Positions 1-64,000 of a DNA stretch of 64,000 nt are shown one piece after another; within the stretch, counting starts at the first letter, position 1, and every line of letters starts with the position of its first letter. A program made the position numbers and the translations under genes. The DNA comes from an uncultured Algibacter sp. (lineage in GTDB: Bacteria; Bacteroidota; Bacteroidia; Flavobacteriales; Flavobacteriaceae): positions 186,001 through 250,000 of the forward strand of contig NZ_CANLGU010000004.1 in NCBI RefSeq assembly GCF_947490405.1. The letters run 5' to 3'. The notes under the pieces are model-generated. The model had not been told where the DNA came from and ran no database searches. It was given only the letters and a program-made list of their open reading frames with translations.

Positions 1-1538
1 GAGTAGTATTGTGGAAAGGTCCACAAGTCTACCTCATTTATAAAATCAATACTCGTTGCAGAATTATGAATTTCAAACTCTGGACCTACCAGTTTTGCAC
101 TATCAAATTCTGAATTCGGTACATAGGCAGGTAAATAAAAGTTAAATACATGTGGTGCAGCAAGTGGAGATTGCCCTGTAGCTTGATAAAAGTTATAGGC
201 AACATTCCAGTTTTCACTAGTTTCATTATCTAGGTCAAGTTGTCTTGCCACATTGAAATAGCGAATCATAGGTTCTACTAATTTTCCGTTTTTAGGATCG
301 TCAATCCAACTACAACTTCTAGCTTCTTCATCTAATAAAATAGCTTTAATTACCGCTTTCATATCACCTCTAACACCTTTAGTATTATTAAAAGCAGCAC
401 TTACTCTAGAGATATAAGCTGGTGATGGATTGGATTTTACAAGTTGTTGGATTAAGCGTATAGCAATAAATGGCCCCACATTTTGATGGTTGAATAGATT
501 ATCTATAGCAGCATCAATATCTTGCATTCCAGATTGCCCACTAGGAACCACTTGACCGTTTAGTAAGCGTTTTTCACCAGGTTCATGAAACTCATCATAC
601 ATGGCCATAGGTATATCTTTTATGGCTAGATAGTGATTTACACCAAAGCGAGGTGTTACGCCCCAAGGATTTTCCATAACATCAGCAGGACCAAGTCCTG
701 TGAATATTTTTGCGAACTCTTTTATATCATTGTTGTTATAAGTAGGAACCCGGTCGCCGTTACCATCTAAAACATAACTACCATCTTGGTTCATTTCATA
801 AAGACCTATAGTAAAAAGTTGCATGATTTCTCTAGCAAAGTTTTCATCAGGATGAATGTTTTCTTCTGGATTACTTCTGGGGTTATTATAATGACTTAGA
901 TAAATCCCCATCATGGGATGAAGTGTTACCTCTCGCAGCAAATTCTTGAAATTCCCAAAAGCATTGTCTTTTAATACATCATAATAATCACCTAAGCCAA
1001 TACCATAATCACCAAGGTTAGACTCTCTAGAGATAACTAAAATTTCACTTAACGCCAGAGCAATTCGTTGTCTGAGTAAATCTTCATTTCCAATGTTGCT
1101 TTCCCACCATGCATATTGAAAATGAACCCAAAAAGGTCCAAAATAGTCATCCTCACTACCGCCATTAGCAACAAATCTATTTAAAGCTTTATCATAAACA
1201 GTTTGAGTTAAAGTACCCATAGATTGCGAATTCAAATCGAACTGCTGGTCAATCCAATCTTCATATGTGCCTTCAGCTACTGTTTTAATATAATCTAAAT
1301 CAGTACCAAAAGTGGCTTGCGCTAAAAATCGAGAGGTTTCAAGTAAACGTCCATCTAGCCCTGTGCCGTTTATTGTGTTGTTATCACTAGCTATTTCATT
1401 CCATCCTATACGATCTTCTTGACTGCTGGAAGTCACTGTTATACCATTACTATGGCCAGCACCTAAATAGTCACTGTATTGTTGCGAAAAGAAACAAATC
1501 GGTAAACATAAAAACAGGTAGAGTAGGTGGTGTTTCAT
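1..1538 (-). CDS. DUF1800 family secreted protein (C-terminus cut by window edge)
   Basis: The minus frame opens at an ATG at 1538 and stays open to the window start, which is why it is absent from the ORF track. The product begins with a signal peptide (MKHHLLYLFLCLPICFFSQQ). It then shows the features of the DUF1800 family: RFLAQATFG near residue 70, a DWIDQQF segment, then HPMMGIYLSHYNN and PDENFAREIMQLFTIGL. The family is common in marine Bacteroidota and often sits beside a DUF1501 gene, which would lie outside this window. The biochemical role is not established. About 512 residues are visible and the C-terminus, possibly with a sorting domain, is missing. Family assignment is firm; function is unknown. 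Confidence 0.9.
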   Translation of the reverse strand, partial: MKHHLLYLFLCLPICFFSQQYSDYLGAGHSNGITVTSSSQEDRIGWNEIASDNNTINGTGLDGRLLETSRFLAQATFGTDLDYIKTVAEGTYEDWIDQQFDLNSQSMGTLTQTVYDKALNRFVANGGSEDDYFGPFWVHFQYAWWESNIGNEDLLRQRIALALSEILVISRESNLGDYGIGLGDYYDVLKDNAFGNFKNLLREVTLHPMMGIYLSHYNNPRSNPEENIHPDENFAREIMQLFTIGLYEMNQDGSYVLDGNGDRVPTYNNNDIKEFAKIFTGLGPADVMENPWGVTPRFGVNHYLAIKDIPMAMYDEFHEPGEKRLLNGQVVPSGQSGMQDIDAAIDNLFNHQNVGPFIAIRLIQQLVKSNPSPAYISRVSAAFNNTKGVRGDMKAVIKAILLDEEARSCSWIDDPKNGKLVEPMIRYFNVARQLDLDNETSENWNVAYNFYQATGQSPLAAPHVFNFYLPAYVPNSEFDSAKLVGPEFEIHNSATSIDFINEVDLWTFPQYY

Positions 1539-1710
1539 GCATTTTTTTTTATTGTTAACTATTAAATTGTAGGTTTTTTAAACAGATAACGATTCAAATA
1601 TAGTTAAAAACCAGTCAACTAACTTATTTTTTCGATGAATGGTAAATTCACTTTATATTAACATCATAAATAGAGTTTTATTGTTTAATTTGAACATTAT
1701 AAAAGTATAT

Positions 1711-2208
1711 ATGTTAAAAATTGAAGAAGCAAATTCAATTCAAAATTTTATTGAAATTGAGAAATTGGCAGACATTATTTGGCGAGAACATTACATTCCA
1801 ATTGTTGGTAAACCGCAAATAGACTATATGCTTAAAAAGTTTCAGTCTGCTGAAGCTATTAAAGAACAAATAGAAGTAGGTTTTGAATATTACCTAATTT
1901 ATTTTGATGGCAAACCAGTGGGTTACATTTCAATTAAGCCAGAAATTAATGCGTTGTTTTTGAGTAAAATATATGTTTTAAGTAACCACAGGGGAAAGAA
2001 AATAGGTAAATCTGCAATGCAATTTATAGAAGCCAAAGCTAAAGGGTACCAACTAAAAAATATCCGGTTAACAGTAAATATAAACAATACAAACTCTATT
2101 AAAGCCTACGAGAAATTAGGTTTTAAAAATGTGGGGCCTTTAGTAACAGATATTGGAAATGGATTTATAATGGATGATTATGAGATGGTAAAATTAGTAA
2201 AAAGTTAA
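1711..2208 (+). CDS. GNAT family N-acetyltransferase
   Basis: This is a 165-residue protein of the GNAT superfamily, which transfers an acetyl group from acetyl-CoA to an amine. The acetyl-CoA-binding motif A is visible as VLSNHRGKKIGKSA (residues about 89-102), followed by RLTVNINNTNSIKAYEKLGF, the usual C-terminal signature. The ORF track starts at 1639, but the 24 extra residues are hydrophobic and unlike the family, so the internal ATG at 1711 (MLKIEEANS) is preferred. It stands alone between a minus-strand DUF1800 gene and a convergent DUF4268 gene. The substrate cannot be predicted; it could modify a small molecule, a protein or an antibiotic. Confidence 0.85.
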   Translation: MLKIEEANSIQNFIEIEKLADIIWREHYIPIVGKPQIDYMLKKFQSAEAIKEQIEVGFEYYLIYFDGKPVGYISIKPEINALFLSKIYVLSNHRGKKIGKSAMQFIEAKAKGYQLKNIRLTVNINNTNSIKAYEKLGFKNVGPLVTDIGNGFIMDDYEMVKLVKS

Positions 2209-2233
2209 AAGTGTAATAATCATATTCACTAAA

Positions 2234-2662
2234 TCATCCCTCTATAACATCTTTATATTCCTCAAAAAAAGCCTCAAAACGCAGCATGTTTTCATTAAAG
2301 AATTCCATAACATCGCGCCACGAATTCTTATTATGTATAGATACTTTTTGCTCTAAAGGCAAGTAAATTCTAGAAATCTCTTTGTGGTTCTCTAGAATAT
2401 ATTCCTCATCATAAATTGCATCAGGTAAGTATTCATCTAACAGAATCGATTTTAAAGCAAGGAGCTTTTCCCAGTATTTTATACGGTATTCTAAATCATC
2501 TTCAAGGTCTAAAGCCACTAGAGCCTTTTTATTATCAAAATAAAATTTAAAACTTAAACCTTTCAATTTGGTATCATACAAAATCCACTTTCTTGGAAAG
2601 GATTTTCCAAAGCTTGTCCAAAACTCTTGTCTTAAGCGTCTAGATTCTTCTTTACTGAACAT
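2234..2662 (-). CDS. DUF4268 domain-containing protein
   Basis: This 142-residue cytosolic protein begins MFSKEESRRLRQEFW and carries the aromatic-rich FGKSFPRKWILYDTK and SWRDVMEFFNENMLRFEAFFEEY segments typical of the short, stand-alone DUF4268 proteins of Flavobacteriaceae. In other bacteria the domain occurs fused to restriction-like or DNA-binding proteins, but here nothing in the context points to defence. It has no signal peptide or membrane segment. It lies head to head with palindromic repeats (2680-2759). The function is unknown. Confidence 0.8.
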   Translation of the reverse strand: MFSKEESRRLRQEFWTSFGKSFPRKWILYDTKLKGLSFKFYFDNKKALVALDLEDDLEYRIKYWEKLLALKSILLDEYLPDAIYDEEYILENHKEISRIYLPLEQKVSIHNKNSWRDVMEFFNENMLRFEAFFEEYKDVIEG

Positions 2663-2679
2663 TTAAAATCTTCAATTTT

Positions 2680-2759
2680 GTCATTCCTGCGAAGGCAGGA
2701 ATCCATTTTAATATATTTTAGTTTCAATTGATGAGATTCCTGCTTTCGCAGGAATGACA
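2680..2759. repeat. Paired palindromic repeat (GTCATTCCTGCGAA type)
   Basis: Two hairpins stand back to back: attcctgc-gaag-gcaggaat and attcctgc-tttc-gcaggaat. The second unit is also the reverse complement of the first across about 30 bases of spacer. A third, diverged unit (attctcgc-gaaa-gcgagaat) is at 4428-4447. Such short palindromes are scattered in many bacterial genomes as REP-like elements. Here the pair could also act as a bidirectional terminator between the ZIP and DUF4268 genes, though a clear T-tract is missing. Confidence 0.7.
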
Positions 2760-2761
2760 AC

Positions 2762-3436
2762 CTAAATCAAATAAGCAATACCAACTCCTAAAATAATAGC
2801 TACAAATTTAGACATGTTAAACTTGTGTCCCTCACCACTTTCAAATAAAATGGTAGTCGAAATATGGAAAAACACACCAATAACCACTGCATTAATAGCG
2901 TGGGCATAATCTGCAATCATGCTAGAGGTATGCGAAATCCAAGTTCCCAAAGGCGTCATTAAAGCAAATACAATTAAAAAGCTTGCGATTTGAAGTTTGG
3001 AGTAGTTAGATTGTAATAAAAACATAGTAATCAATGTAGCAATGGGGATTTTATGAATCAAAACTCCATAAACCATATCATTATGGTCATGAATAGAAAA
3101 CCCTTCTAAAAAGCTATGAATACATAAACTAATAAAAAGTAACCAAGGGAAATCTGTTTCGTCTTTATGTATATGCACATGCCCATGTTCAGCACCTTTA
3201 GAGAACAATTCCAAAACAATTTGCAGCATAATACCGCACATAATAAACAACCCTGTTTTTTTAGTCTCTAAATGATTATAAACTTCAGGAAGCAACTCAA
3301 AAAGCGTGAGCGCCAATAAAAAAGCACCACTAAAAGAGAGTAGAAGCTTAGTATTCCAAGACTTTTGCTTTTTTGTAAAAAAAGTTAAAGCAAACCCAAA
3401 GGCAACAGCAAGAAAGGGTAAAATAAATTTATTCAT
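2762..3436 (-). CDS. ZIP family divalent metal transporter
   Basis: This is a 224-residue inner-membrane protein with about seven hydrophobic segments. The ZIP metal-site motifs are visible: a His-rich cytosolic loop (HGHVHIHKDE, about 84-93), CIHSFLEGFSIHDH (about 105-118), HKIPIA (128-133) and FHISTTILFE in a later helix. ZIP proteins move Zn2+, Fe2+ or related ions into the cytoplasm, though some bacterial members act as facilitators with little selectivity. It appears to be a single gene, with the minus-strand methyltransferase ending 84 bases upstream. No metal-regulator site was recognised. The ion specificity is not readable. Confidence 0.88.
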   Translation of the reverse strand: MNKFILPFLAVAFGFALTFFTKKQKSWNTKLLLSFSGAFLLALTLFELLPEVYNHLETKKTGLFIMCGIMLQIVLELFSKGAEHGHVHIHKDETDFPWLLFISLCIHSFLEGFSIHDHNDMVYGVLIHKIPIATLITMFLLQSNYSKLQIASFLIVFALMTPLGTWISHTSSMIADYAHAINAVVIGVFFHISTTILFESGEGHKFNMSKFVAIILGVGIAYLI

Positions 3437-3520
3437 TTAAAAATAAAAACGATTCAATTATTAAATAACGATTATAAATATTCATGAGAGTTAGGTTATA
3501 AAAAGCGGGAATAGCATTCC

Positions 3521-4252
3521 TTATTTAAATATCATCACTAAACGTTCTGATGCTTTCGGATTAAACTTACCTAATTTATAATCGCCAAAAACATCAAATA
3601 AATGCACACCAGCCTCCTCAAAAAGCACCTCAAAATCAGCTAGAGTAAATCCACGCACTCGCTCCTGAAAATTGTATAATGTTTCGTCTGCCGTAAAAGT
3701 AATATCTTTTATAATATAACCAGCATCCACATAACGTTTTAAATGGAATTCAATATTATCAACCGTTTTTACTTCTTCAGGCACTAAATTATCAATAACA
3801 AACTCACTATTCATAAAATCAATAACCCCAAAACCAAATTCATTTAAATTAGATTTAATAGCTTTTATCGTGTTTAAGTTATCTTCATTTTTATCAAAAT
3901 ACCCAAAACTAGTAAACAAATTAAAAACCGCATCAAACTTTGTGTGGTAAGGCTTGCACATGTTGTGTACATCAAATTTCAAACGGTGATTCTCAAACTG
4001 TTTTGCAAAGTCAATACTATTTTCACTTAAATCTACCCCAGTAACATCGTAACCAATTTTATTCAAATAGCGTGCATGTCTGCCTTTTCCGCAGGCCAAA
4101 TCTAAAATCGTCCCATGCTCTGGGATATTTAAATAGGCTGTAAGCGTGTCCATAAAAGCATGCGCCTCTGTATCATCTCTATCCTTATATAAAATGTGGT
4201 AAAATGGTGTGTCAAACCAAGAAGTAAACCATTTAGAAGTATCGTTCGTCAT
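3521..4252 (-). CDS. class I SAM-dependent methyltransferase
   Basis: This 243-residue cytosolic protein has a Rossmann-type methyltransferase fold. Motif I, ILDLACGKGRHA, is at about residues 49-60; the acidic motif II follows in DVTGVDLSENSI, and FDAVFNLFTSFGYF forms motif IV. The overall arrangement resembles small-molecule methyltransferases (Methyltransf_25 type). The substrate is unknown. A copy of the dispersed element lies immediately upstream, on the same strand as this gene. Confidence 0.85.
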   Translation of the reverse strand: MTNDTSKWFTSWFDTPFYHILYKDRDDTEAHAFMDTLTAYLNIPEHGTILDLACGKGRHARYLNKIGYDVTGVDLSENSIDFAKQFENHRLKFDVHNMCKPYHTKFDAVFNLFTSFGYFDKNEDNLNTIKAIKSNLNEFGFGVIDFMNSEFVIDNLVPEEVKTVDNIEFHLKRYVDAGYIIKDITFTADETLYNFQERVRGFTLADFEVLFEEAGVHLFDVFGDYKLGKFNPKASERLVMIFK

Positions 4253-4261
4253 ATATTTTTT

Positions 4262-4375
4262 AGGGGGTTACCACGCCCAAAAGCGTGGTCAGGCTTTCCG
4301 TTACAAGTCCTCGCTCGTACCTCGCTGTGGGCTTTCCACTGCAATCCTTAACCCATTATCCGCTAATGCTAGTTA
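4262..4375 (-). repeat. Dispersed structured element, copy A
   Basis: Read on the minus strand, this copy shares a 38-base identical block (plus coordinates 4299-4336) with copy B at 26041-26078. It also carries a hairpin accacgc-ttttg-gcgtggt, where the other copies have hairpins of different sequence. The element starts with tagcggat and ends just before the start codon of the methyltransferase gene at 4252. The 344-base gap 4253-4596 also holds a short palindrome at 4428-4447; the rest shows nothing recognisable. Small ORFs called here (4209-4491) are the repeat read in other frames. Confidence 0.75.
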
Positions 4376-4427
4376 TTCAAAAATATTGCTTGGGGCTTTT
4401 TGCCTCAAGTTTTCCTTTAAAAATGTC

Positions 4428-4447
4428 ATTCTCGCGAAAGCGAGAAT
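4428..4447. repeat. Short palindrome, variant of the 2680-2759 repeats
   Basis: The hairpin attctcgc-gaaa-gcgagaat is preceded by gtc and followed by ct, matching the layout of the GTCATTCCTGCGAA units with two compensated stem changes (cct to ctc on one arm, agg to gag on the other). Confidence 0.6.
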
Positions 4448-4596
4448 CTAAAATAACGATTTTTGTTTCCGACTCAAAAAATCAAAAATGAAATCAAAAA
4501 AACACCTTTATTCTTGATTATTGATCGCAGATGGTTTCTAAAAATCTTTATTTGGCGCAAAATTACATTATTTTTGCAACCTATCAGACGAAAAAA

Positions 4597-5754
4597 ATGG
4601 AAGAAAATTTCAATATGGTAGCCAAAACGTTGTTTGGCTTTGAAGAACTCTTAGAGAAAGAACTCACCCAACTCGGTGCACAACATGTAAAAAAAGGCAT
4701 TCGTAATGTGTCTTTTTCAGGTGATAAAGGGTTTATGTACAAAGCCAATTTGGGTTTGCGTACAGCCATTAAAATATTGAAACCTATTCACACATTTAAC
4801 GTTAATAGTGAGCAAGATTTATACAAAAAAATCTATGCTATGGATTGGAGTGCATATTTAAAACCAACAGGATCTTTGGCTATAGATGCAACCATCCATT
4901 CTGATTTGTTTTCACATTCCCTTTACATTGCCCAAAAAACCAAAGACGCTATAGTCGATAAATTTAGAGATACTGATGGCCAACGGCCAAACGTAGATTT
5001 AAAGTTTCCAGACCTTAAAATAAACGTACATATTGATAGGCGTAAATGTACCATATCTTTGGATTCATCAGGAGATTCTCTGCATAAACGCGGCTATAAA
5101 ACCGCTACTAATATTGCACCCATAAACGAAGTATTGGCAGCAGGACTCATTATGCTCTCTGGTTGGGATGGGCAGTCTAATTTTATGGATCCTATGTGTG
5201 GTTCTGGTACCATGCTTATCGAAGCAGCAATGATAGCCTGTAACATACCACCAAACCTAATGCGAAAAGAATTCGCATTCGAGCGATGGCAGGATTGGGA
5301 TGTCGATTTATTTGAAAAAATAGAAGAATCGCTACTGGGAAAAACTCGCGACTTTCATCATAAAATTATAGGTTACGATAAAGCCCCAAGTGCCGTTGCT
5401 AAAGCCAGAGATAACGTAAAAAACGCTCAATTAGATGATTTTATTGAGGTTAAGCACGAAGATTTTTTCAAAACCCAAAAAGGCGGCGATGAAAAACTCC
5501 ACATGGTATTTAATCCACCATACGGCGAGCGTTTAAATATCGATATGGAAGAATTTTACGCCAACATTGGCGATACTTTAAAACAAAACTACCCAGGAAC
5601 AGATGCTTGGTTTATTACTTCAAATTTAGATGCTTTAAAACATGTAGGCTTGCGCCCTTCAAGAAAAATACAACTCTATAACGCTAAATTAGAATCACGT
5701 TTAGTAAAGTACGTGATGTACGAAGGGAGTAAGAAGGGTAAGTATATGAAGTAG
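4597..5754 (+). CDS. THUMP domain class I SAM-dependent RNA methyltransferase (RlmL N-terminal half type)
   Basis: This 385-residue protein has an N-terminal THUMP RNA-binding domain and a C-terminal methyltransferase domain with DPMCGSGTMLIEAAM and the base-methylating NPPYGERL motif (about 306-313). It matches the N-terminal (m2G) half of E. coli RlmL, so a 23S rRNA guanine N2-methyltransferase role is likely but not proven. The ORF track starts at 4531; the ATG at 4597 (MEENFNMVAKTLFGFEELL) fits the family better, since the 22 extra residues are not conserved-looking. It is monocistronic. Confidence 0.87.
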   Translation: MEENFNMVAKTLFGFEELLEKELTQLGAQHVKKGIRNVSFSGDKGFMYKANLGLRTAIKILKPIHTFNVNSEQDLYKKIYAMDWSAYLKPTGSLAIDATIHSDLFSHSLYIAQKTKDAIVDKFRDTDGQRPNVDLKFPDLKINVHIDRRKCTISLDSSGDSLHKRGYKTATNIAPINEVLAAGLIMLSGWDGQSNFMDPMCGSGTMLIEAAMIACNIPPNLMRKEFAFERWQDWDVDLFEKIEESLLGKTRDFHHKIIGYDKAPSAVAKARDNVKNAQLDDFIEVKHEDFFKTQKGGDEKLHMVFNPPYGERLNIDMEEFYANIGDTLKQNYPGTDAWFITSNLDALKHVGLRPSRKIQLYNAKLESRLVKYVMYEGSKKGKYMK

Positions 5755-5822
5755 CACATTTCTATTATAAAACGTTATTCGATATAAAATTTAATCGTGT
5801 TGTTGGTAATTTAAAGGTTGCA

Positions 5823-6179
5823 CTATATGTCGTATATTACAAAATGCCAAGGCACTCTTATTGTATCTATCTTGAAACCGGGATCCGTAGACGGTTTCGA
5901 TTGATTTGCCCAAATTAAAACCTCAAACCCAGTATTTTGTTGGTATCTTAATGTTATCATAGTATATTCAGAATCCATCCTTTCAAAATAGTTTTCGGCT
6001 GTTAATTGTACAATATAATTTGAGTCATTAACAAGTCTTTCAGGTAAAATTACTTTATACCCAATATCGGATCCACTAATAGAACCTGGTACTATGCTTG
6101 TGGTTATAGTTATTCCTGGAGTAGCTTTCAAGATGCTACCATCTGCGGCAATTTTGCCCATGGCTATTGGTGTTAACAT
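5823..6179 (-). CDS. hypothetical protein, small beta-rich
   Basis: I do not recognise this 118-residue protein with confidence. It has no signal peptide. It starts MLTPIAMGKIAADGSILKAT and continues with alternating polar and hydrophobic residues suggesting beta structure (VILPERLVNDSNYIVQLTAE). This layout is reminiscent of small repeat modules found in phage tail fibres and surface proteins (GxIxADGT...LP..NYIV), but that is only an impression. It sits next to the inverted element and the broken PIN gene, in the one accessory-looking patch of the left half, so it may have been acquired with them. Confidence 0.55.
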   Translation of the reverse strand: MLTPIAMGKIAADGSILKATPGITITTSIVPGSISGSDIGYKVILPERLVNDSNYIVQLTAENYFERMDSEYTMITLRYQQNTGFEVLIWANQSKPSTDPGFKIDTIRVPWHFVIYDI

Positions 6180-6221
6180 AACTTTGAATTTTAAAAGATT
6201 AGTAAATTGATTTTAATATTC

Positions 6222-6356
6222 CGCTTATCGGTCTCGGCTATGAGTAGTTGCGTGGGTTAGCACTTAACTTTGCGAGTACACACCAAGCTGAAAATCCGCT
6301 AGGATTTTCAGAAGTAGGCGAGAACAAGCAATTACTTATAGCCATTGTTGTGTTTA
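6222..6356 (-). repeat. Imperfect palindromic element flanking the PIN gene, left (135 bp)
   Basis: The outer arms pair imperfectly over 16 bases (ggctatgagtagttgc against gcaattacttatagcc). Inside is a perfect hairpin, ctgaaaatcc-gcta-ggattttcag. Read on the minus strand, the element opens with taaacacaac directly after the PIN reading frame and closes with cgataagcg. The same two boundary blocks, in opposite orientation, bound the right-hand element at 7547-7602. The organisation recalls recombination sites of cassette-type elements, but no integrase is present in the window. Confidence 0.6.
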
Positions 6357-6362
6357 GTACTT

Positions 6363-7530
6363 TTAATTGTCTTTATTAGTTCCATCTCCATCTTTTTCCT
6401 TGTCTTTTGTTAGGTCAGAATTTGGGTTTTTATAGTATATATTGTTAAAAATATCAATAGTTGAGGGTTCTTTAGATTCAGTTTGGTAGTTGTTAAAAAA
6501 CTCAAGGACTGAATTTGGCACTTCTTTAGGTTTTTTAATTTCGTTTAAGTATTCGGACAAATAATCATAATTTTTGGATTCATTTGTTCTCGTCCATCTA
6601 TCAATTACTCTTTGAACCGCCTTATTTTTAGTTTTTTGATATTCTCGTTCATCTTCGAGTCTAACTTCCTTGATTTCATTAATAGAGTCTTCTTTTACAC
6701 TCGAATTTAATTTTTCCTTTGCAAATTTTAAGAAAAAGTCAGCTTGATAGATTAAAATTCTAAAACCAGTTTCGTCGTAAAATTCCTTAATTAGTTCTTC
6801 TCGTGGTCGTATTGTTTGACCTTTAAATTTCAACCACCAATCATCTTTTCTGTCGTCAGTAACAAAGATTATGGTGTTCTTTTGAAGATTTGGATTTTCT
6901 TATTAATTGTTTCCAAACTATTAAGTCTCCATATAGCTTTCTTTTTCCTTTATTCTTTTTTTCAGCTATATCAGAAAAACCAGGTGGTATTTTTTTGTCA
7001 TAACGAATTTCTCCTTCATCATATATTTCGTTTAATTCAGATTCAGAATAATTATCGCCTACTTTATCTTTAAATAATTTTGTTATTTCTGGAAGGATTG
7101 CATCGTTCTTTAAATATTCTGGATGTTTTTCAGATTGTTTAACTAAATCACTTTTTATTTTATTGAATTTAGTTGATATCTCTTTATTTATTTTTTCGAT
7201 TGAGATTAATGGATGTCTTCTATATTGTTTTAGTTCTTTTTCAATTTTACTAAAGTGTTCATCAAGTTTTTTCCCTATTTCGGAATAAGCTTCTTCTTGA
7301 GATTTAATTACAGAAATCCGATTACTATGAAATTCATAACCAGCTTGAAAAGGAAGCCAAATCCTATCTTTATATTCAGTTATGGTATCTATAAAGTCTT
7401 TTCTTGTTTCTTTACTATACCTATATAAATTCAACAAAGTGTTCGCATCAAAAGCAATGAGTCCATTTTCCCATATATCTTTAATTTCGTCTTCGTTCGG
7501 AGGATAAAATCCAAAAAACTTTTCTTTCAT
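6363..7530 (-). pseudogene. PIN-like domain protein, disrupted by a frameshift
   Basis: The ORF track shows two fragments, 6856-7530 and 6363-6833. Together they make one protein of about 389 residues of the PIN_8-like (DUF4935-type) family. The first fragment has the N-terminal acidic motif LIAFDANTLLNLYR and GDLIVWKQLI. Past its stop, the next frame continues IIFVTDDRKDDWWLKFKG and then RPREELIKEFYDETG, exactly the expected continuation. One extra base (or two missing) near 6872-6879 breaks the frame. PIN-fold proteins are Mg2+-dependent nucleases, often toxins or defence components. It may be a true pseudogene, a sequencing error, or a programmed shift; no slippery heptamer is evident. No antitoxin gene is adjacent. 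Confidence 0.8.
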
Positions 7531-7546
7531 TTGCTTTTGTTTGTAT

Positions 7547-7602
7547 TAAACACAACGTTTAGATATGGTTTCGTTTTAATGAACTATATCGTTCGATAAG
7601 CG
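7547..7602 (+). repeat. Inverted partner element flanking the PIN gene, right (56 bp)
   Basis: It begins taaacacaac (7547-7556) just upstream of the PIN start codon and ends cgataagcg (7594-7602). These are the same boundary blocks as the left element, pointing away from the gene on the other side. The interior is shorter and different in sequence. The rest of 7531-7707 shows no other recognisable feature. Confidence 0.5.
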
Positions 7603-7707
7603 AAGTTAGAAATTTCTTACTAAAAAGTCAATAAGTACTTATACGTATTTACAAACAATACATGCCAATAATTAAACGCATTGCGTACCTTTAAATAAAA
7701 CAAACTC

Positions 7708-8187
7708 ATGGCATTTAATCACATTTTTAAAGCTAAAGTAAACTGGCAATTAGGTAATAATGAAACCACACAAAGTCCAAAAGGTTTTAGTAGAAACCAT
7801 GTGGTAACCATTGCTAATAAAAAAACACCTCTAGAGGTATCAGCAGCTAAACCATTTAGAGGCGATGAGACCCTTTATAATCCAGAAGATTTATTGTTAT
7901 CGGCTTTGGCGTCTTGCCACATGATGTCTTATCTATACGTTTGCGCACAACATAACATAGCGGTTTTAAATTATGAGGATAACGCTGAAGCTGTTTTAGA
8001 GGTAGAAGGGTCGGGTAGTGGACGCTTTAAAAAAGTAACTTTAAACCCTGTGGTTACTATAAAAGATGCCTCAAAAAAAGAGCTTGCTAAAACGCTTCAT
8101 GAAAAAGCCAATGGGTTGTGTTTTATTGCTAATTCTTGTAATTTTCTTGTGGTGCATGATGCTGAAATAGTAATAGACGCGCATTAG
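7708..8187 (+). CDS. OsmC/Ohr family peroxiredoxin
   Basis: This is a 159-residue cytosolic protein of the OsmC/Ohr superfamily, thiol peroxidases that reduce organic hydroperoxides using two cysteines. Both are visible: C70 in LLSALASCHMMSYL and C138 in NGLCFIANSC. PEDLLLSALASCH is the family hallmark. A Bacteroidota-like -7 box with one mismatch (tacctttaaa, 7686-7693) lies 15 bases upstream. The gene is monocistronic and is followed by a dispersed element. General stress or peroxide detoxification is the likely role. Confidence 0.88.
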   Translation: MAFNHIFKAKVNWQLGNNETTQSPKGFSRNHVVTIANKKTPLEVSAAKPFRGDETLYNPEDLLLSALASCHMMSYLYVCAQHNIAVLNYEDNAEAVLEVEGSGSGRFKKVTLNPVVTIKDASKKELAKTLHEKANGLCFIANSCNFLVVHDAEIVIDAH

Positions 8188-8215
8188 AGGTGCAATAGTT
8201 TTGGTTTGTAAAACA

Positions 8216-8393
8216 GACTTTAGCGGATTAACCCGCGTTAGGGATAGTAGTGGCATCCTTTTTAAAAGCGGGAAACTATAAATTTGTATTGGAACTGGAG
8301 TTTTACAGATTGCCACATCGCTAACTCCTGGCAATGATTTTTAAAAAGATATAACGGATAGCCCGACCCCTTGTGGGTAACGCCCAAATTATT
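8216..8393 (+). repeat. Dispersed structured element, copy C
   Basis: This is the longest copy (about 178 bases). It opens with tagcggattaacccgcgtta and shares a 30-base identical block (8360-8389) with copy B, including the accc-gggt hairpin and the cgcccaaat end. A long stem, cctttttaaaa pairing with tttttaaaaag, is specific to this copy. It lies between the convergent OsmC and DUF6048 genes. Confidence 0.75.
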
Positions 8394-8451
8394 TAATATT
8401 GTATTTGTACTTATTATGTGCAGATTGATACGTTATGCTTTTTCGCAATAA

Positions 8452-9183
8452 CTACTTAGCCTTTTTATAAAGTGGAATTCTGTAAGATAAAAAATAACTA
8501 TAGCCTGCGCCTATACCACTACTATCATAAGTTTTCCCAAAACCTGGAATGTACACATTATCAAAATTATTAGGGATAGTTTGAGACGCAGATATTTTTA
8601 ATTGTACGTTTAAGCCCATGTATAGGTTGTTAAATAATTCAGCTTTTATGCCTAATATAATTTCTGCCCAAAATGCCGTAAGTCCTGTTAATTCTTGTTT
8701 GTCTTCTGAGGTTAGTTGGGGAGCCCAATATTGGTCTGTGCTATACACCGTGAAGCTATTTAAATCGTGACTAAAGGTGCTGGCTCCAACTCGAAAGCCA
8801 GAGTAAATCATGTTATCCATGTTTAGCCAGTTTTGATACATGTTATAATCTATACCTCCTTTTATATAGCTTCCTTTGGTTGTTATATCTAAAAAATCTG
8901 TTATTGTATTTTTTTCTTCAAAGCCAATTTCCCCGGCGATATATAGTTTTTCTTTTAAGCGGTAATCTGCCATAACTTCAAAGCCAGAGTAATCATCATC
9001 TAAAGATGTTCTTATAAGCTTACCTATATCTCCACCAATGCGGAGTCCGTATTTTATTTGAATTTTATTTGAATCTTGAGCAGTACTAACAATGCTATCA
9101 TTTTGTGCATTTACAAACACACAAAAAAGAAACAGACATAAAAAACTACTAATGCGCAATACTAAAGTGTGCAGCTGTCTCAT
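8452..9183 (-). CDS. DUF6048 family protein (predicted outer-membrane beta-barrel)
   Basis: This 243-residue protein has a signal peptide ending FCVFVNAQ and alternating amphipathic strands (YGLRIGGDIGKLI, LYIAGEIGFEE, YSYFLSYRIPLY) as in small outer-membrane barrels. It corresponds to DUF6048, found in Bacteroidota directly after a DUF6452 gene and rlmD. Its ATG at 9183 overlaps the 3' end of the DUF6452 gene by 35 bases, which suggests translational coupling. The function is unknown. Confidence 0.82.
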   Translation of the reverse strand: MRQLHTLVLRISSFLCLFLFCVFVNAQNDSIVSTAQDSNKIQIKYGLRIGGDIGKLIRTSLDDDYSGFEVMADYRLKEKLYIAGEIGFEEKNTITDFLDITTKGSYIKGGIDYNMYQNWLNMDNMIYSGFRVGASTFSHDLNSFTVYSTDQYWAPQLTSEDKQELTGLTAFWAEIILGIKAELFNNLYMGLNVQLKISASQTIPNNFDNVYIPGFGKTYDSSGIGAGYSYFLSYRIPLYKKAK

Positions 9184-9712
9184 TTTCTATAGATTGGTTA
9201 TCAGTTAAAGGTGTTCTGGAAAGCATCCATCTCCCATCATTATTTACATCTTCAATAGTCAGGGTTACATTTCTAAAAATAGTTTTAAAACCACATGCTC
9301 GAGATACAAAAACTTGCTCGCGAGTATAATTAATTATAATCCTATCGTAATTACCATCAATTATATCATCACTGGTGTCGTCTGGAGTACCATTATCATT
9401 ATTACTCGCACCTTGTATAAGGATGTATTCTGTGGTGTTATCGGTTGTTTTAAGCGGTAAAATAAGCTCATCGGTATCTGCAAAAATATAATCAGGTAAT
9501 GGCGTAGTTAAAGGCGTACCATCTTCATCAATACCAACAACTACCAAGTCGAATACATTTTTTGTGTTATCTTGATTGGAAGCATCTAATAGATTTATTA
9601 GTAATCGAGGTGTGGTTGATGTGGAAGCTGGACAGATGTCATCACGCTCGCAACTTATTGAGAGTGCAGCTATCAATAAGGTTGGAATTATTAAAACTTT
9701 AAAATACTTCAT
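9149..9712 (-). CDS. DUF6452 family lipoprotein
   Basis: This 187-residue protein has a lipoprotein signal peptide (ALSISC, lipid-modified Cys at about residue 21). It is followed by CPASTSTTPRLLINLLDAS and a C-terminal beta-rich domain with RACGFKTIF. It matches DUF6452, a small exported lipoprotein of Bacteroidota. It lies between rlmD and the DUF6048 gene in the same orientation, probably one operon. The conserved pairing with DUF6048 suggests a joint envelope role, but none is known. Confidence 0.8.
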   Translation of the reverse strand: MKYFKVLIIPTLLIAALSISCERDDICPASTSTTPRLLINLLDASNQDNTKNVFDLVVVGIDEDGTPLTTPLPDYIFADTDELILPLKTTDNTTEYILIQGASNNDNGTPDDTSDDIIDGNYDRIIINYTREQVFVSRACGFKTIFRNVTLTIEDVNNDGRWMLSRTPLTDNQSIENETAAHFSIAH

Positions 9713-9767
9713 TTTTTAATTTAGGGTAAGCCTATTTTTTACTTTACACAAATAAACGAATAAACTT

Positions 9768-11183
9768 TTAACGTTTTTCAAGTAAAACTACATTTTCCAC
9801 ATGGAATGTCTGTGGAAACATATCTACTGCTTGGGTTTTTATAACTTTATAAGTTGCATCCATTAATGCTAAATCTCTTGCTTGTGTTGCGCTATTACAA
9901 CTCACATAAACCACACGCTTTGGTGCAATATTTAAAATTTGTTGTACCACATCTTTATGCATACCATCACGTGGTGGATCGGTAATAATAACATCAGGAT
10001 GCCCGTGATTTTCTATAAATTCGGTATTAAAAACCTGTTTCATATCGCCAACAAAGAATTCAACGTTATTAATGTTATTAAATTGTGCATTTTCTTTAGC
10101 AGCCGAAATAGCATCAGGAACAGATTCAACACCAACAACTTTTTTAGCTTGTTTTGAAACAAATTGAGCAATTGTACCGGTACCTGTATATAAATCATAC
10201 ACCAATTCGTTACCCGTTAACCCTGCGAAATCTCTGGTTATTTTATATAACTCAAAAGCTTGATTGGAATTGGTTTGGTAAAAGGACTTTGCGTTAATCT
10301 TAAATTTTAAACCTTCCATTTCTTCAAAAATATGATCGGCTCCTTTGTAACAAATGACGTCTTGGTCATAAATGGTATCATTTGCTTTTCCATTTATAAC
10401 GTATTGTAATGATGTTATCTGCGGAAAGGTTTCTGCAATAAAATCAAGTAACAGTTTGCGTTTAGCTTTATCCTCTTTAAAAAACTGAATCATCACCATA
10501 ATATCGCCCGTGCTAGATGTACGAATCATCATGGTTCTTAATAATCCGGTTTGATTTCTGGTATTAAAGAATTCTAAATTGTTTTTAATAGCAAAATTCT
10601 TAACGGCATTTCTAATAGCATTGGATGGGTCTGCTTGTAAGTGACACGTTTTAATGTCTAAGATTTTATCCCACATTCCAGGAATATGGAAGCCTAGTGC
10701 GTTTTTATCACCTAAATCTCTATCAGATTGAATTTCTTCAAGTGTTAACCAGCGGCTATCACTAAAAGAGAATTCCATTTTATTTCTGTAAAAATACTGT
10801 TCAGCAGAACCTAAAATAGGGGTTACTTCAGGAAGTTCAATATGACCAATTCGGGTTAAGTTATTGGTAACTTCTTTTTGCTTGTAAAATAATTGATGCT
10901 TATAGGCCATATCTTGCCATTTACAACCACCACAGGTTCCAAAATGCTCGCAAGCTGGTTCTGTTCTTTTGTCAGAGAGTTTATGGAAAACCGTAGCTTT
11001 ACCTTCGTAATACGCTTTTCGTTTTTTAAACGTTTGCACGTCTACAACATCGCCTGGTACTGCATTTGGTAAAAAAATTACTTTTCCATCAGGTGCTTTT
11101 GCAATGGTTTTTCCTTTTGCACCAGCATCAATAACAGCTACATTTTCAAAAACTTGTTTTCTTTGTTTACTTCTTCTAGACAT
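9768..11183 (-). CDS. rlmD: 23S rRNA (uracil(1939)-C(5))-methyltransferase RlmD
   Basis: The 471-residue protein carries an N-terminal TRAM RNA-binding domain (about 10-68) and the iron-sulfur cysteines EPACEHFGTCGGCKW (C78, C84, C87, with a fourth in IKTCHLQ). The C-terminal methyltransferase domain has VYDLYTGTGTIAQF, TDPPRDGMH and the catalytic-cysteine segment VVYVSCNSATQARDL near residue 437. The family makes m5U at position 1939 of 23S rRNA. Bacteroidota carry one or two RlmD/RumA-like enzymes, so the exact uracil is an inference. It is the first gene of the probable rlmD-DUF6452-DUF6048 operon. Confidence 0.92.
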   Translation of the reverse strand: MSRRSKQRKQVFENVAVIDAGAKGKTIAKAPDGKVIFLPNAVPGDVVDVQTFKKRKAYYEGKATVFHKLSDKRTEPACEHFGTCGGCKWQDMAYKHQLFYKQKEVTNNLTRIGHIELPEVTPILGSAEQYFYRNKMEFSFSDSRWLTLEEIQSDRDLGDKNALGFHIPGMWDKILDIKTCHLQADPSNAIRNAVKNFAIKNNLEFFNTRNQTGLLRTMMIRTSSTGDIMVMIQFFKEDKAKRKLLLDFIAETFPQITSLQYVINGKANDTIYDQDVICYKGADHIFEEMEGLKFKINAKSFYQTNSNQAFELYKITRDFAGLTGNELVYDLYTGTGTIAQFVSKQAKKVVGVESVPDAISAAKENAQFNNINNVEFFVGDMKQVFNTEFIENHGHPDVIITDPPRDGMHKDVVQQILNIAPKRVVYVSCNSATQARDLALMDATYKVIKTQAVDMFPQTFHVENVVLLEKR

Positions 11184-11304
11184 GCTGCAAAAATAACAAT
11201 AGCCACAAATAAAGTCATATTTATTTCTATTAACTTTAAGAGATTTTTTAATCTAATTAAAATAAAAATGAACCTTTTATGTTTTTTCTCGTCTTTAAAG
11301 TAGA

Positions 11305-11787
11305 ATGCATGTGACAAACGTACATAAGCGAACCATAAAACAACCTAAAAATAAGGTTGCTGCTTTGTTGAAAACACTTTCAACTGAGCATGACAAAGTT
11401 TGGCCTAAAGACAATTGGCCCGCAATGCGATTTAAAAATGGATTAAAATTAGGCGCTAAAGGTGGGCACGGAATAATTAGATATTCTGTTGAAGAATATA
11501 TTTTAGGCGAATTAATAGTGTTTAAATTTTCGAAGCCAATAGGGTTTAATGGGGTTCATAAATTTGAAATTAAAGCGATTGATGCTAAATCAACAGAAGT
11601 GAAACATAGTATTGTTATGAAAACAGAAGGGTTAGCAACATTAAAGTGGATTTTTGTAATAAGATGGTTGCATGATGCTTTAATTGAAAATGCTTTTGAT
11701 ACTATTGAAAATAACTTTTCTGAAGCGCAAAAAATTACAAGATGGAGTGTTTGGGTACGTATTTGGAGATATATATTAACTAGGTGA
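11305..11787 (+). CDS. SRPBCC-fold protein
   Basis: This 160-residue cytosolic protein begins MHVTNVHKRTIKQPKNKVAALLKTL. The spacing of strand and helix segments (KLGAKGGHGIIRYSVEEYILGELIVFKFSKPIG) and the long C-terminal helix fit the SRPBCC/polyketide-cyclase-like fold, which binds hydrophobic ligands. No catalytic motif is evident. It is the first gene of a three-gene operon: its TGA overlaps the GTG start of the sigma factor by four bases (gtga). This coupling suggests it may feed a signal to the sigma factor. Confidence 0.65.
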   Translation: MHVTNVHKRTIKQPKNKVAALLKTLSTEHDKVWPKDNWPAMRFKNGLKLGAKGGHGIIRYSVEEYILGELIVFKFSKPIGFNGVHKFEIKAIDAKSTEVKHSIVMKTEGLATLKWIFVIRWLHDALIENAFDTIENNFSEAQKITRWSVWVRIWRYILTR

Positions 11788-12338
11788 AGGAAAAAGGCTC
11801 AGATAAAGATTTGGTTTTAGCGTTTCAGTCTGGAGACAAAAATGCATTAAATAAATTGGTAAAAAAATGGCATAAAACCTTTTGTGAGAAAGCGTATTGG
11901 TTAGTTAAAGATGCAGATGTAGCCAAAGATATTGCCCAAGATTCTTGGAGTGTAATAATCAGGAAAATAGATGCGTTAAAAAATCCAGAGCGCTTTGGGA
12001 GTTGGGCGTTACGTATTGTTTGTAACAATGCCATTGATTGGTTAAATAAAAATAAAAGACAGCAAAAACATAAGGAACAAATAAAGTACGAGCAAGAAGT
12101 GATTAGCTCTCAAAGTTTGAAGGAAGATGTTTCTAACATAAAACAAAAATTACTTGAATCTTATAAAAAGTTACCTAAACATCAGCAAGTAATTATTAAA
12201 CTATTTTATACAGAAAATTACTCTCTAAAAGAAATCTGTTTAATACTAAACATATCTGTCGGGACAGCTAAATCTAGATTGTTCCATGGAAGAGAAAAAT
12301 TAAAACAACTTTTAAAGCATGATAATTATGAAAACTAA
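11784..12338 (+). CDS. ECF-type sigma-70 family RNA polymerase sigma factor
   Basis: This 184-residue protein shows sigma region 2 (VAKDIAQDSWSVIIRKIDALKNPERFGSWALRIVCNNAIDWL, about 46-88) and region 4 (LPKHQQVIIKLFYTENYSLKEICLILNISVGTAKSRLFHGREKL, about 130-173). It starts with GTG in a four-base overlap with the SRPBCC gene, so translation is probably coupled. Its 3' end overlaps the next gene, a small membrane protein that may act as its regulator. There is no recognised FecR or zinc-finger anti-sigma partner. Confidence 0.9.
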   Translation: MKEKGSDKDLVLAFQSGDKNALNKLVKKWHKTFCEKAYWLVKDADVAKDIAQDSWSVIIRKIDALKNPERFGSWALRIVCNNAIDWLNKNKRQQKHKEQIKYEQEVISSQSLKEDVSNIKQKLLESYKKLPKHQQVIIKLFYTENYSLKEICLILNISVGTAKSRLFHGREKLKQLLKHDNYEN

Positions 12339-12717
12339 CATGGATGATATTGATAAATTGATAAAGGACACTTTAACAGCAGAAGAGGCTAAGTTTTATG
12401 ATGAACTAGATGAGCAAAATGTACTGCAAATGGTGTGGGGCTTATTTAGAGGAAAGAATAAATGGGTTATGTATATGATGAATTTTATGACCTTGGTTTT
12501 CTTTGGACTCTTTATTTATTGTTTAATTGAATTTTTTAAAGCTGAAATCACTTTTGAAATGATTAAATGGGCAACAGGTAGTATTGTTTTTTTGCTCGGT
12601 GTAAGTATGTTAAAAATTTTCGCTTGGATGCAAATGGATAAGAATGCTTTGTTAAGAGAAATGAAACGATTGGAGATACAAATTTCTTCCTTATCTAGTA
12701 AAAAAGAGAGTCATTAA
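12328..12717 (+). CDS. small membrane protein, putative regulator of the upstream sigma factor
   Basis: About 129 residues from the ATG at 12328 (the ORF track begins at 12319). It has an N-terminal acidic cytosolic part (MDDIDKLIKDTLTAEEAKFYDELDEQN), two hydrophobic helices (MNFMTLVFFGLFIYCLIEFF and WATGSIVFLLGVSMLKIFAW) and a charged C-terminal coil. It resembles DUF6768-type proteins encoded after ECF sigma genes in Bacteroidota. The position directly after and overlapping the sigma gene suggests an anti-sigma or accessory role; this is inference from context. Confidence 0.7.
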   Translation: MKTNMDDIDKLIKDTLTAEEAKFYDELDEQNVLQMVWGLFRGKNKWVMYMMNFMTLVFFGLFIYCLIEFFKAEITFEMIKWATGSIVFLLGVSMLKIFAWMQMDKNALLREMKRLEIQISSLSSKKESH

Positions 12718-12750
12718 AAAAGCTGCTTAGTATCTAAAACTAAGCAGCTT
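12714..12750 (-). terminator. Rho-independent terminator of the 12774-13943 gene
   Basis: Stem aagctgcttag paired with ctaagcagctt, nine-base loop; on the minus strand it is followed by a run of six T, so it terminates leftward transcription. Confidence 0.75.
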
Positions 12751-12773
12751 GACATTAGTAAAGGTTAAGTATG

Positions 12774-13943
12774 TTATTTTTTATCAAACTTAGTGAGTAT
12801 TTTATCCATTTGTTTACCAGCTGCTTCTCGACCTCCCAAACCAAATGATAAGACAACGGTTAAGGCTACAGTTCCTAAAGTAATACCAAAAGCAAGATTA
12901 ATAATCTCATCTGCAATACCCATAGTTCTTAATCCAATTGCTAAGAAAATCGATAGAATTGCTATTCTGATAATAGAAGCAACAAAACTATTATTATCAT
13001 TTTTTGAGAAATTGTTAGCAGCAACAGTAGAAATCCAATTTCCAATGGCTAAAATAACAAGACCAAATAGTATTTTTCCTGAGTAGTTTGTTATGGTATA
13101 TAAAACTTCAGATAGTTTCGCAAATTCTAATTTTTCTACTGCTGTAGTAATTCCAAACAAAACAATAAAGAAATAAACTAAATTACCAATAATCTTAACC
13201 ATATTAGAGTTACCTGTAATATTATCTAACCCAGATTTATTAAGAAAATTATTTAAATTCATACTGTTTAATAAGTCTTTTATCAGTTCGCTTAAAAAGC
13301 GTCCACCAACAATAAAGAGTATAAGAATACAAACTGCAACTAGTACTTTCGGAATAGCACTAAAAAAATCTTTTAACATAGTTGTGGCAGGTTCTGATAT
13401 AGAATCCATATTTAGAATGTTAAATGCAGAAATTAGTAAAGGAATAAAAACAAAAATGAATACAATTTTTTTTATGATTTTTACTAAGTCAAGATTTTCT
13501 GGAAGTTTAAGTTTAGGTGCCAAATTTTTAATGGAGTTACCAGATAGCTCAACCAATTCTGATACTATAGTTGCTAACATGTAGCCAACGTAACCAACTA
13601 AACCAGCACCAATTATATTTGGCAAAAAGCTAGTAAATCCATTAAGCATATTTTTCACAGGATCTAGAACATTACTCATCCCTAGTTTTTCTAGAGCTAA
13701 TATGAAAACAAAAATCATAACTAGGAAGTAGATTAACTTACTAATAAATTTTGATAATGTTATTTTTGAATTACTCAGTTTTTCATCAATACCTGTTTTT
13801 TTAATAAGTTTTGAAACAATTCGTTTTAACAATCCAGCTACAAACCATCCAATAATAATGATAAGTAAAGCTGCTATTGCGCTTGATAGATTTCCTCCAA
13901 TTGATTGAGATAATGTGTCTAAAAGATTTGATAAATAGTCCAT
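12774..13943 (-). CDS. mechanosensitive ion channel family protein (conserved TM helix type)
   Basis: The 389-residue inner-membrane protein has about ten hydrophobic helices. It includes repeated IIIGWFVAGLLKRIVSKL-like and ILFIVGGRFLSELIKDLL segments that match the conserved TM helix (PF05552-like) found in MscS relatives. It ends in FGITLGTVALTVVLSFGLGGREAAGKQMDKIL. The soluble MscS beta and alpha/beta domains are missing; this short form is common in Bacteroidota. Channel gating has not been shown for the group as far as I know. Monocistronic, followed by a terminator. Confidence 0.8.
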   Translation of the reverse strand: MDYLSNLLDTLSQSIGGNLSSAIAALLIIIIGWFVAGLLKRIVSKLIKKTGIDEKLSNSKITLSKFISKLIYFLVMIFVFILALEKLGMSNVLDPVKNMLNGFTSFLPNIIGAGLVGYVGYMLATIVSELVELSGNSIKNLAPKLKLPENLDLVKIIKKIVFIFVFIPLLISAFNILNMDSISEPATTMLKDFFSAIPKVLVAVCILILFIVGGRFLSELIKDLLNSMNLNNFLNKSGLDNITGNSNMVKIIGNLVYFFIVLFGITTAVEKLEFAKLSEVLYTITNYSGKILFGLVILAIGNWISTVAANNFSKNDNNSFVASIIRIAILSIFLAIGLRTMGIADEIINLAFGITLGTVALTVVLSFGLGGREAAGKQMDKILTKFDKK

Positions 13944-14222
13944 AGTTTTTAATTTTAATTGTTGTAGTTGTGTTTAAGACACAAAAAAAACAGTAAAGAC
14001 ACATTAAGTTTTGAAAATATAGAATATTTGTTTTTTTTATTTAGTTTTGTTGCTCCTAGGGATGATTTCTTTCCCACGCTGAATTTTCGACACTTTCGAA
14101 AGGATAAAGGTAGATAAGGAATGGTTATTTTACTCGTTAAGCGAGATTAATTATTAAAGTTTGCACTTAAAAGTGTTAAACGGTGTCTCGATGTAGGCAT
14201 TAAACCTAAAATTATTTACAAA

Positions 14223-15503
14223 ATGGCTGTTTTAGACCAATTAACATGGCAACAAGCGATTGATTTAGAAAACAAGTATGGCGCACACAATTACCATCCA
14301 TTACCAGTAGTATTAACTAAAGGAGAAGGTGTGTATGTTTGGGATGTAGAAGGTAAAAAGTATTACGATTTTTTATCGGCATATTCTGCGGTGAACCAAG
14401 GGCATTGTCACCCTAAAATAGTGAATGCTATGGTGCAGCAAGCACAAACCTTAACCTTAACGTCTAGAGCGTTTCACAACGATGTTTTAGGACGCTACGA
14501 AAAATTTGCTTGCGAATTTTTTGGATTTGATAAACTCTTACCGATGAATACAGGTGCAGAAGCTGTAGAAACAGCTTTGAAGCTATGTAGAAAATGGGCT
14601 TATGAAGTAAAAGGTATTAAAGAAAATGAAGCTGAAATTATTGTATGTGAAAATAATTTTCACGGACGTACAACTACCATCATATCATTTTCAAATGATC
14701 CTGTGGCACGAAAAAACTTTGGTCCCTATACTAAAGGATTCATTAAAATAGAGTATGATAATTTAAGTGCTTTAGAAGAAGCACTAAAAAATAATCCAAA
14801 TATAGCAGGTTTTCTTGTAGAACCTATTCAAGGTGAAGCTGGTGTTTATGTGCCAAGTGATGATTATTTAGTAAAAGCTAAAGCATTATGTGAAGAATAT
14901 AATGTATTATTTATTGCTGATGAAGTACAAACAGGAATTGCTAGAACAGGTAGACTATTAGCAACTTGTGGCAATTGTAACTGTGAGAATAAAAATTGCT
15001 CCAACACACCTGATGTTAAACCCGATGTACTTATTCTAGGAAAAGCAATTAGTGGCGGTGTATATCCAGTGTCTGCGGTCTTAGCTAATAATAGTATTAT
15101 GGAGGTTATTAAACCAGGAAATCATGGTAGTACTTTTGGAGGAAACCCTATTGCTGGTGCAGTAGCTATGGCAGCATTAGAAGTTATAAGAGATGAAAAT
15201 CTAGCAGATAATGCTTTTGTGCTAGGTAATTTATTTAGAAGTGAATTAAATAAATACATCGAAACTAGTAATATTGTTAAATTAGTTCGTGGTAAAGGGT
15301 TATTAAATGCCATAGTTATTAATGATAATGAAGATAGCGATACAGCTTGGAATGTTTGTTTAGCCTTGAGAGACAATGGTTTATTAGCAAAACCTACACA
15401 TGGAAATATTATACGTTTTGCGCCACCTTTGGTAATGACTAAAGTACAATTATTGGACTGTGTAGATATTATTGTAAACACACTTAAACAATTTGAAAAA
15501 TAG
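14223..15503 (+). CDS. rocD: ornithine--oxo-acid aminotransferase
   Basis: This 426-residue PLP enzyme of class III aminotransferases converts L-ornithine and 2-oxoglutarate to glutamate-semialdehyde and glutamate, linking arginine and proline metabolism. Visible are NTGAEAVETALKLCRKW, NNFHGRTTTIISFSNDP, IADEVQTGIARTGR and the PLP lysine at about residue 274 in LILGKAISGGVYP. A cysteine-rich loop (CGNCNCENKNC, about 255-265) interrupts the usual stretch before the PLP lysine. Five bases downstream lies a DUF5362 gene, probably cotranscribed. The assignment is strong; the loop is discussed under findings. Confidence 0.92.
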   Translation: MAVLDQLTWQQAIDLENKYGAHNYHPLPVVLTKGEGVYVWDVEGKKYYDFLSAYSAVNQGHCHPKIVNAMVQQAQTLTLTSRAFHNDVLGRYEKFACEFFGFDKLLPMNTGAEAVETALKLCRKWAYEVKGIKENEAEIIVCENNFHGRTTTIISFSNDPVARKNFGPYTKGFIKIEYDNLSALEEALKNNPNIAGFLVEPIQGEAGVYVPSDDYLVKAKALCEEYNVLFIADEVQTGIARTGRLLATCGNCNCENKNCSNTPDVKPDVLILGKAISGGVYPVSAVLANNSIMEVIKPGNHGSTFGGNPIAGAVAMAALEVIRDENLADNAFVLGNLFRSELNKYIETSNIVKLVRGKGLLNAIVINDNEDSDTAWNVCLALRDNGLLAKPTHGNIIRFAPPLVMTKVQLLDCVDIIVNTLKQFEK

Positions 15504-15508
15504 ATATT

Positions 15509-15958
15509 ATGGAACAAAAATCAGCTTTTGAAAGCTTTGAATTAGAAGTTAATAGTGAGATTAAAGGCTTCTTAAAAGAAACATCTAAATGGGCATATTT
15601 TTTATCAATACTTGGTTTTGTTGGAATAGGGTTGATGGTTCTAGGAGGTTTATGGTTAAGCTTTTATACTGGAATGAATCAATTTGGAGGCGACACGGCA
15701 TACGGATTGGGATATTCCACTGGCGTTGGTCTTGTTTACGTTTTATTAGCGCTAATCTATTTTTTTCCATTACTATATTTGTTCAAGTTTGCAAAAAATA
15801 TGAAAATGGCCTTGAGTTCTGAAAATAATGATAATTTTAAAAGTGCTTTTTTAAATTTAAAGTCACATTATAAATTCATTGGAATTTTTACTATAGCCAT
15901 AATAGGATTATATATTCTGATACTATTTGGGGCGGTATTAGGTGCTTCGTTTTTTTAG
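15509..15958 (+). CDS. DUF5362 family membrane protein
   Basis: This 149-residue protein has three hydrophobic helices: WAYFLSILGFVGIGLMVLGGLWLSF, GLVYVLLALIYFFPLLYLF and FIGIFTIAIIGLYILILFGAVLG. The central YLFKFAKNMKMALSS stretch matches DUF5362 proteins. Function is unknown. It follows rocD by five bases, but this is probably transcriptional convenience rather than a shared pathway. A strong bidirectional terminator follows. Confidence 0.78.
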   Translation: MEQKSAFESFELEVNSEIKGFLKETSKWAYFLSILGFVGIGLMVLGGLWLSFYTGMNQFGGDTAYGLGYSTGVGLVYVLLALIYFFPLLYLFKFAKNMKMALSSENNDNFKSAFLNLKSHYKFIGIFTIAIIGLYILILFGAVLGASFF

Positions 15959-15976
15959 TTAAATAAAAAGTAAAGC

Positions 15977-16010
15977 AAAAAAGGCGACCAATTATTGGTC
16001 GCCTTTTTTT
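15977..16010. terminator. Bidirectional Rho-independent terminator
   Basis: Stem aaggcgacca / tggtcgcctt with a T-run on each strand, between the convergent DUF5362 and CCC-motif genes. Confidence 0.85.
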
Positions 16011-16028
16011 GGCTTTATAATATTATGT

Positions 16029-16352
16029 TTATTGATTTTGCATTTGCTCCATCATTTCTTGAGACTGTCTCATTATCTCATCCCATCCAACTGTAGATAT
16101 TCTGTAAATAGTCATAATTAAATATAGAATATTAATAATCAAAATAACCAATGCTACTATTTTAGCAGTATCCATAGCTTTAATACTAGAATGGTCATAA
16201 TTTTCAGGATTTAATTTGGCTTCTTTTAATTTGCTTTGGGCTATAAAAAAAGCTATTCCAGCTAAGATAAATCCTAGTCCTCCGAAGCAACAGCATAAAA
16301 GGCCTAAAATGGCTAATACGTATACGAGTGTTGGGTTGAGTTTTTGTTCCAT
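16029..16352 (-). CDS. CCC motif membrane protein
   Basis: This is a 107-residue protein with two hydrophobic helices. The first contains the eponymous triple cysteine (LAILGLLCCCFGGLGFILAGIAFF). The second is KIVALVILIINILYLIMTIY, followed by a Met/Gln-rich tail. The family is small and Bacteroidota-restricted, and resembles DUF4190-like two-helix proteins. It follows the DUF2752 gene by nine bases; the pair is probably one transcription unit. The role of the cysteines is unknown. Confidence 0.8.
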   Translation of the reverse strand: MEQKLNPTLVYVLAILGLLCCCFGGLGFILAGIAFFIAQSKLKEAKLNPENYDHSSIKAMDTAKIVALVILIINILYLIMTIYRISTVGWDEIMRQSQEMMEQMQNQ

Positions 16353-16361
16353 GTGTGAATT

Positions 16362-16637
16362 TTAATTGATTAATTTAATTGTAAAACTTATAATAATTGT
16401 AGCAACCGTTAAGATGGCAAGCGCTGTAATAATTTTATTTGAATACTTAAATTTAAAGAAAATATTGATACCAATAGTTATAAAAAGCGCTATTAAACTA
16501 TAAATGGCTGGATACATCTGAAATGCTGCAATAAACTCACCTTGAAATATTAAGGCAATGGCACGTTGCATACCACAACCCATGCATTCTATACCTAGTA
16601 GTTTTTTGTTTAAGCAGGGTAGCATGTAATCTTCCAT
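16362..16637 (-). CDS. DUF2752 domain-containing membrane protein
   Basis: The 91-residue protein holds the DUF2752 signature CLNKKLLGIECMGCGMQRA (usually CPxxxxtGlxCPGCGxTRA), followed by two hydrophobic helices. Four cysteines in the N-terminal part suggest a metal or redox site. It is encoded just ahead of the CCC motif gene, an arrangement often seen in Flavobacteriaceae. The function is unknown. Confidence 0.8.
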   Translation of the reverse strand: MEDYMLPCLNKKLLGIECMGCGMQRAIALIFQGEFIAAFQMYPAIYSLIALFITIGINIFFKFKYSNKIITALAILTVATIIISFTIKLIN

Positions 16638-16707
16638 AGCTATAATAGCGAATCTTGATGAAAAGCTAAAATACTAAAAGCATGTTAAGTTGGTAAAATG
16701 TTGATTG

Positions 16708-18462
16708 TTATTTTTTATTACTAACAACAATTTTCTTTGTGAAAAGCTCTTGATTTACTAACTCAACTTTAACAACATAAACACCAGAGCTTAATGGCTT
16801 TGTAGATAATGCGTGTCTTCTTTTTGTAGACTTAATACGCTTGTTTAATACTTCTTTACCTGTTACATCATACACTTTTAAAGAAGTGATCTCAAAGTTG
16901 TTTTTATTTATTAATTTTATTTGAGAAGTATTATTATTTTGAAAAATTCTTAGCCCTTCAAATGTATTTTCGGAAATGCTGAGAACATTTTTTGTAAATG
17001 TAACTTCAAAGCGATCTGTATATTCACCTTTATCTAGGTTAATTTCAAAATTTTGGTTTCTTAAATTTACATATACATCAGTTTGTTTGTCGTGTAAATA
17101 AATAGGGTTAGAATCATCAAAATGTTGAATATCTGCAATCCTTATAGTAAGTGGTTGACTATCGGCTAATTTTATTGTAAGCGGAATAATTGAATTTTCA
17201 TTATAGGCTAAGGCTTCCGCTATGTGTGAGTTGCCATCAATAACCCAATAGGCATCAGAACTTATAATATCACTTTCACTAATTTTTGATTCTAGGCCAT
17301 AATCAAAACCTTCAGTAGCACTATCATGGAATGTTTGTACAAGCTGTCGGGTATATGCATTATTAAAATCAATATTAAGTCTAAAACGTTTGTAGTCTTC
17401 CGGTATTTCAGAAAACGGATTTTCTGTTTTTGATTTTTTAGTACGAGTTCCTTTAAAAAACTCACTATTTGCGTCGGTTTCTCTTGTAAAGATACGATGC
17501 GAATTTTTGGCTCTTACCACATCATCAGCGGCACCTTCTACCATAAAACCTTGTCCTATTGGTATATAACGTCTTGCTGTTTTAGTGCCAGTTCCAGTAT
17601 TTGCAACATTAATGGAGCCATCCCCATTATAAGTGTTAAAAACAGCAGAAACAAAGGTTTCTACTGTACCAGCTGCATTAATGGTATATGTTGCATAACC
17701 GCCGTTATATTCATTAATATAGTGCGAATTTGTAGTAGGATCTTGTTCCCAATAATATAGGGTTCCAGTAATTGTAGCCGCATTTTGGGTATCGTGAATA
17801 TAAGCAACGGCATCCATTGCGGAAGGGTATGGATTTCCTACTAACGAATATTGGTTAGTTAAAACACTAACAGCTATGGTACCATTGTTGGGTTTTCCTC
17901 TAAAATCATAACGCTGTGCATCTCCAGATCCAATAGTGCCTTTCATAGTAAAACCTTCGCCTGGATTAACTGAAGTGTTACTTTCAACATGAATCCATTC
18001 TGCATAATTATCCGAAGCTATAAATTTCCAAACCCAATAGGGCTCAATATTTAAAGGACTAGATGTTCCATTAAAAGAAGCTGTACTAACAAATGTAGCT
18101 GGAGTAGCAGTAATTAAACCTGTAGCATCGTTTAAAAATGAAATTCCAAAGGGATTATTTAAAGAGTTACTAGTTTTACTTCCAATAGGTGAACACCAAT
18201 AGTTATATTCGTGTTCGCCACCATTTGCTTCTTGATAAACACTTAATTCTCCAACACCAGAATTTCCTGTAGTTCCTGCACCTTGTATTACTTGTGCTTC
18301 GTTTCTTAAATAAATAGTGCTATTAGTTTCATTAAGATTAATATCGTCTTCAACAAAAACAACTTCATCATTAACAAATATGTATGCGCTATTCCTAACT
18401 GAAAGTTGTGAAAAACTTAAGTTGGATATAAGTATTAGTAAGAGTAATAATTTTTTGTGCAT
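16708..18462 (-). CDS. T9SS type A sorting domain-containing secreted protein
   Basis: This 584-residue protein has an N-terminal signal peptide (MHKKLLLLLILISNLSFSQ). It ends with an 85-residue type IX secretion sorting domain: LRIFQNNNTSQIKLINKN, LKVYDVTGKEVLNKRI and LSSGVYVVKVELVNQELFTKKIVV. The middle shows no enzymatic motif; it begins with SVRNSAYIFVNDEVVFVEDDINLNE and has beta-rich repeats typical of surface or adhesin-like proteins that are exported and anchored by T9SS. The gene is monocistronic. Its function is unknown beyond secretion. Confidence 0.85.
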   Translation of the reverse strand: MHKKLLLLLILISNLSFSQLSVRNSAYIFVNDEVVFVEDDINLNETNSTIYLRNEAQVIQGAGTTGNSGVGELSVYQEANGGEHEYNYWCSPIGSKTSNSLNNPFGISFLNDATGLITATPATFVSTASFNGTSSPLNIEPYWVWKFIASDNYAEWIHVESNTSVNPGEGFTMKGTIGSGDAQRYDFRGKPNNGTIAVSVLTNQYSLVGNPYPSAMDAVAYIHDTQNAATITGTLYYWEQDPTTNSHYINEYNGGYATYTINAAGTVETFVSAVFNTYNGDGSINVANTGTGTKTARRYIPIGQGFMVEGAADDVVRAKNSHRIFTRETDANSEFFKGTRTKKSKTENPFSEIPEDYKRFRLNIDFNNAYTRQLVQTFHDSATEGFDYGLESKISESDIISSDAYWVIDGNSHIAEALAYNENSIIPLTIKLADSQPLTIRIADIQHFDDSNPIYLHDKQTDVYVNLRNQNFEINLDKGEYTDRFEVTFTKNVLSISENTFEGLRIFQNNNTSQIKLINKNNFEITSLKVYDVTGKEVLNKRIKSTKRRHALSTKPLSSGVYVVKVELVNQELFTKKIVVSNKK

Positions 18463-18633
18463 AAAGTTTGGGGCTTTAAGTCATGCAAATATACTATTTT
18501 TTTAGATACAAATGCATTTTAACGTTATTAAGTGTATTTTGTCGATTTTTTCAATTTAAGATTAATTAGTAATTGAATTGGTATAATTAAATTTTAGTGT
18601 AATTTGCTTGCTGAATATTGTTTCTTTTTTGAT

Positions 18634-18825
18634 ATGAAATATTTAAACTATGTTTTTATTATTATTGGAGCCTTTGTGGCTATGTACGCTAAAAAAGTTG
18701 CGGACCAAAATCAGTATTTACTCATAGCAGGTATTGTTATGTTAATGATTGGTATTTATAGGGTTTCAAAAACTATACCAAGCAGGAATGATAATGAAGT
18801 GGACAGTGATTCAGAAAATGATTAG
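18634..18825 (+). CDS. small membrane protein upstream of the Smr gene
   Basis: About 63 residues from the ATG at 18634; the ORF track begins ten codons earlier at 18604. Two hydrophobic segments (YLNYVFIIIGAFVAMYA and YLLIAGIVMLMIGIYRV) are followed by an acidic tail (EVDSDSEND). It ends two bases before the Smr gene, so the two are likely cotranscribed. The function is unknown. Confidence 0.65.
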   Translation: MKYLNYVFIIIGAFVAMYAKKVADQNQYLLIAGIVMLMIGIYRVSKTIPSRNDNEVDSDSEND

Positions 18826-18827
18826 CT

Positions 18828-19391
18828 ATGAGATTTAAATTAGGAGATCACGTTTTGGTTCTAGATGAAGATTTATCTGGAATTATAAAACACATAGAGG
18901 GGAGTATCATTTCAATAGAAACTGATGATGGTTTTGAGATTGATTTCAATATGAATGAGTTGGTGTTGAAAGATAAAAGAGCATCAATTGAATCTGAGGT
19001 TTTTTCAAATTCCAACATTAACGATGTCGTTTTAGAAAAAGAAGCTCCGAAAAGGAAACAGCAAATAAAAAAACGATTTAAGGAACGGTACGAACCTTCT
19101 ATGGAAGTTGATTTACATATCAATCAATTAGTTAAATCTGCCAAAGGCATGAGCAATCATGATATGCTTACACTTCAACTAGATACTGCAAAACGGAAAT
19201 TAGAATTTGCTATTTCTAAGCGCATACAAAAAATAGTCTTTATCCATGGTGTAGGCGAGGGGGTGCTTAAAATGGAATTAGAATATCTATTTGGTCGATA
19301 TAACAATGTAAAGTTCTATGATGCCAATTACCAAAAATATGGTTTAGGAGCCACAGAAGTTTATATTTACCAAAATGCTTCTAGAAGCTAG
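18828..19391 (+). CDS. Smr/MutS2-type domain protein
   Basis: This 187-residue protein has an N-terminal SH3-like part (FKLGDHVLVLDEDLSGIIKH) and a C-terminal Smr domain (about 95-187): VDLHINQL, LDTAKRKLEFAISKRIQKIVFIHGVGEGVLKMELEYLF and YGLGATEVYI. Smr domains are DNA or RNA endonuclease domains, usually with HGxG and DLH motifs; both are present here (HGVGEG, VDLH). The fused N-terminus with a degenerate DUF2027-like region is common in Bacteroidota. The substrate is unknown. Its stop codon overlaps the stop of the convergent lipoprotein gene within ctag. Confidence 0.82.
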   Translation: MRFKLGDHVLVLDEDLSGIIKHIEGSIISIETDDGFEIDFNMNELVLKDKRASIESEVFSNSNINDVVLEKEAPKRKQQIKKRFKERYEPSMEVDLHINQLVKSAKGMSNHDMLTLQLDTAKRKLEFAISKRIQKIVFIHGVGEGVLKMELEYLFGRYNNVKFYDANYQKYGLGATEVYIYQNASRS

Positions 19392-20332
19392 GGAAAATCA
19401 GGAGTTTCTGTTCTGGAACTTGAAGTTGCGCTACTACTTAGAGTTCCAAAATCATAAATATCTAAAGAAATCAAATTCAAATCAAAATTAGCGACCGTTA
19501 GTGTAACCGTGTAAGTTTCTGTTATAGTATGTTCTCTGTAGGCAGTAGCTATAGGTCCGCCTATATTAGCAACGTCTTTATTTAGATAATCAGCAATTCC
19601 ATCACTAGTAATGTCGTTCGCTGGATTTAGGTCTTCACTATCATTTTCTTCATTTCTAGTAATTATTCCATCGCCATCATCATCAGGGTCTAGATAATTG
19701 GGCAAAGTATCTTCATCGCTATTAGTATTTAAAGCATCACTAAGGTCGCCATCTCCGTTTGGGTCTGGGTCTTCATCTTTTGTTAAAACATTATCACCAT
19801 CATCATCGGCATCAAGATAGTCAGGTAAACCATCACCATCAGTATCATCATCATTCAAATCACCATTCCCATTTCTATCTTCAAGTTCAGCTGGTATGCC
19901 ATCATTGTCATCTTCAACCAAAACAGTATTTATCGTAACTGTTCCACTAATACTTTCATCATCATTTTTAATATTTACATCAGAATTGGGTACAACGTTA
20001 CAAAACAAATTATCTGGCAAAGTTGTATTACTATATGTTCTGTAATTTAATGGTGCTGAAGAAGAGATTGAAGTAGTGTTTTCATATTCACCATTCTCAT
20101 CCACTTCAAAAATATCTTCTAAGTTTAAACCGTTAACTTGAACTGATATAGATTCTGAAGGGTCATTTTTTGTTTTGTAAAAAACTAAAGTACTTTGTCC
20201 TGTAGAAGTTTCACCAGAACAAACTTGAAAAGTATTTTCAAAATCTAATTCAAAATCAATAATATCTCCATCATCACATGAGTTAAGAGGTACAAAGACT
20301 AAAACTAAGAAAACAAAAAATAACTTACGCAT
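19388..20332 (-). CDS. Asp-rich lipoprotein with thrombospondin-type-3-like repeats
   Basis: This 314-residue protein has a lipoprotein signal (VFVPLNSCDDGD). A central region from about 135 to 235 is filled with calcium-binding-type repeats such as DTDGDGLPDYLDADDDGDN and NYLDPDDDGDGIITRNE, as in TSP type 3 or dockerin-like motifs. The rest is beta-rich. It is probably a surface lipoprotein stabilised by Ca2+, of unknown function. Similar D-rich repeat proteins are common in marine Flavobacteriaceae. It converges on the Smr gene with a four-base overlap. Confidence 0.75.
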   Translation of the reverse strand: MRKLFFVFLVLVFVPLNSCDDGDIIDFELDFENTFQVCSGETSTGQSTLVFYKTKNDPSESISVQVNGLNLEDIFEVDENGEYENTTSISSSAPLNYRTYSNTTLPDNLFCNVVPNSDVNIKNDDESISGTVTINTVLVEDDNDGIPAELEDRNGNGDLNDDDTDGDGLPDYLDADDDGDNVLTKDEDPDPNGDGDLSDALNTNSDEDTLPNYLDPDDDGDGIITRNEENDSEDLNPANDITSDGIADYLNKDVANIGGPIATAYREHTITETYTVTLTVANFDLNLISLDIYDFGTLSSSATSSSRTETPDFP

Positions 20333-20466
20333 TGTATTTGGGTTTTAGGCAAAAATAATGGAATTGATAATTATAACGCAGCTTATTGATAATAATTTTA
20401 TTTCAAGTATTTTTGAACTATAAAATGCTTTTCTAATTTAGAATTAAAATCTTAAATTATACCTAT

Positions 20467-21606
20467 ATGAAATCTGTTTACTTTGATAACGCTGCAACAA
20501 CACCAATGCGAGATGAGGTTATCGAGACTATTTCTGAGGTTATGAAAAGTAATTTTGGTAATCCTTCCTCATCACATAGTTTTGGAAGGTCTTCAAAAGC
20601 TTTAGTTGAAAAATCAAGAAAAACGATTGCAAGTTATTTAAATGTTTCGGCAGGTGAAATTATTTTTACTTCTGGTGGTACTGAAGCCGATAATTTGGTG
20701 TTAAATAGTGCCGTTAAAGATTTAGGTGTAACTCATGTTATAACGACTAAAATAGAGCATCATGCTGTTTTGCATACTGTTGAAAAATTGAAGAACGCAT
20801 GTAATATGGCATTGAGTTTTGTGGATTTAAATGCAAAAGGAGAACTTAATTTTAATCATTTTGTAGAATTATTAAAAAGCCATAAAAAAACACTTGTTAG
20901 CTTAATGCACATTAATAATGAGATAGGTAATATTCTTGATATTAAACGTGTTGCTGATTTGTGTAAAGAGCATGGTGCATTTTTTCATACGGATGCGGTA
21001 CAATCCATAGGGCACTACAATATTGATTTGCAAGATATAGGTGTTGACTTTTTAGCTGCATCAGCACATAAGTTTCATGGACCTAAAGGAGTGGGGTTTG
21101 CTTTTGTTAGGAAAAATTCAAGGTTAAAGCCTTTAATTATTGGTGGAGAACAGGAGCGTGGACTTCGAGCAGGTACAGAGAGTATTCATAACATTGTTGG
21201 TATGGAAACTGCTATAATTAAGGCCTATGATAATTTGGATGAAGAAGTAAATTATATAAAGGCATTAAAGCAATATTTTATTGATGAGTTATTAAAAGCC
21301 ATACCAGAAGTTAATTTTAATGGCTGGTCATCAGACACAGAAAAAAGTACCTATACACTTGTAAATATTTGTTTGCCTATACCACCAAAAAAAGCGGCAA
21401 TGTTGTTGTTTCAATTAGATTTAAAAGGCATTGCTTGTTCTGAAGGTAGCGCATGCCAGAGCGGAAGTTCTAAAAAATCACATGTTCTAACTGAGATTTT
21501 AAATGAGGAAGGTTTGCAGAAGCCTTCTATTCGGTTTTCATTTAGTAAATTTAATACTAAAGAGGAAGTAGATTATGTTATTGGTGTCTTAAAAACATTT
21601 AGTTAA
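20467..21606 (+). CDS. cysteine desulfurase family protein (NifS/IscS type)
   Basis: This 379-residue PLP enzyme takes sulfur from L-cysteine for iron-sulfur cluster or thio-nucleoside synthesis. Visible are VYFDNAATTP, TSGGTEADNL, HTDAVQSIGH, the PLP lysine in SAHKFHGPKG (K202) and the persulfide cysteine loop GIACSEGSACQSGS (about 321-333). The class V fold and length fit IscS-like enzymes. No iscU, isc or suf genes are beside it, so its precise partner is unknown. A stand-alone copy of this kind is frequent in Flavobacteriaceae. Confidence 0.88.
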   Translation: MKSVYFDNAATTPMRDEVIETISEVMKSNFGNPSSSHSFGRSSKALVEKSRKTIASYLNVSAGEIIFTSGGTEADNLVLNSAVKDLGVTHVITTKIEHHAVLHTVEKLKNACNMALSFVDLNAKGELNFNHFVELLKSHKKTLVSLMHINNEIGNILDIKRVADLCKEHGAFFHTDAVQSIGHYNIDLQDIGVDFLAASAHKFHGPKGVGFAFVRKNSRLKPLIIGGEQERGLRAGTESIHNIVGMETAIIKAYDNLDEEVNYIKALKQYFIDELLKAIPEVNFNGWSSDTEKSTYTLVNICLPIPPKKAAMLLFQLDLKGIACSEGSACQSGSSKKSHVLTEILNEEGLQKPSIRFSFSKFNTKEEVDYVIGVLKTFS

Positions 21607-21614
21607 TTGTAAAA

Positions 21615-24074
21615 CTAAAACTTCATTGTAGTCCTCACATTAAAAACACGTGGCGTTAAAAAATTTGGAATAGCAATTTGTCTTTTTGTACTCACATCTC
21701 TCACCCAAGTATTGGTAATGGAGTTTTGAACATCAAATACATTAAATATTTCAAACCCAAAAGACAATTCTTTAAATGGTTTTTTCCAACCACGACTAAA
21801 TTGTTTTTTTGAATCTACTAGAACATATTGCAATCCAAAATCTGCACGTTTGTAAGATGGTAACCTGTTTTGAAATTCGTATGGGTCAGCATAACTAGGG
21901 GAACCTCCTGGTAATCCTGTGTTAAAAACTAAATTCAAATACATTTTTAAATTAGGCATGTTAGGAACATAGTCTTGAAATAATGCTGCAAATTTTAAGC
22001 GTTGGTCTGTAGGCCGTGAAATATAACCTCTATTGTTAATATTTTCTTCTGTTTTTAAATACCCAAAGCTAAACCAAGATTCTGTACCTGGAACAAACTC
22101 TCCATTTAAACGCATATCTAAGCCATAAGCATAAGCTTTTGCATCATTATTGGCTCTATAGCGAATACGTACGTTTTCAAGTGTGTATGCATTAACATCA
22201 CTTAGATTTTTATAGTAAATCTCAGAAGTTAATTTAAAAGGGCGGTCCCACATTTTGAAACTGTAATCATTTCCTAAAACCAAGTGAAATGATTTTTGAG
22301 CTTTTACATCTGGTTGAACCATACCATCTCTATCTCTAAGTTCTCTGTAAAAAGGGGGTTGATAATATAAACCTCCAGCAACTCTAAAGAGCATGTCTTT
22401 TTTCCAATTTGGCTTTATTGCAAATTGAGCACGAGGGCTAAAAACCGTTTGATTTGATGAAGCAATGTCATCTCCACTAACTGACCAGTTATGGGCACGT
22501 ACACCAGCATTATACCATACATCACTTTCACCTAAAGTACCACGTTTACTCCATTGTGCATAAGCCTGAAGCCTATTAATTTGTGTATTATTTGTTGCTC
22601 TAACATTTTGAAAAGGCTCTAATGGGCCAACAAACGGCTCGTAAGGTTGCTCGTTAGGAGCTGTTCTTGGCGGCCTTACTGAAAACCCTGCAGAATCAAT
22701 AACTTCCCACTCCACCAATCGGTCTCTTATATCTTCATTTGTGTACTTGACAGACCATTCAAATCGGTTATCATTAATTTTAAAATCACCTTTGTGTTCA
22801 ATGTTTGTTATTAGCGCATCCAAATCATTTCTACCATGATTAAGTTGGCTTCCAATTCCTTGACTAAACTCGACTTCACCTAAATTTTCATCACCAATAT
22901 TACTATTTACTTCACCTAACCTGTACTGCGCCAAAATATCAAAATATTCTTCTTCTGTGGTATGATATGTTGAAGCTATTAAATGAAGTGTTAAATCATC
23001 ATTTGCAAAATAAGAGCCTTTAAAAGCTCCGAAAAGTGTTTGGTAACGGTCCTTTTCTTGTCCATCATAAACCACAAGTAGCGCTACTGGATCACTTAAA
23101 GTTCCAAAATTAGTTTGACGCGTTTGAGGTTCAAAATCATACTTATTGATGGATGCACTACCTAAAAAACTTAAATGAAATTTATTATTGAATTTGTATG
23201 TGAAATACCCTTGTGCATCAGCAAACGTGGGTCTAAAGTTAGTTTCAGTTTCTTTTGCATTTACAAGTAGGCTGTTATCTCTATAACGAAGTCCAATAAT
23301 TCCTGTGAATTTCGAGTCTTTACTTATGTTTTCAATAGAAAGACTTCCACCTAGTAAACTCAAATCTGTATTTACTTGAAATTCATATGGGTTTTTGTAG
23401 GTGATGTCTAAAACCGAAGAAAGTTTATCACCATATTTAGCTTGAAAACCTCCCGCTGAAAAATCGACATTTTGTACCAAATCTGTATTTACAAAACTTA
23501 AACCTTCTTGCTGTCCAGAGCGTACTAAAAATGGTCTGTAAACCTCTATGCCATTAATGTATACTAAGTTTTCATCGTAATTTCCTCCTCTTACTGAATA
23601 TTGAGTACTTAATTCATTGTTATTACTAACTCCTGGTAAGGTTAAAAGTAAGTTTTCAACTCCAGCATTAGCACCAGGTATTTTTCTTATAACAGCAGGT
23701 TTTATGGTTATGATGCCTTCCACTTCTTTTTTTCTATTGCCAGTTACTATAACAGCAGAGATTTGTTCCACTGAGTTACTCATCACTGGATTAAACTCAT
23801 ACTCTTCACCATTTTTTAAGTTGAAAGTACTTACTATCTTTTTATGAGAAAGATGAGTGAACTCAATAATTATATCTTGATTTGCTGGAATTGAAAGAAT
23901 AAAAAAACCGTTACTGTTAGTCTCAGTGCCAGTATCACCTGTTTTTATATTTACCTTTTCAATAGGTTGATTATTTTCATCTAGAATAATGCCTTTAATG
24001 GTAGCGTTTTGAGCAAAACTTAAAGTTAAAAATGAAAAAAATATTAGAGTAGTTAGTAGTTGTTTAGCCTTCAA
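21615..24074 (-). CDS. TonB-dependent receptor with carboxypeptidase-like regulatory domain
   Basis: The outer-membrane receptor has a signal peptide, a CarboxypepD_reg-like domain (NATIKGIILDENNQPIEKVNI), a plug domain (PGANAGVENLLLTLPGVSNNNELSTQYSVRGGNYDENLVYINGIEVY) and a 22-strand-type barrel ending FNVRTTMKF. The ORF track starts at 24146, but the leading 24 residues are not signal-peptide-like and overlap the M23 gene. A TTG at 24074 gives MKAKQLLTTLIFFSFLTLSFAQ, a canonical signal peptide beginning 14 bases after the M23 stop; this is my preferred start. The ligand is unknown. Cotranscription with the M23 gene upstream is likely. Confidence 0.87.
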   Translation of the reverse strand: MKAKQLLTTLIFFSFLTLSFAQNATIKGIILDENNQPIEKVNIKTGDTGTETNSNGFFILSIPANQDIIIEFTHLSHKKIVSTFNLKNGEEYEFNPVMSNSVEQISAVIVTGNRKKEVEGIITIKPAVIRKIPGANAGVENLLLTLPGVSNNNELSTQYSVRGGNYDENLVYINGIEVYRPFLVRSGQQEGLSFVNTDLVQNVDFSAGGFQAKYGDKLSSVLDITYKNPYEFQVNTDLSLLGGSLSIENISKDSKFTGIIGLRYRDNSLLVNAKETETNFRPTFADAQGYFTYKFNNKFHLSFLGSASINKYDFEPQTRQTNFGTLSDPVALLVVYDGQEKDRYQTLFGAFKGSYFANDDLTLHLIASTYHTTEEEYFDILAQYRLGEVNSNIGDENLGEVEFSQGIGSQLNHGRNDLDALITNIEHKGDFKINDNRFEWSVKYTNEDIRDRLVEWEVIDSAGFSVRPPRTAPNEQPYEPFVGPLEPFQNVRATNNTQINRLQAYAQWSKRGTLGESDVWYNAGVRAHNWSVSGDDIASSNQTVFSPRAQFAIKPNWKKDMLFRVAGGLYYQPPFYRELRDRDGMVQPDVKAQKSFHLVLGNDYSFKMWDRPFKLTSEIYYKNLSDVNAYTLENVRIRYRANNDAKAYAYGLDMRLNGEFVPGTESWFSFGYLKTEENINNRGYISRPTDQRLKFAALFQDYVPNMPNLKMYLNLVFNTGLPGGSPSYADPYEFQNRLPSYKRADFGLQYVLVDSKKQFSRGWKKPFKELSFGFEIFNVFDVQNSITNTWVRDVSTKRQIAIPNFLTPRVFNVRTTMKF

Positions 24075-24087
24075 AAGTGTAAAAAGT

Positions 24088-25773
24088 TTATTTTCTATAA
24101 AATAACGTTTCAAAAGTAGAATTATTTCCAACATTATCGGTAACAATTACTTTTAAATTGTTTTTAGTGTCGTTAATAACGCTATCATTAAAATCGTAAG
24201 TTAGTGTTTTTGTCTTGTAATCGTATTCCATTAAAATCCATTTTCCATTAATGGTTGCCCTATAATTTGATATTCCAGATTCATCATCATAAATCTTTAC
24301 TTTTAGGTATCTATACTTGCTTAACCATTGTTTGCTTTTAAAATTTCGCGCGGATATACTAGGTTTTACGGTATCCATAGCTAGCGCGTAAGTACCCAAT
24401 TTTTTTGTTTTAGCTGTTAGAAATTGGTCTTTTCTTTTTGTGTAGGTGTACGATGGATATTTTTTATTACCAATTAATCTGGCTATGTAAAGTTTGTTTT
24501 TGTCTTCATTTGAAAACTTGCTTACATCATAAGTTATAGAGAAATTCTTTTTGGCAGCTTTAACATCTTTGTGAAGCTTTAATGTGTCGTTTGTTACTTC
24601 AAAATCTATATAGAAATCTTCATAAAATGTATCTTTATACAAATCTACTGAAACGATACCTTTTTTTAGGTTAGTAGTCTGGTTTGCCTTTATATAGTAT
24701 GGTGTAACCTTTTTTGCTTCAGGTTCTGTAGCCGTTTTTTTTGTGCCTTTTATATGAATTGTTACCCAAGATTCATTGTTTTTATAATCGGCAACTCTAA
24801 TTTTATAAACCGAATACGTGCTATCCTCAACTTTAATTACACCTTCATTACGTGTTGATTTAAAGATGCTTAGTGGATTGTTTTTTCTGAATAATTTTTG
24901 AATACGTTGCTTTTTGGTTGAAAAATGCTCATAATCAATTAGCTGATTAATATGCTTTGTTTCACTGAATGAAAAACGTTTAAAATCTAATTCAAAATTT
25001 CTGCTTCCATTAATAAAGGTTTGAATGTTGTACACACCATTGGAGTTGGCGGCTAAATCCTGTCTGTCATATGTTCCGATAGCAAATCCAATATTTCCAA
25101 TAGCTTCAATATTTTCAGCATTGAAGTCTCCGTTTTTTAAGGGTGTGAGTCTTAATTTTTGTTTTGTGTTTTTTGAGTTTATAAATGCGTTTTCGTCTAA
25201 AGGGTATGCATAAACCGATTTGATTATTGGGTTAGTTGTGTCTTTAATATCAATTCCAAAAAGCATGGGGTTTATAGGACGTTCTTGTTTGTCTCTAATT
25301 TCAAAATGTAAATGTGGGCCGCCTGAACCACCAGAATTCCCACTGTATGCTACAAGATTGTCTTTTAAAACTAATAAATCTTCTGCTTTGGGGAATAATT
25401 CAATTTCATACGATTCTTTCTCGTATTGATGTTGTTTTACGTAGGCTTCAATATCTGGAGAAAACTTACTTAAATGTGCATAAACGGTTGTATATCCATT
25501 GGGATGTGTTATATAAAGTGCTTTACCATAACCGTAGTGCGAAACTTTTATACGACTAACAAAACCGCTAGCTGAAGCTTTAACTTTTAACCCTGTGCGT
25601 TGTTGGGTTTTAATATCTAAACCTGAATGAAAATGGTTTGAGCGTAACTCTGCAAATGTACCAGATAGTACTAAGGTAATATCTAGTGGGTTGCTAAAAT
25701 AATCTTGCGGGTAGTTATTTTGAGCGTTTAAAAATAAAGCTGAAATTAGAAATAGGGGGAGTATAAATCGCAT
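24088..25773 (-). CDS. M23 family metallopeptidase (periplasmic)
   Basis: This 561-residue protein has a signal peptide (MRFILPLFLISALFLNAQ). The M23/LytM zinc domain lies in the first 180 residues: HFHSGLDI, GYGKALYITHPNGYTTVYAHL and GPHLHFEIRD. The long C-terminal part (about 190-561) is beta-rich with no recognised domain. Family members cleave peptidoglycan cross-bridges or act as non-catalytic regulators; here all zinc and catalytic residues appear present. It is the first gene of a probable two-gene unit with the TonB-dependent receptor. Confidence 0.87.
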   Translation of the reverse strand: MRFILPLFLISALFLNAQNNYPQDYFSNPLDITLVLSGTFAELRSNHFHSGLDIKTQQRTGLKVKASASGFVSRIKVSHYGYGKALYITHPNGYTTVYAHLSKFSPDIEAYVKQHQYEKESYEIELFPKAEDLLVLKDNLVAYSGNSGGSGGPHLHFEIRDKQERPINPMLFGIDIKDTTNPIIKSVYAYPLDENAFINSKNTKQKLRLTPLKNGDFNAENIEAIGNIGFAIGTYDRQDLAANSNGVYNIQTFINGSRNFELDFKRFSFSETKHINQLIDYEHFSTKKQRIQKLFRKNNPLSIFKSTRNEGVIKVEDSTYSVYKIRVADYKNNESWVTIHIKGTKKTATEPEAKKVTPYYIKANQTTNLKKGIVSVDLYKDTFYEDFYIDFEVTNDTLKLHKDVKAAKKNFSITYDVSKFSNEDKNKLYIARLIGNKKYPSYTYTKRKDQFLTAKTKKLGTYALAMDTVKPSISARNFKSKQWLSKYRYLKVKIYDDESGISNYRATINGKWILMEYDYKTKTLTYDFNDSVINDTKNNLKVIVTDNVGNNSTFETLFYRK

Positions 25774-26001
25774 AAGTAAGAATTATGGCTAAAATATCAA
25801 TTTGCTGTTAAATCGCAAAGTGTAAAACAAAAAACGAGCCATGTTTGTGAAACTCTATTTTAGAAAGCCTTTAGGGCACGCCTAAAATTGTTATTTGAAC
25901 TCGCTTAGAATTTATTTAAGAATATTTGGTAGAAACAACTTTAGTTAGATGTGAATTAGTAAAAATAACTCTTGCTAAAAGGCTGTGAACTTTGATAAGT
26001 T

Positions 26002-26112
26002 TTTATGTTAGCAGATTTGCCCGCGTTAGGGATTGAAGAGGAAAGCCCACAGCGAGGTACGAGCGAGGACTTGTAACGTAAAGCCCGACCCCTTGTGGGT
26101 AACGCCCAAATA
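26002..26112 (+). repeat. Dispersed structured element, copy B
   Basis: This copy contains both long identity blocks: 26041-26078 matches copy A and 26082-26111 matches copy C. It opens with ttagcagatttgcccgcgtta and ends cgcccaaataat, about 100 bases upstream of the coiled-coil/zapA operon. The remainder of the 436-base gap 25774-26209 is AT-rich with nothing recognisable. The minus-strand ORF called at 26026-26271 is a shadow. Confidence 0.75.
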
Positions 26113-26209
26113 ATTGTGCATATAACTTGATATTGAAATTTTATGAAAAAACAATTGTAATTTATGGTTAGGTATGTTAACTTTGTGAGATAAGTATTGA
26201 ATTTTGTAA

Positions 26210-26500
26210 ATGGGTAATATTGAAGATATTGTAGATTCTTTAGAAAACAAGATTAGTAAAGTATTACACAAACTAGAGCTTTTAAAACTTGCTAATTTGA
26301 AATTAAATGAAGAATTAGAGGTTTCAAAGCAAGAAAATTTAACCCAAAAAAAGCATATAGCTGATTGGGAAGAAAAGTATGAAGCCCTAAAAATGGCAAA
26401 TACAATACTTGGTAGTGACGATAATAAAAAAGAAACTAAGCTTAAAATAAACGCCTTAATTAGAGATATTGACCATTGTATTGCTCAACTCGCTGATTAA
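26210..26500 (+). CDS. coiled-coil protein encoded before zapA
   Basis: This 96-residue, strongly charged coiled-coil protein (IVDSLENKISKVLHKLELLKLANLKLNEELEVSKQEN) has a C-terminal helix KINALIRDIDHCIAQLAD. A small protein of this kind precedes zapA in many Flavobacteriaceae and resembles ZapB in its coiled-coil character, but homology to ZapB cannot be claimed from the sequence. A divisome role is inferred from position only. It ends 15 bases before zapA. Confidence 0.75.
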   Translation: MGNIEDIVDSLENKISKVLHKLELLKLANLKLNEELEVSKQENLTQKKHIADWEEKYEALKMANTILGSDDNKKETKLKINALIRDIDHCIAQLAD

Positions 26501-26515
26501 AGCTAACTAAACTCA

Positions 26516-26809
26516 ATGTCTGAAAAGCTTAAAATAAAGCTATCTATAGCTAATCGAGTATATCCTTTAACAATTGAGTCAAGTCAAGAAGAAGGATTGC
26601 GTAAAGCGGCTAAAAATATTGAGGCAATGATAAAGCAATTTGAGCAAAGTTATTCTGTTAGAGATAAGCAAGATGTTTTGGCTATGTGTGCCTTACAATT
26701 TGCTTCTCAAGTAGAGCAGAAGTCTATTGATAAAGCAAATGTAAACGAACATGTAGAGGAAAAGCTTAACGCTTTGAATGAGTTGTTACATGAGCATTTA
26801 GTTTCTTAA
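26516..26809 (+). CDS. zapA: cell division protein ZapA
   Basis: The 97-residue protein has the ZapA layout: a short N-terminal beta part (KLKIKLSIANRVYPLTIESSQEEGLRKAAKNIEAMI) and a long C-terminal coiled coil (LAMCALQFASQVEQKSIDKANVNEHVEEKLNALNELL). ZapA binds FtsZ and bundles protofilaments at the Z-ring. The order coiled-coil protein, zapA, 6S RNA, rny is typical of the family. Assignment is good. Confidence 0.88.
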   Translation: MSEKLKIKLSIANRVYPLTIESSQEEGLRKAAKNIEAMIKQFEQSYSVRDKQDVLAMCALQFASQVEQKSIDKANVNEHVEEKLNALNELLHEHLVS

Positions 26810-26830
26810 CGTTCTTTAAAATACATAAAA

Positions 26831-27024
26831 GTTACTGCCTACATTGGTTATTTTTTTTGATAAACTCAACGTTAATTCTTTAAAAAGGGTGAGTTTAAGT
26901 TGTAAAAGCATGCTGCTAGTGCTATTCATTTAGTATCTTGAGCAGACCCTTGATCAGCTTGTTAGCCCTAAACTTGTTTTTAAGGAGTTTATACAAAACT
27001 TTATACTGGTGTAGGCTTTTTTTA
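26831..27024 (+). ncRNA. ssrS: candidate 6S RNA
   Basis: The zapA-rny gap (26810-27093) holds a rod-shaped RNA candidate. The terminal stem pairs gcctacattggt (26837-26848) with actggtgtaggc (27005-27016), with G-U pairs. A second closing helix pairs ataaactc (26860-26867) with gagtttat (26985-26992). The 3' strand of the first stem is followed by a T-run. A long stem with a central open region and this position after zapA match 6S RNA, which binds RNA polymerase holoenzyme. I cannot run a covariance model, so the ends are approximate. Confidence 0.7.
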
Positions 27025-27093
27025 TATATATCAATTTGAATATGATAGTTAATATTTTAATTGAATTTAATACACAAATCAACTAAACAAACG

Positions 27094-28668
27094 ATGGATA
27101 ACTCAATTATATTTGCAGTAGGCGGTGTTGTATTAGGAGCTGTAATAGGCTTTATAATAGCAAAAACACTCGAAAAAAGTAATGCTTCAAAACTTGTTAA
27201 AGAAGCGAAAAAAGATGCGACTTTAATTCTTAAAGAAGCTAAAAGTGAAGGGGAATCACTTAAAAAAGATAAAATACTTCAGGCTAAGGAAAAGTTTATT
27301 GAACTTAAAGCGGAGCACGAAAAAGTTATCTTGGGTCGTGATAAAAAGATGGCAGAGGCTGAAAAACGCACTCGTGATAAGGAGTCTCAGATTTCTAATG
27401 AATTATCAAAGAGTAAAAAGTTAAACGAGAGTCTTACAAGTAAAATTAAAAATTACGACCATAGATTGGATGTTCTTGAGAAAAAACAAGAAGAAGTCGA
27501 CAAACTACATAAAAGTCAAGTACAACAATTAGAGGTGATTTCTAGTCTTTCTGCTGAAGAAGCTAAAGAGCAATTGGTGGAGTCTTTAAAAGGAGAGGCT
27601 AAAAACGATGCTATGGCTTATGTACAAAGTTCTCTTGAAGAGGCTAAACTTACGGCTGAACAAGATGCTAAGAAAATTATCATAAACACAATACAGCGTA
27701 TTGGTACAGAAGAAGCAGTTGATAACTGTGTGTCTGTTTTTAATATAGAATCTGATGACGTTAAAGGGCGTATTATTGGTCGTGAAGGACGTAATATTAG
27801 AGCTATTGAAGCTGCAACGGGTGTAGAGATTATTGTAGATGATACGCCTGAAGCGATTATTTTATCTTGTTTTGATTCTGTTCGTAGAGAAGTAGCACGT
27901 TTGTCTCTGCACAAGCTTGTTACAGATGGTAGGATCCATCCAGCGCGAATTGAAGAGATTGTTAGAAAAACCCAGAAACAAATAGAACAAGAAATAATAG
28001 AAGTAGGTAAGCGTACCGTTATAGATTTAGGAATTCATAATTTGAATCCAGAACTCATAAAAATGGTAGGTAGAATGAAATATAGATCGTCTTACGGTCA
28101 AAATCTATTACAACACTCACGTGAAGTGGCCAAACTTTGCGGTGTTATGGCAGCAGAGTTAGGGCTTAATCCTAAAATGGCAAAACGTGCGGGTCTTTTA
28201 CATGATATAGGTAAAGTGCCAGATGCAGAAGCCGATATGGAAACGCCTCACGCTATTTTAGGTATGCAATGGGCAGAAAAATTTGGAGAGAAACCAGAGG
28301 TTTGTAATGCTATTGGAGCTCACCATGATGAAGTAGAAATGAAATCGTTATTAGCGCCAATCATTCAAGTATGTGATGCTATTTCTGGAGCACGTCCAGG
28401 AGCAAGACGTCAAGTTTTAGACAGTTATATTCAACGTTTAAAAGACTTAGAAGATATCGCTTTTGGGTTTAATGGTGTTAAAAAGGCCTATGCGATTCAA
28501 GCAGGTAGAGAATTGCGAGTTATTGTAGAGAGCGAGAAAGTGAATGATGAAAAAGCTGCAGAGTTATCGTTTAATATATCTCAAAAAGTACAAACAGATA
28601 TGACCTATCCAGGGCAAGTAAAAGTTACTGTAATTAGGGAAACAAGAGCTGTAAATATAGCTAAGTAA
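27094..28668 (+). CDS. rny: ribonuclease Y
   Basis: The 524-residue protein has an N-terminal membrane helix ([20 protein letters not shown]), a coiled coil (about 35-200), a KH domain ([32 protein letters not shown]) and an HD domain ([23 protein letters not shown]). It is the membrane-anchored endoribonuclease that initiates mRNA decay. The ORF track starts at 27061; the ATG at 27094 ([11 protein letters not shown]) is chosen because it puts the membrane helix at the N-terminus. A terminator follows. Confidence 0.93.
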
Positions 28669-28708
28669 CAACAAATTCCTTTGAAAAAAGGATCTCATTA
28701 ATAAATAT

Positions 28709-28740
28709 AAATCCAGTTAGTTTTCTAGCTGGATTTTTTA
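28709..28740 (+). terminator. Rho-independent terminator of rny
   Basis: Stem aatccagttag / ctagctggatt with a short loop, then a T-run; it ends the rny transcript. Confidence 0.8.
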
Positions 28741-28743
28741 ATT

Positions 28744-28820
28744 CCACTAACCACTAACCACTAACCACTAACCACTAACCACTAACCACTAACCACTAAC
28801 CACTAACCACTAACGACTAA
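28744..28820. repeat. Heptamer tandem repeat (CCACTAA)
   Basis: Ten perfect direct copies of ccactaa occupy 28744-28813, followed by one imperfect copy (cgactaa). The array ends three bases before the xerD stop codon and begins just after the rny terminator. It is non-coding. Copy number may vary between strains. Confidence 0.95.
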
Positions 28821-28823
28821 CTA

Positions 28824-29720
28824 TTATTTCCTTGGGTGATACTGCTCCATTACTTTAGTTAAATGACTCTTGTCCAGATGTACATATATTTCAGTTGTTG
28901 TAATACTCTCATGTCCGAGCATGAGTTGAATTGAGCGCAAATCAGCATTGTTTTCTAGTAGGTGTGTAGCGAATGAATGTCTAAAGGTGTGTGGGGATAT
29001 ATTTTTTTTTAATCCTATTTTTTCAGCGAGTTGTTTAACAATTGTAAAAATCATAGCGCGAGTTAGTTGCTTGCCGCGTCTATTTAAAAATAGGGTGTCT
29101 TCGTGTCCAGCTTGTATATTTAAATGCACTCTTATTTCATTTCTGTAAATGCTAATGTATTTCTGAGTAACATCAATAATAGGAACAAAACGTTGTTTGT
29201 TACCTTTTCCAGTAACCTTTATATAACCTTCATCAAAGAATAAATCTGATATTTTAAGGTTTATCAATTCACTCACTCGGAGTCCACAACCATATAGTGT
29301 TTCTAGCATTGCTCTATTACGCTCGCCTTCTGGCTTACTTAAATCTATAGCTTTAATTAAGGTATCTATTTCTTCTTCGGAAAGCGTGTCTGGAAGCTTT
29401 CTCCCTATTTTAGGTGATTCTATGAGTTCTAGGGGATTGTCCTTTCTATAGTCTTCAAATATGAGGTAATTAAAGAAGCTTCTTAAACCAGATATTAGTC
29501 TAGATTGAGACCTAGCGTTAACAATTTTAGCTGTTTCATAAATGAATTGTTGTATGGTTTCTGATGCTATATGAATTGGCGATTTACTAATATCATTTTG
29601 TTCAAGAAATACAATAAGCTTTTTTACATCAAGCGCATAATTATCAATAGAGTTATCTGATAAACCACGCTCAATTTTTAGGTATAATTTATAATCTTTT
29701 AATGCATTTTGCCATTTCAT
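28824..29720 (-). CDS. xerD: site-specific tyrosine recombinase XerD
   Basis: The 298-residue protein has an N-terminal SAM-like core-binding domain (about 1-90) and a C-terminal catalytic domain with all expected residues: R148 (LYGCGLRVSELI), K172 (GKGNKQRFV), H244 and R247 (HTFRHSFATHLL), H270 (LGHESITTTEIY) and nucleophile Y279. XerC/XerD-type enzymes resolve chromosome dimers at dif. The single-copy look and neighbouring aroQ and rny indicate the housekeeping enzyme rather than an element-borne integrase. No dif site was recognised in the window. Confidence 0.92.
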   Translation of the reverse strand: MKWQNALKDYKLYLKIERGLSDNSIDNYALDVKKLIVFLEQNDISKSPIHIASETIQQFIYETAKIVNARSQSRLISGLRSFFNYLIFEDYRKDNPLELIESPKIGRKLPDTLSEEEIDTLIKAIDLSKPEGERNRAMLETLYGCGLRVSELINLKISDLFFDEGYIKVTGKGNKQRFVPIIDVTQKYISIYRNEIRVHLNIQAGHEDTLFLNRRGKQLTRAMIFTIVKQLAEKIGLKKNISPHTFRHSFATHLLENNADLRSIQLMLGHESITTTEIYVHLDKSHLTKVMEQYHPRK

Positions 29721-29942
29721 GACTGTAAAAATAACTAAATATTCATTGAAAAGTTAAATTAAAACCTACGTATTTATTCGTATATTTTATAAAAACTGTT
29801 GATAACATAAATCATAATAACCTTACATTCAGTGATTTGAAAAATAATGTTAATAAAATTGTTAATAACCCAGTCGGTTTTGTAGGATTTTCCAAAAATT
29901 TGACCTTAATTTGTCAATATCAAACTAAAAACATTTTAAATT

Positions 29943-30440
29943 ATGAAAAAATTATTTTTATTAGCTGTTATTGCAGTATTCGGAATTACAGGTTTAAATG
30001 CTCAAGGGCAGTTCAATGGAGGTGTTAATGTTGGACTTATCACTGGAGATTTTAGTGATTTCTACTCATTTAACATTACAGTAGATGCTTCTTATTTATG
30101 GGAAGTATCTGATCAAATTGAAGCAGGTGTTGCTACAGGCTTTTCTCAGTCTTTTGGTAAGGATACTGATTTTGGTGATGCTGAAGATGCACAATTTTTA
30201 CCCTTAGCTGCAGCAGGTCGTTTCAATGTTTCTGATGAATTTACTTTAGGAGTAGATTTAGGTTATGCTGTTGGAATCAATGATGGTAATGATGGTGGTT
30301 TTTATTATGCACCAAGAGTTCAGTATGCGGTTAGTGAGTCTCTAGATGTAGTTCTTGCTTACAGAGGAGTAAGTATTGATGCTGGGCCTGTAACAGTAGG
30401 TTTTAATACCATAACTGCTGGTGTAGAATTTGCACTATAG
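29943..30440 (+). CDS. outer-membrane beta-barrel protein
   Basis: This 165-residue protein has a signal peptide (MKKLFLLAVIAVFGITGLNAQ). Eight-strand-type amphipathic segments follow (FNGGVNVGLITGDF, FTLGVDLGYAVGI, YAPRVQYAVSESLDVVLAYRGV), ending FNTITAGVEFAL with a terminal Leu. The fold is like OmpW/OmpX-type small barrels. The function is unknown; it may be an abundant structural porin-like protein. A terminator follows at 30467-30495. The large upstream ORF at 29837 is a shadow. Confidence 0.8.
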   Translation: MKKLFLLAVIAVFGITGLNAQGQFNGGVNVGLITGDFSDFYSFNITVDASYLWEVSDQIEAGVATGFSQSFGKDTDFGDAEDAQFLPLAAAGRFNVSDEFTLGVDLGYAVGINDGNDGGFYYAPRVQYAVSESLDVVLAYRGVSIDAGPVTVGFNTITAGVEFAL

Positions 30441-30466
30441 CATAAGTATTTTTTAGAAAAACAAAA

Positions 30467-30495
30467 AGGGAGGCTTTATTAGTCTCTCTTTTTTT
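30467..30495 (+). terminator. Rho-independent terminator
   Basis: Stem agggaggct / agtctctct (with G-U pairs) followed by a T-run, after the outer-membrane barrel gene. Confidence 0.75.
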
Positions 30496-30611
30496 ATGTG
30501 AATTTATTAATAGTGTTATAGTCTTTTAAATATTTGTAAAAAAAATCACCTCATTATCCTAACCTTTGCTATTTTTGCTGCTCTCTAAATTCAATCAAAA
30601 AACAATTAATT

Positions 30612-31184
30612 ATGAAAAACATTTCAATTTTAGTTTTATTTTTTATGACCATTTCTATGCCTTTATTGATAAACGCGCAAGACACTAAGTTTGGAGCTAC
30701 TGCTGGTTATAACTCTTTAATTGCATCAGTAAAATTTGATGGGATATCAGCTTCAGATAATGTCTCGGGGTTTTATATTGGTTTGTTTGCGGATATTCAA
30801 ACTTCTGAGAAATTTCATGTTCAACCAGAGATTCAGTATGTTAACTCAAGACAAGATGGAGAGTCAGGTAACTCTTTAGTTGTCCCTATTATGGTGAAAT
30901 ATATGGCTTCAGAACAGTTTAGTTTATTATTTGGACCTCAATTAGATTTTATTTTAGAAGAATCTGATGGGGTTAAAAAAATGGGTGTTGGTTTATCTGC
31001 TGGATTGAGTTACGATATTACTGAAAAAGTTTTTGCATCCGTAAGATATTCATTAGGATTGAATAATAGACTAGAAGATGATGCAGTGATTTTTACTGAT
31101 GGTGGCGAAGATCCTGGGATTAACGCTAGTGATATTAAAACAAAGTTTAACTTTTTACAAATAGGGTTAGGTTTTAGATTTTAA
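30612..31184 (+). CDS. outer-membrane beta-barrel protein (PorT-like family)
   Basis: This 190-residue protein has a signal peptide (MKNISILVLFFMTISMPLLINAQ) and the outer_memb_protein_beta-brl pattern: FGATAGYNSLIA, FYIGLFADIQTSEKFHVQPEIQYV, LLFGPQLDFIL, VGLSAGLSYDITEKVFASVRYSLGLNNRL, ending LQIGLGFRF. It belongs to the same broad class as PorT-like barrels, but a T9SS role cannot be inferred. It is followed by a strong terminator. Confidence 0.82.
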   Translation: MKNISILVLFFMTISMPLLINAQDTKFGATAGYNSLIASVKFDGISASDNVSGFYIGLFADIQTSEKFHVQPEIQYVNSRQDGESGNSLVVPIMVKYMASEQFSLLFGPQLDFILEESDGVKKMGVGLSAGLSYDITEKVFASVRYSLGLNNRLEDDAVIFTDGGEDPGINASDIKTKFNFLQIGLGFRF

Positions 31185-31202
31185 ACAATAAGCATATATT
31201 AC

Positions 31203-31237
31203 AAAGCCGAAGTATAATATACTTCGGCTTTTTTTAT
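31203..31237 (+). terminator. Rho-independent terminator
   Basis: Long stem aaagccgaagtat / atacttcggcttt plus T-run, after the barrel gene and just before aroQ. Confidence 0.88.
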
Positions 31238-31262
31238 ACAACAACTTTTGTATTTTTATAGC

Positions 31263-31679
31263 ATGAAAAAACTAATCATAATAAACGGACCAAATCTAAA
31301 CTTGTTAGGTAAGCGAGAGCCTAATATATATGGGAGCTTAACTTTTACTGAGTTTCTGGAAGAGGTAAAAGGAAAATACCCTAAAGTTGCAATCGATTAT
31401 TTTCAATCTAATATTGAAGGTGAGTTAATCGATAAACTACAAGAGGTAGGTTTTAGTTATGATGGTATTGTATTAAATGCTGCCGCTTACACACATACTT
31501 CTGTAGGTATTGGCGATGCTATTAAAGCTATTGAAACCCCAGTTATTGAGGTGCATATTTCAAATACATTTGGTAGGGAAGAGTTTAGACATCAGTCTTT
31601 TATATCTCCAAACGCTAAAGGTGTCATTCTAGGTTTTGGACTTCAAAGTTATGAACTTGCTATTCAAAGTTTTTTATAG
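31263..31679 (+). CDS. aroQ: type II 3-dehydroquinate dehydratase
   Basis: About 138 residues from the ATG at 31263 (the ORF track starts at 31248). The type II enzyme converts 3-dehydroquinate to 3-dehydroshikimate in the shikimate pathway. Motifs: NGPNLNLLGKREPNIYG with the catalytic Arg and Tyr, IVLNAAAYTHTSVGI, VIEVHISNTFGREEFRH and ISPNAKGVILGFG. Residues and length fit the dodecameric type II family. A terminator lies downstream. Confidence 0.92.
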   Translation: MKKLIIINGPNLNLLGKREPNIYGSLTFTEFLEEVKGKYPKVAIDYFQSNIEGELIDKLQEVGFSYDGIVLNAAAYTHTSVGIGDAIKAIETPVIEVHISNTFGREEFRHQSFISPNAKGVILGFGLQSYELAIQSFL

Positions 31680-31740
31680 AATAAGCTATATATAGTATCA
31701 AAAAGAAAGTAATATAAGTACTAACTAGAAATAATTTATA

Positions 31741-31778
31741 AAAAAATGCGATTCATAATTGAATCGCATTTTTTTTAT
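31741..31778. terminator. Bidirectional terminator
   Basis: Stem aatgcgattc / gaatcgcatt with A-run and T-run on either side, between convergent aroQ and lpdA. Confidence 0.82.
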
Positions 31779-31804
31779 ATTTCTTAACGTCTAACATCCA
31801 ACGT

Positions 31805-33181
31805 CTACAAATGTATCACCTCATCATAAGCATCAGCAACTGCTTCCATAACCGCTTCACTCATAGTTGGGTGTGGGTGTATTGCTTTTAATACTTCATG
31901 ACCAGTAGTTTCAAGTTTTCTACCTAAAACAGCTTCAGCAATCATATCAGTTACGCCAGCACCAATCATGTGGCAACCCAACCATTCACCGTATTTAGCA
32001 TCAAAAATAACTTTTACAAAACCTTCTTTATTTCCGCCAGCACTAGCCTTACCAGATGCAGAGAAAGGGAATTTTCCAACTTTTATATCTAATCCTTTAT
32101 CTTTTGCTTGTTTTTCTGTTAAACCAACAGATGCGATTTCAGGAGAACAATACGTACACCCTGGAATGTTTCCATAATCAATAGGCTCTACATCATGACC
32201 TGCTAATTTTTCTACACATAAAATACCTTCTGCGGAAGCGACATGCGCTAAAGCTTGACCAGGAGTAACATCTCCAATAGCATAATATCCTGGTAGATTA
32301 GTTTGGTAAAAATCATTTACAATTATTTTATCTCGATCTACAACAATACCAACATCTTCTAAACCAATATTTTCAATATTTGTTTTGATGCCAACTGCAC
32401 TTAAAATAACATCAGCTTCAAGAACTTCTTCGCCTTTTTTAGTTTTTACTGTAGCTTTTACGCCTTTTCCAGAGGTGTCAACAGAAGTCACTTCTGCTGA
32501 AGTCATAATATTAATCCCAGACTTCTTAAAAGAACGTTCTAATTGTTTAGAAACTTCTTCATCTTCAACGGGAACAATACCAGGTAAATATTCAACAATA
32601 GTAACTTCAGTACCCATAGAGTTGTAGAAATACGCAAACTCCACACCAATAGCACCAGAACCAACTACAATCATTTTCTTTGGTTGTTTCTTTAAAGTCA
32701 TGGCTTGTCTGTAGCCAATTACTTTTTCACCATCTTGTGGTAAGCTAGGTAATTCACGAGAACGTGCTCCTGTAGCAATAATAATATTGTCTGCGCTATA
32801 TTCAGTGCCATCAACGTCAACTTTTTTTCCAGGTTTAATCTTTCCATAACCTTCAATAACGTCAATTTTATTCTTTTTCATCAAAAATTGAACACCTTTA
32901 CTCATACCATCTGCAACACCACGGCTACGATTAACTACAGCATCAAAATCATGATCAGCATCTTTCACTTTTAAACCATAATCCTCTGCATGTTTCAGAT
33001 ATTCAAAAACTTGAGCAGATTTTAATAATGCTTTTGTTGGAATACAACCCCAATTCAAGCATACGCCACCAAGATTTTCTTTTTCAACAATAGCGGTTTT
33101 AAAACCTAATTGTGATGCTCTAATAGCCGTTACATAACCACCAGGACCACTTCCAAGAACAATAATATCGTATTTACTCAT
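31805..33181 (-). CDS. lpdA: dihydrolipoyl dehydrogenase
   Basis: The 458-residue flavoprotein is the E3 component shared by pyruvate and 2-oxoglutarate dehydrogenase complexes. It has the FAD motif VLGSGPGGYVTAI, the redox-active disulfide GGVCLNWGCIPTKALL (C41 and C46), the NAD motif MIVVGSGAIGVEFAYFYNSMG, and the C-terminal His-Glu HPHPTMSEAVMEA. All catalytic residues are present. It is monocistronic here, with no E1 or E2 genes beside it. Confidence 0.93.
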   Translation of the reverse strand: MSKYDIIVLGSGPGGYVTAIRASQLGFKTAIVEKENLGGVCLNWGCIPTKALLKSAQVFEYLKHAEDYGLKVKDADHDFDAVVNRSRGVADGMSKGVQFLMKKNKIDVIEGYGKIKPGKKVDVDGTEYSADNIIIATGARSRELPSLPQDGEKVIGYRQAMTLKKQPKKMIVVGSGAIGVEFAYFYNSMGTEVTIVEYLPGIVPVEDEEVSKQLERSFKKSGINIMTSAEVTSVDTSGKGVKATVKTKKGEEVLEADVILSAVGIKTNIENIGLEDVGIVVDRDKIIVNDFYQTNLPGYYAIGDVTPGQALAHVASAEGILCVEKLAGHDVEPIDYGNIPGCTYCSPEIASVGLTEKQAKDKGLDIKVGKFPFSASGKASAGGNKEGFVKVIFDAKYGEWLGCHMIGAGVTDMIAEAVLGRKLETTGHEVLKAIHPHPTMSEAVMEAVADAYDEVIHL

Positions 33182-33260
33182 TTGTTAAAGTTTAAGCTGC
33201 GAATTTACAAAATCGAATTTGAATAAAGAATTTAGATCTTATAATTTTACATCTTTATAG

Positions 33261-33268
33261 TACCTTTG
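33261..33268 (+). promoter_or_regulatory. Bacteroidota -7 box (TAccTTTG) of the NDH-2 gene
   Basis: An exact TAnnTTTG match lies 18 bases before the ATG at 33287. The ORF-track start (TTG at 33266) falls inside this box, which argues for 33287. No clear -33 TTTG is seen at the usual distance. Confidence 0.45.
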
Positions 33269-33286
33269 CAACGCAAGTATTTATTT

Positions 33287-34570
33287 ATGAACATACCTAG
33301 GACGAGTTTTCCCCGAATTGTAATAATTGGAGGTGGTTTTGCAGGCGTTGCTTTAGCAAAAAAATTATCAAAACAAGAAGTACAGGTTGTACTTTTGGAT
33401 AAGAATAACTACCATACTTTTCAACCCTTATTATATCAAGTGTCAACAGGTGGTTTAGAACCAGATTCTATTGCTTACCCAATCAGGAAAATTTTAAAAG
33501 ATTTCCCTAATTTTTATTTTAGGTTAGCAGATGTTGAGGAGATTGATGCAAACAAAAACAAGATAAAAACTAATATAGGTAATTTAAAGTTTGACTATTT
33601 GGTTGTGGCATCAGGCTCAACAACCAACTTTTTTGGAAACACAGAAGTAGAAAAATATAGTATGGCTATGAAAACCATACCACAATCTTTAAACCTTAGA
33701 AGTTTAATTCTTGAAAATTTTGAAGAGGCCTTATTAACTTCAGATTTAAACGAGCGTAATGCCTTAATGAATTTTGTGATTGTTGGAGGAGGTCCAACAG
33801 GAGTGGAGCTTGCAGGTGCATTGGCAGAAATTAAAAAAGGTATTCTTCCAAAGGACTATCCAGATTTAGATACGCGCTTAGCCCAAATTCATATTATTCA
33901 ATCCAGTGATTGTATTCTTAAGGGAATGAGTGAAAAAGCCTCTGCAAAGGCCGAAGACTTTCTAGAAAAATTAGGAGTTAACATCTGGAAAAATGTTAGG
34001 GTAACCAATTATGATGGTAAAACGGTAACTACTAATACTGATTTAACCTTTGAAACCGCCACCGTAGTATGGGCAGCTGGCGTAAAAGGAGCAACCATAA
34101 AGGGGTTAGATGCAGAAGATTTTGTAACTCGAGGCAATCGATTATTGGTTAACGAATTTAATCAAGTAAAAGGTTACGAGCATATTTTTGCAATAGGTGA
34201 TATTGCTTGTATGGCATCAGAAGCGTTTCCTTACGGCCACCCTATGATGGCGCAACCAGCCATACAACAGGGCGATCAATTAGGCGATAATATTCTGGAA
34301 CTTTTAGAAAGTAAACCTATGAAACCTTTTGCTTATAAAGATAAAGGAGCCATGGCAACCATAGGCAGAAATAAAGCTGTAGTAGACTTGGAAAAATGGA
34401 AGTTTCAAGGCATTTTTGCTTGGTACGTCTGGATGTTTGTGCATTTATTTTTCCTAATCGGTTTCAGAAACCGCATGGTGGTATTCGTTAACTGGGTGTA
34501 TAATTATATCCGTTTTGATAGAGAAGCACGCTTAATTATCCGTCCGTTTAAAAACAAATTAAAACATTAA
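33287..34570 (+). CDS. NAD(P)/FAD-dependent oxidoreductase, type II NADH dehydrogenase-like
   Basis: About 427 residues from ATG 33287 (MNIPRTSFPRIVIIGGGFAGVALAKKL). It shows an FAD motif (IVIIGGGFAG), a second nucleotide motif (FVIVGGGPTGVELAGALAE), FQPLLYQVSTGGLEPDSIAYPIR and a C-terminal FAIGDIACM segment. The amphipathic, hydrophobic tail (FQGIFAWYVWMFVHLFFLIGFRNRMVVFVNWVY) is typical of NDH-2 enzymes that attach to the inner membrane and pass electrons from NADH to quinone without proton pumping. Quinone and NADH roles are inferred from the family. Confidence 0.86.
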   Translation: MNIPRTSFPRIVIIGGGFAGVALAKKLSKQEVQVVLLDKNNYHTFQPLLYQVSTGGLEPDSIAYPIRKILKDFPNFYFRLADVEEIDANKNKIKTNIGNLKFDYLVVASGSTTNFFGNTEVEKYSMAMKTIPQSLNLRSLILENFEEALLTSDLNERNALMNFVIVGGGPTGVELAGALAEIKKGILPKDYPDLDTRLAQIHIIQSSDCILKGMSEKASAKAEDFLEKLGVNIWKNVRVTNYDGKTVTTNTDLTFETATVVWAAGVKGATIKGLDAEDFVTRGNRLLVNEFNQVKGYEHIFAIGDIACMASEAFPYGHPMMAQPAIQQGDQLGDNILELLESKPMKPFAYKDKGAMATIGRNKAVVDLEKWKFQGIFAWYVWMFVHLFFLIGFRNRMVVFVNWVYNYIRFDREARLIIRPFKNKLKH

Positions 34571-34688
34571 ATTATTTGGGCGAGTTGCCAAGAAAAATGG
34601 CAAACAGGCTTTCACTACTCAATCCCTCCTTCGTCGGGGATTTCAAACATGCCGTTCAATCCTTCTCGCGGGTATACTTGCTAGATTG
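34571..34688 (-). repeat. Dispersed structured element, copy D (diverged)
   Basis: Read on the minus strand, it opens near tctagcaagtatacccgcg, contains gggattgagtagtgaaagcc and ends actcgcccaaataattt, following the same order of blocks as copies A-C. Its hairpin (gtttgcca / tggcaac) has another sequence again, with pairing kept. It begins one base after the NDH-2 stop codon. The rest of 34571-34796 shows nothing recognisable. Confidence 0.6.
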
Positions 34689-34796
34689 TAAACTCAACCA
34701 TTTGTTCAGTTTCAATCAGTAAACATACAAAATATAAAGGATGCTAAAATTTAGTAAGTAACAACTGCAAACACCTACTGAATACTGCGACTTATT

Positions 34797-35348
34797 TTAT
34801 AAGTCATCCGTAAAATGGCGTTTACCTTTTTCTTTATTAAACTTATCTTTATTATAATTGATAGAATCCCCTTTCGGAATAGATAAAGACATCCATTTTT
34901 CTCCTTTTAAAAGCTTTCCTAAAAACACAATCTGTCCAATATGGTAGGCGTAATGAGCTAATTGTCTATTAATAGCTTCGGTAACTGTATGCCCACCATG
35001 TCGTATATAAATAATGCGTTCTAAATCTTCTGTTTTTAATGGTTTAATAGCTTTAAATAAACAGTGCCAGCCGTTTTCCCAGGCAGCAACAAGTTCCTCC
35101 TTAGAATTAAAACTGTCTATAAACTCATCATCTCTATTGCGCCATTCTTTTTCACCATCCTCAGTTAGAAAATTCGTCCATCTACTTAGCATGTTACCCA
35201 CCATGTGCTTTATTATAATAGAAACGCTGTTAGAATCTTCATTACTCTGCCACTGAATCTCATCTAAAGTAAGCTGTTTAAAAGTTTTATCACCTAGGCT
35301 TTTGTAATATTCAAATTGTTTAATCACACCATTTAAATAACTCTCCAT
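34797..35348 (-). CDS. DUF1572 (DinB-like) family protein
   Basis: This 183-residue protein has the four-helix DinB/YfiT-type layout: QFEYYKSLGDKTFKQL, SIIIKHMVGNMLSRWTNFLTEDGE and QLAHYAYHIGQIVFLGKLLKG. It carries the three conserved histidine positions (KHM, HxxG region, HYAYH) that bind a metal in this superfamily. The MESYLNGVIKQFEYYKSLG start matches DUF1572. Members of the superfamily include thiol transferases, but the reaction of DUF1572 is unknown. It is followed, on the minus strand, by copy D. Confidence 0.84.
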   Translation of the reverse strand: MESYLNGVIKQFEYYKSLGDKTFKQLTLDEIQWQSNEDSNSVSIIIKHMVGNMLSRWTNFLTEDGEKEWRNRDDEFIDSFNSKEELVAAWENGWHCLFKAIKPLKTEDLERIIYIRHGGHTVTEAINRQLAHYAYHIGQIVFLGKLLKGEKWMSLSIPKGDSINYNKDKFNKEKGKRHFTDDL

Positions 35349-35363
35349 AAAACAAATTTAGTA

Positions 35364-35846
35364 TTATTCATTTTTTATAAACTTCAAAGAAACACCATTT
35401 ATACAATGACGTTTGCCTGTTGTTTCTCTTGGGCCATCATTAAAAACATGTCCAAGGTGCCCGCCACAAGTAGCACAATGCTCTTCGGTTCTGGCATATC
35501 CTAAATCATAATCTGTAGAAAACGCTACATTACCTTTAATTTCTCTATCAAAACTAGGCCAACCAGTACCAGAATCAAATTTATGTTTACTTTTAAAAAG
35601 AGGAGTATCACAACCCTTGCATAAATACAAACCAGCTTCATAATTTTTATTCAATGGGCTAGTAAAAGCACGTTCGGTACCTGCTTGTCTTAATACATAA
35701 AATTCTTTAGGAGATAATTGGGTTTTCCATTCAGCTTCTGTCTTTTCAACTTTGTAAGTTACTTTTTTTTCTTCAGATTTTTTTTGAGCTAAAGAATTAC
35801 AATTAACAAAAAATACTAGAGTGATAACAATCAATAATTTATGCAT
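35364..35846 (-). CDS. msrB: peptide-methionine (R)-S-oxide reductase, exported lipoprotein form
   Basis: The 160-residue enzyme reduces methionine-R-sulfoxide in proteins. The Zn-binding cysteines (C76, C79 in LCKGCD; C124, C127 in HCATCGGHLGHVF), GTGWPSF and the catalytic C148 (KRHCINGVSLKF) are all present. The ORF track starts at 35930, but the ATG at 35846 gives a signal peptide with a lipobox-like LVFFVNC, implying a periplasmic or outer-membrane location rather than cytosol. It is followed by the DUF1572 gene. Confidence 0.9.
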   Translation of the reverse strand: MHKLLIVITLVFFVNCNSLAQKKSEEKKVTYKVEKTEAEWKTQLSPKEFYVLRQAGTERAFTSPLNKNYEAGLYLCKGCDTPLFKSKHKFDSGTGWPSFDREIKGNVAFSTDYDLGYARTEEHCATCGGHLGHVFNDGPRETTGKRHCINGVSLKFIKNE

Positions 35847-36053
35847 AGCTAAGTCGTTTTTTATTGTATTTAAGTCGTTTGTGTTTACCAAACTTAACAA
35901 TAATTCATCTAAGATAAATTTAATAGTCATTAAGTTATTTAAAGTATTAGATATTTTTATATTTTTGGATAGATGTGACTAATGGGTGAATTAGGTGTCA
36001 CAATTAAAAATACAATTTTTGTATTTCTACTAAATTAGTTAAATATAATAACG

Positions 36054-36872
36054 ATGAAAATTAAAAAGACATTCATTTTGTTAGCTATTGCTGTAATTGT
36101 TGTGGCATGTGCTACCAATCCATTTACAGGAAAAAAGACAATGGCATTAGTTCCTAACTCTCAATTGTTTCCAACAGCCTTTGCTCAATATAGTCAGTTT
36201 TTAAATGAAAACAAGGTTGTTACTGGCACTAAAGATGCAGAAATGATCACTCGTGTTGGTCAAAAAATTGCTGTAGCTGCAGAACGTTGGCTGAATTCTA
36301 ATGGGCATCAAGGATATTTAAAAGATTATAAATGGGAATATAATCTAGTTGATGATAAAACGGTAAATGCTTGGTGTATGCCAGGTGGAAAAATTGTGTT
36401 TTATACAGGTATATTACCAATTGCTAAAAATGAGGCAGGTGTAGCAGCAATTATGGGGCACGAGGTAGCTCATGCTCTAGCAAACCACGGACAACAAAGA
36501 ATGAGTGCAGGTATGTTACAACAATTTGGAGCTGTGGCAGGAAATATTGCGATAAAAGATGAGCAATCTAGAAATGCTTTTAATCAATATTACGGTATAG
36601 GTTCTCAATTAGGTGTTATGTTGCCTTTTAGCAGAAGTCATGAAACAGAGTCTGATCAAATAGGTATTTATTTAATGGCTATAGCTGGTTATAATCCTAA
36701 TGAAGCTGCAGAATTATGGAAGCGTATGAAAGCAAATAGTGGAGGACAAGCCCCACCAGAGTTTATGAGTACACACCCAGCTAACGATACAAGAATTGCT
36801 AACTTAACAAAGTGGGCGCCAAAAGCTAGGGCAGAAGCTCAAAAATTTGGGGTAACTACATTTAGACAATAG
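36054..36872 (+). CDS. M48 family metallopeptidase (lipoprotein)
   Basis: The 272-residue zinc peptidase has a lipoprotein signal (IAVIVVACATNPFTG, Cys at residue 19), the zinc motif GHEVAHALANHG (HEVAH at 136-140) and the third ligand in SHETESDQIGIYLMAIAGY. It is of the BepA/LoiP-like type that works on outer-membrane proteins in the periplasm. The gene is monocistronic and followed by a terminator. Confidence 0.9.
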   Translation: MKIKKTFILLAIAVIVVACATNPFTGKKTMALVPNSQLFPTAFAQYSQFLNENKVVTGTKDAEMITRVGQKIAVAAERWLNSNGHQGYLKDYKWEYNLVDDKTVNAWCMPGGKIVFYTGILPIAKNEAGVAAIMGHEVAHALANHGQQRMSAGMLQQFGAVAGNIAIKDEQSRNAFNQYYGIGSQLGVMLPFSRSHETESDQIGIYLMAIAGYNPNEAAELWKRMKANSGGQAPPEFMSTHPANDTRIANLTKWAPKARAEAQKFGVTTFRQ

Positions 36873-36903
36873 TTTACATATATAAAATATTTGATTACTT
36901 TAG

Positions 36904-36932
36904 AAGCTGCTCATAAACGGGCAGCTTTTTTA
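36904..36932 (+). terminator. Rho-independent terminator
   Basis: Stem aagctgctc / gggcagctt with a T-run, ending two bases before the ATG of the MFS gene at 36935. Confidence 0.75.
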
Positions 36933-36934
36933 TT

Positions 36935-38236
36935 ATGGCAGTATTGGAAAAAGGAAGTAAAAAACTTTTAAACGCTTGGGCATTTTACGATTGGGCTAAC
37001 TCGGTTTATACATTAACTATTGCGTCTTCTATATTTCCTCTCTTTTATTCTTCATTATTCGATTCTAAAGAAGATTTAGTTTCTGCTTTTGGTTTTACAA
37101 TGAAGCAAGAAACTTTAATTACCATTGTAACTGCATTCACATTTTTAGTTGTTGCTATTTTATCACCAATTCTCTCTGGAGTAGCAGATTATATTGGTAA
37201 TAAAAAGAATTTTATGAAATTCTTTTGCTATGTTGGTTCTGCTGGTTGTATAGGATTATATTGGTTTAACTTAAGTTTTGTTCATTTAAGTCTTTTGTTT
37301 TATTTTATGGGGTTAATTGGATATTGGGGAAGCTTAGTTTTTTATAACTCTTATTTGCCAGATATTGCATTTGAAGAGCAGCAAGATAGTATTAGTGCAA
37401 AAGGGTTTTCCATGGGTTATATAGGTAGTGTTCTTTTATTGATACTTAATCTAGTTATGGTAATGAGTCAAGAAGATAATGCTGATAAAATTGAAATGAT
37501 GCGTTACTCTTTCATTACAGTTGGTATTTGGTGGGCTTTATTTAGTCAATACACATTTTATATATTGCCTAAAGGTGTTTCCTCTGGACATAAAGTTACA
37601 AATGATATTGTGCTTAATGGTTTTCGTGAATTAAAATTAGTATGGAAACAATTAAAGCAAAACTTGAGGTTAAAGCGCTATTTATATGCTTTTTTTGTAT
37701 TTAGTATGGCTGTGCAAACCATTATGTTAATGGCTGTATATTTTGGAGAAAAAGAGATTGAATGGGTATCTGATAATGAAAAAACAATAGGTCTTATTGT
37801 TAGTATTCTAGTGATTCAATTAGTTGCAATTGTTGGTGCGATTTTAACGTCTAGATCAGCTTCTAAATATGGCAATATAAAAACTCTTATTACTATTAAT
37901 GCAATATGGATGTGTCTTTGTGTGTATGCCTATTTTATGATAACTCCACAAGAGTTTTACATTGCTGCAGGATTAGTAGGGTTAGTTATGGGAGGTGTTC
38001 AATCTTTAGGTCGTTCAACATATTCAAAGTTTTTGCCTGAGACTGATGATACTACATCGTATTTTAGCTTTTATGATGTAGCAGAAAAGATAGGTATTGT
38101 AATTGGTATGCTTATTTTCGCAGTTGTTTCTGAATATAAATCTATGCGATACGCTATTTTATTTCTGTTCGTATTCTTTTTAGCTGGAATTCTTTTATTG
38201 ATAAGAGTGCCTAAAAATGACTCGCAAGACGTTTAA
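36935..38236 (+). CDS. MFS transporter, UMF1 (Atg22-like) family
   Basis: This 433-residue protein has about 12 membrane helices and the UMF1 hallmark NAWAFYDWANSVYTLTI at the N-terminus, then FLVVAILSPILSGVADYIGNKKNFMKFFC. The C-terminal half carries GLVMGGVQSLGRSTYSKFLPE and SYFSFYDVAEKIGIVIGML. Atg22/UMF1 proteins are putative amino-acid or peptide exporters; substrates are unknown in bacteria. It starts directly behind the M48 terminator. Confidence 0.85.
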   Translation: MAVLEKGSKKLLNAWAFYDWANSVYTLTIASSIFPLFYSSLFDSKEDLVSAFGFTMKQETLITIVTAFTFLVVAILSPILSGVADYIGNKKNFMKFFCYVGSAGCIGLYWFNLSFVHLSLLFYFMGLIGYWGSLVFYNSYLPDIAFEEQQDSISAKGFSMGYIGSVLLLILNLVMVMSQEDNADKIEMMRYSFITVGIWWALFSQYTFYILPKGVSSGHKVTNDIVLNGFRELKLVWKQLKQNLRLKRYLYAFFVFSMAVQTIMLMAVYFGEKEIEWVSDNEKTIGLIVSILVIQLVAIVGAILTSRSASKYGNIKTLITINAIWMCLCVYAYFMITPQEFYIAAGLVGLVMGGVQSLGRSTYSKFLPETDDTTSYFSFYDVAEKIGIVIGMLIFAVVSEYKSMRYAILFLFVFFLAGILLLIRVPKNDSQDV

Positions 38237-38328
38237 GTTTCGTTTATCTAAAAAATCTTCATTTTGAAGTAAGAAATGACAGTTTAATAAATTGAATTCT
38301 TATGTTTGTTCAACTTTACAACAAACAA

Positions 38329-39258
38329 ATGAAAACTACTATTAAATTCCGTTACCTCTTTACGATTTTTTTCGCTTTATTATTTATAACCTCATGTAAT
38401 ATTGAGCCTTTTGAGGGCGAAATTCCAGAAGGAGAAATTGCAGAAGGTGATGATGATGTTTCAGGGGTTTTTCAAGTAGATTTTGATTCTCAAACTTATG
38501 TTGCAGATGTTGTTACAGCTTCAGTATCTGATGGTATAATTAACATATCAGGTTTAAAAGGAGATAACCAAGAGTTAATTACGTTAACTGTATTTGCAAG
38601 TACTGTGGGAACTTATAATATTGGTATTTCTGATGGTATTGAAGTGAATGGAGCAGCATACAATACCAATTCAAAAGATGGATCTGGAGACACTTGGATA
38701 GGGGCTACAAACTTTTTAGATAGCCAAGGGCAGATTACAATTACAGAAATTGATAATGAAGGTGAAACAATTTCTGGAACTTTTTTCTTTACTGGTCATA
38801 ATCCAGATTTAGGAATTAAAGAATTCACAAATGGAGTTTTTGAAAAAGTATCTTTCGCAGCAGTTTCATCAGGGTCAGGTGAAAATTCATTTTTCGCAAA
38901 AGTAGATGGTGTAGAATTTGTAGAAGAAAAAATTAATGCTATATCGGTAAGTGCTGGTGGTATTTCAAATTTAGGTATTAGTGCTACAATAGGTAGTTCG
39001 CGAGTTCTTGGTTTAAATTTGGATCCAAATGTTACTCCAGGAGAGTATGAACTTTCTACATTTGGAATACCTAGCGGATTATATAGTAAGTCTTTTAGTG
39101 AAAGCTTTTCTTCTGATTCGGGAAAGGTTGTTATTACGCTGCATGATAAAGCAAATAGAAGGATAGTTGGTACTTTTGAGTTCACAGCAAAATCTTTTTT
39201 AAGTCCAGATGAATCTTATGAGATTACTGAGGGTAGTTTTGATGTTACTTACTTTTGA
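38329..39258 (+). CDS. DUF6252-like lipoprotein with a duplicated domain
   Basis: About 309 residues from ATG 38329; the ORF track begins at 38302. There is a lipoprotein signal (FALLFITSCNIEPF) and an acidic linker. Two similar beta-rich domains follow, each of about 130 residues. The first begins GVFQVDFDSQTYVADVVTA and ends GTFFFTGHNPDLGIKEFTNG; the second begins NSFFAKVDGVEFVEEKINA and ends GTFEFTAKSFLSPDESYEIT. The pattern looks like two DUF6252-type units in tandem. Surface or periplasmic location; function unknown. A terminator follows at 39321-39353. Confidence 0.72.
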   Translation: MKTTIKFRYLFTIFFALLFITSCNIEPFEGEIPEGEIAEGDDDVSGVFQVDFDSQTYVADVVTASVSDGIINISGLKGDNQELITLTVFASTVGTYNIGISDGIEVNGAAYNTNSKDGSGDTWIGATNFLDSQGQITITEIDNEGETISGTFFFTGHNPDLGIKEFTNGVFEKVSFAAVSSGSGENSFFAKVDGVEFVEEKINAISVSAGGISNLGISATIGSSRVLGLNLDPNVTPGEYELSTFGIPSGLYSKSFSESFSSDSGKVVITLHDKANRRIVGTFEFTAKSFLSPDESYEITEGSFDVTYF

Positions 39259-39320
39259 TTCTAATGATGGTATATTAAATAAAAACAATTCAAGAGATAA
39301 AATCATATAGTGTAAATAAA

Positions 39321-39353
39321 AAAAAGCCATTTCCTTAGAAATGGCTTTTTTTT
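39321..39353. terminator. Bidirectional terminator
   Basis: Stem aaaagccatttc / gaaatggctttt with A-run and T-run, between convergent genes. Confidence 0.88.
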
Positions 39354-39380
39354 ATTGTCGTAAATATTTGATTGATTATT

Positions 39381-40106
39381 TTAGTTCTTAGAAATGTCAC
39401 CAGAACCAGCTATCTTTTTATCAACTTCAGGGTTGCCTCTGTAAACAATATCTCCTGACCCGGCAACTCTCGCTTTTAAAGTTTTATTGCTTACCACTTT
39501 CGCGTCTCCAGAGCCTGCGACAGCCACATCTGTATCATCGGATTGTAAATCAAATCCATGAAAGTCTCCTGATCCAGCAACTCTTGCTTCTAAGGTATTT
39601 GTTTTCCCTTCTAATGTTAAATCGCCCGATCCAGCAATAGCACCTTTTACAAAATCAGTTTCAACTTCAAGTTTAACATCTCCTGAGCCTGCTAGAGAAA
39701 CACTTAAGTCGTCTGATTTAATAATATCTTTATTGTATAAATCACCAGAACCAGCTAGGGATACTAAACTTATATCTTTAAAAGGGATAAAAACTTTAAT
39801 GGTATTGTTCTTATAACTCATACTAATACCTTTTTTAGTCTTAACAATTAACTGATCGCCCTTAACTTCGGTAATAACGTATTCTAAGAGATTGGAATCT
39901 CCCTCTAAAGTTAGTTTTCCTTCCTCGCCAGCTTCAAGAATAAAATCCATAGAGCCAGCACATTTAATACCATCATAATCACCAGTTGTTCTGGTTTCTT
40001 TAATAACGTTTCCGTTTCCTTTTACTTTTTTGTTTCCCCATAATTGTGCATAAGTAGTGCCTACTAGCATTAATGACATAAGTGTTAGAGTAATTGTTTT
40101 TTTCAT
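39381..40106 (-). CDS. DUF2807 (head GIN) domain protein with AGSGD repeats
   Basis: This 241-residue exported protein has a signal peptide (SLMLVGTTYAQ) and a DUF2807 domain. The motif AGSGD or GSGD recurs about seven times, one per coil, as in SLAGSGDLYN, SLAGSGDVKL, AIAGSGDLTL, RVAGSGDFHG, AVAGSGDAKV, RVAGSGDIVY and KIAGSGDISK. This gives a right-handed beta-helix-like solenoid, as reported for the fold. It is the last gene of a unit with an ECF sigma and an anti-sigma-like gene, and is probably under their control; its role is unknown. Confidence 0.87.
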   Translation of the reverse strand: MKKTITLTLMSLMLVGTTYAQLWGNKKVKGNGNVIKETRTTGDYDGIKCAGSMDFILEAGEEGKLTLEGDSNLLEYVITEVKGDQLIVKTKKGISMSYKNNTIKVFIPFKDISLVSLAGSGDLYNKDIIKSDDLSVSLAGSGDVKLEVETDFVKGAIAGSGDLTLEGKTNTLEARVAGSGDFHGFDLQSDDTDVAVAGSGDAKVVSNKTLKARVAGSGDIVYRGNPEVDKKIAGSGDISKN

Positions 40107-40118
40107 GATGTTTAAAAT

Positions 40119-40661
40119 TTAAATGATTGTTATTTGATTATTAGATTTTTTTAATACTTCTATTTTTTCTTTGGTATCTTGTATTACATTAATTCTGCTT
40201 TGAAAGTTTAGAATCATAGCGTCTAGAACTAATTGGTTATTTGGTTGTTCTTTTAAGCCTAATATTAATTGATTATAATCTTCTTCTAAAATTTTAATTT
40301 GAAACAAGGCATCAACAATTATTTCTTGATATTCTGGCATATCTTCACTATTCAGATTTTCTAATTCCTTTTTAAGAGAAGTCATAAATAGCGTTTCGGT
40401 TTTCGCCATTTCTGGCGAGATATCTGCTAGATTAATTTTGGTATCTTCTTTAGGTGAAAAAACAAAAAGGGACACTAATAAAGCAATTGATGCAGCAATA
40501 CCTAAAAATGGTTTCCAAATATTTTTGCTTCGATGATTAGTAATTGATTTTTGAGTATTAAGTTTTTGTAAAAAACGTGATTCATGCCCAAAATCTGGGT
40601 TTTCAATATCAAAATCGTTTTCAAGATTTTTGAATAAACTATCTATATTGTCTTTGCTCAT
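40119..40661 (-). CDS. anti-sigma-like membrane protein
   Basis: About 180 residues from ATG 40661 (MSKDNIDSLFKNLENDFDIE). The N-terminal cytosolic part has no recognised anti-sigma zinc motif. One membrane helix (IWKPFLGIAASIALLVSLFVF) follows, then a helical periplasmic part (DISPEMAKTETLFMTSLKKELENL). Being sandwiched between the ECF sigma gene and a DUF2807 gene suggests it sequesters the sigma factor. This is a prediction from topology and context. Confidence 0.7.
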   Translation of the reverse strand: MSKDNIDSLFKNLENDFDIENPDFGHESRFLQKLNTQKSITNHRSKNIWKPFLGIAASIALLVSLFVFSPKEDTKINLADISPEMAKTETLFMTSLKKELENLNSEDMPEYQEIIVDALFQIKILEEDYNQLILGLKEQPNNQLVLDAMILNFQSRINVIQDTKEKIEVLKKSNNQITII

Positions 40662-40671
40662 AATCAATTTT

Positions 40672-41232
40672 TTAAGAGATAATTAATTGTAGTTTTTGTC
40701 TTAAACTTTCCTTGGCTCTGGATATGGTTGTTCTGCAATTGGCATTAGTAATCTTCATAATCTCACTAATTTCCTCATAATCATAGCCTTCAATTAAATT
40801 GAGAGTTAATGCGATTCTATAGTTGTCTTTTAGTTTTTCCATAGTGCTTATAACTTGTTGTGCTTTTAAGTTTGTAAATTCATAATTGCTGTTGATTCCT
40901 TGTGAACTATCTTCAACTTTAAAGAGGATGTCATCAATTGATGTTTCTTTGGTCTTTATGTTTTTTTTGTACTGATATATACTATTGTTTACTACTATAC
41001 GCTTTAGCCATGGACCAAAAGTAGATGCGTTTTTTAAGTTGTTTAATTTTGTAAATGCCGTTAAAAACGAATCTTGCATAATATCTTCAGCTTCATAGCT
41101 GTTTTTTACAATACGTAATGAAACATTGTACATGGTTTTATAATATCTATTGTAAATTTCCAATTGCGCTGATTGGTTTTGGGATTTACAAAGATTTACA
41201 AGCTGTTCTGTGTTTAGTTTGGTTAGCGTCAC
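40672..41232 (-). CDS. ECF-type RNA polymerase sigma factor
   Basis: The 186-residue protein carries sigma region 2 (SYEAEDIMQDSFLTAFTKLNNLKNASTFGPWLKRIVVNNSI) and region 4 (YDYEEISEIMKITNANCRTTISRAKESLRQKL). The start is a GTG at 41232; no closer ATG fits. It heads an operon with the anti-sigma-like gene (11 bases between them) and the DUF2807 gene. Confidence 0.9.
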   Translation of the reverse strand: MTLTKLNTEQLVNLCKSQNQSAQLEIYNRYYKTMYNVSLRIVKNSYEAEDIMQDSFLTAFTKLNNLKNASTFGPWLKRIVVNNSIYQYKKNIKTKETSIDDILFKVEDSSQGINSNYEFTNLKAQQVISTMEKLKDNYRIALTLNLIEGYDYEEISEIMKITNANCRTTISRAKESLRQKLQLIIS

Positions 41233-41288
41233 AAAAATATCTTTACATTATAGATAGGTGGGTGTTCTATTTGTTACAGTTTTTCAAA

Positions 41289-41324
41289 AAAAAATCCCAC
41301 TTTATTCTTAAAGCAGGATTTTAA
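41289..41324 (-). terminator. Rho-independent terminator of clpC
   Basis: On the minus strand, stem aatcctgcttta / taaagtgggatt (with G-U pairs) is followed by a run of T; it lies just beyond the clpC stop codon. Confidence 0.75.
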
Positions 41325-41345
41325 TAGTTATTTAATTCAGTATTA

Positions 41346-43892
41346 TTAAGACTCCGTGGGCTTTTCAGCTTTATCAATGGTAATACTTAACTCTTCTGTT
41401 TTTTTGTCTAAATCTATTTTTATATTGTCACCATCTTGAAGGTTGGAAGCAACAATCTCTTCAGCTAGAGCATCTTCAACATATTTTTGTATAGCTCTTT
41501 TTAGTGGTCTAGCACCATACTGCTTATCAAAACCTTTTTCAGCAATAAAGTCTTTAGCACTATCAGTTAGTGTTAGGTTGTAACCTAGTCCTTTTATTCT
41601 TTTTAAAAGCTTTTCAAGTTCAATATCAATAATTTTATTGATGTCTTCTTTTTCAAGTGCATTAAATACAATAACATCGTCTATTCTATTTAAAAATTCT
41701 GGAGCAAATGATTTTTTTAATGCATTTTCAATAACACTTCTAGCATTGGCATCTTCTTGTGCTTTTTGAGAAGCGGTTCCAAAACCAATTCCTGTACCAA
41801 AATCTTTAAGTTTGCGTGCACCAATATTAGATGTCATGATAATGATAGTGTTTCTAAAATCAATCTTTCTACCTAAACTATCAGTTAAATATCCATCATC
41901 CAAAACTTGAAGTAGCATATTAAACACATCAGGATGCGCTTTCTCAATTTCATCTAATAAAATAACAGCATAAGGTTTTCTTCTAACCTTTTCAGTTAAT
42001 TGTCCGCCTTCTTCGTAACCTACATACCCAGGAGGCGCACCAATTAAACGCGATATAGCAAACTTTTCCATATACTCACTCATATCAATTCTAACAAGTG
42101 AATCTTCGCTATCAAATAACTCTCTAGATAAAACCTTGGCTAACTGCGTTTTACCAACTCCTGTTTGACCTAAAAATATGAAGGAACCAATAGGTTTGTT
42201 GGGGTCTTTAAGTCCTGCACGATTACGCTGAATGGCTTTAACTACTTTTGCCACAGCATCGTCTTGACCAATAACTTTTCCTTTAATAAGGTTTGGTAAT
42301 TCAGCCAATTTATTGATTTCAGTCTGAGCAATTCTATTTACAGGAACACCTGTCATCATTGAAACAACATCAGCAACATTATCTTCTGTAACAATTTCGC
42401 GGTGTTGTTTTGTTTCCTCTTCCCATTTTTCTTGGGCTACAGCTAATTCTTTTTCAAGACGCTTTTCATCATCTCTAAGTTTAGCAGCCTCTTCATATTT
42501 TTGCTTTCTAACAACAGCATTTTTAGATTCTTTAATGGCCTCTAGTTGCTTTTCAAGCTCAATAACTTGTTTAGGGACGTCAATGTTAGTTATGTGAACG
42601 CGTGATCCAGCTTCATCTAAAGCATCAATAGCTTTATCGGGCAGAAATCGTTCAGTCATATATCTGTTAGTTAACTTCACACAAGCTTCAATAGCTCCTG
42701 GAGTATAGTCAACATTATGATGATCTTCGTATTTACCTTTTATGTTATTAAGGATTTCTATAGTTTCTTCAACCGTGGTAGGTTCAACAATTACTTTTTG
42801 AAAACGACGTTCTAAGGCGCCATCTTTTTCTATATATTGTCTGTACTCATCCAAAGTTGTAGCACCTATGCATTGAATTTCCCCTCTGGCTAAGGCAGGT
42901 TTGAACATATTTGAAGCATCTAAACTTCCTGTAGCTCCGCCAGCACCTACAATGGTATGTATCTCATCAATGAATAAGATAACATCGTCGTTCTTTTCAA
43001 GCTCGTTCATAACAGCTTTCATACGTTCTTCAAATTGTCCGCGGTATTTCGTACCAGCAACTAAACTGGCTAAGTCTAGAGTAACTACGCGTTTATTGAA
43101 TAAAATACGAGAGACTTTTCGTTTAACAATTCTAAGTGCTAAACCTTCAGCAATGGCAGATTTACCAACACCAGGTTCTCCAATTAAAAGAGGGTTGTTT
43201 TTCTTTCTTCTACTTAAAACCTGAGAAACACGCTGAATTTCCTTTTCTCGCCCTACAACAGGGTCAAGCTTACCTTCTTCGGCTAAAGCTGTTAAATCAC
43301 GTCCAAAATTATCTAAAACAGGAGTTTTGGACTTCTTGTTGGACTTTCCGGTTGGGGAGTTAAAAATATCACCTTTTGAAGATTCTTCTTCTGGTATGTT
43401 CTCGTCATCTTGAAATTCAGATTTGGGCTCTATGTAATCGTTGTCGTTTGTAATCATAAGTTTAAATTGTTCTTTAACATTGTCATAGTCAACTTTTAAT
43501 TTATTTAAAAGCTTAGTAGTTGGGTCGTTTTCATTTCTCAAAATACACAATAATAAATGCGCTGTGTTAATGGAAGTGCTTTGAAAAAGTTTAGCTTCTA
43601 AAAAAGTAGTTTTTAAAGCACGTTCAGCTTGCCTAGTTAGGTGTAAGTTCTTTTTTTGATTAGACGCTATAGAGATATTTGGGTTCGCAGGACTAAGTAT
43701 TTCAACTTTTCGTCTTAAGTGGTTTAAATCTATATCTAAAGCGTTTAATATATTTATTGCTTTCCCATTTCCGTCTCGTAAGAGTCCAAGCATTAGGTGT
43801 TCAGTGCCAATAAAATCATGGCCCAAACGCAAGGCTTCTTCTTTGCTGTAAGCAATAACATCTTTTACTCTTGGTGAAAAATTATCATCCAT
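41346..43892 (-). CDS. clpC: ATP-dependent Clp protease ATP-binding subunit ClpC
   Basis: About 848 residues from ATG 43892 (MDDNFSPRVKDVIAYSKEEA); the ORF track begins seven codons earlier. Domains: two N-terminal Clp repeats (to about 145), a first AAA+ module (Walker A GEPGVGKSAIAEG, LFIDEIHTIVGAGG), a UVR-type linker (KNAVVRKQKYEEAAKLRDDEKRLEKEL) and a second AAA+ module (GQTGVGKTQLAKVL, LLDEIEKAHPDVFN). It unfolds proteins for ClpP. The presence of the UVR-like middle region identifies ClpC rather than ClpB. Monocistronic and divergent from gyrA. Confidence 0.95.
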   Translation of the reverse strand: MDDNFSPRVKDVIAYSKEEALRLGHDFIGTEHLMLGLLRDGNGKAINILNALDIDLNHLRRKVEILSPANPNISIASNQKKNLHLTRQAERALKTTFLEAKLFQSTSINTAHLLLCILRNENDPTTKLLNKLKVDYDNVKEQFKLMITNDNDYIEPKSEFQDDENIPEEESSKGDIFNSPTGKSNKKSKTPVLDNFGRDLTALAEEGKLDPVVGREKEIQRVSQVLSRRKKNNPLLIGEPGVGKSAIAEGLALRIVKRKVSRILFNKRVVTLDLASLVAGTKYRGQFEERMKAVMNELEKNDDVILFIDEIHTIVGAGGATGSLDASNMFKPALARGEIQCIGATTLDEYRQYIEKDGALERRFQKVIVEPTTVEETIEILNNIKGKYEDHHNVDYTPGAIEACVKLTNRYMTERFLPDKAIDALDEAGSRVHITNIDVPKQVIELEKQLEAIKESKNAVVRKQKYEEAAKLRDDEKRLEKELAVAQEKWEEETKQHREIVTEDNVADVVSMMTGVPVNRIAQTEINKLAELPNLIKGKVIGQDDAVAKVVKAIQRNRAGLKDPNKPIGSFIFLGQTGVGKTQLAKVLSRELFDSEDSLVRIDMSEYMEKFAISRLIGAPPGYVGYEEGGQLTEKVRRKPYAVILLDEIEKAHPDVFNMLLQVLDDGYLTDSLGRKIDFRNTIIIMTSNIGARKLKDFGTGIGFGTASQKAQEDANARSVIENALKKSFAPEFLNRIDDVIVFNALEKEDINKIIDIELEKLLKRIKGLGYNLTLTDSAKDFIAEKGFDKQYGARPLKRAIQKYVEDALAEEIVASNLQDGDNIKIDLDKKTEELSITIDKAEKPTES

Positions 43893-44153
43893 ATTATTTT
43901 GTCCTTTCTGCATTAAAAATACTAAAACATTTTACGTAAGACAAAAACTATACCTTAAATTGTCTGTAAAATGCTAATTGACAAAAAAAACTTTATAAAA
44001 TCAAAATTTTTGATATCATACTTATTAACTAAATAAGTCGTTAAAATTGTTAATAAATAACATGAAAAAGGAAAGTTGGTAGTCTTACTATGACTGTCTA
44101 AATTCTTATATTAGCATGTTTTGAAAATCACATAAAACTAAATTAAATTATTT

Positions 44154-46691
44154 ATGGCAGAAGGAGAAAAATTGATCCCTATTAATATTGAGGATGAGAT
44201 GAAATCGGCCTACATTGATTATTCAATGTCAGTCATTGTGTCACGTGCTTTACCAGATGTAAGAGATGGTTTAAAACCAGTTCATAGGCGCGTGCTTTAT
44301 GGTATGCATGAACTGGGTGTTAGAGCAAATTCAGCACATAAAAAATCCGCAAGAATAGTTGGAGAAGTTTTAGGTAAATATCACCCTCATGGTGATACTT
44401 CGGTTTATGATGCAATGGTTCGTATGGCTCAAGAATGGAGTTTGCGATATATGCTTGTTGATGGACAAGGAAATTTTGGTTCTATTGATGGAGATAGTCC
44501 TGCAGCAATGCGTTATACAGAAGCGCGTATGCGAAAGATTTCTGAGGACATGTTGGCAGATATCGAAAAGGAAACTGTAGATCATAAATTGAATTTTGAT
44601 GATACGCTAAAGGAGCCTACTGTTTTACCTACGCGTATACCTGGGCTTTTGGTTAATGGTGCATCAGGTATTGCTGTTGGTATGGCAACAAATATGCCGC
44701 CTCACAACTTAGCAGAAGTGGTTGATGGAACTATAGCGTACATTGAAGATAATGATATTGAGATTGATGAGCTTATTAAACACGTTAAAGCGCCAGATTT
44801 TCCAACAGGAGGGACTATTTATGGTTATGATGGTGTGAAGGAAGCTTTTCAAACAGGAAGAGGGAGAATCGTTATGCGAGGGAAAGCGAATATTGAAGAG
44901 GTTAATGGGCGTGAGTGTATTATAGTTGATGAGATTCCTTATCAGGTTAACAAAGCAGATATGATTAAAAAAACTGCTGACTTGGTAAACGACAAAAAAC
45001 TAGAAGGAATTGCTACAATTCGTGATGAGTCTGATAGAAATGGAATGCGTATTGTATACGTTTTAAAGCGTGATGCTATTCCTAACATTGTGTTAAATAA
45101 ATTATTTAAATACACAGCGCTACAATCTTCATTTAGTGTAAATAACATTGCATTAGTTAATGGTAGACCGCAATTATTGAATCTTAAAGATTTGATTCAT
45201 TATTTTGTTGAGCATAGACATGAAGTTGTAGTTAGAAGAACAACCTATGAATTACGCAAAGCTGAAGAAAGAGCGCATATTTTAGAAGGTTTAATTATTG
45301 CTTCAGACAATATTGACGAAGTTATCGCTTTAATTAGAGCTTCTGCAAATGCTGATGAAGCTAGAGAGAAGTTAATTGAACGCTTTAAGCTATCAGAAAT
45401 TCAAGCTAAAGCAATAGTTGAGATGAGGCTACGTCAGTTAACTGGTTTAGAACAAGATAAGCTTCGTGCAGAATACGAGGAGTTGATGAAGACTATCGAA
45501 GACTTGAAAGATATCCTAGAGAAAAAAGACCGTAGGATGGATATCATAAAAGAAGAGTTGCAAGTAGTTAAAGATAAGTATGGTGATGAGCGTCGATCTA
45601 CTATTGAATATGCTGGAGGAGATTTAAGTATTGAAGATATGATTCCTGATGAAAAAGTGGTAATCACAATTTCGCACGCTGGATATATTAAACGTACATC
45701 ACTAACAGAATATAAAACTCAAAATAGAGGAGGTGTTGGTCAGAAAGCATCAACTACACGTAATGAGGATTTCTTAGAGCATTTATTTGTTGGTACTAAC
45801 CATCAGTATATGTTGTTTTTTACGCAAAAAGGAAAATGTTTCTGGATGCGTGTTTATGAAATTCCAGAAGGAAGTAAGACTTCAAAAGGGCGTGCTATTC
45901 AAAATCTTATAAATATTGAGCAGGATGATAAAGTGATGGCTTTCATTTGTACTCAAGATTTAAAAGATGAAGATTATATTAACAGCCACTATGTGATTAT
46001 GGCTACTAAGAAGGGACAGGTCAAGAAAACCTCTCTAGAACAATATTCTCGTCCTAGAACAAATGGTATAAATGCCATAACTATTAAAGATGATGATGTT
46101 TTATTAGAAGCTAAATTAACTACAGGTGAGAGTCAAGTAATGTTAGCATTAAAATCAGGTAAAGCTATACGTTTTGAAGAAGCCAAAACAAGGCCTATGG
46201 GAAGAGGTGCTTCAGGTGTTAGAGGGATTCGTTTACAAGATGAAAAAACTGACGAAGTTATTGGTATGATAGCTGTAGATGACATGGAGAGTAATGTACT
46301 TGTGGTTTCTGAGAATGGATATGGTAAACGTTCAAGTTTAGAAGACTACCGAATCACTAATCGAGGCGGTAAAGGTGTAAAAACCATATCAATAACTGAA
46401 AAAACTGGAAACTTAGTTTCAATAAAAAACGTAACTGATGACGACGATTTAATGATAATCAACAAATCTGGTATCGCTATCAGAATGGCGGTTAAAGATT
46501 TAAGAGTTATGGGGAGAGCTACACAAGGAGTTAAATTAATAAATTTAAAAGGTAAAGATTCTATTGCGGCTGTTGCAAAAGTGATGCATGATGAAGATGA
46601 AGTAGATAGTATAGAAGATCTTGAAGGACCTGAAAACACTAGTAGATCAGAGGATGGCACAACTATTGATAATGATACTAACGATAAATAA
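44154..46691 (+). CDS. gyrA: DNA gyrase subunit A
   Basis: The 845-residue protein has the winged-helix/tower domain with catalytic Tyr121 ([12 protein letters not shown]) and the GyrA-type C-terminal beta-pinwheel with repeated RGG motifs ([24 protein letters not shown]). The quinolone-determining region reads [10 protein letters not shown], with Thr where E. coli has Ser83; this is common in wild types, so resistance is not claimed. The GyrA rather than ParC identity follows from the RGG boxes and length. A TPR gene follows after 30 bases, probably cotranscribed. Confidence 0.95.
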
Positions 46692-46721
46692 CACTAAAAG
46701 TTAAACTTAATATTAATTAAA

Positions 46722-47975
46722 ATGAAAAAACAAATTATTATAGCTTTAGCACTAACGATTAGTGCGTTTTCATTTGCTCAGAAAAAAGAATTGAAAGCCT
46801 TAGAAAAAGCTGTTAAAAGTAAAAACTATGCCGCCGCAAAAGAAGCTTTGAAAATTGCTGAACCCTTATTAGCTTCTATGAATGAGGATATGAAGTCTAA
46901 GTATTATTATCTTAATGGGGTAACATTGTTTGCTGATGGAAAAGGCAGTGAACTTGACGTTGAGCAAGCTTTTGCAAGTTTTGAGAAAGTGAAAGGAAAG
47001 TACAAGCTTGAGGTTAAAAAAATCAAAGATGGTATGTATAATGATTTTTTAACAAAAGGAAATAAGGCTTACGAAGCTCAAGACTACAAGCAGGCATCTC
47101 TTCTTTTTGAAAAAACATATAAAGCAAGAAAAACGGATACGATTTTTTTGTATTATTCCGCATTAACTGCTGTTAATGTTCAAGATTATGATAGATCTTT
47201 AAAACTATATAACAAGCTTAAGGATATTGGTTATACTGGAATAGCTAAAGAATATTATGCCACAGATAAGGATACAGGTAAAGAAGTGATTCTAGATAAG
47301 AAAACTAGAGATTTATATGTGAAAGCAGGAAGTCATATTAAGCCAGGTGAGCGTATATCAGAATCTAAAAAGCCAGAGATTGTAAAGAACATAGCATTAA
47401 TTTATATTACTAAAGGAGATAACGAAAAAGCATTAGCAGCTATTAAAGAGGCAAGATTAGAAAATCCAGAAAATGTTGATTTAATAATTAACGAAGCCAA
47501 TATTTATTTCCAATTGAAAGATGAAGATAAATTTAAAGAAGTAATTGAACAAGCATTGGAAAAAGATCCAAATAATGCGGCACTTCATTACAACGTTGGT
47601 GTTGTTAATATGAATAAAGGAAACATTGAAGATGCGAAAAAATCTTTTGAAACGGTACTTGGCTTAGATTCTAAAAATTCTGATGCAGCGTTAAATTTAT
47701 CTAACATATACATAGAGAAAGGAAATGTTCAAATTGAAGAAATGGGTAAATTGGGATTGAGTAAAGCAGATAATATTAAATATGAGGAATTAAAAGTTGA
47801 AAAGAATGCTTTATTCCAAAAAGCCGCCGATGTTTTAACTGATTTTATTGGTAAAAATCCTGAAGCTAGTGTAGATGTTTTAGTTCAGTTGAAAAACATA
47901 TATAGTGCTCTTGGCGAGGTTGAAAAATCTAAAGAAGTAGCAGCTAAAATTGATGCCATAGATGGTGGTCAATAA
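46722..47975 (+). CDS. exported tetratricopeptide repeat protein
   Basis: This 417-residue protein has a signal peptide (MKKQIIIALALTISAFSFAQ) and several TPR units, most clearly ALIYITKGDNEKALAAIKEARLENPENVDL, INEANIYFQLKDEDKFKEVIEQALEKDPNN and ALHYNVGVVNMNKGNIEDAKKSFETVLGLDSKN. TPRs mediate protein-protein contacts; the partner is unknown. The consistent position after gyrA in this family suggests cotranscription rather than a direct link to gyrase. A terminator follows at 48003-48034. Confidence 0.85.
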   Translation: MKKQIIIALALTISAFSFAQKKELKALEKAVKSKNYAAAKEALKIAEPLLASMNEDMKSKYYYLNGVTLFADGKGSELDVEQAFASFEKVKGKYKLEVKKIKDGMYNDFLTKGNKAYEAQDYKQASLLFEKTYKARKTDTIFLYYSALTAVNVQDYDRSLKLYNKLKDIGYTGIAKEYYATDKDTGKEVILDKKTRDLYVKAGSHIKPGERISESKKPEIVKNIALIYITKGDNEKALAAIKEARLENPENVDLIINEANIYFQLKDEDKFKEVIEQALEKDPNNAALHYNVGVVNMNKGNIEDAKKSFETVLGLDSKNSDAALNLSNIYIEKGNVQIEEMGKLGLSKADNIKYEELKVEKNALFQKAADVLTDFIGKNPEASVDVLVQLKNIYSALGEVEKSKEVAAKIDAIDGGQ

Positions 47976-48002
47976 TATAATCCTAACATACTAAGAATAA
48001 AA

Positions 48003-48034
48003 AAAAGCTGCTATTTAAGTAGCTTTTTTTATAT
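48003..48034. terminator. Bidirectional terminator
   Basis: Stem aaagctgct / agtagcttt with A-run and T-run, between convergent TPR and NlpC/P60 genes. Confidence 0.75.
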
Positions 48035-48778
48035 AATTTTTTTAATAACTCTTAACTTATGCGTGTGGATGTTTTTGTCAACATTATAAATCCCAGAATG
48101 ATCTAAACGGTCTATACGTACTTTACCATGAGCATGAATAATATAATTGTCTTTCATTATTATGCCAACATGAATTATGTTACCTTCATTATTATCAAAA
48201 AAAGCTAAATCACCTGGTTGGCTTTCCTCAATAAAACTTAATGCTTCGCCTTGAGTAGCTTGTTGAGATGCATCGCGCAAGAGTTTATAACCATTTAATT
48301 TATATACCATTTGCGTAAAACCAGAGCAGTCTATACCAAAAGGTGTTTTTCCACCCCATAAATAAGGAGCATTTAGGAAAGTAAAAGCAGTTTTAACAAT
48401 GTTAGGTTTGGTTGCTTTATCGTTAATAGAGTTGCCTTCGTAATTATGGTTTAATAATGATAAACCATTTAGTTGAGCTCCAATAGGAATTGGGAAAAGT
48501 TGATGGTTTTCATCTTCGATAAACTCAACTAAATCAGTAGATAGTTTTAGAGGTTCTTTTGATAGAGTTTTGTATTCACTCTCGTTAATTTCAATATGCT
48601 GCTTGTTATCTATCCAGCCTTCATATTTGTCAAAAGCTAATCTTATCTTGCTCCATTTTTTGCGTTGTTCTAATATTTTGAAGAAATCACCATAGATCAC
48701 TTGTGAAACTAATTCACTTGTGTCAGTAGGTTCATTTCGAAGCGGAACAATACTTAAATTACAAATACCGTATAGCAT
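48029..48778 (-). CDS. C40 family peptidase (NlpC/P60) with N-terminal SH3-like domain
   Basis: The 249-residue protein has an SH3-like N-terminal domain (about 8-62) and an NlpC/P60 domain (about 125-249). Catalytic Cys151 lies in FGIDCSGFTQMVYK, His203 in IIHVGII and the third polar residue at His215 in IIHAHGKV. The family hydrolyses gamma-D-Glu-diamino acid bonds in peptidoglycan peptides. No signal peptide is visible, so it may act in the cytosol on recycled muropeptides, as known for some YkfC-like enzymes. It lies nine bases downstream of the thiolase gene. Confidence 0.87.
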   Translation of the reverse strand: MLYGICNLSIVPLRNEPTDTSELVSQVIYGDFFKILEQRKKWSKIRLAFDKYEGWIDNKQHIEINESEYKTLSKEPLKLSTDLVEFIEDENHQLFPIPIGAQLNGLSLLNHNYEGNSINDKATKPNIVKTAFTFLNAPYLWGGKTPFGIDCSGFTQMVYKLNGYKLLRDASQQATQGEALSFIEESQPGDLAFFDNNEGNIIHVGIIMKDNYIIHAHGKVRIDRLDHSGIYNVDKNIHTHKLRVIKKII

Positions 48779-48787
48779 TAAAATTTT

Positions 48788-49966
48788 TTAGTTACGTTCA
48801 ATGATTAATGCAGATGCGCCACCACCACCATTACAAATAGCAGCAGCTCCAATTTTGGCATTATTCTGCTCTAAAACATTTAATAAAGTAATAAGAATTC
48901 TAACGCCAGAACACCCAAGTGGATGTCCTAACGAAACAGCACCTCCATTTACGTTAACATTACTATCTGTAAGCCCAAGAATTTTCATATTAGCTAAACC
49001 AACAACAGAAAAAGCTTCATTAAACTCAAAATAATCAACATCATTTATTGAAATTCCAGCTTTATCTAGTGCTTTTGGAAGAGCTTTTGCAGGTGCAGTT
49101 GTAAACCATTCTGGTTCATGAGCAGCATCAGCATAACTTTTTATTGTTGCTAATGGTTTTAAACCTAGCTCATCCGCTTTTTCTTTACTCATTAAAACCA
49201 TAGCACCAGCACCATCATTAATGGTTGATGCATTTGCAGCTGTAACGGTACCTTCTTTAGTAAAAGCAGGACGCAATTGCGGAATTTTTTCTATTCTCAC
49301 ATTGGTATACTCTTCATCTTTCGATATAACTTTAGGCTCACCTCTACGTTGTGGTACTTTAACAGGAACTACTTCATTGTCAAATTTACCTGTTTCCCAT
49401 GCTTTTGCAGACCGATTGTAAGATTGGATGGCGTAAGCATCTTGGTCCTCTCTCGAAAACTCATATTTTGTGGCACAAGCATCTGCGCAAACCCCCATGG
49501 CATTCTGGTCGTATGCATCAACTAAACCATCTCTTTGCATGCCATCAATTAAAGTTGCTGGCCCAAATTTTGTCGCACTTCTCGCATGTAAATAATGAGG
49601 AATTTGACTCATGTTTTCCATGCCTCCTGCAACAACAATATTAGAATCTCCTAAAGCAATTGATTGTGCTGCCTGCATAACAGTTTTCATACCCGAAGCG
49701 CAAACTTTGTTAACAGTCGTGCAAGGTACTTTGTTTGGAATACCTGCAAATATCGCAGCTTGTCTAGCAGGTGCTTGACCTGTGCCAGCTTGAACTACAT
49801 TGCCCATTAAAACTTCTTCAACCAATTCAGGTTTTAGTTTAATTTTTTTCAAAGCACCTTGTATAGCGATAGCGCCTAATTTTGGAGCAGGAACAGTTGA
49901 TAAAGCCCCTAGAAAACTCCCAATAGGAGTTCTTGCTGCAGATACAATAACGACTTCTTTGCTCAT
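48788..49966 (-). CDS. acetyl-CoA C-acyltransferase (thiolase)
   Basis: This 392-residue thiolase joins or splits acetyl-CoA and acyl-CoA. The nucleophile Cys89 is in TTVNKVCASGMKT, and the C-terminal GHPLGCSGVR and CNGGGGASALI give the His and second Cys. The family contains both acetoacetyl-CoA-forming and beta-oxidation enzymes; the stand-alone gene without fadB-like neighbours suggests the biosynthetic/acetoacetyl type, but this is not certain. Probably cotranscribed with the C40 peptidase gene. Confidence 0.9.
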   Translation of the reverse strand: MSKEVVIVSAARTPIGSFLGALSTVPAPKLGAIAIQGALKKIKLKPELVEEVLMGNVVQAGTGQAPARQAAIFAGIPNKVPCTTVNKVCASGMKTVMQAAQSIALGDSNIVVAGGMENMSQIPHYLHARSATKFGPATLIDGMQRDGLVDAYDQNAMGVCADACATKYEFSREDQDAYAIQSYNRSAKAWETGKFDNEVVPVKVPQRRGEPKVISKDEEYTNVRIEKIPQLRPAFTKEGTVTAANASTINDGAGAMVLMSKEKADELGLKPLATIKSYADAAHEPEWFTTAPAKALPKALDKAGISINDVDYFEFNEAFSVVGLANMKILGLTDSNVNVNGGAVSLGHPLGCSGVRILITLLNVLEQNNAKIGAAAICNGGGGASALIIERN

Positions 49967-50085
49967 TATTCTAATATTTTAGTTTAGTACTTGCGAAAAT
50001 AATGATTTTTTTGGTAGAATTTTGAAAGATAACCGCAATATAAAAAATGGTAAAAGCTTTTAATTTTATTACATTTGGTTTCAAG

Positions 50086-52140
50086 ATGAAAGACTTTATA
50101 AATAAACTATATAAAAACCATTCTTTGATTTATAAAGGGTTGTTATTTCTGTCTACAACCTTTTTAATTGTGTATTTGTTTCCTAAAAGCGGAAAGTTTA
50201 AATACAATTTTGAAAAGGGAAAGCCTTGGCAATCTGAAAGCCTTCAGGCGCCATTTAATTTCGCTATAAAGAAAACAAATGATGAAATAGCTCTAGAGAA
50301 AAAAAGTATAGTCAGTAATGCTAAGCTTTATTTTGATATTGATAATTCAATAAAAGAAAAAGTTAAATATTCTTATGAAACTACGTTTAAAGTAGTTTTT
50401 TCAGATACCTTACCAAGATATACTAATGATAAATTATTTGGTGTAGGTCAAAATATTATTAGAGAACTTTATAGTTATGGTGTTTTAAACGAAAATTATG
50501 ATTTCCCTGACAATAAGTCTATTGTTATTCTAGATGGGAGAGAAAATAAAAAAGAAGGTTTTTATTCAAGTCTAATACAACAAAATGATGTTAAAAATGT
50601 CATCAATAGTACATTGGCTAAAAATAATCTATCAGTTTATGAAACTGAATTTGTGTCATTGTTTTTTGATTTAGTCGAGCCTAACTTGGTATTTAATAAA
50701 CCGTTTACCGATAAGGTCATTGAAGACGATTTGAATCAGATTTCTTTTACCAGAGGAAGTGTTGCTAAAGAAACTCTAATTGTTTCAAAGGGAGAGGTTG
50801 TTGAAGGTGATAAGTATCAGGTTTTAAAGTCGTTACAATCTGAATATGAATCACAAGTTTGGAATGAATCAAATTATAATTGGGTTTTGTTTGCATATAC
50901 CTTACTTGTTGCTTTAGCATTATTAATGTTGCTTCTCTTTTTGCGAAAATATAGAGTAAAGGTTTTTGAAAATAATACAAAAGTCACTTTTATTTTCTTT
51001 AATATTTCTTTGATGATATTTATAACAACTTTAGTGGTTAATTATGATTCAAAGTATATTTATATTGTGCCTATTTGTATTTTGCCATTAGTGTTTAAAG
51101 CATTTTTTGATGCGCGATTAGGTTTATTTGCCCACGTACTAACAGTACTACTGTTAGGGTTTATTGTACCAAACAGTTATGAGTATATGTTTCTTCAGAT
51201 TATTGCGGGTATAGTAACTATTTTAACAGTTTCAGAGTTGTATAAACGCGCTAATCTTTTTATTTCAGTCGGTCAGATTACACTCATTTATATTATAGCT
51301 TATTTTGCTTTTTTTGTAATTCATGAGGGGAGTGTTGAGACACTTAATTGGGAAACCTTTATATGGTTTATTCTTTGTGGTTTAGCAACGCTATTTGTTC
51401 AGCCATTAATTTATGCTTATGAAAAACTTTTTGGTTTAGTTTCAGATGTTTCATTATTAGAGCTATCAGATACCAATACTAAATTATTAAAGGAGTTATC
51501 TAATAAGGCTCCTGGGACCTTTCATCATTCTTTAAATGTTGCCAATTTAGCAGAGGCCTCAGCTAATGAGATTGGAGCAAATGCTATGTTGGTTCGAGTA
51601 GGTGCTTTATATCATGATATTGGAAAGATGAAAAATCCAACATTTTTTACTGAAAATCAATCTACAGGAATTAACCCACATGATGAACTCTCTTCAAAAG
51701 AAAGCGCTGAAATCATCACAAATCATGTTATCAACGGCATTGAAATAGCTAAAAAGAATAATTTACCTGATAGGGTTATTGATTTTATAAGAACACATCA
51801 TGGTACTAGTGTAGTATATTACTTTTATATGAAAGCGCAAAAGGCTTTTCCAGATATAGAAATAAGTAAGGTAGATTTTAGTTACCCTGGACCTAAACCC
51901 TTTAGTAAAGAAACTGCTATTTTAATGATGTGTGATAGTGTCGAGGCTGCATCAAAAAGTTTGAAAGAGCCTACTTCAATAAAAATTGATGCTTTTGTGG
52001 AAAATATAATTAACAAGCAAATTGAAGAAGGACAGTTTCTTAATGCTAACATTACTTTCAAGGAGATTCAATCCATAAAAAAAGTGTTAAAGCACAAGCT
52101 TGCAAATATTTATCATTTACGAATAGAATACCCAGAATAA
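50086..52140 (+). CDS. 7TM-HD family protein (PgpH-like cyclic-di-AMP phosphodiesterase candidate)
   Basis: About 684 residues from ATG 50086 (MKDFINKLYKNHSLIYKGLLFL); the ORF track begins at 50047. An N-terminal membrane helix, an extracytoplasmic domain of about 230 residues, seven closely spaced helices, and a cytosolic HD domain (FHHSLNVANLAEASANEIGAN, GALYHDIGKMKNPTFF, RTHHGTSVVYYF). The architecture matches Listeria PgpH, which hydrolyses c-di-AMP to pApA. Enzyme activity is inferred from the family. The adjacent tRNA genes have their own promoter. Confidence 0.88.
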   Translation: MKDFINKLYKNHSLIYKGLLFLSTTFLIVYLFPKSGKFKYNFEKGKPWQSESLQAPFNFAIKKTNDEIALEKKSIVSNAKLYFDIDNSIKEKVKYSYETTFKVVFSDTLPRYTNDKLFGVGQNIIRELYSYGVLNENYDFPDNKSIVILDGRENKKEGFYSSLIQQNDVKNVINSTLAKNNLSVYETEFVSLFFDLVEPNLVFNKPFTDKVIEDDLNQISFTRGSVAKETLIVSKGEVVEGDKYQVLKSLQSEYESQVWNESNYNWVLFAYTLLVALALLMLLLFLRKYRVKVFENNTKVTFIFFNISLMIFITTLVVNYDSKYIYIVPICILPLVFKAFFDARLGLFAHVLTVLLLGFIVPNSYEYMFLQIIAGIVTILTVSELYKRANLFISVGQITLIYIIAYFAFFVIHEGSVETLNWETFIWFILCGLATLFVQPLIYAYEKLFGLVSDVSLLELSDTNTKLLKELSNKAPGTFHHSLNVANLAEASANEIGANAMLVRVGALYHDIGKMKNPTFFTENQSTGINPHDELSSKESAEIITNHVINGIEIAKKNNLPDRVIDFIRTHHGTSVVYYFYMKAQKAFPDIEISKVDFSYPGPKPFSKETAILMMCDSVEAASKSLKEPTSIKIDAFVENIINKQIEEGQFLNANITFKEIQSIKKVLKHKLANIYHLRIEYPE

Positions 52141-52165
52141 AAACTAAAAAAAAAGGAAGAAAATG

Positions 52166-52197
52166 TTTGTGTTCTTTCAGATGAAAAACTAAATTTG
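52166..52197 (+). promoter_or_regulatory. Bacteroidota-type promoter of the tRNA pair
   Basis: TTTG (52166-52169), 20 bases, then TAaaTTTG (52190-52197), closely matching the -33 TTTG / -7 TAnnTTTG consensus, about 40 bases before tRNA-Ser. Confidence 0.65.
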
Positions 52198-52237
52198 CAT
52201 CCGCATTTAAATAAAATGTGTAGTTCTTAACTAAATT

Positions 52238-52326
52238 GGAGAGGTGCCTGAGTGGCCGAAAGGAGCGGTTTGCTAAATCGTCGTACCTAGAAATAGGTAC
52301 CCAGGGTTCGAATCCCTGTCTCTCCG
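52238..52326 (+). tRNA. tRNA-Ser(GCT)
   Basis: Acceptor stem ggagagg with tctctcc plus discriminator g; anticodon loop ttgctaa gives anticodon GCT. A long variable arm (tacctagaaataggta) is typical of tRNA-Ser; the T-loop gttcgaatc is present. CCA is not encoded. Read by hand. Confidence 0.95.
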
Positions 52327-52356
52327 CATTTTTTTTTTAAAATTAGATAACCAATT

Positions 52357-52431
52357 CGGGGTGTAGCGTAGCCCGGTTATCGCGCCGCGTTTGGGACGCG
52401 GAGGTCGCAGGTTCGAATCCTGCCACCCCGA
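52357..52431 (+). tRNA. tRNA-Pro(TGG)
   Basis: Acceptor cggggtg with caccccg and discriminator a. The anticodon loop in gcgtttgggacgc gives TGG. T-loop gttcgaatc. It lies 30 bases after tRNA-Ser, so probably the same transcript. CCA is not encoded. Confidence 0.95.
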
Positions 52432-52448
52432 CTTTATAAAAGCAAATA

Positions 52449-52482
52449 AAACTTGATGATAATTATATTCATCAAGTTTTTG
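52449..52482. terminator. Bidirectional terminator
   Basis: Stem aaacttgatga / tcatcaagttt with A-run and T-run, between the tRNA pair and the convergent AraC gene. Confidence 0.8.
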
Positions 52483-52521
52483 TTTTTTATGTCAATTGTT
52501 TAATTATTAGGGTAAGGAACG

Positions 52522-53364
52522 CTATTTACGTTTCCTAACAAAAGAAGGAATGTATCCTTTTACTTTTTTATACTGCCTATTAAAATTAGACAAATTGTTA
52601 AACCCTGATAATTCAGCTATTTCAACAATAGGTAAATCTACGTGTTGTTTTAAAAGTCTTGTAGCGTGTTCTACCCGTATTTCATTTAAAAAGGTAACGT
52701 AAGTTTTATTAGTTCGTTTTTTAAAATATTTACAAAATGCATTTTTAGTCATATTCGCCTCATTTGCAATAGTTTCTAATGAAATGTCTTTTTGATAGTT
52801 AGTCATCGTATATTCAAAAACATGGCGCATACGGTTACCCTCGTTATCAGAATAGGTTTTTTCATATATAAAAGTGGAAAGTGTTTCAGATTTAGCAGTA
52901 GTAATATGTTTTAAAATTTTTAAAAACAAAATAAATCGTTCTAATTTAGATGATTTTTTTAGTTTTTTAAAGCATTCTATAATTTCACTTTTATTGTTTT
53001 TTACAACCAAACCCTGCGTAGATTTTACAAAAAAACGGTTAAGTTCTGTAAATTCACTCAATTCAAAAAAAGTATCACCAAAAGAAGATTCAGTAAAAAA
53101 TAAACTCAACATTTTAGATTCAGTTACACCGTGTTTGTCACTTTTAAAAGCGTGTGGTAAATTGCTGCCAATAATAAAAATATCATTTTCTACATAACTA
53201 GAAATATGATCACCTACCAGTAGTGTTCCGTTTCCTTTTTCTATAAAACTAAGCTGAATTTCATTATGTTGATGCAACTTATCATAAAAAACAGCTTCAA
53301 TATCTTCTTGATAAACTAATGCGCTATTTTCTGGCTTTGGTATTTTAAAAGGGTGTATTTTCAT
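52522..53364 (-). CDS. AraC family transcriptional regulator
   Basis: About 280 residues from ATG 53364 (MKIHPFKIPKPENSAL); the ORF track starts six codons earlier. The N-terminal cupin-type domain (HQHNEIQLSFIEKGNGTLLVGDHISSY) is followed by a C-terminal helix-turn-helix pair: ISLETIANEANMTKNAFCKYFKKRTNKTYVTFLNEIRVEHATRLL and IVEIAELSGFNNLSNFNRQYKKVKGYIPS. It is divergent from the hydroxyproline gene set and is the obvious candidate local regulator, with a small metabolite as inducer. This is inference from context. Confidence 0.88.
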   Translation of the reverse strand: MKIHPFKIPKPENSALVYQEDIEAVFYDKLHQHNEIQLSFIEKGNGTLLVGDHISSYVENDIFIIGSNLPHAFKSDKHGVTESKMLSLFFTESSFGDTFFELSEFTELNRFFVKSTQGLVVKNNKSEIIECFKKLKKSSKLERFILFLKILKHITTAKSETLSTFIYEKTYSDNEGNRMRHVFEYTMTNYQKDISLETIANEANMTKNAFCKYFKKRTNKTYVTFLNEIRVEHATRLLKQHVDLPIVEIAELSGFNNLSNFNRQYKKVKGYIPSFVRKRK

Positions 53365-53415
53365 TAATACAAAAATATTCAAAATATAAATATAATTTGA
53401 ATGAATGGATAATAT

Positions 53416-53445
53416 AATACTAAAAACGAATAATTTAATAGTATT
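53416..53445. promoter_or_regulatory. Candidate operator in the AraC-deaminase intergenic region
   Basis: Inverted repeat aatacta ... tagtatt with a 16-base spacer lies in the 131-base gap between the divergent AraC and deaminase genes. AraC proteins more often bind direct repeats and the tract is AT-rich, so this is a weak call. Confidence 0.25.
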
Positions 53446-53495
53446 GTTGATGGTAATATTTATATAGTTTTATAACTCATTAAAAAGAATAAAAA

Positions 53496-54452
53496 ATGAA
53501 ATCCAATTGGGATGGTGTAATGCCTGCAGTTTTTACATGGTTGAAAGCGTCAAAATCTGGTACTCTTGAAATTGATTTTGATACAACACAAAAACAGGCC
53601 GCAGGTATTTTAAAAGCTCAAGGAAAGGGCGGAAGCAGAATGAGCGGACTTGTTGGTTCTGGTACTCTGGGCGAGAATAGCTATTTGAGTAACAAACAGC
53701 GCCTTTCTTTACTTAAATCCCTTTCTGAGGTTGCTAAGGAATACAATGTTCCGTTAATCAGCGGAGCTTCAGCAGAAACTAAGGAAGAACTTGCCAAAAT
53801 CATTGAAGGGCTTGCAACAGTAGGAGTTGATACAGTAATGGTTATGCCGCCAAAAACTAAGGAGATTCCTTCTGAAAAAGAGATGTATGAGTATTATGCG
53901 TTTTCTGAAGTAACTGCAAAGGATATAGGTATAACAATGATGCCTTATAACAATCCTGATGCAGCTGGTTATCATTCGCTTTCAACGGATCTTCTTTTAA
54001 GGCTTTCTGTGCTTCCTAATGTGACAGCTCTTAAAATATCGACTATAGATGTTTCAATTATTGAAACACTGATGCTAGAAAACAAAGATTTAAAAGTTTT
54101 GGCAGGAGTAGATACAGTTACTGTACATGCAGGACTCGCTGGAGCGTGTGGTGGTATTACAGGTGTTGGTTGTATCTTTCCAAAAGCTAGTGTTACCATG
54201 CAGGAGTATGTTTTAAATGGGGAATGGGCTAAGGCAAACAAAATTTCTCAGGCTTTAAATTCCATATCCTATCTGGATGCTCAGCCGTTGCTTTTGGAAT
54301 ATCTAAAACTTGCTATGGGAATTCACCATAATGATGTTGCTGGAGGGCTGCGTACCTTTGGTAAGAAATTAACTAAACAGCAAATTGATGATGTCCATGC
54401 AAGATATATTCTGGCAAAAGAAAGACTTGAAGTTTTGGACTTAATAAGTTGA
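53496..54452 (+). CDS. DHDPS/NAL family protein, probable pyrroline-4-hydroxy-2-carboxylate deaminase
   Basis: The 318-residue TIM-barrel protein of the dihydrodipicolinate synthase superfamily has the Schiff-base lysine K180 in VTALKIS, Tyr151 in MPYNNP and a GSGTLGE-like N-terminal loop (residues about 54-60). In the hydroxyproline pathway a member of this family deaminates 1-pyrroline-4-hydroxy-2-carboxylate to 2-oxoglutarate semialdehyde. The neighbours make this the best reading; dihydrodipicolinate synthase itself is unlikely. Leucine codon use (24 of 39 are CTN) is unlike that of the neighbouring aldehyde dehydrogenase gene, which suggests separate origin. A 198-base gap follows. Confidence 0.78.
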   Translation: MKSNWDGVMPAVFTWLKASKSGTLEIDFDTTQKQAAGILKAQGKGGSRMSGLVGSGTLGENSYLSNKQRLSLLKSLSEVAKEYNVPLISGASAETKEELAKIIEGLATVGVDTVMVMPPKTKEIPSEKEMYEYYAFSEVTAKDIGITMMPYNNPDAAGYHSLSTDLLLRLSVLPNVTALKISTIDVSIIETLMLENKDLKVLAGVDTVTVHAGLAGACGGITGVGCIFPKASVTMQEYVLNGEWAKANKISQALNSISYLDAQPLLLEYLKLAMGIHHNDVAGGLRTFGKKLTKQQIDDVHARYILAKERLEVLDLIS

Positions 54453-54650
54453 TCTTTTTAAATATTTAAAAATGAGAAAACTTCGTTTTTACAGAAAACA
54501 AATATGTAGATTTTATAACACGTTTATCACAATTATAGAGATGTTTATGAGAAAAGATTTTTCATTTTAAGGTATTTTGTAAAAATACCTATTATCAAAA
54601 AAAGTAGTTTACAAACGAGTAAATTAAAAAACATTTAAAAATAAGTAACA

Positions 54651-56174
54651 ATGACTACAGGAAAAAACTATATCGGGCAAACACTTAAAGCCTCAGGTAA
54701 TAGTACTTATAAAACCGTAAACCCTAAACTAAATATTGAAAACCCAACACCGTTTTTTGATGCTACGGAAGCTGAAGTAAATGAGGCTGTAAACTTAGCT
54801 TGGGATGCATTTAGAACATACAGAAAAGTCTCAGGAGAAAAGCGTGCTGCTTTTTTAAACGCTATAGCCGATGAGATTTTAGCTTTAGACACAACATTAA
54901 TCGACATGTATATGTCAGAATCTGGTTTGCCAGAAGGAAGAGCGGTTGGAGAGCGTGGTAGAACTATTTTCCAGTTACAATCTTTCGCTGCATTAATTGA
55001 GAATGAAATTTGGAGAGATAATATTTTTGATGCCGCAGAGCCCGATAGAAAACCATTGCCAAAAGCAGATTTAAGAAAAACCTCTATTCCATTAGGACCT
55101 GTAGTTGTTTTAGGAGCAAGTAATTTTCCACTGGCATTTTCCACTGCAGGTGGAGATACAGCTAGTGCTTTGGCTGCGGGTTGTCCTGTAATTGTAAAAT
55201 CGCACCCAATGCATTCTGGAACAGGAGAATTGGTTGCTAATGCAGTTATTAAAGCAGCAAAAGATACAGGAATGCCAAATGGCGTGTTTTCAAATTTAAA
55301 CGGAAAAAGTGTAGAAGTAGGTTCTGCATTAGTAAAACACTCAAAAGTTAAAGCAGTTGGTTTTACAGGAAGTGTTGGAGGAGGAAGAGCTTTATTTAAT
55401 CTTGCGGCTGAGCGTGAGGAACCTATCCCTGTTTTTGCTGAAATGGGAAGTATAAACCCTGTAATTATTACACCTCAAGCTTTAGAGAAGCGTTCAGAAG
55501 CTTTGGCATCTCAATATGCAGGTTCTATTACTTTAGGAACTGGTCAGTTTTGTACCAATCCGGGGTTGTTACTAACCATAGCTAGTGAAAAAACAGAACA
55601 GTTTGTAAATGATTTAGCAGATAAAACCGTAGCCATTGAGGCGCAATGCATGTTGCATCCAAACATTAAAGCAGGTTTTTTAGAAAATGGAGCAAAAGTA
55701 TCTTCACAAAATGGTGCAGAGACCGTTGCCAAAATTGAAAGTGATGTTGCACCAAATTATGCTCCGTCACAAATTGTAAGTGTTTCAGGAAAAGACTTCT
55801 TAGAAAATCCAAAAATTCAACAAGAAGTGTTTGGTCCATTTTCATTGGTAGTAAAAGCAAAAGATGAAGTAGAATTAATTAATATCATCAACGGTTTAGA
55901 AGGTCAACTAACAGGAACAATTATTGCAGAAGAGGACGAATACGCGCAACTTCATGATATAGTTGATGCGCTTGAAGATAGAGTAGGACGTTTAATATTT
56001 AACGGTGTGCCAACAGGCGTTGAAGTATGTCCATCTATGCAACATGGAGGACCATATCCTGCATCTACAGATTCTAGGTTTACGGCTGTTGGAACCAATT
56101 CAATTAAACGTTGGGTTCGTCCGATAAGCTACCAATCTTTTCCAAAAGAATTATTACCAGAAGCTATAAAATGA
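54651..56174 (+). CDS. aldehyde dehydrogenase (NADP+), probable 2-oxoglutarate-semialdehyde dehydrogenase
   Basis: The 507-residue enzyme shows NAD(P)-binding motifs (VGFTGSVGGGRAL), the general base Glu264 in FAEMGSINP and the nucleophile Cys301 in GTGQFCTNPG. It resembles alpha-ketoglutarate semialdehyde (2,5-dioxovalerate) dehydrogenases, which oxidise the deaminase product to 2-oxoglutarate. The C-terminal half contains QEVFGPFSLVV. It lies 19 bases before the epimerase gene and is probably the first gene of the epimerase/oxidase operon. Confidence 0.86.
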   Translation: MTTGKNYIGQTLKASGNSTYKTVNPKLNIENPTPFFDATEAEVNEAVNLAWDAFRTYRKVSGEKRAAFLNAIADEILALDTTLIDMYMSESGLPEGRAVGERGRTIFQLQSFAALIENEIWRDNIFDAAEPDRKPLPKADLRKTSIPLGPVVVLGASNFPLAFSTAGGDTASALAAGCPVIVKSHPMHSGTGELVANAVIKAAKDTGMPNGVFSNLNGKSVEVGSALVKHSKVKAVGFTGSVGGGRALFNLAAEREEPIPVFAEMGSINPVIITPQALEKRSEALASQYAGSITLGTGQFCTNPGLLLTIASEKTEQFVNDLADKTVAIEAQCMLHPNIKAGFLENGAKVSSQNGAETVAKIESDVAPNYAPSQIVSVSGKDFLENPKIQQEVFGPFSLVVKAKDEVELINIINGLEGQLTGTIIAEEDEYAQLHDIVDALEDRVGRLIFNGVPTGVEVCPSMQHGGPYPASTDSRFTAVGTNSIKRWVRPISYQSFPKELLPEAIK

Positions 56175-56193
56175 TGAAATAAATTTTATTAAA

Positions 56194-57204
56194 ATGGCAA
56201 GAAGCACTTTTGTTTGTATAGATGGGCATACCTGCGGAAACCCCGTTCGCGTTATAAAACATGGCGGTCCTGAATTGATTGGTACGGACATGAGCGAAAA
56301 GCGACAGCATTTTCTCAAGGAATTTGATTGGATACGTAAAGGTTTAATGTTTGAACCTCGTGGGCACGACATGATGAGTGGTAGTATTTTATATCCACCG
56401 CATAATCCCGAAAATGATTTTGCCATTTTATTTATTGAAACTTCAGGCTGTTTGCCTATGTGCGGTCATGGTACTATTGGCACTATAACTATTGCTATTG
56501 AAGAAGGCTTGGTAAAACCCAAAATACCAGGGAAAATTAAAATGGAAGCACCAGCAGGTTTAGTGGAAATTGAGTACCAACGAACTGGCGATAAAGTAGA
56601 TTGGGTACGACTCACCAATGTAAAAAGCTATTTAGCTGATGAAAGTTTAACCATAGAATGTCCAGAACTAGGTGAATTAATATTTGATGTGGCCTACGGT
56701 GGTAATTTTTATGCTATTATCGACCCTCAACAAAACTTCTCAGGTATTCAGGATTTCTCAGCAAGTAAACTGATTCAATATTCACAAGTATTAAGGCAAG
56801 CCATCAATCAAAAATATCCTGATAGATTTATTCATCCAGAAAATGATACTATTAGAAATGTGTCTCATCTATTATGGACAGGAACACCATTGGATTCAAA
56901 ATCATCTGGAAGAAACGCAGTGTTTTATGGCGATAAAGCTATAGATAGAAGTCCTTGTGGCACAGGAACATCTGCAAGAATAGCGCAGCTTTATGCTAAA
57001 GGTAAATTGAAACTCGGAGAGAAATTTATTCATGAGAGTTTTATAGGAAGTAAATTTATTGGGTGTGTAACTGCAGAAACTTCTGTCTCAGATAAACCAG
57101 CTATTATTCCAAGTATTCAAGGTTGGGCAAAAATTTACGGCTATAATACCATAACTATTGATGATGAAGACGATCCTTATGCACATGGTTTTCAAGTAAT
57201 TTAA
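56194..57204 (+). CDS. 4-hydroxyproline epimerase (proline racemase family)
   Basis: The 336-residue protein is of the proline racemase fold. Both catalytic cysteines are present: C90 in LPMCGHGTIG and C255 in SPCGTGTSA. Two cysteines mark racemases/epimerases; trans-3-hydroxyproline dehydratases have Thr in the second place. The context points to trans-4-hydroxy-L-proline to cis-4-hydroxy-D-proline conversion. The MARSTFVCIDGHTCGNPVRV N-terminus is characteristic. The FAD enzyme follows after seven bases. Confidence 0.86.
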   Translation: MARSTFVCIDGHTCGNPVRVIKHGGPELIGTDMSEKRQHFLKEFDWIRKGLMFEPRGHDMMSGSILYPPHNPENDFAILFIETSGCLPMCGHGTIGTITIAIEEGLVKPKIPGKIKMEAPAGLVEIEYQRTGDKVDWVRLTNVKSYLADESLTIECPELGELIFDVAYGGNFYAIIDPQQNFSGIQDFSASKLIQYSQVLRQAINQKYPDRFIHPENDTIRNVSHLLWTGTPLDSKSSGRNAVFYGDKAIDRSPCGTGTSARIAQLYAKGKLKLGEKFIHESFIGSKFIGCVTAETSVSDKPAIIPSIQGWAKIYGYNTITIDDEDDPYAHGFQVI

Positions 57205-57211
57205 TTTTGGT

Positions 57212-58459
57212 ATGAGTAAGCATGTAATCATTATTGGTGGTGGAATTATTGGGCTGTGTTCCGCCTATTATCTTCAAAAAGAAGGTCATCAGGTTACTGT
57301 TATCGATAAATCTAATATGGATTCAGGAGCATCTTATGTTAATGCTGGCTACATTACCCCGAGTCACTTTGTTTCATTGGCTTCTCCTGGTATGCTTTCA
57401 AAAGGCATTAAATGGATGTTTAATCCTAAGAGTCCACTTTACATAAAACTAAGATTGGATGTGGATTTTATGAAATGGGCGTGGGCTTTTAAAAAATCGG
57501 CTACAGCTTCAAAAGTAGAACAATCAATTACACCTTTATTAGATATTAATTTGTTAAGTAGAGATTTATATGAAGATCTGAAAAAGTCCAAAGACTTCAA
57601 CTTTCATTATGAAAGAAAAGGACTTTTAATGTGCTACAAAACCGATAAGGTAGGCGAAGAAGAATGGGAAGTTGGTAAACGTGGTATAGAAGAAGGATTG
57701 AAGGTTGAGCATTTATTAGCTAAAGAAGTTTCAGAAATAGAACCTGATGCTAATTTGAATATTAAAGGTGCTGTATATTATCATTCTGATGCACACATGA
57801 CACCAAATAATTTCATGCAAGAAATGCTACTATTTTTAAAGGAAAGCGGTGTGTCTATTTTTAAAAATGAAACTGTTGTTGATGTTGCTATCAATAAGCA
57901 AAATATTTCAAAAGTGATAACAGATAAACAGGATTTAGAATGTGATGAAGTTGTTTTAGCAGCAGGAAGTTGGAGCCCAAAACTCAGCAAAAAAATTGGT
58001 TTAAAACTGTTGCTTCAAGCAGGAAAAGGTTATAGTATTAATGCTAAAATTAACACTAAAATTACGATACCATCAATATTATGCGAAGCTAAAGTTGCGG
58101 TTACACCTATGGATGGTTTCACACGTTTTGCAGGAACCATGGAATTAGCAGGAGTAAATCATAATATAAACCCTGTGCGTGTAAATGCTATAGCAAAAGC
58201 AAGTGCATCTTATTATAATAACCTCAATATCACTTTAGAAGAAAAGTCACAAGCAAAATGTGGATTACGTCCTTGTAGTCCAGATGGACTTCCGTATATA
58301 GGTAGGTCTTCAAAATGTAAAAACTTCACTGTAGCCTCTGGTCATGCCATGATGGGTTGGAGTTTAGGGCCAGCAACAGGTATGCTGGTTTCAGAGCTTA
58401 TATCAGAGAAGCAAACATCTCTTGATATATCAACATTTCATCCAGATAGAAAGTTTTAA
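57212..58459 (+). CDS. FAD-dependent D-amino-acid dehydrogenase, probable cis-4-hydroxy-D-proline dehydrogenase
   Basis: The 415-residue flavoprotein of the DAO/DadA family has the N-terminal FAD motif VIIIGGGIIGLCSAYYLQKEG, a middle substrate domain and the C-terminal GLRPCSPDGLPYIGRSS and GHAMMGWSLGPATG. In the hydroxyproline pathway such an enzyme oxidises cis-4-hydroxy-D-proline to 1-pyrroline-4-hydroxy-2-carboxylate. The position directly after the epimerase gene supports this substrate. Other D-amino acids cannot be excluded. A terminator follows. Confidence 0.85.
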   Translation: MSKHVIIIGGGIIGLCSAYYLQKEGHQVTVIDKSNMDSGASYVNAGYITPSHFVSLASPGMLSKGIKWMFNPKSPLYIKLRLDVDFMKWAWAFKKSATASKVEQSITPLLDINLLSRDLYEDLKKSKDFNFHYERKGLLMCYKTDKVGEEEWEVGKRGIEEGLKVEHLLAKEVSEIEPDANLNIKGAVYYHSDAHMTPNNFMQEMLLFLKESGVSIFKNETVVDVAINKQNISKVITDKQDLECDEVVLAAGSWSPKLSKKIGLKLLLQAGKGYSINAKINTKITIPSILCEAKVAVTPMDGFTRFAGTMELAGVNHNINPVRVNAIAKASASYYNNLNITLEEKSQAKCGLRPCSPDGLPYIGRSSKCKNFTVASGHAMMGWSLGPATGMLVSELISEKQTSLDISTFHPDRKF

Positions 58460-58521
58460 TCTGTGTTTTGAGACTTTCAAAATTTGATTTCTATAATTTT
58501 TTATTGTCGTTTATTTAGTTC

Positions 58522-58560
58522 ACAAAAAAAACCTCTTGATTAATCAAGAGGTTTTTTTAA
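58522..58560 (+). terminator. Terminator of the hydroxyproline operon
   Basis: Stem acctcttgat / atcaagaggt preceded by A-run and followed by T-run, downstream of the FAD dehydrogenase gene; it is symmetrical enough to work in both directions. Confidence 0.85.
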
Positions 58561-58568
58561 AAATATTG

Positions 58569-58603
58569 CGGATAAAGAGGAACTATCCAGTTCCTCTTTA
58601 TCC
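58569..58603. repeat. Perfect inverted repeat, second hairpin
   Basis: ggataaagaggaact - atcc - agttcctctttatcc: 15-base perfect arms with a four-base loop, nine bases downstream of the operon terminator and 125 bases beyond the convergent ECF gene. It has no obvious T-run of its own. It could be a second terminator for the minus-strand gene or a small REP-like element. Confidence 0.6.
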
Positions 58604-58727
58604 CTTTATATTAAAGTAATTAAACAACTTTGTAAATGATAGGTAACCGAATAAGAAACCGAATTGATTAATGTTGTTTGGTAGTATTTGAGTATTGAAA
58701 AGAATTTAAAATTGAATTTCAAGGGGT

Positions 58728-59312
58728 TTAATTAAACTGCGTTTCTCTAGGAAATCCAAACAACAAAAATAGAATCCCTTGCATTTTTTCGCCTACGGTT
58801 TTTCTTAATATGGAAAAAGCTTTAGTCATATGAGCTTCAACAGATTTTATAGAAACATTTAGATATTCAGAAATTTCAATATTTGTGAGACCTTCTTGCT
58901 TACTTAATAAAAATGTTTGTTTGCATTTAGGGGGTAGGTTTTCGATTTCTCGTTTTACCAAATTCATTAGTCTGTCTAACGATTTTTCATCTTCTTCTTC
59001 CAAAATAGAACTTAATGCGTCAATATTTTTTTTATCTAAAGGAATGGCATGCACCCTATTTCTTTCCTGGTTAAGGAATTCATTATATACGGATCTATAT
59101 AGATAACTTTTAACTGCGAAGTCATCTTTAAGCTTTAAGCGTATTCTCCAAATATTAATAAACACGTTTTGAACAACATCTTTAGCATAATCACGGTCAT
59201 TTGTAAGCTGATAAGCATAAACACATAATTTATTATGATAAGTATCAACTAACAATGAATAGGCTTTGGAATCTCCTTTTTTAAGACCATTTATAAGACT
59301 TATGTTGTTCAT
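58728..59312 (-). CDS. RNA polymerase ECF sigma factor, Bacteroidota FecI-like type
   Basis: The 194-residue protein shows region 2 (DYAKDVVQNVFINIWRIRLKLKDDFAVKSYLYRSVYNEFLNQ) and region 4 (LPPKCKQTFLLSKQEGLTNIEISEYLNVSIKSVEAHMTKAFSILRK). It is of the large FecI-like group that is regulated by FecR proteins and SusC receptors with STN domains. The divergent fecR and susC genes start 125 bases and more away, so the three form one regulatory module. It is unusual that the sigma gene points away from fecR. Confidence 0.9.
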   Translation of the reverse strand: MNNISLINGLKKGDSKAYSLLVDTYHNKLCVYAYQLTNDRDYAKDVVQNVFINIWRIRLKLKDDFAVKSYLYRSVYNEFLNQERNRVHAIPLDKKNIDALSSILEEEDEKSLDRLMNLVKREIENLPPKCKQTFLLSKQEGLTNIEISEYLNVSIKSVEAHMTKAFSILRKTVGEKMQGILFLLFGFPRETQFN

Positions 59313-59437
59313 TTAGCAATAATATAAATTAAGAATTAGATAAAAACAGGAGTGAATTAATGCAAAAATAATAAAAAATGTTGCTAAAAAGTTAGGGTTG
59401 TGTAAAATTGTTGTGTTATAGTAGTATATGCGTTAAA

Positions 59438-60604
59438 ATGATTTCTCAAGATATACAAAGGCTAATAATAAAATATCTGACTAGGCAAGCTACTCTTTTA
59501 GAACGGAATAAGCTAGAATTATGGCTAGAAGCCCATGATAATTATAAGATGTTTAAGGAGTACGTTAAGATTAACTACTTAATTGATTTAAATATGGAAA
59601 TGTTTGATTCCGATGACTCAAAAAAAGAATTGCTTGAATTAATTGATAAGGAGAAAAAGCAATATAGATTTCGCAAGTATACCAGGGTAATGAAATATGC
59701 CGCAATCTTTGTTGGTATAATTGCAACAACATACTTTTTTAAAGATAACATATTCAGCAAGTCAGTTGAAACTACTCCAATAATAGTAGACACTAATACT
59801 GTCGAACCAGGAACAGATAAAGCAACACTAACTTTAGGCGATGGTTCTCAAATTGCATTAGAAAAAGGAGAATACCTAAAGACACAAAACGCTAACAGTA
59901 ATGGAGAAGAGATTATTTATAAAGCTAACCAAATTAATACTAAAGAGTTAGTATATAACTATTTAACCATTCCAAGAGGCGGGCAATTCTTTGTTGTATT
60001 GTCAGATGACACAAAAGTCTGGTTAAATTCCGAATCACAACTCAAATATCCTGTAAGGTTTATTGAAGGAGAAACACGTAAAGTGGAGCTAGTTTATGGT
60101 GAGGCATATTTTGAGGTATCACCAAGTACAGAAAACAAAGGAGCTAAATTTAAAGTATTTAATCAATCTCAAGAAGTAGAAGTCTTAGGAACAGAGTTCA
60201 ATATTAAAGCTTATAAAGGCGAGACTAATATTTATACAACATTAGTTGAAGGTAAGGTTACGGTTAATTATGAAAATAGAAAACAAAATTTAATGCCTAA
60301 TCAACAGTCGAGCCTTGATGTGGATACCAAAAATTTCTTAGTAAAAGAAGTAGATGTATACAATGAAATATCATGGAAAGATGGTGTTTTTAGTTTTGAA
60401 AGAAAACCATTGAAGGACATTATGAAGGTCTTGTCTAGATGGTATGATGTTGACATATTCTTTGACAGCAAATCATTAGAGGAAGTTAAGTTTTTTGGTG
60501 TTCTAGGGAAAGATCAAAAAATAGAAGAAATATTGGAGACTATTAAGAATTTTAAAATAATTGAAGCCTATGAAATAAAAGGAAAAACTATAATCTTAAA
60601 ATAA
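59438..60604 (+). CDS. FecR family anti-sigma factor
   Basis: About 388 residues from ATG 59438 (MISQDIQRLIIKYLTRQATLLE); the ORF track starts at 59408. There is a cytosolic anti-sigma part, a membrane helix (YAAIFVGIIATTYFF), then a periplasmic FecR domain (NYLTIPRGGQFFVVLSDDTKVWLNSESQLKYPV and VYGEAYFEV) with a C-terminal DUF4974-like part (DGVFSFERKPLKDIMKVLSRWYDVDIFFD). It relays the state of a SusC-type receptor to the ECF sigma factor. It is followed after 96 bases by the receptor gene. Confidence 0.9.
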   Translation: MISQDIQRLIIKYLTRQATLLERNKLELWLEAHDNYKMFKEYVKINYLIDLNMEMFDSDDSKKELLELIDKEKKQYRFRKYTRVMKYAAIFVGIIATTYFFKDNIFSKSVETTPIIVDTNTVEPGTDKATLTLGDGSQIALEKGEYLKTQNANSNGEEIIYKANQINTKELVYNYLTIPRGGQFFVVLSDDTKVWLNSESQLKYPVRFIEGETRKVELVYGEAYFEVSPSTENKGAKFKVFNQSQEVEVLGTEFNIKAYKGETNIYTTLVEGKVTVNYENRKQNLMPNQQSSLDVDTKNFLVKEVDVYNEISWKDGVFSFERKPLKDIMKVLSRWYDVDIFFDSKSLEEVKFFGVLGKDQKIEEILETIKNFKIIEAYEIKGKTIILK

Positions 60605-60610
60605 AAAAGA

Positions 60611-60654
60611 GATCGAAGTTGAACATTTGGCGGTGTCACAAACTTCGACCTTTT
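60611..60654 (+). terminator. Hairpin between fecR and susC (partial terminator or attenuator)
   Basis: Stem tcgaagtt / aacttcga with a 20-base loop, followed by cc and four T. The short T-run suggests partial termination, so fecR could be expressed more than the receptor or the reverse. Confidence 0.5.
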
Positions 60655-60700
60655 GATAATGTATTAATTAATGTATAACTAACTAACACTATGCAAATTT

Positions 60701-63700
60701 ATGGAAATTAAATTTATTGATGTCCGTTTCCTCATTCGAAAACGGCTACTAATGCTTATTATGAGAACATTTATCTTTTTACTATGCACTGCTGTTTTTG
60801 GGTTCAATTCAATTGATGGATTTTCTCAAGAAAAAGTAATTATTGGTGCTGACAAAGAGGTATCTGTTCATCAAGTCTTTCGAATAATTAAAAAACAAAC
60901 AAAGTACAGGTTTTTATACCCGGAAAGTTTGTTTGATGATGCTCCAAAAGTACAACTAAAAAAAGGGGTTATAGAATTATCTAAACTACTTAATCATACA
61001 CTTTCAAGTAGTAATGTCAATTTTAAACTTTCTAAGAACAATACTATTATAATTGAGGAGAATGAAAACTCAGCCCGAAAAAGTGATAAGAAGCAACAGA
61101 TAAAGGTTTCGGGAACAGTTATAGATCAAAATGGTCAGCCTCTTCCAGGAGCCAATATTATTGAAAAAGGTACTACTAATGGAACACAAACGGATTTTGA
61201 TGGTAAATTTACTTTAGAATTGGCAAACGCCAATGCTATTTTAGTAGTGTCATATTTAGGTTTCAAATCCCAAGAAGTACTTCTTAATAATAAAACCAAC
61301 TTATCAATTGTTCTAGTTGAAGATACTGCTGCTTTGGATGAGGTTGTTGTAGTTGGTTACGGTACGTTGTCAAGGGCTAAAGTACTTGGAGCTGTAGCCT
61401 CTGTAAAATCAGAGGATATAAGCCAATTACCTGTAGGCGGTGTTGATGAGGCAATTGCAGGAAGAGTAGCTGGGGTACAGGTGGTAACACCTGGAGCGCC
61501 TGGAACAGGTTCTCAAATAAAGATTAGAGGTGTTGGTACTATCACGGCTGGTAGATCACCTCTTATTGTTGTAGATGGCTACCCGCTAACTGAAGGTAGT
61601 GATTTGAATGCAATAAACCCACTTGATATTGAATCAATTGAAGTTTTAAAAGATGCAGCCTCTACAGCAATTTATGGTTCTAGAGGTGCTAATGGGGTTA
61701 TTTTTGTAACCACCAAAAGTGCCAAGACAGAAAAAACTTCTTTTAGTTTTGAAACTTATACGGGGTTTCAATCTGTGCTAAACCCTATGAAATTCTTAAA
61801 TGCTTCTCAGTATGCACAAATGGTAAAAGAAGCAAGAGACTGGGGCTATGTGTCAGATGACCCCACTAATAGGAGTGAAAATGATGATACAGCAACAAGA
61901 TTGGCAAATGGTGCTAGACCAAGAAATTTAATTCCTAACAATATAGAAAAATATTTATCCGGCACGCCAGGTTTAACTGATAACAATTGGTTAGATGATG
62001 TTTTTCAGGATGGAAAAATTCAGAGTTATAATTTATCAGCTTCAGGTAAGAGTGGGAAAACCAAATGGTTTGCCTCTGGTGGATACTTTAGTCAAGAAGG
62101 TTTAATAATAGGTTCAGACTTTGAGCGTTTTACCGCCAAAATTAATTTAGAAACAGAGTTTAGTGATAAAGTAAGATTTGGAATAAACCTTACTCCAAGT
62201 GTTTCAAATCAGAATTCGGTAGTAGAAGGTTGGACGGATAGCCCAATGCAACAGGCTATATTAATGGAACCGTTCTTTACGCCTTATAATGATGAAGGGA
62301 ACTTAAATATTAGTCAGCAAATCAGATGGCATAATAATGGTGGTACCGATGGAGCTCTTGTAGAGAATCCAGTTGCTATTGCTTTACAAAGAACAGATGA
62401 AAAAAATAAATTTAGACTTTTTGGAAGCACATTTTTAGAAGTTGATATAATCGAAGGATTAACTTTTAAAACCCTATTAGGAGGAGATTTTGATTATTCA
62501 TTTAGAGAGGAGTTTAGACCTTCAACTATTGGTAGATATAGAAGAGATGTAGTAGCTTCTGTTCCATCTGCAGGTGAGAGAACAAGAGTTAGAAAAAACT
62601 GGATTACAGAAAATACATTAACATATACTAAAGTATTTGATAATCATAATTTCAATTTACTAGGAGGTTATTCATACCAAAAAGAGTTATTTGAAGAAAC
62701 TGAGGTCGATGCTCCTGTTTTAGATAGTAATGAAATTACCAATATCGCTGGAACGGCAACAACTACGACTGATAAAAATATTTCGGAATGGATTCTTATA
62801 TCTTACTTTGGTCGATTACAATATGATTATGATTCTAAATATCTGTTTAGTGCATCTATAAGAAGAGATGGGTCTTCTAGATTTGGTGCAAATACCAAAT
62901 TTGGAGTCTTTCCTTCACTTTCAGGTGGATGGGTAGTAAGTAAAGAAGATTTTTTCCCTGAAGATAGCTTTTTAACTAATTTAAAGTTTAGATACAGTTG
63001 GGGTAAAACAGGAAATAACCAAATAGGAAATTACGGTTCTATTGCTGTTTTAAGACAATTAAACGGAATTTTAGATGATAGCTTTGTAAGTGGGCAAAGA
63101 CCTAGTACAGCACCTAACGCAGACCTTTCTTGGGAAACGTCAATAACAAATAATTTTGGGGCAGATATCGGGTTATTTGACAACAAACTTAATTTAAGTG
63201 CAGATTATTTTATTGCAAAAACCGAAGACATGCTATTGAATGTGCCAGTACCTTTACAGTCTGGTTTTAGTACTTCATTACAAAATATTGGTAGTATGGA
63301 AAACAAAGGACTTGAATTGATACTATCTACATCAAACATCAATTTAGGAAAGGTAAAATGGAACTCAAGTTTTAACTTTTCTAAAGTAGAAAATAAAGTT
63401 ACTTCGCTGGCTTCTGGTCAAGATCAGATTATAGCAGGAGGAACTAATATAACAAGGGTTGGTCATCCTATAGGTGATTTTTATGGTTTTGTGGTTGATG
63501 GTATTTATAAATCGCAATCAGAAATAGATACTTCTCCGCAAAGTGGTACCACGGTAAAAGTGGGAGATTGGCGAATTGTAGATGTCGACAATAATGGTTT
63601 TATAGATGACAATGATAGGACTGTAATAGGGTCTGCTTTACCAGATTTCACATATGGATTCAATAACCGTTTTGCTTACAAAAACTTCGATCTAAATATA

Positions 63701-64000
63701 TTTATTGATGGTGTAGAAGGTAATAAGGTGTTGTCGCGTACCGTTCGAAATGCTACTAATGGTCAAGGGTTCTCAAACCAATTAGAATGGTATTTTGAAA
63801 ACAGATGGCATCCTCAAAATAATCCAAACGGAACATTAGCAAGACCTGATTACACGCAGTCAAGTGAACGTGGAAGAGCTAATGTCTCATCGGCATTCTT
63901 GCAAGATGGCTCTTTTTTAAGAATAAGGAACATAACATTAGGGTATAATTTACCAGAGTCTGTTACTTCAAAAATAGGATTGCAAAGAATGAGATTATAT
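60701..64000 (+). CDS. SusC/RagA family TonB-linked outer-membrane receptor with STN domain (C-terminus cut by window edge)
   Basis: The frame opens at ATG 60701 and is open for 1100 codons to the window end, hence absent from the ORF track. Domains: signal sequence (FIFLLCTAVFGFNSIDGFSQ), STN/secretin-type signalling domain (about 44-122), carboxypeptidase-like domain (VSGTVIDQNGQPLPGANIIE), plug (VVVVGYGTLSRAKVLGAVASV, IKIRGVGTITAGRSPLIVVDG) and the start of the barrel. SusC proteins import glycans or peptides with a SusD partner, which would be downstream. The STN domain and adjacent fecR make this a transducer that controls its own expression. Substrate possibly hydroxyproline-containing peptides, by context only. 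Confidence 0.92.
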   Translation, partial: MEIKFIDVRFLIRKRLLMLIMRTFIFLLCTAVFGFNSIDGFSQEKVIIGADKEVSVHQVFRIIKKQTKYRFLYPESLFDDAPKVQLKKGVIELSKLLNHTLSSSNVNFKLSKNNTIIIEENENSARKSDKKQQIKVSGTVIDQNGQPLPGANIIEKGTTNGTQTDFDGKFTLELANANAILVVSYLGFKSQEVLLNNKTNLSIVLVEDTAALDEVVVVGYGTLSRAKVLGAVASVKSEDISQLPVGGVDEAIAGRVAGVQVVTPGAPGTGSQIKIRGVGTITAGRSPLIVVDGYPLTEGSDLNAINPLDIESIEVLKDAASTAIYGSRGANGVIFVTTKSAKTEKTSFSFETYTGFQSVLNPMKFLNASQYAQMVKEARDWGYVSDDPTNRSENDDTATRLANGARPRNLIPNNIEKYLSGTPGLTDNNWLDDVFQDGKIQSYNLSASGKSGKTKWFASGGYFSQEGLIIGSDFERFTAKINLETEFSDKVRFGINLTPSVSNQNSVVEGWTDSPMQQAILMEPFFTPYNDEGNLNISQQIRWHNNGGTDGALVENPVAIALQRTDEKNKFRLFGSTFLEVDIIEGLTFKTLLGGDFDYSFREEFRPSTIGRYRRDVVASVPSAGERTRVRKNWITENTLTYTKVFDNHNFNLLGGYSYQKELFEETEVDAPVLDSNEITNIAGTATTTTDKNISEWILISYFGRLQYDYDSKYLFSASIRRDGSSRFGANTKFGVFPSLSGGWVVSKEDFFPEDSFLTNLKFRYSWGKTGNNQIGNYGSIAVLRQLNGILDDSFVSGQRPSTAPNADLSWETSITNNFGADIGLFDNKLNLSADYFIAKTEDMLLNVPVPLQSGFSTSLQNIGSMENKGLELILSTSNINLGKVKWNSSFNFSKVENKVTSLASGQDQIIAGGTNITRVGHPIGDFYGFVVDGIYKSQSEIDTSPQSGTTVKVGDWRIVDVDNNGFIDDNDRTVIGSALPDFTYGFNNRFAYKNFDLNIFIDGVEGNKVLSRTVRNATNGQGFSNQLEWYFENRWHPQNNPNGTLARPDYTQSSERGRANVSSAFLQDGSFLRIRNITLGYNLPESVTSKIGLQRMRLY

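Follow-up and report, generated by a model that had tools for sequence, protein, structure and literature searches.

The four dispersed elements (copies A–D) in the analysed stretch of an Algibacter genome, a window of 64,000 nt, belong to the Rfam family Flavo-1 (RF01705), and this family folds into a three-way junction that is repeated throughout the genome and held at fixed sites, while whole arms are exchanged with their pairing preserved. Because the family was already known, having been described by Weinberg et al. in 2010 as probably an RNA (PMC2864571), copies A–D are in themselves ordinary; the full-length architecture, the arm exchange and a link to gene-cassette platforms appear to be new. 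Our best explanation, held tentatively, is that Flavo-1 is a structured, formerly mobile repeat that acts through its folded strand and, in one clade, came to form the right border of cassette slots.

Copies A–D and the full-length fold of Flavo-1

Flavo-1 had been named in the initial annotation as a possible match, and this guess is correct. In a comparison with Rfam 15, copy B scores above the gathering score, copies A and C fall below it, and copy D has no match at E ≤ 1; genome-wide, 44 of 67 matches lie above this score. All four copies sit at the positions and on the strands first proposed (Table 1), and the full-length model adds no further copy in the window. Lined up in register, the four regions show the shared block order, with the blocks as first listed, except that the closing outer stem, P1, had been overlooked. 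Similarly, the three distinct P3 hairpins and the varied contexts hold, with divergent genes flanking A and C and convergent genes flanking B and D. The 30-base identity between B and C is real (30 nt), whereas the one of about 38 bases ascribed to A and B was wrong: 39 nt are common to A and C, and A and B have only 9 nt in common.

Table 1. Flavo-1 copies in the window and their predicted structural parts.
Feature	Position	Strand	Remarks
Copy A, whole, with 5′ block TAGCGGAT and 3′ block CCCCCTAAA	4256..4375	-	RF01705 33.9 bits; full model 84.1 bits
Copy A, P1 5′ arm GGGTT	4350..4354	-	Pairs with 4265-4269; compensated form of GCGTT/AACGC
Copy A, P1 3′ arm AACCC	4265..4269	-	
Copy A, arm P2 with two 3×3 purine internal loops	4291..4348	-	Predicted structure; 39 nt identical to C
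Copy A, hairpin P3 ACCACGC/GCGTGGT	4270..4289	-	Replaced by other hairpins in relatives
Copy B	8216..8393	+	Rfam 50.8 bits (gathering score 42); full model 86.2 bits
Copy B, P1 GCGTT/AACGC	8235..8239 / 8379-8383	+	
Copy B, hairpin P3 ACCC/GGGT	8366..8378	+	
Copy C, upstream of zapA-6S RNA-rny region	26002..26116	+	Rfam 32.9 bits
Copy C, P1 GCGTT/AACGC	26023..26027 / 26101-26105	+	
Copy C, hairpin P3 ACCC/GGGT	26088..26100	+	
Copy D, divergent arm subtype	34571..34688	-	Full model 54.1 bits (D in training set)
Copy D, P1 GCGAG/CTCGC	34665..34669 / 34580-34584	-	
Copy D, hairpin P3 TTGCCA/TGGCAA	34585..34603	-	

Sixty copies from the same genome were taken with 3 kb flanks, and 34 short-arm copies, including A, C and D, were aligned. 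With no structure supplied, RNAalifold folds these 34 copies into a three-way junction consisting of an outer stem P1 (typically GCGTT/AACGC), a long arm P2 broken by two 3×3 purine-rich internal loops, and a variable hairpin P3, so that the P2 stem and its conserved loops are recovered without the Rfam model. Changes on both sides occur in 16 of the 19 predicted pairs, and 96% of the cells in the hand-written structure are paired, compared with 80% in shuffles and at most 49% in slid controls. P1 takes the forms GCGTT/AACGC, GCGCT/AGCGC, GCGAG/CTCGC, GGGTT/AACCC and others, and is unbroken throughout the set. The covarying pairs of this alignment confirm the compensated stems that had been noticed from the sequence. 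None of 500 shuffles matched the observed covariation, which also exceeds all slid controls; together with the genome-wide copy number, this excludes a chance origin. That the copies are remnants of one transposon end lacking conserved structure, a possibility raised at the outset, is likewise excluded.

Members of the family are dispersed, intergenic and about 105–170 nt long. Copy C is the genome's top match to the full model (104.8 bits), and the P2 tip of copy B is enlarged by a REP-like palindrome, GATTGCCACATCGC..GGCAATGA. Copies A–D resemble the published motif (PMC2864571) in P2 sequence and structure, in taxonomic range and in dispersed, non-cis-regulatory placement. The RF01705 model differs in having 76 positions and ending within the element: it covers the P2 arm only, lacks P1 and P3, and recovers about half of the copies. 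Its description includes neither arm exchange nor cassette platforms.

Three further features of the window were observed. A short distance downstream of copy C, zapA and rny are separated by a 6S-Flavo RNA (RF01685, 101 bits) at 26864-26990 on the plus strand; a tandem 7-base repeat, CCACTAA, occupies 28730-28840, with rny on one side and, on the other, a 298-aa gene apparently encoding a XerD-like recombinase; and a REP-like palindrome, TTGTCATTCCTGCGAAGGCAGGAATC, lies at 2678-2760, with like palindromes inside Flavo-1 arm tips.

Copy number and distribution

The genome-wide covariance-model search that had been proposed finds at least 140 copies in the 3.69-Mb genome, compared with 67 by Rfam; the figure is a lower bound from 150 scored candidates. 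Rfam matches number 31–77 per genome in ten genomes of the genus. Across Bacteroidota the distribution is patchy, with a full-model match in 27 of 148 genomes; high copy numbers occur in parts of the Flavobacteriaceae and one more distant family, and single copies elsewhere. Restriction-modification genes adjoin some of these single copies (L132, L150 and L152, from our reading of the flanking genes), which suggests horizontal carriage.

Plasmids also carry elements similar to copy C, with 75–84% identity at the best places: 76 Bacteroidales plasmids have them, and 48 of these are predicted to be conjugative. Four plasmid copies examined score 68–77 bits with the full-length model R1, which was not trained on them, and conjugative Bacteroides plasmids are among the carriers. 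These plasmid elements (L342-L345; for instance NC_004703.1:31043-31128 on B. thetaiotaomicron p5482) often overlap the 3′ end of a recombinase family gene. A phage collection gave no match.

Retention and arm exchange at orthologous sites

Fifteen sites of the genome were placed in relatives through their neighbour genes, and the orthologous gaps were read. Flavo-1 is kept in 38 of 43 informative comparisons (88%, our own count), always in the same orientation. At many of these sites the arm is wholly different, with its pairing preserved. Copy A has an orthologous copy in four of four relatives; one carries the same arm and three carry other hairpins, while the P1 particular to this site (GGGTT/AACCC) is kept in all. 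Whole arm subtypes, the D-type arm included, alternate at six loci (L028, L040, L044, L056, L058 and L073). Since an orthologous Flavo-1 site can carry a D-type arm in place of the canonical one, copy D is independently supported as a member of the family. Arm tips often carry REP-like palindromes, and we infer that the arm differences arose by gene conversion or hairpin replacement. Sites without Flavo-1 (C in G007, L016 in G002 and B in G008) are rearranged rather than clean, and no clean pair of insertion and empty site was seen at the orthologous sites read.

Gene context and the selected molecule

The expectation that Flavo-1 is not the regulator of one gene is borne out, as the elements occur in every arrangement of neighbour genes. 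The 51 non-platform copies comprise 11 between divergent, 12 between convergent and 28 between co-directional genes. Specificity for gene 3′ ends was rejected, the mix of divergent and convergent contexts being that of ordinary intergenic DNA. In 19 of the 31 instances in which the right-hand gene points towards the element, the stop codon of that gene is -1 to 8 nt from the element end. Copy D is one of these: its 3′ end abuts the stop codon of the gene at 33287-34570 (distance 1 nt).

An RNA role is a close rival to the repeat reading and a real, if lesser, possibility: Flavo-1 would be a transcribed structured domain (UTR element or small RNA) that binds a protein or stabilises mRNA, each copy being kept for its own transcript. 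The published assignment as probably RNA, the strict pairing of the three-way junction with its conserved loops of sheared-G.A-like character, and the retention of copies in constant orientation all fit such a role, as does the proximity to facing stop codons, from which the minus-strand reading begins at most 8 nt away. RNA-seq in F. psychrophilum instead finds Flavo-1 in either orientation to transcripts, with many copies untranscribed (PMC9723704), and the gene contexts are those of ordinary intergenic DNA.

The base pairs themselves also bear on this choice. Among 530 P1 cells from 106 elements, 527 are Watson-Crick, one is G-U and two are A-C, whereas 28 of 423 pairs in 20 tRNAs from the same material are G-U. 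This near-absence of G-U suggests that selection may act on DNA or on both strands. Wobble intermediates this rare are unusual for an RNA stem, although whole-arm replacement could be another explanation. Isolated mismatches in the P2 tip comprise 19 A-C and 7 G-T, and a fixed C.A on the annotated strand is U.G on the opposite strand, a point in favour of an RNA read from the minus strand. By folding energy neither strand is clearly the better folder, and Rfam's strand choice should not be taken as settled. The conserved purine loops favour a folded strand, and the avoidance of G-U, the random orientation and the carriage on plasmids favour a DNA-level repeat.

Cassette platforms beside Flavo-1

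About a fifth of the own-genome copies fetched are preceded by a conserved stretch, GTTAAACGAACCTCTCCAAAAA, a pattern found at 21 places in the genome and at none in a reversed control. At 16 of these 21 places, Flavo-1 follows the conserved GTTAAACGAACC site in the same orientation at a fixed offset of about 50 nt (15 by the full-length model and the sixteenth by sequence). Genus-wide, model R1 matches at 24 of 30 places fetched, nearly all at the fixed offset, and at promoter-plus-core loci from all genera 20 of 35 R1 copies lie 39–54 nt after the right core site.

Upstream of this site, the platforms consist of a promoter-like TTGACTTTGT..TANCTTCG followed by CGTTTAAC and a short hairpin; in empty platforms GTTAAACGAAC comes directly next, and filled ones have one to three genes at that point. 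The site at fmt is empty in G002 and G004 and holds differing genes in our genome (three), G009 (two) and G007 (two); cassettes are likewise exchanged at pyk, glnA and L073. Empty platforms carry GTTAAAC and GTTTAAC, which conform to the GTTRRRY and RYYYAAC core sites. Each cassette opens with bases reverse-complementary to the inverse core of its own attC, over at least 8 bp in 19 of 26 filled platforms (own count), as is known for integron cassettes, and shuffles reach such complementarity at a frequency of 0–0.08 each.

Scattered single-slot platforms with CGTTTAAC/GTTAAACG core sites occur in Algibacter, Lacinutrix, Hyunsoonleella, Wocania, Flaviramulus, Jejuia and relatives (L193-L206, L210-L229 and L230-L309; L196:13040-13215 is empty, L195 and L198 are filled), and in Algibacter Flavo-1 usually comes after them. 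Among the cargo at L205:1175-2617 (-) and L198:1120-2223 (-) are a protein matching PDC-S01, a candidate family of anti-phage defence, and one with a caspase domain. In Lacinutrix mariniflava, a tandem array (L274:1960-5330) provides every cassette with its own promoter, core sites and terminator-like palindrome, the last in the position that Flavo-1 takes in Algibacter.

Platforms and integrons (PMC8618304, PMC9024848) share the GTTRRRY/RYYYAAC core sites, the upstream promoter, the exchangeable cassettes and the inverse complementarity between cassette start and attC core. They differ in that an integron is one array beside intI, whereas the platforms are many scattered single slots with Flavo-1 as a fixed right edge. 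The one complete integron that IntegronFinder 2.0 reported for Bacteroidetes was that of Salinibacter (PMC9024848), and we found no published account of such platforms in the literature searched, which was that outside subscription journals. Two tandem attC-type cassette arrays (L207:205-3539 and L209:6201-12536) are headed by a tyrosine recombinase of 372–393 aa. These recombinases are NF040815-like (‘tyrosine recombinase/integron integrase’), scoring 205–211 bits against a cut-off of 220, where the best candidates in all reach 200–211 bits; structures of the XerA type are their best relatives, with IntI4 third, and they have no patch III region. A canonical integron integrase was rejected, all candidates falling under the cut-off, and none of the ten genomes has an IntI integrase above the TIGR02249 cut-off. 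Flavo-1 as an attC site was also rejected on sequence grounds, its GTTA/TAAC arms being oriented opposite to attC core sites.

There is good support for regarding the platforms as an integron-type system; what Flavo-1 does in them we can only infer. Copies A–D, like most Flavo-1 copies, lie away from platforms, and many Lacinutrix platforms have no Flavo-1; therefore, neither fully explains the other. A rather doubtful extension is that the Algibacter clade possesses a distributed integron: dozens of scattered one-slot platforms would each have a separate promoter and attachment site, Flavo-1 would have a working role in them as right border, terminator or a fold that delimits recombination, and arm swapping at fixed sites would reflect the same hairpin-recognising recombination. 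It is quite improbable that Flavo-1 is a boundary or terminator of transcription working in both directions, which would separate neighbour genes and end the transcripts of platform cassettes. Its position just after facing stop codons, its sense orientation downstream of promoter and cassette genes, and the palindrome resembling an intrinsic terminator that, from our sequence reading, occupies its Algibacter place in Lacinutrix units speak for a terminator, but its stems are followed by no U-tract, and 11 of the 51 non-platform copies are flanked by divergent genes, a setting with no transcript to terminate.

Discussion

Like REP/BIME palindromes and MITEs, Flavo-1 is short, palindromic, intergenic, high in copy number, present in both orientations and patchy. 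It differs from them in a far stronger pairing constraint, in conserved internal loops and in having no RAYT partner, and the terminal repeats or target duplications of MITEs were not among the features seen. Mobilisation as a REP element by a RAYT/Y1 transposase would fit its palindromic, intergenic, abundant and patchy character, but can practically be dismissed since Y1 genes are scarce and not consistently flanked by Flavo-1 copies; in the genus this mobiliser was rejected, with 0–5 Y1/RAYT genes per genome and none in two genomes that carry 31 and 70 copies.

In the structured-repeat explanation that we favour, Flavo-1 would be a MITE-like repeat that was spread in the past by some machinery, may have travelled between genomes on plasmids and beside restriction-modification genes, and is now probably mostly fixed. 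It would be recognised through its folded single strand, probably at the DNA level. In one clade, Algibacter and relatives, a copy would then have become the constant right edge of scattered integron-like platforms, laid out as promoter, inverted core sites, cassette genes, GTTAAAC site, 50 nt and Flavo-1, where it probably delimits the cassette transcription unit or the recombination zone. Against this explanation, no transposase travels with Flavo-1, and the conserved G.A loops resemble an RNA motif.

Flavo-1 is among the commonest computationally found small-RNA families and has been without an assigned function since 2010. The correct full-length fold yields twice as many copies in this genome and allows tests of expression and deletion to be framed properly. 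As far as is known, the platform link is the first repeatable genomic association for Flavo-1, and the platforms themselves point to an integron-type cassette system in Flavobacteriaceae.
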